Source: a virus. Taken from it: DNA of 20,931 nt. The stretch is taken from the IMG/VR virus record IMGVR_UViG_3300045999_007595, positions 1-20,931 of that record, one strand, 5' to 3'. Position numbers and translations under genes: made by a program. The notes beneath the pieces were generated by a model, which had not been told where the DNA came from, searched no databases, and was given only the letters and a program-made list of their open reading frames with translations. Positions 1-20,931 of this stretch are shown here, in pieces; position 1 is the first letter of the stretch, and each line of letters opens with the position of its first letter.

Positions 1-1
1 C

Positions 2-883
2 TGTTACAACTTTACACTTTCAACTTCAATATCAGTTGCACCGATTAACAACGGGTGCACCAATGATGGTTTTGCATCTGCAATGAGTGGATGGTTTGGT
101 TCGCAAGGTTTAGCACTAGCCAATTCAATCGGTCAACCGATACCACTTTATATGCCAATCAACTCAAACATAACACCCCCTAGAGTAACGGTTGCTAACT
201 CATTCACAGATGCTTGCTTGCCCTTTACAGTAACTTCACCCTTTGGTGGTAATTTTGTTCGACTAGGTAGGCAAGTAATCAACCGCGAAGCTAATCGAAT
301 AAGTTATCGATTTAATGTAACGCCTGCAAGTACGAGTTTCACTTATGCCTTTCTCCCAGTCCTTCAAGACCCTGTTCACGTACCGCACAACCAACCTTTT
401 TTTGAAGCGGTTGTGATTTTGCAAAACGGAACAGTAATTCCATGCTCACGCTACATCGTGGCAGCAAGTCAGGGATTGAGTGGTTATTTGACATCAACAC
501 TATGCACCAATCCATCGGTAATATATCGGCCTTGGTCAACTGTTAATATCGACCTGAGCAATTTGGTAGGGCAAACTGTAACAGTTCAATTCACCGCTGG
601 CGGATGCAGTCAATCAGCACATTGGGGCTATGTTTATTTAGATTATCGGTGCGAGCAATCTTTAATCTTTGACCCAAACTACACAGTCTGCATTGGTCAA
701 TGTGTTACCTTAGCTCAACCGCAAGGTTATGCCCAATACATTTGGCAGAATGGAAGTGCCACAGTTTGCCCAACATCGAACACAACACATTGGCTAAATG
801 TGATAAGCCAAAATGGATGTGCTAGGACATTTACCTTCCCGATTCAAGTGGTTCAAGCCCCGATGGTGGAGATAGTGGAGTGA
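2..883 (+). CDS. Secreted PKD/Ig-like surface protein, C-terminal part (5' end outside window)
   Basis: The reading frame is open from base 2 with no stop, so the gene begins upstream of the window; the first ATG at 83 is not the true start. About 293 codons are visible. The sequence is rich in Thr, Ser, Asn, Val and Cys. It has a segment around WSTVNIDLSNLVGQTVTVQF followed by HWGYVYLDYRC, then an Ig/PKD-like stretch with paired cysteines (CIGQCVTL ... WQNGSA ... NGCARTF). This wording is common in large extracellular proteins of Bacteroidota. Unlike many of those it ends without a type IX sorting domain. Its TGA stop abuts the TAAC core of the first attC-like site, so it looks like the last gene of an upstream cassette. 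Adhesion or surface binding is inference; the precise role is unknown. Confidence 0.7.
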   Translation, partial: CYNFTLSTSISVAPINNGCTNDGFASAMSGWFGSQGLALANSIGQPIPLYMPINSNITPPRVTVANSFTDACLPFTVTSPFGGNFVRLGRQVINREANRISYRFNVTPASTSFTYAFLPVLQDPVHVPHNQPFFEAVVILQNGTVIPCSRYIVAASQGLSGYLTSTLCTNPSVIYRPWSTVNIDLSNLVGQTVTVQFTAGGCSQSAHWGYVYLDYRCEQSLIFDPNYTVCIGQCVTLAQPQGYAQYIWQNGSATVCPTSNTTHWLNVISQNGCARTFTFPIQVVQAPMVEIVE

Positions 884-1013
884 TAACGGTTTCGGGCTTG
901 GCGAGGTTGGGGACTTAGAAGCACAATCGCTTAAATCAATTACAAACTTTAATAAATAGAACAAATGAACAATTCAGAACAAAAACCCCAATCTTGCCAA
1001 ACCGATGTTAGGC
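881..1013 (+). repeat. attC-like recombination site 1 (integron type)
   Basis: The left core is TGATAAC (881-887), overlapping the TGA stop of the upstream gene; the right core is GTTAGGC (1007-1013). The arms 895-912 and 986-1003 form an imperfect 18-nt stem (GGCTTGGCGAGGTTGGGG against CCCCAATCTTGCCAAACC) with G-T wobbles and mismatches. The unpaired spacer next to the cores is 4 nt longer on the left than on the right, as in the other four sites. The loop is AT-rich and carries ATG 965. The two cores of this site do not match each other, but GTTAGGC matches GCCTAAC at the end of the next cassette. This is the integron signature. No integrase is in the window. Confidence 0.82.
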
Positions 1014-1165
1014 GATGTGCTATGGATTGGTGGAACAAAATTGAACACAACCTTAACGATGGGTTTTCAAAATGGCAACTTGGGTATAAATACTTTGACA
1101 GGCATTGGATGTCGCTTACTGGCAGAGAAATTGAAATCATCTATAAGTGTGAGCATTACGCCTAA
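965..1165 (+). CDS. Cassette A: small orphan protein (66 aa, or 47 aa from ATG 1022)
   Basis: I do not recognise a family. The frame starts at ATG 965 inside attC-like site 1; residues 1-14 are encoded by that site and the cassette proper starts at codon GTT 1007. An in-frame ATG at 1022 would give a 47-residue protein wholly inside the cassette (MDWWNKIEHNLNDGFSKWQL...). It has an aromatic, mixed-charge composition like a small folded protein and no signal peptide or membrane segment. The TAA stop (1163-1165) is part of the GCCTAAC core of the next site. A competing frame at 1005-1256 would run through the whole next recombination site and is less likely. The product may be an anti-restriction or accessory factor, but nothing in the sequence shows this. 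Confidence 0.5.
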   Translation: MNNSEQKPQSCQTDVRRCAMDWWNKIEHNLNDGFSKWQLGYKYFDRHWMSLTGREIEIIYKCEHYA

Positions 1166-1293
1166 CGTTTTGTGGCTTTGCGTTCGTTGGGGATTTCCAG
1201 CACTAAAGCCGATTGATAGTACAAATTTTAATTTAAGCACAAATGATTATAGATAGCACAAAAGCCCCCAATGACGCAAAACCACTGTTACAG
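1160..1293 (+). repeat. attC-like recombination site 2
   Basis: The left core is GCCTAAC (1160-1166), containing the stop codon of cassette A; the right core is GTTACAG (1287-1293). The stem arms are 1172-1192 and 1266-1285, with one extra T on the left arm that would bulge out like an extrahelical base of canonical attC sites. The left spacer is GTTTT and the right spacer a single base. The loop is AT-rich and contains the ATG at 1243 used by the next gene. The right core matches CTGTAAC at the end of cassette B, not the left core of this site. Confidence 0.85.
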
Positions 1294-1965
1294 GCAGTAC
1301 GGGTTTTAAACCTATACGCTTGTTTAGGAGGTAATCGTTACAAGTGGGATGAAGTGGCAAATATTGAAGTAACCGCAGTTGAATTAGATGAGGAAGCAGC
1401 GAGATTATATCAAGAAAGGTTTCCAAATGATAAAGTAATTGTAGCGGATGCACACCAATATTTATTAGACCATTATACCGAGTTTGATTTCATTTGGAGT
1501 TCGCCACCTTGTCCAAGCCATTCGAGGGTAAAATTTAGCCAAAAAAATCGAGAAAATACAAAGCCATATTATTCAGATATGAAACTGTATGAGGAAATAC
1601 TTTTTTTAGATAATTTTTTTGATGGCAAATACTGTGTTGAAAATGTGATACCATATTATGAGCCATTAATAGCAGCTAAAAAAAGAGGTAGGCACTTATA
1701 TTGGACTAACTTTAATTTGCCTACTGTATTAAGCGAAAGAGATAAAATAAGCGGCTTAATTACAAAAGATGATTATGAAGCCATAAAAAAATTATGTGAA
1801 TTTCACGATTACGATTTTTTTAAGTATAAAGGCGAACAAAGGAGGGCAAAGATGGCGAGAAACCTTGTAGATTATGAAGCTGGTAAAACAATATTTGCAA
1901 CTGCAATGGGAGTAATATTAAAGTCAAAGTCTATTCAAAACTCTCTATTTGGAGATGGATGGTAG
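1243..1965 (+). CDS. Cassette B: C5-cytosine DNA methyltransferase
   Basis: This 240-residue protein is a DNA (cytosine-5) methyltransferase of the Dcm class, transferring a methyl group from S-adenosylmethionine to cytosine. Motif I is near residues 21-31 (VLNLYACLGGN), an acidic cofactor contact follows (VELD, 47-50), the catalytic PPC motif IV has its Cys at residue 90, the ENV motif VI is at 133-135, a QRR-like motif VIII is at 199-201, and a closing motif contains TAMG (220-223). The protein is short for the family, with a small target-recognition region, as is common in phage enzymes. Residues 1-15 come from attC-like site 2, and no ATG, GTG or TTG start exists between the cassette boundary and motif I, so translation must begin in the upstream site. 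Protection of phage DNA from host restriction is the likely role. Target sequence unknown. Confidence 0.88.
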   Translation: MIIDSTKAPNDAKPLLQAVRVLNLYACLGGNRYKWDEVANIEVTAVELDEEAARLYQERFPNDKVIVADAHQYLLDHYTEFDFIWSSPPCPSHSRVKFSQKNRENTKPYYSDMKLYEEILFLDNFFDGKYCVENVIPYYEPLIAAKKRGRHLYWTNFNLPTVLSERDKISGLITKDDYEAIKKLCEFHDYDFFKYKGEQRRAKMARNLVDYEAGKTIFATAMGVILKSKSIQNSLFGDGW

Positions 1966-1971
1966 TATTGC

Positions 1972-2103
1972 CTGTAACGTTTTGCAGATTGCCGAAGGTG
2001 GGGCATTATACCACTAATGTTTAATTGAAATACAAAACTTGATAATATGAAAAATGTTGATTTGAAAAACGAAACCCCCACTTTTGGCAATGTGCTGTTA
2101 GGT
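1972..2103 (+). repeat. attC-like recombination site 3
   Basis: The left core is CTGTAAC (1972-1978), 7 nt after the TAG stop of cassette B; the right core is GTTAGGT (2097-2103). The stem arms 1984-2003 and 2076-2095 are near-complementary over 20 nt (GCAGATTGCCGAAGGTGGGG with CCCCACTTTTGGCAATGTGC). The loop supplies ATG 2047. The right core pairs with ACCTAAC at the end of cassette C. The extended left box reads TATTGC-CTG-TAAC and its counterpart at the start of cassette B reads GTTA-CAG-GCAGTAC. Confidence 0.85.
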
Positions 2104-2712
2104 GCAGTGCCATCGGAGGTTTTTAATGAGGACTGTATTACTTTAATGAAGCGATACCCTGACAAATTCTTTGACCTTGCAGTGGTTGACCCGCCTTATG
2201 GATTGGGAGATAAATTAACGCAAGGTGGAACTTGGGCTTCAAAATATGCTAAAGGAGATGCTTCTTGGGATATTGCCCCGCCTGCCGAATATTGGGAGGA
2301 GTTATTCAGAGTATCTAAAAATCAAATTGTGTGGGGTGGCAATTACTTTGGACTACCTGCAAACAGATGCTTTATAATTTGGGATAAGGTAGCACATATG
2401 GACACATTAGCTGATTGCGAATATGCTTGGACAAGTTTTGACCGTAACGCAAAAATTTTTAAACACGTAAGGAATACAAGCGAAACGAGAATACACATTT
2501 GCCAAAAGCCAATTAAACTTTACGAATGGATATTTAAAAACTTTGCGGTGGAAGGCAATTTGATTTTAGATACTCACTTGGGTAGTGGGAGCAGTAGAAT
2601 AGCAGCAAATAAGGCGGGGCTTCATTTTGTTGGATGCGAAATTAGTCCAGCATATTTTGAAGCACAGGAGGCAAGGTTCAAAGAATTTGTTTCACAGCTA
2701 CGAATGTTCTAA
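2047..2712 (+). CDS. Cassette C: DPPY-type (beta-class) DNA methyltransferase
   Basis: This 221-residue N4-cytosine or N6-adenine DNA methyltransferase has the catalytic motif DPPY at residues 48-51 ahead of the cofactor-binding motif I (LDTHLGSGSSR, about 174-184). That order defines the beta class. A conserved QKPIKLYEW segment (153-161) and FVGCEIS (194-200) complete the fold. It is close to full length for the small phage versions of this family. Residues 1-17 are encoded by attC-like site 3. An in-frame GTG within the cassette just after the boundary is an alternative start and would remove that leader. It is a clear paralogue of cassette D. Methylated base and target site cannot be read from the sequence. 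Confidence 0.88.
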   Translation: MKNVDLKNETPTFGNVLLGAVPSEVFNEDCITLMKRYPDKFFDLAVVDPPYGLGDKLTQGGTWASKYAKGDASWDIAPPAEYWEELFRVSKNQIVWGGNYFGLPANRCFIIWDKVAHMDTLADCEYAWTSFDRNAKIFKHVRNTSETRIHICQKPIKLYEWIFKNFAVEGNLILDTHLGSGSSRIAANKAGLHFVGCEISPAYFEAQEARFKEFVSQLRMF

Positions 2713-2720
2713 GGCATTGC

Positions 2721-2852
2721 ACCTAACGTTTTGCGGCTTGGCGAAGTGGGGGAATTATACCCACAAAAGCCGATTAGAATTACTAATGTTCAATAACAGA
2801 TAAAAGATGATAGAAAGCAGTCAGCCCCCATTTTGCCAAACCGATGTTACCA
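2721..2852 (+). repeat. attC-like recombination site 4
   Basis: The left core is ACCTAAC (2721-2727) and the right core is GTTACCA (2846-2852). The stem arms 2734-2752 (CGGCTTGGCGAAGTGGGGG) and 2825-2843 (CCCCCATTTTGCCAAACCG) pair with G-T wobbles. The loop holds the ATG at 2807. Its right arm resembles that of site 1 (CCAAACCGATGTTA), and these two sites also share the same reading-frame offset between ATG and core. Confidence 0.85.
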
Positions 2853-3481
2853 GCAGTGCGGTTTTTCAGGAGGATTGTGTCGAAGTGATGAAACGCTACC
2901 CAAATAATTATTTTGATGTGGCTATCGTTGACCCACCATATTCTGAAAATTTTAACACCGATGCTTGTGCTAATAACAAGGCAAAAAAAGGGAAATATGA
3001 TATTGAAACTTTGAATGGCTATAAACCAACAGAGGAATACTGGGAAGAACTTTTTAGAGTAAGCAAACACCAAATTATTTGGGGAGCAAATTGGTATGGT
3101 AAATATTTTGGTGTGGGTGGTATTTGTTGGTTTAAAGACAATACAGGAAATTATAGCCCTTGCGAATACGCTTACCAAAGTTTCAATAATCATATCCATC
3201 ATTATCAATATCGTTGGAATGGAATGTTGCAACAGAATATGAAAGATAAAGAGGAACGTATCCATCCAACACAAAAGCCAATTGCCTTGTATGAATGGAC
3301 TATGTTAAAATTTTTAGATAAAGGGGCAAAGATTTTAGACACTCATTTGGGTAGCGGTTCAAGTAGGATAGCTGCTGACAAATTAGGATTTGATTTTGTT
3401 GGTTGCGAATTGTCAGAAATCCATTTTAATAACCAACAAAAACGATTTGAAATTTATAAACAGCAACTTCGATTATGGTAG
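2807..3481 (+). CDS. Cassette D: DPPY-type (beta-class) DNA methyltransferase, paralogue of C
   Basis: This 224-residue enzyme has DPPY at residues 42-45, motif I at about 177-187 (LDTHLGSGSSR), the HPTQKPIALYEW block (153-164) and FVGCELS (197-203). The two ends are strongly similar to cassette C, while the middle (about residues 46-150, the likely target-recognition part) differs. This suggests a different target sequence; that is inference. Residues 1-13 derive from attC-like site 4, and no in-frame ATG, GTG or TTG occurs between the boundary and the conserved VFQEDC start, so the ATG at 2807 is needed. An alternative reading as an RNA methyltransferase is unlikely given the DPPY/QKP architecture. 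Confidence 0.88.
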   Translation: MIESSQPPFCQTDVTSSAVFQEDCVEVMKRYPNNYFDVAIVDPPYSENFNTDACANNKAKKGKYDIETLNGYKPTEEYWEELFRVSKHQIIWGANWYGKYFGVGGICWFKDNTGNYSPCEYAYQSFNNHIHHYQYRWNGMLQQNMKDKEERIHPTQKPIALYEWTMLKFLDKGAKILDTHLGSGSSRIAADKLGFDFVGCELSEIHFNNQQKRFEIYKQQLRLW

Positions 3482-3494
3482 TCGGTAGCATTGC

Positions 3495-3628
3495 TGGTAA
3501 CGTTCGGGCGGTTGGCGTTCGTTGCCGAATTTGGAATACAAAACTTTAACTTAAAAACAAATGATAATATGAAATACGAATCTTTGATACCCGAAAAACT
3601 CGGCAATGACGCTAACCGCTTGTTATGT
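3495..3628 (+). repeat. attC-like recombination site 5
   Basis: The left core is TGGTAAC (3495-3501) and the right core is GTTATGT (3622-3628). The stem arms are 3508-3528 and 3600-3619 (TCGGCAATGACGCTAACCGC), with one extra T on the left arm in the same place as in site 2. The distal stem ends in TTGCCGA rather than the run of G seen in sites 1-4. The loop contains the ATG at 3569. The right core matches ACATAAC at the end of cassette E. Confidence 0.82.
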
Positions 3629-3787
3629 GCAGGGCTTTGCTTGAATTGTAAACACCAATCTTACAAAAGCGACCACACATTTAAAAAGACAGGTATTTGT
3701 ATGGTGAAATTTTGGATGGACAAGCGATGTAAGTTGTCAGCCGATAAGCCAATAGTGAAGTGTAAGTATTTTGAGCCTTGCACATAA
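3569..3787 (+). CDS. Cassette E: small Cys-rich protein (72 aa)
   Basis: Unrecognised 72-residue protein with six cysteines in the cassette-encoded part (CAGLCLNCKH, GIC, DKRC, VKC-YFEPC), spaced like a small zinc-binding or Fe-S fold. ATG 3569 lies in attC-like site 5; residues 1-18 come from that site and an in-frame TTG at the boundary is a possible second start. The frame is open further upstream through the recombination site, but the A-rich sequence before ATG 3569 makes this the best start. The TAA stop is part of the ACATAAC core that ends the cassette. Confidence 0.65.
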   Translation: MKYESLIPEKLGNDANRLLCAGLCLNCKHQSYKSDHTFKKTGICMVKFWMDKRCKLSADKPIVKCKYFEPCT

Positions 3788-3788
3788 C
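3782..3788 (+). other. Left core box of the terminal cassette without a matching attC stem
   Basis: ACATAAC here, preceded by GCCTTGC, mirrors GTTATGTGCAGGGC at 3622-3635, so cassette E has both its ends. The following ~100 nt (3789-3888) contain neither the GC-rich stem nor a paired GTTA core at the expected distance of about 130 nt, and are AT-rich. The array therefore ends here, either by decay or truncation of the last site or because other DNA was joined at this point. Confidence 0.6.
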
Positions 3789-3840
3789 AACTAAATAAAC
3801 GCAATTACACCCCAACTCACACAAAACCAACTAAATAAAA

Positions 3841-3863
3841 AATAACAATAACTTATTGTTATT
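3841..3863. promoter_or_regulatory. Perfect palindrome, probable operator
   Basis: AATAACAATAA and TTATTGTTATT are exact inverted repeats separated by one C, an 11-bp arm on each side with one further A-T pair outside. It lies 26 nt before the first gene of the small + operon and overlaps the upstream part of its possible promoter. That arrangement suits repressor binding, perhaps autoregulation by a product of the operon. The T content downstream is too low and the GC content too poor for an intrinsic terminator. Confidence 0.55.
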
Positions 3864-3884
3864 TAAAATAAGTTACTATATTGC
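3856..3884 (+). promoter_or_regulatory. Possible Bacteroidota-type promoter for the small + operon
   Basis: A TTG at 3856-3858 and TATATTGC at 3877-3884 loosely fit the Bacteroidota pattern (TTTG near -33 and TAnnTTTG near -7) with about 18 nt between them. The -7 match lacks one T, so this is tentative. If correct, the transcript leader is only a few bases long and the palindrome at 3841-3863 overlaps the -33 element. Confidence 0.35.
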
Positions 3885-3888
3885 AGCC

Positions 3889-4080
3889 ATGAATACAAAT
3901 TTTAAACTCTCCGAAACAGGAGAAAGAATACTTGAAGAAACCATTCGCCCAATTGCGGTAAAGAATGGAACGCTAAAACCCAAGAAAAGCGAAATGATTG
4001 AATTGGCTTTGCAGATTGCATCGAGCATAACGCATTTGGATAGAGAAGATTTTAGGCAACTAACAGCGTTGGAGAAATGA
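3889..4080 (+). CDS. Small phage-type protein, possible DNA-binding regulator (63 aa)
   Basis: Begins with ATG 3889 (MNTNFKLSETGERILEE...). A longer frame from a TTG at 3856 would overlap the palindrome and is rejected. The protein is charged, mostly helical by composition, without signal peptide or membrane segments. The arrangement of a short N-terminal strand-like stretch and two helices (KPKKSEMIELALQIASS) is compatible with a ribbon-helix-helix type regulator, but this is not a confident assignment. It is the first gene of a four-gene cluster and shares an ATGA overlap with the next gene. The palindrome upstream would suit control by such a protein. Confidence 0.6.
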   Translation: MNTNFKLSETGERILEETIRPIAVKNGTLKPKKSEMIELALQIASSITHLDREDFRQLTALEK

Positions 4081-4331
4081 AACTACACGAACACATTAAA
4101 AGGCTTCGAAATTACGCTGACTTTTTAAAAGAATTACATGGGCGCAAAGCGGTATTCGCCAACGACATCACAATCGTACTTAACGAACTCACCAAACGCC
4201 TAACCCCATGCCGACATTGCACGGAAGGGGTGCAAGAAGTTCATAAGGTACGTGGGAACGAATTGCAAATAACTGATGAACCTTGCGAAGTCTGCAATGG
4301 GGATTATTTGGAAGGGGGAGAAGATGAGTAA
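4077..4331 (+). CDS. Small protein with a four-cysteine, zinc-ribbon-like C-terminal half (84 aa)
   Basis: The N-terminal half (residues 1-40) is basic and helical. The second half has CRHC (about 43-46) and CEVC (about 70-73), two CxxC knuckles 23 residues apart, followed by an acidic tail. This spacing fits a single zinc-binding ribbon like those in DnaJ-type and many small phage proteins. The start ATG overlaps the stop of the previous gene (ATGA), indicating translational coupling. Function unknown. Confidence 0.65.
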   Translation: MKLHEHIKRLRNYADFLKELHGRKAVFANDITIVLNELTKRLTPCRHCTEGVQEVHKVRGNELQITDEPCEVCNGDYLEGGEDE

Positions 4332-4446
4332 CTACACCACTTGGGCAACCTACATTTGGCTTGAAAACCGAACCGATTGCAGAATAATCAAGTCAAAGTT
4401 AAGACTTGAAAGATTGAAAGAAATTTTGAAACAAATAAAGAAATGA
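4324..4446 (+). CDS. Very small basic protein (40 aa)
   Basis: ATG 4324 overlaps the end of the upstream gene by 8 nt, and its TGA overlaps the ATG of the downstream gene (ATGA at 4443-4446). The peptide reads MSNYTTWATYIWLENRTDCR followed by a Lys/Arg/Leu-rich helix ending KQIKK. The double coupling and lack of any other frame filling the interval support a real gene. No function can be given. Confidence 0.5.
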   Translation: MSNYTTWATYIWLENRTDCRIIKSKLRLERLKEILKQIKK

Positions 4447-4643
4447 CACCAAAAGAACAAGCCAAAGAGTTGATTGAATTGTTTACGTTCAATTGCCGTG
4501 AATGCGATAATGCAAAAGAAGCAGCTTTAATATGCGTTCAAAGGATTATACTTGCCAATTCACATAGCAATCCATTTAATACAGATGTTTATTCAACAAT
4601 GGATTATTGGCTGAAAGTTCAAGAAGAAATTAAAAAGGGCTAG
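4443..4643 (+). CDS. Small phage protein of the MTPKEQAKELI type (66 aa)
   Basis: The pattern MTPKEQAKELIELF ... NAKEAALICVQRII ... YWLKVQEEIKKG is a recurring small-protein pattern in Bacteroidota phages and prophages, of unknown function. A second member of the same pattern is encoded at 15767-16024. It is the last gene of the + strand cluster; its TAG stop lies inside the 5' arm of the terminator that separates it from the convergent late genes. Confidence 0.65.
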   Translation: MTPKEQAKELIELFTFNCRECDNAKEAALICVQRIILANSHSNPFNTDVYSTMDYWLKVQEEIKKG

Positions 4644-4696
4644 AAATAGGTCGCGAAAGCTGACGCAGGAGTAATTTCTCAACTGCCCCTTTTTTT
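4632..4696. terminator. Bidirectional terminator between the convergent gene sets
   Basis: AAAAAGGGC (4632-4640) pairs with GCCCCTTTTT (4685-4694, one bulged C), extended by AGAAAT (4642-4647) with ATTTCT (4674-4679). On the + strand the stem runs into seven T (4690-4696); read on the - strand it is followed by five T. The 26-nt loop has a small GCG...CGC element. The position exactly between the + operon stop and the last - strand stop supports a shared terminator. Confidence 0.7.
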
Positions 4697-4698
4697 AA

Positions 4699-5169
4699 TC
4701 ACTCCACCACTACCACCACACCCCGATAAATATACCCCTTACCATAAACCACCACCGTATAAACATCATTTTGCACATTGGCAAGCCACGGCTCTGATCC
4801 ACGATGCAGATTTTCACCCCATCTGTTATAGATTTCAAATTCAAAAAAGCAAAGGCTCTTCGGAGTAAAATAAGCCCCATTCCGCACCGCATTTGGCGTG
4901 TAGATGGGGCAATCTTTGCAAGGTATGATTTGAACGGTTAAGGTAACTTTAGCCAAACACCCATCATTATAAGCATAGGCTTCAACTTTATAAACACCAG
5001 TATCGAGTAGTGTTAGGTTGTAACTCCCACCAACATATTGCCCATTAACCCACCATTCAATGTAATCTTCGTGTTGGGCATCCGCTGAAAGTTTGATAAT
5101 GCCATCGCATAACTCTACTTTCTGGGCATTAATTAAAAGTAACCCCGATAACAGGAACAGGATTGACAT
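4699..5169 (-). CDS. Secreted protein with gliding-type (type IX sorting) C-terminal domain
   Basis: The chosen start is ATG at 5169, because it begins a clean signal peptide (MSILFLLSGLLLINAQ); an earlier in-frame start at 5235 would put 22 residues before it. The mature part has a short Ig/PKD-like region (about 20-82) with paired cysteines. Residues about 88-156 match the gliding-motility-associated C-terminal domain (CHU_C, type B sorting): IYTPNAVRNGAYF, then FEIYNRWGEN, then W, then VYTVVVYGKGYIYRGVVVVV. In bacteria this domain directs export by the type IX system to the cell surface. The gene overlaps its upstream neighbour by 41 nt. It is the last gene of the late transcript. Presence in a phage late region is unusual; surface binding or superinfection exclusion is speculation. 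Confidence 0.75.
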   Translation of the reverse strand: MSILFLLSGLLLINAQKVELCDGIIKLSADAQHEDYIEWWVNGQYVGGSYNLTLLDTGVYKVEAYAYNDGCLAKVTLTVQIIPCKDCPIYTPNAVRNGAYFTPKSLCFFEFEIYNRWGENLHRGSEPWLANVQNDVYTVVVYGKGYIYRGVVVVVE

Positions 5170-5677
5170 TAAATACCGCAGTGGCAGTGCCGGGGCATCC
5201 CGAACCGCTTGAAGTGAATGTGATTGTTTGGCCATTATCAGCAGGGCATAATTGAGTTATTGGAACACCGTTTAAGAAGTAAGTACCAGTTCCACTCCCA
5301 CCGCTAACAGGAATACAAGGCTCGTTTGCACATAATGTAGGCAGTGTGAGAGTAGCAGTTCCTTGTTGAACGCAAAGCACATAAGTGTCCGTGTTTTGGC
5401 AACCAGTTACACCATCAGTAACAGTCAAAGTAATAGTGTAATTCTGCACGATTGCACCCACATCAGCCACGTTAATTGAAGCCGTGCCTTGACCTGTAAA
5501 ACCAAGTGCAGGAGCGATTGCCCACAGGTAGGTAGGTTGCGCTGCGGTTGTGGTTGAATTGGCAACCATTGATTCATTAACGCATTTGGTAACATCGCAT
5601 TGTGCGGTTGAAGCCAATGCGAAAGCCAAAAGAAGGATTGTGAGAAATCCCATAATTTTAAAATGTGTGTTTTTCAT
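5129..5677 (-). CDS. Secreted PKD-like protein
   Basis: ATG 5677 is preferred over 5707: it directly precedes a signal peptide (MKNTHFKIMGFLTILLLAF ... STAQ) and follows an A-rich leader typical of Bacteroidota. The mature protein is Thr/Val/Gly-rich with a PKD-like domain (YLWAIAPALGF ... YTITLTVTDGVTGCQNTDTY) and a second short repeat with paired cysteines (PTLCANEPC, CPADNGQTITF). There is no sorting domain at its own C-terminus. The gene downstream, overlapping by 41 nt in another frame, carries one, so the pair may act together or derive from a split larger protein. Extracellular or virion-surface role inferred. Confidence 0.65.
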   Translation of the reverse strand: MKNTHFKIMGFLTILLLAFALASTAQCDVTKCVNESMVANSTTTAAQPTYLWAIAPALGFTGQGTASINVADVGAIVQNYTITLTVTDGVTGCQNTDTYVLCVQQGTATLTLPTLCANEPCIPVSGGSGTGTYFLNGVPITQLCPADNGQTITFTSSGSGCPGTATAVFNVNPVPVIGVTFN

Positions 5678-5735
5678 TGTGTGTTTGTTTTTGTTTATAT
5701 TTGTCATCAGATTTTCATGTTGTTGATCAAGGGGG

Positions 5736-6239
5736 TTAAGGAGCGATTTCGGTCGCTCCTTTTCTTTTGAATAAGAACCAGTACAAAATCAAAAGCGATC
5801 CGATACTCAATCCAAGTACAAGCAGAAAGTCGCGCGATTCTGCAAGCCACGTTTTTTTCTTAGGTGCTTCCACAGTCACAACCTTAGTACCTGACTTACT
5901 TACATTGCGCTCCATTTGCAATCGCTCAATTATTTGCAATAAACTATCCACATCGCATCGAACCTTTAATCGGTTGTTATCTATGGTCACAGTTGCTCTA
6001 GTGCGCTTACCGTTAATTTGTGCAAGTATTTCATCAATCATAACCTTACCATCGCGGCACTTTAAAAGTGCATAATAAAAGGCACTATCTTCAGGTACCA
6101 CAAATGTATCGCGCACGATGGACACGGTTTCTTTAATCGTTACAGTATCGTGTACCGGACAAGTCGCACAAATTTTCGCACGTCGTTTTTCTGTGATGCA
6201 GCTACTTAGCAACACCAACGCAATCAACATTCTCCACAT
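5736..6239 (-). CDS. Probable unimolecular spanin (lysis lipoprotein with C-terminal membrane segment)
   Basis: The N-terminus has a lipoprotein signal with lipobox LSSC (Cys 14). The middle is a hydrophilic region of about 120 residues with Cys 24, 27, 61 and 95 and a possible helical segment (DSLLQIIERLQMERN). A transmembrane helix at about 138-157 is followed by a basic tail (KRKGATEIAP). A lipid anchor for the outer membrane at one end and an inner-membrane helix at the other is the topology of u-spanins such as T1 gp11, which fuse the two membranes in the last step of lysis. It lies directly after the endolysin and holin-like genes, overlapping the endolysin by 16 nt. The assignment rests on topology and context, not on sequence similarity. 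Confidence 0.6.
   Translation of the reverse strand: MWRMLIALVLLSSCITEKRRAKICATCPVHDTVTIKETVSIVRDTFVVPEDSAFYYALLKCRDGKVMIDEILAQINGKRTRATVTIDNNRLKVRCDVDSLLQIIERLQMERNVSKSGTKVVTVEAPKKKTWLAESRDFLLVLGLSIGSLLILYWFLFKRKGATEIAP
5738..5768 (+). terminator. Strong hairpin at the 3' end of the spanin-like gene, T-tract on + strand
   Basis: AAGGAGCGA (5738-5746) and TCGCTCCTT (5753-5761) form a perfect 9-bp stem with loop TTTCGG, followed on the + strand by TTTCTTTT. On the - strand the hairpin covers the last codons and stop of the gene at 5736-6239 but is followed by ACCCCC, so it should not terminate the late transcript efficiently. It may stop antisense transcription or stabilise mRNA ends. Confidence 0.45.
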
Positions 6240-6814
6240 ATTCTCACATTTTTTAAACTCGATTTCATTCGCATTCTCTTTCTTGTACGGTCGCCATTAT
6301 TAGATGCACCGTTGGAAGCGTTACCTTCCCAACTTTCGATTGAAACACCCAAATCAAGATAAACCAATCCCACATGGTGTGTGCGCTTTAACTTTTTTGA
6401 ATGTATCGTAAACGCTGCTCCAGTTGGTACTACATCACCTGCAGGTTTGCCCCACTTATCCCACGTAGGTGACCAAGCATAAGACTTGGGTGGTTCAATG
6501 TCAAATGCTTTTAAACAAGCCCCTGCCGCACTGCCACACCAAAACGAAGCCACAGGCACACCTGCCATGCGATTCCATTCGTCAATGATTGGGTGGCGGT
6601 TTGAGTTGGCAGGAGTTTCAATAATTCCTGTATGCTTATCCATCCATGCTCGCATACGCACATCCAAAGGCGGTGGCGCAATTGGTTTGGGTAATGGTGG
6701 GCGTGCGCTTAAAAAGTCCGTAGTCGGCTCTAGTTCGCGTACATTCGGGCTTCGATAACCATTGCAGCTACAAAGTAAGCAAAGTAAACCGCAATAAATA
6801 ATAATATTCGCCAT
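6224..6814 (-). CDS. CHAP-like endolysin, probable lipoprotein or exported
   Basis: This 196-residue protein has an N-terminal hydrophobic signal with a lipobox-like LCSC, then a Pro-rich linker (about 38-50). The C-terminal domain resembles a CHAP/NlpC-type Cys-His hydrolase: FWCGSAAGAC with Cys 93, THHVGLVY with His 146/147, and WEGNAS with Glu 163 and Asn 165. Such enzymes cut peptide bonds in peptidoglycan. The 85-nt overlap with the upstream gene is long, but the signal sequence supports this start. With the neighbouring membrane proteins and the spanin-like gene it forms a lysis cluster. Confidence 0.65.
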   Translation of the reverse strand: MANIIIYCGLLCLLCSCNGYRSPNVRELEPTTDFLSARPPLPKPIAPPPLDVRMRAWMDKHTGIIETPANSNRHPIIDEWNRMAGVPVASFWCGSAAGACLKAFDIEPPKSYAWSPTWDKWGKPAGDVVPTGAAFTIHSKKLKRTHHVGLVYLDLGVSIESWEGNASNGASNNGDRTRKRMRMKSSLKNVRICGEC

Positions 6815-7152
6815 AGTCGGTGAAGTTGTGGTTGATTAAATGCATCGATAAAGTCACGATGAAATTGGGTTTGGTCGTTAGAAGTAAACACGCTGTAATA
6901 ATTCCACAAAGCCTTCCAAGTAAATCGAATACCATTGATTGCAAGTAGGTGAAAGAATAGCAATTTAAACCCTGCAACAATTGGGGTTAGAAAGTATTTG
7001 GTTTCGGGAATTGCGGTGGTTTCATCATACCAATAGGCAATCCAAGTAATGATGTGATAGGATGGCAGTATTAATGCCAATCCAAGTAGTTCGTGGTGTT
7101 CGCGGAAAAATGAAATAAGGGACTTACAAGCCCCCCTTACGTTTAGCTTCAT
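6730..7152 (-). CDS. Membrane protein with about three helices, holin or lysis accessory candidate
   Basis: This 140-residue protein has hydrophobic stretches near residues 22-42, 54-74 and 114-134. It is rich in aromatic residues (many Trp, Tyr, Phe and His) and has no recognised domain. It sits between a small holin-like gene and the endolysin, overlapping both (29 nt and 85 nt). Position and topology suggest part of the lysis system; other membrane roles such as superinfection exclusion are possible. Confidence 0.5.
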   Translation of the reverse strand: MKLNVRGACKSLISFFREHHELLGLALILPSYHIITWIAYWYDETTAIPETKYFLTPIVAGFKLLFFHLLAINGIRFTWKALWNYYSVFTSNDQTQFHRDFIDAFNQPQLHRLWRILLFIAVYFAYFVAAMVIEARMYAN

Positions 7153-7333
7153 TTCGTTTGTGTATTTGTGTTTGAACCCATTCGATAAATTTCGCCACCG
7201 CTATCAATGCTGCGAAAAATGCGCCTATAAATTTAAGCACATCGGTAACTGCATTTAAGTTAGCAATGATAAAACTTATGATGAATAATAAAAGAGATGC
7301 CTTGTCAGAAGTGGTAGTTTGGTCGTGTGTCAT
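7124..7333 (-). CDS. Small holin-like protein (69 aa)
   Basis: Two hydrophobic segments are visible (about 13-30 and 35-52), with a polar N-terminus (MTHDQTTTSDK) and a strongly basic C-terminus (HKRNEAKRKGG). Size, topology and location upstream of the endolysin match phage holins, which make the membrane lesion that starts lysis. The start ATG overlaps the stop of the upstream gene (ATGA, 7330-7333), so it is translationally coupled. Confidence 0.6.
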   Translation of the reverse strand: MTHDQTTTSDKASLLLFIISFIIANLNAVTDVLKFIGAFFAALIAVAKFIEWVQTQIHKRNEAKRKGGL

Positions 7334-7845
7334 AAATCGTTTAAAAATCCTAGTATTGTGTTTGCTCGAACGTAGTTTCCATTAACCCCTTCAACCCCGT
7401 TTGAAGTAGCACCGCGATAACCTGTCTTTGTTTTGAATCCAATAGTTGTGGCATTGTATCCGTTTCTATTTACCGTTTCAATCCAAGTAATTAACCTGCC
7501 ACCACCGCCTAAATACTGTTGAACAAAGGTTGATGTATCGCTTAAAAATAAATCAAAATTTGGCTGTGTTAATCCATTGCCAACAAACGAAAGCATGTAC
7601 TCATTCATTCGTTGAATGTTTTGTTGCCTTTTTTCAAAATTAATTTGTGGCACAATTGATTTTAACCTAAAATTTGATGGGGAATATTGTCCAGAAATTA
7701 CTGGAATATAATCGTATAAATCTAAACTAAAATCAGCAGGAACTCCATCGGACAAAGTGAACACTGTTCCAAACTCGTTGCTTACTATTGGAAAAATACT
7801 CCAATTTACTATCGTATCGTTGATAAGGTTTATTCTAATAAACAT
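7330..7845 (-). CDS. Unknown late protein (171 aa), probable tail or fibre accessory
   Basis: No family recognised. The protein has no signal peptide or membrane helix, is rich in Asn, Phe and Ile, and contains GGGG (about 115-118) followed by RLITWIETVNRNGYNATTIG. It is separated from the long fibre-like gene by one base and coupled to the holin-like gene by ATGA. The position suggests a tail-tip, fibre-assembly or receptor-binding accessory. Confidence 0.5.
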   Translation of the reverse strand: MFIRINLINDTIVNWSIFPIVSNEFGTVFTLSDGVPADFSLDLYDYIPVISGQYSPSNFRLKSIVPQINFEKRQQNIQRMNEYMLSFVGNGLTQPNFDLFLSDTSTFVQQYLGGGGRLITWIETVNRNGYNATTIGFKTKTGYRGATSNGVEGVNGNYVRANTILGFLNDL

Positions 7846-7846
7846 A

Positions 7847-9868
7847 TTAATATTTTATTTTGACAAAAGTTCCATTTGCTGGTGAATTTATCATAGTTAC
7901 AAAAAATCTTCTCGATGCAGAATCAGCAGAAATTTTACTTCTATAAGAGCCGCTACCGCCTGTTATATTGCCATAAATAGTTTCAAGTGTATCAAAATTG
8001 TTTAAGTTAATTGATGTAATGTTTAAATTAAGTACGTTTGTTGTTCCTTGCCCTGATGTATGGGAAACATAGCAAATTCCATTAGGCTCATCAACATAAA
8101 TATCGCTAACTCCATTCATACCAGCAATTGTAGCCAAAACTGTAAATGTTGTTGCTGTTGCTGGTTGCAAAAAAACTAATCTTTGATTTCCAGCCGATGC
8201 AACAATATACATATCTAGCGAAGACACATACTTCACATATCTAGTGTTGCTGATTAATGAACTAGGATTAACATTTAATGCGGTAATTGCATTGGTTGAT
8301 TCATTAATTATTGTTACACCACCATTTGTTCCAACTACAACCCTGCCATTCATTGCAGATGAACCATTGGTATTATGCGCCATCCCTGTTGGTGAAGTTC
8401 CAACGGCTGCTATTGTACCTGTCAACGCTCCTGTTGTTGGGTTTACTATCCCAATTGAATTAGAACCAACTTGAGAAATATAACCTTTGGTTGATGAAAA
8501 CTCTAAAACATCATTTGAGTTGCCAATACTAACCATTGTTCCAAAACCTGTGTAGCTTCCAAATATATTTTCACCTGCTACTGCTGCGCTAATATTAATT
8601 CTTGAAATAGTTGATGGAACACCTGTGGCAAATGCCCATATTTCAGGAGTTGATATTCCTTGAACATGAACTAAATGAGTTGCGCCATTTAAAGTCAGTG
8701 TATTAGTAAGTTCACCGTTAGTTGCGTTGTAAATAGTTATTGTGTTGTTGCTGTGATTCGCACAATATACTTTATTTACAGATGGTAGCCAAAGTAATGA
8801 TACTGCCCCAATATTAGAAATAAATGTTTTCTCAATGTACATTCCACCATTAAGTGGCAAGGATGGAAACGACCAAGTTCTATCTTGCGAAAGGTCTTGG
8901 GTAATTCCTTGAATAGTTATTTCGCGGCTAAGCGGAACAAAGTTAGCAAGGTTGGTTATAACTTGACAAAGGTTGTTATCTTCAGTGTGAAGTGTAATTG
9001 TTCTACCGCTGTTATTTACATATATTCTAATCGCTAACCTATCTGTGGCAAGTAGAGTAGTCTGTGGAACTGCCAATGCACTAAAGTATAAATCTAAGGC
9101 AGTGCCATTTGTAATACCTTCAGGGCTACCCGAATTACTTGCAATTAATGACAGCGTTGTGCCATTCCATTTATAAAGTTCAATGTAAAAAGATGGAGTA
9201 CCGCCCGAACTTGATGAACTAAAATAAATTTCAAAATTCCAATTTCCTGCTGGAATTTCAAGTAAATTAGGAACACCTGCATCGGTAATAAATGATTGAA
9301 TGTAACCATTGGTATTAATGGTGAAATTTGTTCCTGCACCTAAGATTGGAATTTTATCCATTTCTTTAAATGCTACACCGCCAAAAGTACCTTGCGAAAC
9401 AGAACCATTTAAGTATAAAGAAGCAGTTGCACCGCCACCGCTTGATGCAGGAAAATTGGCAAGGCTGCCATCACCACGTACATATTGACTTGTGCTTCCA
9501 TTAGCACTTATATTGATGTTTGGAGTTGTGGTTGGGTTTGTAACTGAAACAGATAATGCAGGGCTTACAGGCGATGGAACACTTGCGGAAACACTTGTTA
9601 CTGTTCCGCTGCCACCACCACCACCACCATAATCTTCTAAGTAACCCAATAGCACACCTGCAATTTGATTGGCTGATGTTGCACCTACAATTTCGCTAAC
9701 TAAATAATCAACTGCTTTTCTTTCATTTTGGCTTACACTTGTCAATCGTAAATAATCACCATACGGCTCAACCCGAAGGTTATCTTTGAGCCATTTGGTT
9801 TCAATGGCAGGTGAGCTGCTATCATCGAAAGCAGATATAATTCCGCTGTTATTTACGAATGTAACCAT
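7847..9868 (-). CDS. Fibre-like structural protein with a C-terminal beta-propeller-like region
   Basis: This 673-residue protein has an N-terminal attachment-like part (1-75), a glycine run then SGTVTSVSASVPSPVSPALS, and STSQYVRGDGSLANFPAS (about 127-144), wording common in Bacteroidota phage tail-fibre proteins. A beta-rich middle (about 150-335) is followed by a region from about 340 with repeated short units (VYCANHSNNTITIYNATNGE, IGIVNPTTGALTGTI, VTIINESTNAITAL) that look like blades of a YVTN/NHL-type propeller. This suggests host-receptor or glycan binding at the tail tip. It overlaps the connector gene by 20 nt. Confidence 0.65.
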   Translation of the reverse strand: MVTFVNNSGIISAFDDSSSPAIETKWLKDNLRVEPYGDYLRLTSVSQNERKAVDYLVSEIVGATSANQIAGVLLGYLEDYGGGGGGSGTVTSVSASVPSPVSPALSVSVTNPTTTPNINISANGSTSQYVRGDGSLANFPASSGGGATASLYLNGSVSQGTFGGVAFKEMDKIPILGAGTNFTINTNGYIQSFITDAGVPNLLEIPAGNWNFEIYFSSSSSGGTPSFYIELYKWNGTTLSLIASNSGSPEGITNGTALDLYFSALAVPQTTLLATDRLAIRIYVNNSGRTITLHTEDNNLCQVITNLANFVPLSREITIQGITQDLSQDRTWSFPSLPLNGGMYIEKTFISNIGAVSLLWLPSVNKVYCANHSNNTITIYNATNGELTNTLTLNGATHLVHVQGISTPEIWAFATGVPSTISRINISAAVAGENIFGSYTGFGTMVSIGNSNDVLEFSSTKGYISQVGSNSIGIVNPTTGALTGTIAAVGTSPTGMAHNTNGSSAMNGRVVVGTNGGVTIINESTNAITALNVNPSSLISNTRYVKYVSSLDMYIVASAGNQRLVFLQPATATTFTVLATIAGMNGVSDIYVDEPNGICYVSHTSGQGTTNVLNLNITSINLNNFDTLETIYGNITGGSGSYRSKISADSASRRFFVTMINSPANGTFVKIKY

Positions 9869-10388
9869 ACTTGTTGACTTCTTCTTTTACGAAATCGTTT
9901 ATATCAATATCATTTCCAACTGCACCAATCCTAATTGCGCCAGCGTTCGGGCTTCTTTTTACGCACGTTTGTTTCCACTCGGGGTAAAGGGTTGAGTTGT
10001 CGTTTAAATACTTGACTAATTTTGTTTCAAAAGGTTTTGCATTTTCTCTAGCATTTCCAGCTAATGCAAATAAGGTTTTAGCATCAACAGGCTCGCTAAA
10101 ATCTGTTCTTTTTTGAACTACTCCAAATGCAGTTACATTTATCGCTTGCTTTGGTAGCCATCTTGCATAAGAATAGTAAGCCAAAACAGGCTCGATGTAC
10201 GGCTCCAATGCAGGGTAATTCAATGGTGAAATATCTTCTATGACTTTATCATATAAATCTTCGCCTAGAATGTTTTGAAGTTCTATCATCGCAGCTTCAT
10301 TCACAAAAGGATTCAATGCTTCAACCTTGCAATAGTCGCTGATTGAGCGATATTTCTTTAGTTGTGCTATGGTTAGTAGGGTTCTCAT
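9849..10388 (-). CDS. Probable head-tail connector (adaptor) protein
   Basis: This 179-residue mostly helical protein starts MRTLLTIAQLKKYRSISDYC and continues with VNEAAMIELQNILGEDLYDKV and a helical PYIEPVLAYYSYARWLP segment. It resembles the small helical connector proteins of Bacteroidota phages, encoded next to the portal. It is coupled to the portal gene by ATGA (10385-10388). The role as head-completion or adaptor protein follows from size and context. Confidence 0.5.
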   Translation of the reverse strand: MRTLLTIAQLKKYRSISDYCKVEALNPFVNEAAMIELQNILGEDLYDKVIEDISPLNYPALEPYIEPVLAYYSYARWLPKQAINVTAFGVVQKRTDFSEPVDAKTLFALAGNARENAKPFETKLVKYLNDNSTLYPEWKQTCVKRSPNAGAIRIGAVGNDIDINDFVKEEVNKYGYIRK

Positions 10389-11428
10389 ATTGCGAAAAGT
10401 TTAGGTTTAGCCAAAATACTTAAAGGGATACCCAATATCATTGAAAATATACTACCAATTGTATCGCGATCGGTTTCAGTAACCACATTATAAAGTGCAT
10501 GTGCTTCTTCTAACTCGCTTGAAGTACCTAATTTACCTGCTACCATCACACCTGCAAGCACTGGTGTTTGTTCAAATACACGAATGATACTGCTAATCAC
10601 AGCCCCTTCGGTATATTCCCACAATTTGTCGTTGTTTTGGATGGTGAATGGTTTTAATTCAGGAATTTGAGTATCATCTTCAACTTCAATAATCATTATG
10701 TTACCTACATTGTCAGCCCCTTGGAAGTCAGATATACTGTCGTAAAATTCCTGCCTAGCATTTTCATCTTCAAACTTATTTTTATGGACAAGCATGTGCG
10801 ATGCCATAAAGTTTGTGCGAATGTTTTTCTTTCTAAATGTCTTTACTTCCGTGTCAGTCCCAATATCTTCCAACACTGCATCGCATGGCGCAAGTGGATA
10901 TTCAAATTCATTAGGAAGGTGAATGTAGATTTGTCCAGGATGCTCGTTTATATCTTCAAACCCATCAAAGTTGGTTTTAAACTCATTCGGATTGTAACGT
11001 GGGTAGCGTTTGATTTTACCTGCTGAATAAGGGTTGTTTAAATCCCTTTTATCCCAATTATCATACACTGCAATTGTTCCATCGGTTGAAAGTCTGCAAA
11101 ACTCAACAGGCACATGGCTAAGATTAACCACATCGCCAATCAAATTGTATTGCACATGCAGCGCAAGTGTGCCATACATTGCCCAATCGTTTGTGCAATC
11201 TTCAAGTAGTTTGAAATAGCGTTTGTTTATCACAGCATCGCTAAAGCCTAAGCCCTTGCAATACTTAGCGTAACGCTTCCAACAACCCTTTGCAGTACCC
11301 GAAGCTAAAATCAAATCTCTTACCCTTTGCGGATAGGCATTGTCAGCATCCCAAGCATAGATTTTCTCTAACTTGTAATCGGGCTTAACAATACGTTGGC
11401 GTGTTTTACCACTAATTATTTTCGCCAT
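10385..11428 (-). CDS. Portal protein
   Basis: The 347-residue protein has portal-like features: an N-terminal region describing a packed oligomer (YPQRVRDLILASGTAKGC), a central beta part (HVPVEFCRLSTDGTIAVYDN), a helix-rich segment (FMASHMLVHKNKFEDENARQ) and a C-terminal stretch (VLAGVMVAGKLGTSSELEEA ... ILGIPLSI) like the end of small portal proteins. The portal forms the dodecameric DNA-entry channel at one capsid vertex and docks the terminase. It is short compared with common portals of 400-500 residues. It overlaps both neighbours. Confidence 0.7.
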   Translation of the reverse strand: MAKIISGKTRQRIVKPDYKLEKIYAWDADNAYPQRVRDLILASGTAKGCWKRYAKYCKGLGFSDAVINKRYFKLLEDCTNDWAMYGTLALHVQYNLIGDVVNLSHVPVEFCRLSTDGTIAVYDNWDKRDLNNPYSAGKIKRYPRYNPNEFKTNFDGFEDINEHPGQIYIHLPNEFEYPLAPCDAVLEDIGTDTEVKTFRKKNIRTNFMASHMLVHKNKFEDENARQEFYDSISDFQGADNVGNIMIIEVEDDTQIPELKPFTIQNNDKLWEYTEGAVISSIIRVFEQTPVLAGVMVAGKLGTSSELEEAHALYNVVTETDRDTIGSIFSMILGIPLSILAKPKLFAI

Positions 11429-11816
11429 CTTTTATTTTCTTAGGCTTTTCGACTTTTCTAAAATACTGTTTTGCGTTTGGAAATGCTTTCATCAACTTTT
11501 CAGCTAATTCATCAGTCATTGTGCTGCGTTGGTAAAGTGTAGGATCTTCCATCATCATAAAGGAAGGCACAACCATTTCATATTTTTTCATCGGTATTTT
11601 GTTTGATTTCAAAAATAAACCTTTTTCTCTTAGGTCGTGCTTCATTTGAAAAAAGGCACTCATCGCACAATTGATGCAGCCGCCTTCGTTCGGGTATCGC
11701 TTACCGTAATATTGATGATATAAAACAAAGACCCGAGATATTGCACAAGATTCCTTGCGCTCAACCATCGGGTCTTGTATTATCTGCAACTCGGTTAAAA
11801 GTTGCTCATCGGTCAT
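11412..11816 (-). CDS. Unknown small late protein (134 aa)
   Basis: No family recognised. The protein is charged, with a CINC motif (about residues 48-51) in PNEGGCINCAMSAFFQMKHD, a Met-rich middle and a Lys-rich C-terminus (VEKPKKIKDGENN). It overlaps the portal gene by 17 nt and the upstream gene by 4 nt. A role in head or neck assembly is suggested only by position. Confidence 0.55.
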   Translation of the reverse strand: MTDEQLLTELQIIQDPMVERKESCAISRVFVLYHQYYGKRYPNEGGCINCAMSAFFQMKHDLREKGLFLKSNKIPMKKYEMVVPSFMMMEDPTLYQRSTMTDELAEKLMKAFPNAKQYFRKVEKPKKIKDGENN

Positions 11817-12394
11817 GGTTTCAACAATGAGTTGATAATTCCACGAGTAACCGTGATTGATGTATCAAAGAAAGTAGCTGGTAAGTTTGGTTCTTTTGAT
11901 TGGTCACTTGAACGCAATGTCAAATTGTAAGCCCCTTGTGTTTCTTGATCAGCAACAATACGCTCTGCGGCACGAAGTAACAAACCTGCTTTTAAACCAT
12001 AGATTTCAAACTTAGTAGCATCGTCTGAACCTGCAAAGTTGTTTTCAACTATTGCAATCACACGACCTTGTGCAAGTCTATCAATTTGGTCTTTAATCTC
12101 AGCAGTGTTGTCGAACACTTTGAACAACACTTCGTGGTCGTAATTCTTAGTGTAACGAGTTTCAACCAATACTGAACGTGGTTCAACTGAATCGTTTTGA
12201 CCTTGAAATTTGTAAATAAAAGCACCGCTGGCCAAAGCCAAACCAGTAATTAAATTTGGATTCAAATTGTCAGGCGTGAATCCTGCAACCTCATCATAAT
12301 TGATGAGGTACAGGTTATCGTTTGCTCCTGCTGATATACGCTTAGCGCAATCTAGCAAGATGTTTTGGTTAATGTTAGCGCAACTTGATGGCAT
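11813..12394 (-). CDS. Probable major tail (tube) protein
   Basis: This 193-residue protein with mixed alpha/beta composition has YLINYDEVAGFTPDNLNPN near the start, a middle KNYDHEVLFKVFDNTAEIKD, and a C-terminal NLTLRSSDQSKEPNLPATFF followed by TSITVTRGIINSL. This pattern is typical of tail-tube-like structural proteins in Bacteroidota phages. It lies 21 nt downstream of the capsid gene and is probably co-expressed at high level. Alternatives are a head decoration or head-tail joining protein. Confidence 0.5.
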   Translation of the reverse strand: MPSSCANINQNILLDCAKRISAGANDNLYLINYDEVAGFTPDNLNPNLITGLALASGAFIYKFQGQNDSVEPRSVLVETRYTKNYDHEVLFKVFDNTAEIKDQIDRLAQGRVIAIVENNFAGSDDATKFEIYGLKAGLLLRAAERIVADQETQGAYNLTLRSSDQSKEPNLPATFFDTSITVTRGIINSLLKP

Positions 12395-12415
12395 AATTTA
12401 TTTTATTTTAAAATG

Positions 12416-13492
12416 TTAGTAAGCCACTTGAATCATGTAATCTTCCAACACTTTAGCATCCACTTTGTATGCGCCTTTGAAGTTGGTCAATTCAGTTGTT
12501 TTGTCGTAGAACACATCGAAGTCACTCACTCCGCTTGATGCATCAAAACCAACAGCTAAGTTAGATTTGGTGGTCAACACGGCACGATGTGGTAAGAACC
12601 ATTTAGTACCGTTTGAGAAGTCAGCACGGATGGTGCGATCCCAGAAATTGAATCCGATAATTTCCAAGTCACGGTAACGCAACACGGAAAACCCATTTTC
12701 AATTCGGATAAACGATGCATCGTTACCTTGTGATTCAAGATAGTTTGCATAAGCATTTACCAACGATTGAGAAGCGATTAACACTTTGTCTTGTGCTGCC
12801 ATCAATCTGTAATCCGCTGTGTTGAATAGTGAATTAAAAACATTTTTTGCGGCAACACCATCGTTGGCGTTCAAAACTGAATCTTGCAAAGCAAAAGTAG
12901 CTTCAGAGTTGGCTGCGATTGTTACTCTACGTGCAGGAGTTGCGGCTACAATTGCAAACAATTGCTTCCACAAACCATCGATGATGTTGTAATCGCCTAA
13001 CGATACACCGTTGGTAATTACGCCAGCAGGTGAACTATTGTAGTTACCAGCAGCAGTGTCGTTAAACCAAACGATACGCAAAGCATCTTCAAATGCTGCA
13101 TCACTCATGCGCTCAATTACAAATCGTGCGAAATCAGTTGCAGTTAAGTCAGCAATATTTAAACCGCGATTTTTTGCGTACACCCAAAAAGATGCTTCCA
13201 AGTCGCGGTGGCATTGTTGCAACCAAATTTTTACCATTTCAGGATCCCAAAACTTTTCGCTCATTGGGATATTGGTAGTAGTTACACCAGTACCGCAACC
13301 TGCGTCTTTTTTGGTAATCTTGTTTAATCGACCAAGAAAAGCGATTTGTTTCTTTGCAACAATATCTTCTTCAATGGTGTGAAACTCAGTGATTGCTGGT
13401 TTCTCAAATGTTTTCTCCATGATGGCTTCGGCCATCGTTTTTATTTCTTCACCGTTAAAGGTGAGATTGGCTGGGTTGATTAAGCTGCTCAT
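12416..13492 (-). CDS. Major capsid protein (HK97 fold expected)
   Basis: This 358-residue protein lies directly after the protease/scaffold gene. It has a long helical region (WLQQCHRDLEASFWVYAKN, FARFVIERMSDAAFEDALRI), an AGVITNGVSLGDYN segment and a C-terminal beta part (DLEIIGFNFWDRTIRADFSN) with conserved-looking PHRAVLTTKSNLAVG. Length and context fit the HK97-type shell protein of many tailed phages. ATG 13492 follows an A-rich leader. A prohead maturation protease next to it implies N-terminal processing. Confidence 0.75.
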   Translation of the reverse strand: MSSLINPANLTFNGEEIKTMAEAIMEKTFEKPAITEFHTIEEDIVAKKQIAFLGRLNKITKKDAGCGTGVTTTNIPMSEKFWDPEMVKIWLQQCHRDLEASFWVYAKNRGLNIADLTATDFARFVIERMSDAAFEDALRIVWFNDTAAGNYNSSPAGVITNGVSLGDYNIIDGLWKQLFAIVAATPARRVTIAANSEATFALQDSVLNANDGVAAKNVFNSLFNTADYRLMAAQDKVLIASQSLVNAYANYLESQGNDASFIRIENGFSVLRYRDLEIIGFNFWDRTIRADFSNGTKWFLPHRAVLTTKSNLAVGFDASSGVSDFDVFYDKTTELTNFKGAYKVDAKVLEDYMIQVAY

Positions 13493-13498
13493 CGTGTG

Positions 13499-13987
13499 TT
13501 ATTTTTTTAAATCTTCTTTTGTAAATCTTTTTGCGTTCGGGTCTGCTGGCTTCGCTTTAGGAGTAAACCCTTTGCGTTGCTGTGCGAATGCTTTTGTAGT
13601 TTGGTTAAGTTTAGCTTCAAAATCTTTCAAAGCATTGTTAGCTGTTTCCAATTCGGCAGTCAATCGAGAATTTTCAGCTTTAAGGGCTTCCATTTCTTCT
13701 TCATCTTCTTTGTAAGAAGCCATTACCACTTCGGTAATAACACCGCCTTCGGTAACGATTACACTTCCATCTGCAAGTGTGTGTGAGCCATCGGGAGCAG
13801 ATTCACCGTTCACAGTAACTACATCACCAACTGCTGGCTCTGCTGCTTCTGTTTCAATTGTTACTTCTGTTCCATCTTCAAGTGTGGTGGTTAGCGCCTT
13901 TGGCTGCTCACCATCAACCAAAGCCTTAAAAAGACGTTGGATTTTTGCGACAATACTTTTGTCGACTGCTGGTTTTGTTTGTGACAT
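13499..13987 (-). CDS. Possible separate scaffold protein from an internal start
   Basis: In the protease frame, ATG 13987 (residue 180, MSQTKPAVDKS) sits exactly at the boundary between the protease and the scaffold. It is preceded by an A-rich stretch (AAACTAAACACAAATAAA) that looks like the leaders of real genes here. Initiation there would give a 162-residue scaffold with the coiled coil and basic tail. Lambda C/Nu3 is the known precedent for such nested genes. It is a prediction; the A-rich stretch also encodes part of the linker. Confidence 0.4.
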   Translation of the reverse strand: MSQTKPAVDKSIVAKIQRLFKALVDGEQPKALTTTLEDGTEVTIETEAAEPAVGDVVTVNGESAPDGSHTLADGSVIVTEGGVITEVVMASYKEDEEEMEALKAENSRLTAELETANNALKDFEAKLNQTTKAFAQQRKGFTPKAKPADPNAKRFTKEDLKK

Positions 13988-14524
13988 TTTATTTGTGTTT
14001 AGTTTTGCAACTGCTTTTGATGCTTCTTTCTTTTCAGTAATGAAGCCTAATTTCTTAGCTTGGTCGGCTGTGAAGTAACTTTCGCTTGCCATCAATGCAA
14101 GTAGTTTGTCAACCTTTTGACCTGTTTTGTTGGCGTAAAAATTCGCTAATCTGTTTTCAATTTCCTTTAAAGAATCGGCATATTTTTGAATCTCATCGGC
14201 ATCGCCTACAGGTGCGCCCCAAGGGTTATGAATCATAAACTGAGAGTTCTCAGTCATAATTCTACTTTCACCTGCCAATGCAATGACTGTGGCGATTGAT
14301 GCACACATGCCATAAATTTCGGTATTGACTGTAACGCCTTTACCTTTTAATGATTCTAAATAGTCATAGATAGCAAAACCTTCATCAACCGAACCGCCTG
14401 GGGAATTGATAATAACATTGACCGTATCGCCATCTTTTGCGGCTTGGCATTGGTTCAAAATAGTGGATAGGTTGGTTTCCCATCCAATTTCCCCAAAGCA
14501 ATAAATGTTAAATACTTCTGCCAT
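13499..14524 (-). CDS. ClpP-like prohead protease fused to a scaffold domain
   Basis: The start is ATG 14524; the longer frame from TTG 14533 is not needed. Residues 1-165 form a ClpP-family serine protease: INSPGGSVDEG (about 40-50), catalytic Ser 76 in GMCASIA and His 99 in MIHNP. From about residue 180 onward the protein changes to an acidic, low-complexity region (LEDGTEVTIETEAAEPAVGD) and a coiled coil (EEMEALKAENSRLTAELETA...), ending in a Lys-rich tail. This is the scaffold part, as in protease-scaffold fusions of lambda type. It acts in prohead assembly and maturation. An internal ATG at 13987 could produce the scaffold alone. Confidence 0.82.
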   Translation of the reverse strand: MAEVFNIYCFGEIGWETNLSTILNQCQAAKDGDTVNVIINSPGGSVDEGFAIYDYLESLKGKGVTVNTEIYGMCASIATVIALAGESRIMTENSQFMIHNPWGAPVGDADEIQKYADSLKEIENRLANFYANKTGQKVDKLLALMASESYFTADQAKKLGFITEKKEASKAVAKLNTNKMSQTKPAVDKSIVAKIQRLFKALVDGEQPKALTTTLEDGTEVTIETEAAEPAVGDVVTVNGESAPDGSHTLADGSVIVTEGGVITEVVMASYKEDEEEMEALKAENSRLTAELETANNALKDFEAKLNQTTKAFAQQRKGFTPKAKPADPNAKRFTKEDLKK

Positions 14525-14554
14525 CGGATGCAAAAATCCGTTTATATTAGCCGC

Positions 14555-15085
14555 ATGAATTCACCCAAAAAGGTAAAAGTTGGAATAGTTGGCTTGGGAT
14601 GGTCTAAGCCAACGGAACGCCCTGACTGTGATTATGTGATTGGCGTAAACGATGCGCCAAATTATTGTAATAGGATAGTAGTGGTTGACAACCCTAGTGT
14701 ATTTGATGAGTATAGGCTTTACCAAATAAACATTCATCCTGCCTTACTTTGGTCAAATGTTTATGATTGGGCAATGCTTCGCCCTTGCTTTAATTTCAAA
14801 CTTCACCCAGTTCGCGGCAACATGCAATGTATTTTGAATGGTGAGATACCGCAATCAATTACATCGATTATACCTGCCATCGGAACGGCTTACGCCACCT
14901 TTGGCAAAACAGCACAATACAAACTTTACGGTGTTGACTTGTTGGGGCATCAATCCTTATCGGATAAAGAAAAGGTGCAAATGATTTCAAAGCACCTGTT
15001 TGATTTGGGCAAGTTAATTGACCTTAGCTTTGGAAGTCTGCATAAGGATTCGCCACTTTCTCAAGTGCTACCAAATTACCCATAA
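14555..15085 (+). CDS. Lone + strand gene, Rossmann-like protein, possible glycan-related enzyme
   Basis: ATG 14555 (MNSPKKVKVGIVGLGWSKP) is preferred over 14528, which would touch the divergent protease start. The 176-residue protein begins with a nucleotide-binding-like beta strand and Gly-rich turn (VGIVGLGWSKP), then DYVIGVNDAP, IVVVDNPSVFDEY, NFKLHPVRGN, SIIPAIGTAYATFG and LYGVDLLGHQSLSDKE. The pattern recalls DUF115/sialyltransferase-like phage proteins but is not a firm match. It stands alone against the late genes, with a possible TATATTAG promoter element at 14543-14550. Its 3' end overlaps the convergent glycosyltransferase gene by 62 nt. It may be a late-inserted moron. Confidence 0.6.
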   Translation: MNSPKKVKVGIVGLGWSKPTERPDCDYVIGVNDAPNYCNRIVVVDNPSVFDEYRLYQINIHPALLWSNVYDWAMLRPCFNFKLHPVRGNMQCILNGEIPQSITSIIPAIGTAYATFGKTAQYKLYGVDLLGHQSLSDKEKVQMISKHLFDLGKLIDLSFGSLHKDSPLSQVLPNYP

Positions 15086-15770
15086 CATAGGCTGGCATCG
15101 GTGGCTTCCACGATTTGTAATATTCAATCGATTGCTCAATCGTTCGTTGAATGTTCGGGTATGCTGATGAGTTGCGTAGCTTGCGCCCAATATCATTTCG
15201 CACATAAGAGTAGTGATGCATTTCACATTCGTTACGTGGAAGGACCAACACATTATTGCTTGGTAACTTTCGGGTAGGATCGGCAAGCACTGACCATTGA
15301 ACATACTCTTTAAATACACGCCCCTTAAAAACTTTGTAAAGCAAAGGCACGTAGTATCGCTCAGGCTCTGAATAGCGATGGTATCTGTCACCGTAATAAG
15401 TTTGCATTTGACAAGCTGAAGCATCATAACCATCACGGTTCATCTTCACAGCAACTCGCATAATTTGATGTGGATCATAAATCTCATCACAATCGATGGT
15501 CATAAATAAAGTGCAACCTGCATCCATGCAAGCGGTGTATCCGATGTTTCGCTTTTCCAATTCGTTTTGGTGTCGTGTCAATGCAGCATTGGGTAGGTAC
15601 TCAATCAATCGGTCAAAGCCCAATGGTAAATTGGGCATGTAGTGTTCACCACTATTGGATTGATAGGAATAAACTCCCACAACGTAATCAGCAAATTGCC
15701 TTACCCAATGCAAAGATTCTGGAAGGTGTTCGTCACCATCCCAAATGTTATAGGCTACTCCGATTTTCAT
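15024..15770 (-). CDS. Glycosyltransferase-like protein (GT2-like)
   Basis: This 248-residue protein opens with a beta strand (MKIGVAYNIWDGDEHLPESL), then YVVGVYSYQSNSG and a DxD-type motif in FMTIDCDEIYDP (about residues 90-100). These features are consistent with the nucleotide-sugar-binding GT-A fold. The C-terminal half is rich in Tyr, Arg and His. It belongs to a block of glycan-type genes between the tape measure and the head genes and is coupled to the upstream small gene by ATGA (15767-15770). Acceptor unknown: a virion protein, host surface glycan or modified DNA are all possible. Confidence 0.6.
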   Translation of the reverse strand: MKIGVAYNIWDGDEHLPESLHWVRQFADYVVGVYSYQSNSGEHYMPNLPLGFDRLIEYLPNAALTRHQNELEKRNIGYTACMDAGCTLFMTIDCDEIYDPHQIMRVAVKMNRDGYDASACQMQTYYGDRYHRYSEPERYYVPLLYKVFKGRVFKEYVQWSVLADPTRKLPSNNVLVLPRNECEMHHYSYVRNDIGRKLRNSSAYPNIQRTIEQSIEYYKSWKPPMPAYVMGNLVALEKVANPYADFQS

Positions 15771-16024
15771 AAAACAATGGGTTCAAACTTCATTAATTCC
15801 AATTCAACTTTTACGTTTCTATAATATTCCAATGAATGAAACGCTTGCGAAAATTGAGAATATTGCAAGCCAACTGTCATTGCTTCTAATTGGCTAATAA
15901 ACATATTCACTGCAAACAATGCGCCTTCTTTTGCAAAGTCAAAAAAGCATTCTTCATCGTAACCTTCGCCATCCCATCTAAATTGGTAAAGCATATTTTC
16001 GGCTTCTTCTTTCGGTGTTTTCAT
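15767..16024 (-). CDS. Small phage protein, paralogue of the 4443-4643 product (85 aa)
   Basis: It shares the pattern KTPKEEAENMLYQF ... AKEGALFAVNMFISQL ... EYYRNVKVELELM with the MTPKEQAKELI protein of the + operon, the same order of helices with an insertion. Function unknown. ATGA overlaps couple it to both neighbours (16021-16024 and 15767-15770). Having two copies in one window, on opposite strands and in different transcription units, suggests a duplicated accessory family. Confidence 0.6.
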   Translation of the reverse strand: MKTPKEEAENMLYQFRWDGEGYDEECFFDFAKEGALFAVNMFISQLEAMTVGLQYSQFSQAFHSLEYYRNVKVELELMKFEPIVL

Positions 16025-16674
16025 CCCTTAAATATTGTATCATTCGCGCTCCAATCAACATTGGGAGCAGCATAGTAATAAAGTGCAATTGACTTACGGC
16101 TGCGATTCTCAGGGCATTGAAGCGGCTCAGGGTGTCCGTGCCATGATTTGTCCGATGTGCTAAATATTGCCATCGTTCCAAGTTCGGGCAATACCCTTAC
16201 AACTTCATTAAGTTGCTCATCGTAAAGTTTTAAGTGACCGCCCCATTCTTCCTGCCAATCTTCATTTAGATAAATCAAAACATTCAGCACCCTATCAGCA
16301 CCCCAATAACCATGTTTATCAAAGTCAACATGAATTCCTAATTTCCCACCACGTTTGATTTCGTGATAACCACCGCCAATTAAGTAAGGGTCGGGCATTA
16401 AGTGTGGGATGCCTGTCAATTCACTTAGCCACAAAAGAAAAGGTTCGGAGTTAAGATAGTGAACCAACTGCTTTGCATCCAATCCTAGTTTGCTTTCACC
16501 ATGCGTAACCAATTTACGCTCATGCTTGTTGTCAAACTTGCGGTCTGCAATTTTGTTAAGGTCTGGAAACTCATTGGCCACATGCTGAATTAATGGCCAA
16601 TCTAATTTAAACACTGCATGTGGGAACGGTGCAGCGTTTATGTAGGCTTTATGGTCGGGGTGTGGTAGGTTCAT
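16021..16674 (-). CDS. 2-oxoglutarate/Fe(II)-dependent oxygenase
   Basis: This 217-residue protein has the 2OG-Fe(II) oxygenase signature: HxD at His 115/Asp 117 (GIHVDFD), the distal iron ligand probably His 179 (SWHGHPEPL), and the 2OG-binding basic residue in RSRKSIALYYY (Arg 193). The core beta segment GADRVLNVLIYLNED is typical of the prolyl-4-hydroxylase-like group. It hydroxylates an unknown substrate. Lying between glycosyltransferase genes, it may act on a sugar, a protein or a nucleobase, but nothing in the sequence selects among these. Overlaps the upstream gene by 26 nt. Confidence 0.8.
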   Translation of the reverse strand: MNLPHPDHKAYINAAPFPHAVFKLDWPLIQHVANEFPDLNKIADRKFDNKHERKLVTHGESKLGLDAKQLVHYLNSEPFLLWLSELTGIPHLMPDPYLIGGGYHEIKRGGKLGIHVDFDKHGYWGADRVLNVLIYLNEDWQEEWGGHLKLYDEQLNEVVRVLPELGTMAIFSTSDKSWHGHPEPLQCPENRSRKSIALYYYAAPNVDWSANDTIFKG

Positions 16675-17314
16675 TTTTCAAAAGTAAATAATTTTTGTAT
16701 TGCTCATGCGTCATTCCGCTAGGTAAGAAGTCATGTGTTTTGGATTCCAAATGAATAACCTTTGAATCTCTTATCAGTGCATGTTTGATGTTGTGCTTTT
16801 GGATTTGGTCAGCATACCAATTGTCTTGATACCAAAACCCCAATTCCATCGGAAACAAATTTATGGGTTGAATCTTTTCAATTACACTTCGCTTGAAAAA
16901 AAGAAACCATCCACAAACTTGATAGGATGTGCGATAACCTTCCCACACTTCGGGTGCATTGTCGTGAAGCCTAAGTGTCGGGTCAAGTGATGAGCAACTT
17001 TCGTAACTCGATTCAATCAACTCATCCAAGTAACCTTCTTGCGGCTCGATGTCATTGTTTGCAATGATGTAAGCGTAAGCATGACCAGCAACTTTTAAGC
17101 CCAACAAAACAGATTGATTGTAATTGAACTTTTCGCGGATGTTATGAACCACCGTGCAATCCCTATACTTAAAAGTGCATGGGTTCGATTCAACCAATAC
17201 CACTTCAAGTTCATGTTTGCCTTTGTGCTGATGCAGCAAGTCAATTGCATTTTGAGTCATTTCACACAATTGCTGCGTGAAGCTACCTGTTAGCATGATG
17301 ACCTTTACCTGCAT
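16649..17314 (-). CDS. GT2-type glycosyltransferase
   Basis: The N-terminal strand MQVKVIMLTGSF and LEVVLVESNP are followed by FNYNQSVLLGLKVAGHAYAY and the acidic motif IIANNDIEP (about 88-96), the nucleotide-sugar/metal site of GT-A enzymes. WFLFFKRSVIEKIQP and FWYQDNWYADQI are typical of the later acceptor region in small GT2 proteins. 221 residues. The gene overlaps the 3' end of the next glycosyltransferase by 10 nt and precedes the oxygenase. Sugar and acceptor not determinable. Confidence 0.75.
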   Translation of the reverse strand: MQVKVIMLTGSFTQQLCEMTQNAIDLLHQHKGKHELEVVLVESNPCTFKYRDCTVVHNIREKFNYNQSVLLGLKVAGHAYAYIIANNDIEPQEGYLDELIESSYESCSSLDPTLRLHDNAPEVWEGYRTSYQVCGWFLFFKRSVIEKIQPINLFPMELGFWYQDNWYADQIQKHNIKHALIRDSKVIHLESKTHDFLPSGMTHEQYKNYLLLKNEPTTPRP

Positions 17315-17949
17315 AACAATTGTGATTTCTTTGCCAAATGTAAATACTTTTGGTAATCTGCGCCAATATTATTTTTAAGCCAGTTCGGATCGGATTTGTA
17401 TTGACTGAAGTTCTTTCGATGCCCGACACCGCCACATTGACCAATGCCGTGCTTAATGCCAACTACCAAAGGAAATAGTGGAACAAAGTATGCGCCTTGG
17501 TGCGCTTTGCAAAGGTGAATGTCGAGCCAAATCTCGCTTTCAACTGGGAACTTGAACTCAACATCCAACCTAAGCAACATCGCGCACATACTCGAACGCC
17601 CTGCGTGAACACTATGCCAATATTGGTTAGTGCCTATGTGATAGTAATGTGAATCGGATATGCCAACGACTTCGGGCTTACCTGATTGTTCCCAAAAGTT
17701 AAGCAATCGCTCAACGTATTCAGGATGATACCAATCATCATCTTCAAACACAACTGCCACCGTGCAACCTTTGGCTTTCGCTTTCTCGATTGCTACCTTA
17801 TACCGGTAAGTTAAATCAGTTGGGAATATAGTTTGCGGTTCGTCAACCACAATGTGTTCACACTTGACCGTTTGCCTTTTAACATACTCTCTGCAAAGGT
17901 GCATAAAGTCTTGTCTTTTGCCTAGTGTTGGGGTTATTGCTGCAACCAT
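17305..17949 (-). CDS. GT2-type glycosyltransferase
   Basis: This 214-residue protein begins MVAAITPTLGKRQDFMHLC and has the strong motif VVFEDDDWYHPEYVERLLNF (about 67-86), in which EDDDWY is the DxD-type catalytic/metal site of GT2 enzymes. IVVDEPQ is the second beta strand. It is a different subtype from its neighbour. The start overlaps the preceding small HTH gene by 16 nt. Likely part of a small glycan-modification block for virion or cell surface. Confidence 0.78.
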   Translation of the reverse strand: MVAAITPTLGKRQDFMHLCREYVKRQTVKCEHIVVDEPQTIFPTDLTYRYKVAIEKAKAKGCTVAVVFEDDDWYHPEYVERLLNFWEQSGKPEVVGISDSHYYHIGTNQYWHSVHAGRSSMCAMLLRLDVEFKFPVESEIWLDIHLCKAHQGAYFVPLFPLVVGIKHGIGQCGGVGHRKNFSQYKSDPNWLKNNIGADYQKYLHLAKKSQLLCR

Positions 17950-18161
17950 TTTAATGCTTGATAAACTGTTTTAATTGAAATTTTGTATTGGTCTGCAACC
18001 TGCTGTTTTGCCACGGTCTTTTTTACTCCCATCTTTTCCAATGCATCAACATCAAAATAGATGTCGCGATACATAAGTACTTTATAAGAAATAACACCAG
18101 CTTGACAAAGATTGGTCAATGTTCCATCGGATGTGGCTTTGATAATTATTTCTTTTCTCAT
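17934..18161 (-). CDS. Small helix-turn-helix protein (75 aa)
   Basis: The C-terminal third (KTVAKQQVADQYKISIKTVYQALKWLQ) reads as a helix-turn-helix of the kind found in transposase-like or MerR/Trp-repressor-like small proteins. The N-terminal half is a short beta-rich part. Coupled by ATGA to the tape-measure gene and overlapping the glycosyltransferase. It could regulate late genes or bind DNA in another way; no family assigned. Confidence 0.5.
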   Translation of the reverse strand: MRKEIIIKATSDGTLTNLCQAGVISYKVLMYRDIYFDVDALEKMGVKKTVAKQQVADQYKISIKTVYQALKWLQQ

Positions 18162-20931
18162 AATTGACCTGCTACTTGAACCTGCCTTGCATCGGTGAAA
18201 CCTTTGTCAATATCGCTTACCCTTACCACTGGCGGTGGCAATGATGCAAGTATTTGAGCAAGTCCTTCGTTCGGATTGTTTGGAATTGTTGGGTTTAAAT
18301 TGACCACGCCTGTTGCATATTTATGTGGCGAATTTAGAAAATTTAATAAACCAGGAAACTTTTGTTCCGCATATTGTGTTCCATCAGCTGTAATAACTGA
18401 TTCACCTTTACTCAACCATGCAGGAATTGAATCCGATGTTTGAGTACCCGGACCTTCCAAGCCTACTACACCTGTGGCGAAGCCCGGAGCGGAAGGTGGC
18501 TTTTGTGATGCAATCAATCCGATTTGACTTGCTGTTAATCCAGCAGCAATAGCTACACCAGCTGGGCCTAGTAAAGCAAACGCTTTCAAAGCGGCTTGCG
18601 CTCCATTTATAATTGCAGTTACAATGTTTAAAGCCTTTTCAGCATTGAATTGCTTAACCTGTAAATCATAAGCCTTACGTGCTGCTTCGGCATTTATATC
18701 AGCTATTCTTTTCTGCTTTTCTTCTTCGCTTAATGTACTTTTTTCAATCGCTGCTATTTCTGCATCTCTAACACTATTGATGCCATCAATTTGCCGTTGA
18801 TACCTTTCATTGACTTGCGATGCAAGCGCACTTAAAGATTGAACTGCAAATTGAATTGTTTCATCAATCTTTGTTGCTTCTTCTGGAGTTGCACCAAATA
18901 ACTGACCAATAGTTAACGGTGGGTTTTCTGTTTGAGATTGTTTAACTGTATTTTGCGCACCAATCAATGCTTGCTTAATCTTTTCGATATTAGCAAGCTC
19001 CTGAGCTGTCAACACTCCATCAATATCAGCCAATTGTTGCGCTAGTGCTAATTGTTGTTCTACATACCTTAGATTTATTTCAGCTTTGCGCTTTGCTTTT
19101 TCTTGTTCAGTAGCCACTGAATTATCAACGGCTGCCAATTCATTTTGCAGCAAAGTGTCATTTAAAGAAAGCTGATTATTGATTTGCTCTTGATTAAACT
19201 TTTCAGTTATATCATTAATGCCCTTTTGTTTAATTCTTTCAATATCAACTTGAGCAATGCCAGATGCTTTTAATTCGCGCTCTTGTTTCTTAAATCCTTC
19301 TTCAAATATTTTAATTCGTGTTTCCAAACTATCCGATTCAAGTTCAAGCAATGTTAATGCGTTCTTTTCTTGCGCTTCTGTTTGCTTCAACAAAAGTTCA
19401 TTGTCAAACTTTAACACTGCATCAGCTTTAGCCTTATTGATTGCGGCACGTAAAGCAATATCCTTTTCGCCTTGCCCTTTTATTGTCTTTAACTCATCGT
19501 CAAAAGACTTTATTAATTGTTCCCTTTCGGTCAATAAATACTTTTCATTTAATGCCGCAATTTTATCAAGATACTCTTTTTCTTCAGCGGCTCTTTTTTC
19601 TTGATTATCTTTTAATTTATCACTTGTTTCGGTTGCCGTGTTAATAACAGAAACTGCATAGTCTGTATTTATATTGTTTAATTTATTTGTCAAATCAGTT
19701 ACTTGTCTAACCAATTCACCATACCTTTTGGCACTAACATCAGTAGACTTCTTTTCAAGTTCTGCTTGCTTTTGAACGGCTGCAATTTGATTTTTAAGTG
19801 TTGCGTTCTGAGCATCGTTTTGTAACTTTCTCAATTTTGAAGTATCTTTCCCTAATGCTTCTTGAAGTTTTATTTGCCTTTCAAAACTATCATTGGTAAG
19901 GTTGCCTAACCTTTCTTGCGAAGCGATTTGGCTATCCAATGCCGCCTGTTGCGCTCTGTAACCTTTTGTTAATTCCTTTTGCTTTTCAACATTCTCATCG
20001 GTTAATCCTAAGAAGTTTTTGACTGAACCAACAACCTTATCGAAGTTAGTTACCAATGCAATAATACCTGCAATCAACACGCTTATACCTGCGGTTGCAA
20101 GTGCAATGGCTTGCGCTGATGTAACACCAAACACCCTAGTAATTGCGGTAAGTGTTGCGGTGGCTGCGGTTTGTATTCCCTTTCTCGCAATATCAGCAGT
20201 GTCAAGTATCGCTCCCTTTTCTTTAATAACATTTGCCAATGCTAGGGCTGTGGCTACACCTTGTGTGGCTTTGGCTAATGCCTTTTGAGTATCTTCATTA
20301 TCGCCAAACTGTTGGCTTAATGCTTCAATGCCTTGTCCCAAAATGCCAACGGTTATCAATGCATCACCAAAGGCTCGCTTGATTGGGTTTTTTGGCTCAC
20401 GCTCCCCAAACTCATCAACCTTGCCTAGTGCTTGGTCAATTTGTAACTGAAGGTTTTGCGCTTCATTCGATGCATCTTTAAACTCCTGCGAATTAATGTC
20501 AAGTGAACCAAAACTAGCTTTGATGTCCTTTAACCTTTGCTGAAGTCCATCGAGTGACTTGCCATAATCTCCAACACTTCTTTGATTGTCACCGTATGAA
20601 CGCTCGGTTGCTTTTATCGATTCATTAAGATCGTTGGTTTGCTTTAATAACGCTTGCCCTTTTTCAGTGTTCTTTATTTCTTCAGCAGTCAATAAACTTA
20701 ACTCGCGCTTTAAGTTGCTTAGTAACGCTCTTTGCGCTGCTAAACTTTCACCATTCTGCTTTTGGGACTTGGTGGTGTTATCAATTACCTTTTGATTAGC
20801 ACGAAGTTCGGCAGTGTAAACTCGAATGTCCGAAGCGTTCTGAATGAATTGGTCACTAGTTTCTTCACCCTGCTCGGATAATTGTTTGTTAGCCGCCCTT
20901 AGCTTAGCAATTTCATCGGTTAGTTTTCGTA
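18158..20931 (-). CDS. Tail tape measure protein (5' end outside window)
   Basis: The reading frame has no stop up to the window edge, so at least 923 residues are present and the true start lies to the right; the in-frame TTG at 20692 is not the start. It is dominated by long coiled coils (Lys/Glu/Gln-rich heptads such as LRAANKQLSEQGEETSD and EEKEYLDKIAALNEKY), with hydrophobic segments around TSAQAIALATAGISVLIAGI and near the C-terminus (FALLGPAGVAIAAGL), the usual layout of tape-measure proteins. They set tail length and help DNA injection. The size predicts a long non-contractile or contractile tail. Confidence 0.85.
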   Translation of the reverse strand, partial: RKLTDEIAKLRAANKQLSEQGEETSDQFIQNASDIRVYTAELRANQKVIDNTTKSQKQNGESLAAQRALLSNLKRELSLLTAEEIKNTEKGQALLKQTNDLNESIKATERSYGDNQRSVGDYGKSLDGLQQRLKDIKASFGSLDINSQEFKDASNEAQNLQLQIDQALGKVDEFGEREPKNPIKRAFGDALITVGILGQGIEALSQQFGDNEDTQKALAKATQGVATALALANVIKEKGAILDTADIARKGIQTAATATLTAITRVFGVTSAQAIALATAGISVLIAGIIALVTNFDKVVGSVKNFLGLTDENVEKQKELTKGYRAQQAALDSQIASQERLGNLTNDSFERQIKLQEALGKDTSKLRKLQNDAQNATLKNQIAAVQKQAELEKKSTDVSAKRYGELVRQVTDLTNKLNNINTDYAVSVINTATETSDKLKDNQEKRAAEEKEYLDKIAALNEKYLLTEREQLIKSFDDELKTIKGQGEKDIALRAAINKAKADAVLKFDNELLLKQTEAQEKNALTLLELESDSLETRIKIFEEGFKKQERELKASGIAQVDIERIKQKGINDITEKFNQEQINNQLSLNDTLLQNELAAVDNSVATEQEKAKRKAEINLRYVEQQLALAQQLADIDGVLTAQELANIEKIKQALIGAQNTVKQSQTENPPLTIGQLFGATPEEATKIDETIQFAVQSLSALASQVNERYQRQIDGINSVRDAEIAAIEKSTLSEEEKQKRIADINAEAARKAYDLQVKQFNAEKALNIVTAIINGAQAALKAFALLGPAGVAIAAGLTASQIGLIASQKPPSAPGFATGVVGLEGPGTQTSDSIPAWLSKGESVITADGTQYAEQKFPGLLNFLNSPHKYATGVVNLNPTIPNNPNEGLAQILASLPPPVVRVSDIDKGFTDARQVQVAGQL

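Follow-up and report, generated by a model that had tools for sequence, protein, structure and literature searches.

A divergent CHU_C-like domain encoded beside the lysis genes of a probable Bacteroidota phage, and its secreted PKD partner

Why would a phage encode the kind of domain that sends proteins to the surface of Bacteroidota? The question is raised by a short gene at 4699-5169 of the virus record IMGVR_UViG_3300045999_007595, the whole 20,931-base stretch of which is here called the window. The initial annotation read this gene as a signal peptide plus a CHU_C-type domain in a phage late operon, and proposed that the product is either exported by the type IX secretion system (T9SS) of the host or built into the virion on a borrowed fold. 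The window carries matches to portal, head maturation protease and tape-measure proteins and is therefore phage DNA, with no DNA-level similarity to phages detected. Relatives of its capsid gene occur in Sphingobacteriaceae prophages, for example in Pelobium and Mucilaginibacter, so the host probably belongs to the Bacteroidota. A working T9SS in that host is presumed solely from these same capsid relatives. The features discussed below are the following.

5736..7333, minus strand: lysis-type cluster just upstream of the gene pair, with a lipoprotein, an endolysin-like protein and small membrane proteins
5129..5707, minus strand: partner gene, 192 aa, secreted, with two PKD-like domains
4699..5169, minus strand: CHU_C-like gene, 156 aa; leader, Ig-like domain and divergent type B (CHU_C) C-terminal domain
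5125..5169, minus strand: leader, residues 1-15, MSILFLLSGLLLINA followed by Q; assigned from sequence, alignment and a recoding test
4918..5124, minus strand: Ig-like domain, residues 16-84; its counterpart by homology in the long CHU_C proteins of phages is their last Ig domain
4702..4908, minus strand: CHU_C-like C-terminal domain, residues 88-156 (69 residues), with strands B, D and E retained
4813..4833, minus strand: motif B, IYNRWGE, residues 113-119, placed by alignment
1..883, plus strand: possible third part, a jelly-roll adhesin fragment of 293 aa, open at the contig end and with no C-terminal domain

The endolysin-like protein of the lysis-type cluster has a weak TIGR02594 match, and the spanin and holin reading of the cluster derives from sequence features only: the product of 5736-6239 (minus strand), for example, has an N-terminal lipobox and a C-terminal membrane segment and looks like a unimolecular spanin. 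Elsewhere in the window, three DNA methyltransferases, one of them a C5-cytosine methylase, are encoded in a row at 1243-3481 (plus strand). Three glycosyltransferase-like genes and a 2OG-Fe(II) oxygenase gene (PF13640, E 1.3e-18) are found at 15024-17949 (minus strand), between the tape-measure and head genes, which is unusual cargo for a structural operon; one of the glycosyltransferases has a weak Glycos_transf_2 match and the others are named by their sequence appearance. Fibre-like proteins of two related prophages (L001:14420-15598 and L002:15813-18569, both plus strand) begin with Sec-type leaders, an unexpected feature in proteins of the virion.

The open reading frame at 4699-5169 is present with all three landmarks that were quoted for it (TPNAVRNGAYF, IYNRWGEN and VYTVVV...G). 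Its start is uncertain, since the frame continues open upstream to an in-frame ATG at 5235, which is an alternative start. From the start at 5169, the leader has a hydrophobic core and an A/Q junction as in its relatives, and the basic n-region is absent; it aligns with LNAQ..VELC of the relative in L010. The leader is encoded within the overlap with the upstream gene 5129-5707, and an equally hydrophobic run appears in the leader frame in 1.7% of synonymous recodings of that gene.

Is the C-terminal domain a CHU_C domain? The HMM search suggested for it failed: by hmmscan the protein has no match to PF13585 or TIGR04131 at E <= 1, and CHU_C/TIGR04131 matches were equally absent when the Pfam, NCBIfam and PHROGs models were scanned directly and when genome-mode searches were run. 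No match to PDB sequences was found by phmmer, and no close relatives of the gene were found among the viral contigs, the genome contigs or INPHARED. Since the C-terminal half alone, searched against phage proteins by phmmer, scored no better than decoys, profile methods were adopted. Aligned by hhalign with nine CHU_C domains from cellular genomes, the domain reaches a probability of 94%, E 1.4e-7 and a score of 46.7, the E-values of these profile comparisons referring to single pairs. Sixty shuffles that kept IYNRWGE in place scored 27.0 +/- 2.6 on average and 36.5 at most. Masking IYNRWGE lowers the hhalign score to 21.6; hence the motif supplies much of this signal. A phage CHU_C HMM built without the protein gives it 43.4 bits, or 27.9 bits with the motif masked, and the best of 200 motif-keeping shuffles 23.1 bits. 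Finally, when 395 Bacteroidota genomes were searched with the plain protein sequence and without motif preselection, the eight top places were all taken by C-termini of large CHU_C-type proteins. From the hhalign comparison with shuffles and the cellular matches, the homology to the type B T9SS C-terminal domain extends beyond the signature motif.

The domain is nevertheless divergent, as is suggested by the weak hhalign score with the motif masked and by the failure of phmmer. The alignment, in which motif letters were matched to columns by inference, places the domain at the extreme C-terminus with motifs B, D and E present. In the same alignment, motif A (PNxFTPNGDGxND) is degenerate and shortened to PNAVRNGAYFTP, and motif C (WDG) is degenerate as well, reading WLA and accompanied by a 5-residue deletion. 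In SprB each of the five motifs is required for secretion, according to PMC12618676. With two of these five motifs eroded, the domain was classed as a divergent homologue and not as a full member. A cellular CHU_C-type domain in L163 also has a shortened motif A (PNGFLPSDGPYQPISNC), resembling that of the phage protein, and such a motif may mark a subclass.

The predicted fold points the same way. An AlphaFold2 model of the protein (pLDDT 82.9, pTM 0.58) has four main strands in its C-terminal half, and the solved structure nearest to this half is the type IX CTD of RgpB (5ag8_A, Z 8.7, rmsd 1.8, 63 residues, 24% identity), a type A and not a type B domain; according to PMC12618676, the structure of a type B domain has yet to be solved. 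Many vertebrate Ig proteins score close behind RgpB. These matches were set aside because the likeness is that of the common Ig arrangement only. The best viral structural matches are A0A6J5NJX2 and A0A6J5L8Z9, of 187 and 199 aa. The initial annotation had counted either a failure of the curated models or an unrelated fold against its reading. The models do fail; the more sensitive comparisons and the predicted fold outweigh that failure, and the CHU_C-type assignment is upheld by profile comparison, by the unbiased genome search and by the fold.

Such domains recur in other phages. A scan of IMG/VR for IYNRWGE returned at least 119 contigs, and at least 84 of the contigs carry such a domain, in which a TP precedes the motif and the stop codon lies at the expected distance behind it; the sample was chosen by this motif, and the frequency of other variants lies outside its scope. 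About 35 of the 119 listed pattern matches in viral contigs are chance matches or unrelated proteins and were left out. In L010 the CHU_C domain is confirmed by Pfam (E 3.2e-17). Long forms have about 400-820 aa and above. The matches listed also include eight distinct short proteins (176-194 aa) that are laid out like the window protein. Seven of their genes directly follow a gene for a secreted PKD protein, which is cut off or chimeric in L032 and L040; in the eighth case, L106, a protein with jelly-roll and PKD parts is encoded downstream instead. In L040 one reading frame (8129-9022, plus strand) begins with an N-terminus weakly matching SU10 adaptors and continues as the C-terminal part of a PKD partner; recombination and an assembly chimera are the suggested alternatives. 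Two metagenomic megaphages have three and four such domains. In INPHARED the queries used found no relative in any isolate phage. In L022 a type B gene has as its neighbour (13166-13963, minus strand) a gene for a secreted protein of 265 aa, which has no Pfam match and ends in a stretch similar to a type A sorting domain.

The late-region setting also stands. The gene adjoins lysis genes in the window; in L056 an endolysin gene precedes that of a 309-aa form, homologues adjoin tail genes in L050, L066, L073 and L114, and in T4-like phages a long-form gene lies between the tail tube and baseplate genes. Misbinned host DNA was considered as the source of the viral matches; the tail, baseplate and endolysin neighbours in L050, L056, L066, L073 and L114 speak against it.

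The gene directly upstream, which overlaps the CHU_C-like gene by 41 nt, is part of the same system, and this was missed in the initial annotation. A direct search of the viral contigs found no close relatives of this partner or of the endolysin. By profile, the partner is homologous to the cassette partners of at least five other phages (47.5 bits against the partner HMM, with shuffles at 1.6 or less). Elsewhere partner and anchor are neighbouring stretches of one long phage protein: the window pair maps side by side on the long protein of L011, the partner to residues 172-308 and the anchor to residues 321-444. Parts that are fused in one genome usually interact when separate in another, and the pieces of the split adhesin would thus probably assemble together. 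In other phages the partner ends in [ILV]xH[NFY], and in alignments this tail falls on PITPYN, the linker between domains in the long forms. Of 1129 unique ORFs from the viral loci, 13 have the tail, and all 13 are cassette proteins. The window partner ends in VIGVTFN and does not fit this pattern. A programmed frameshift joining the two genes was set aside, because in other phages each gene has its own complete leader. In L106 the CHU_C gene stands next to that of a 451-aa partner, with which the fragment at 1-883 shares 34% identity over 245 aa; the fragment, about 4 kb away on the opposite strand, could possibly belong to the same adhesin system as the window pair.

How does this compare with known systems? 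SprB of Flavobacterium johnsoniae and PG1035 of Porphyromonas gingivalis share with the window pair a leader, which is putative in the phage protein, the Ig/PKD modules, the position of the C-terminal domain, motif B and the four-strand sheet, and their dependence on a PorP/SprF shuttle would be the expected mode for the phage protein. Unlike them, the window protein is phage-encoded, has only 156 aa, has degenerate motifs A and C and falls below the curated model; no shuttle gene lies alongside in the window, and the PKD domains are on a separate polypeptide. Another related case is the published type A cargo encoded by Cryophage, for which superinfection exclusion was proposed (PMC7468147). 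There too, genes of a Bacteroidota phage specify proteins with a type IX sorting domain; however, the Cryophage domain is of type A, is carried by enzymes or a PA14 protein, and has no split adhesin cassette. Thus phage-encoded type A cargo is known, whereas the type B domain and the split adhesin in phages appear new within the literature searched, which yielded no paper on either. A0A6J5NJX2 and A0A6J5L8Z9, from uncultured Caudovirales, are auto-named 'Gliding motility-associated, C-terminal domain'; these are database names only, and the literature searched held no study of the two proteins. One superinfection-exclusion protein at the cell surface is Llp of phage T5, a lipoprotein that blocks receptors. 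It has no homology to the window protein, and the likeness would be one of proposed effect, namely that of an exported receptor blocker.

What, then, might the pair do? Our best reading is that the 4699-5169 protein would be a late surface protein dependent on a host shuttle. As to anatomy, we are strongly inclined to regard it as the anchor subunit of a split phage adhesin of the type IX kind, the parts of which are translated separately. Its export by the host type IX system is a fairly likely but less secure proposition, and we give roughly 55% to anatomy and surface export together. The leader would direct the protein into the periplasm, where its C-terminal domain may engage the SprA translocon of the host and a host shuttle of the PorP/SprF type. 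According to PMC12618676 and PMC9143113, type B substrates need such a shuttle and are anchored by it or by PorP-like proteins. No PorP/SprF gene was found in any of 30 viral records in one search, which included the window, or in the three further viral records of a second search, two of them of 634 and 642 kb; the phage protein would therefore depend on the shuttle of its host. Each of three Sphingobacteriaceae genomes that hold prophages with related capsids has 4-8 PorP/SprF genes. Several points count against the best reading: motifs A and C are eroded, curated HMMs miss the domain, the window partner lacks the conserved tail, and the leader from 5169 has no basic residue.

Late in infection the anchor may thus reach the surface of the infected cell, holding its PKD partner. 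The most likely benefit would be a remodelling of the receptor-bearing surface. Phage-resistant Flavobacterium columnare has mutations in gld and spr genes (PMC9233685), which makes surface structures exported by the type IX system candidate receptors. The anchor may cover the receptors, or may compete for the shuttles or translocons that host adhesins use, and related phages and the phage's own progeny would thereby be kept from re-adsorbing. We offer this purpose, superinfection exclusion or prevention of re-adsorption, as a tentative suggestion that is less likely than not. Less probable again is the idea that only one split subunit carries the secretion domain and that the others are co-exported with it through SprA as a folded complex. 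Subunits with a Sec-type leader and no sorting domain would then assemble with the anchor in the periplasm by way of the former interdomain linker, the tail PIxHN being equivalent to the linker PITPYN of related phages.

The late surface protein has to be weighed against other fates. Of the two put forward originally, export comes out as the likelier, because a putative Sec-type leader, the architecture of a cellular adhesin and a conserved secreted partner are found together; a virion protein with a borrowed Ig/CHU_C fold, decorating the particle or the tail and never using the type IX system, appears distinctly unlikely, chiefly on account of the leader. The position of long homologues between tail tube and baseplate genes would suit such a protein, and Ig-like decoration proteins such as Hoc occur among the fold matches. 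However, nearly all complete relatives have a Sec-type leader, which would remove the protein from the cytoplasm, where virions are assembled; the domains follow the order seen in cellular surface adhesins, and the protein shares no more with Hoc than the common Ig sandwich. Very improbable, in our judgement, is an accessory of lysis that acts with the upstream lysis genes in breaching or weakening the outer membrane. Its appeal lies in the position of the gene directly after the lysis-type cluster and in that of the L056 homologue after an endolysin gene, but homologues in other phages are in tail modules or distant from lysis genes, and membrane disruption is not a known property of either domain type.

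A different doubt concerns whether the domain still works. With motifs A and C degenerate, and all five motifs needed in SprB as cited above, the case for a functioning secretion signal is weakened, and the gene might be a decaying remnant whose C-terminal domain has lost these motifs by deletion and no longer directs secretion. Scores below every curated cut-off fit such decay. Yet both this reading frame and the partner gene are intact, the fold is well predicted, the leader has been maintained inside a gene overlap, and the cellular homologue in L163 has a shortened motif A as well. We therefore hold a remnant to be a poor bet.

If the reading of the pair as a split, host-exported adhesin is right, phages of Bacteroidota would often add adhesins of their own to the host surface by way of the very machinery that exports their likely receptors. 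Split adhesins would then make it testable whether the type IX system carries complexes with subunits that lack a sorting domain. The finding would also offer a way into the study of superinfection exclusion, of which little is known in this phylum.
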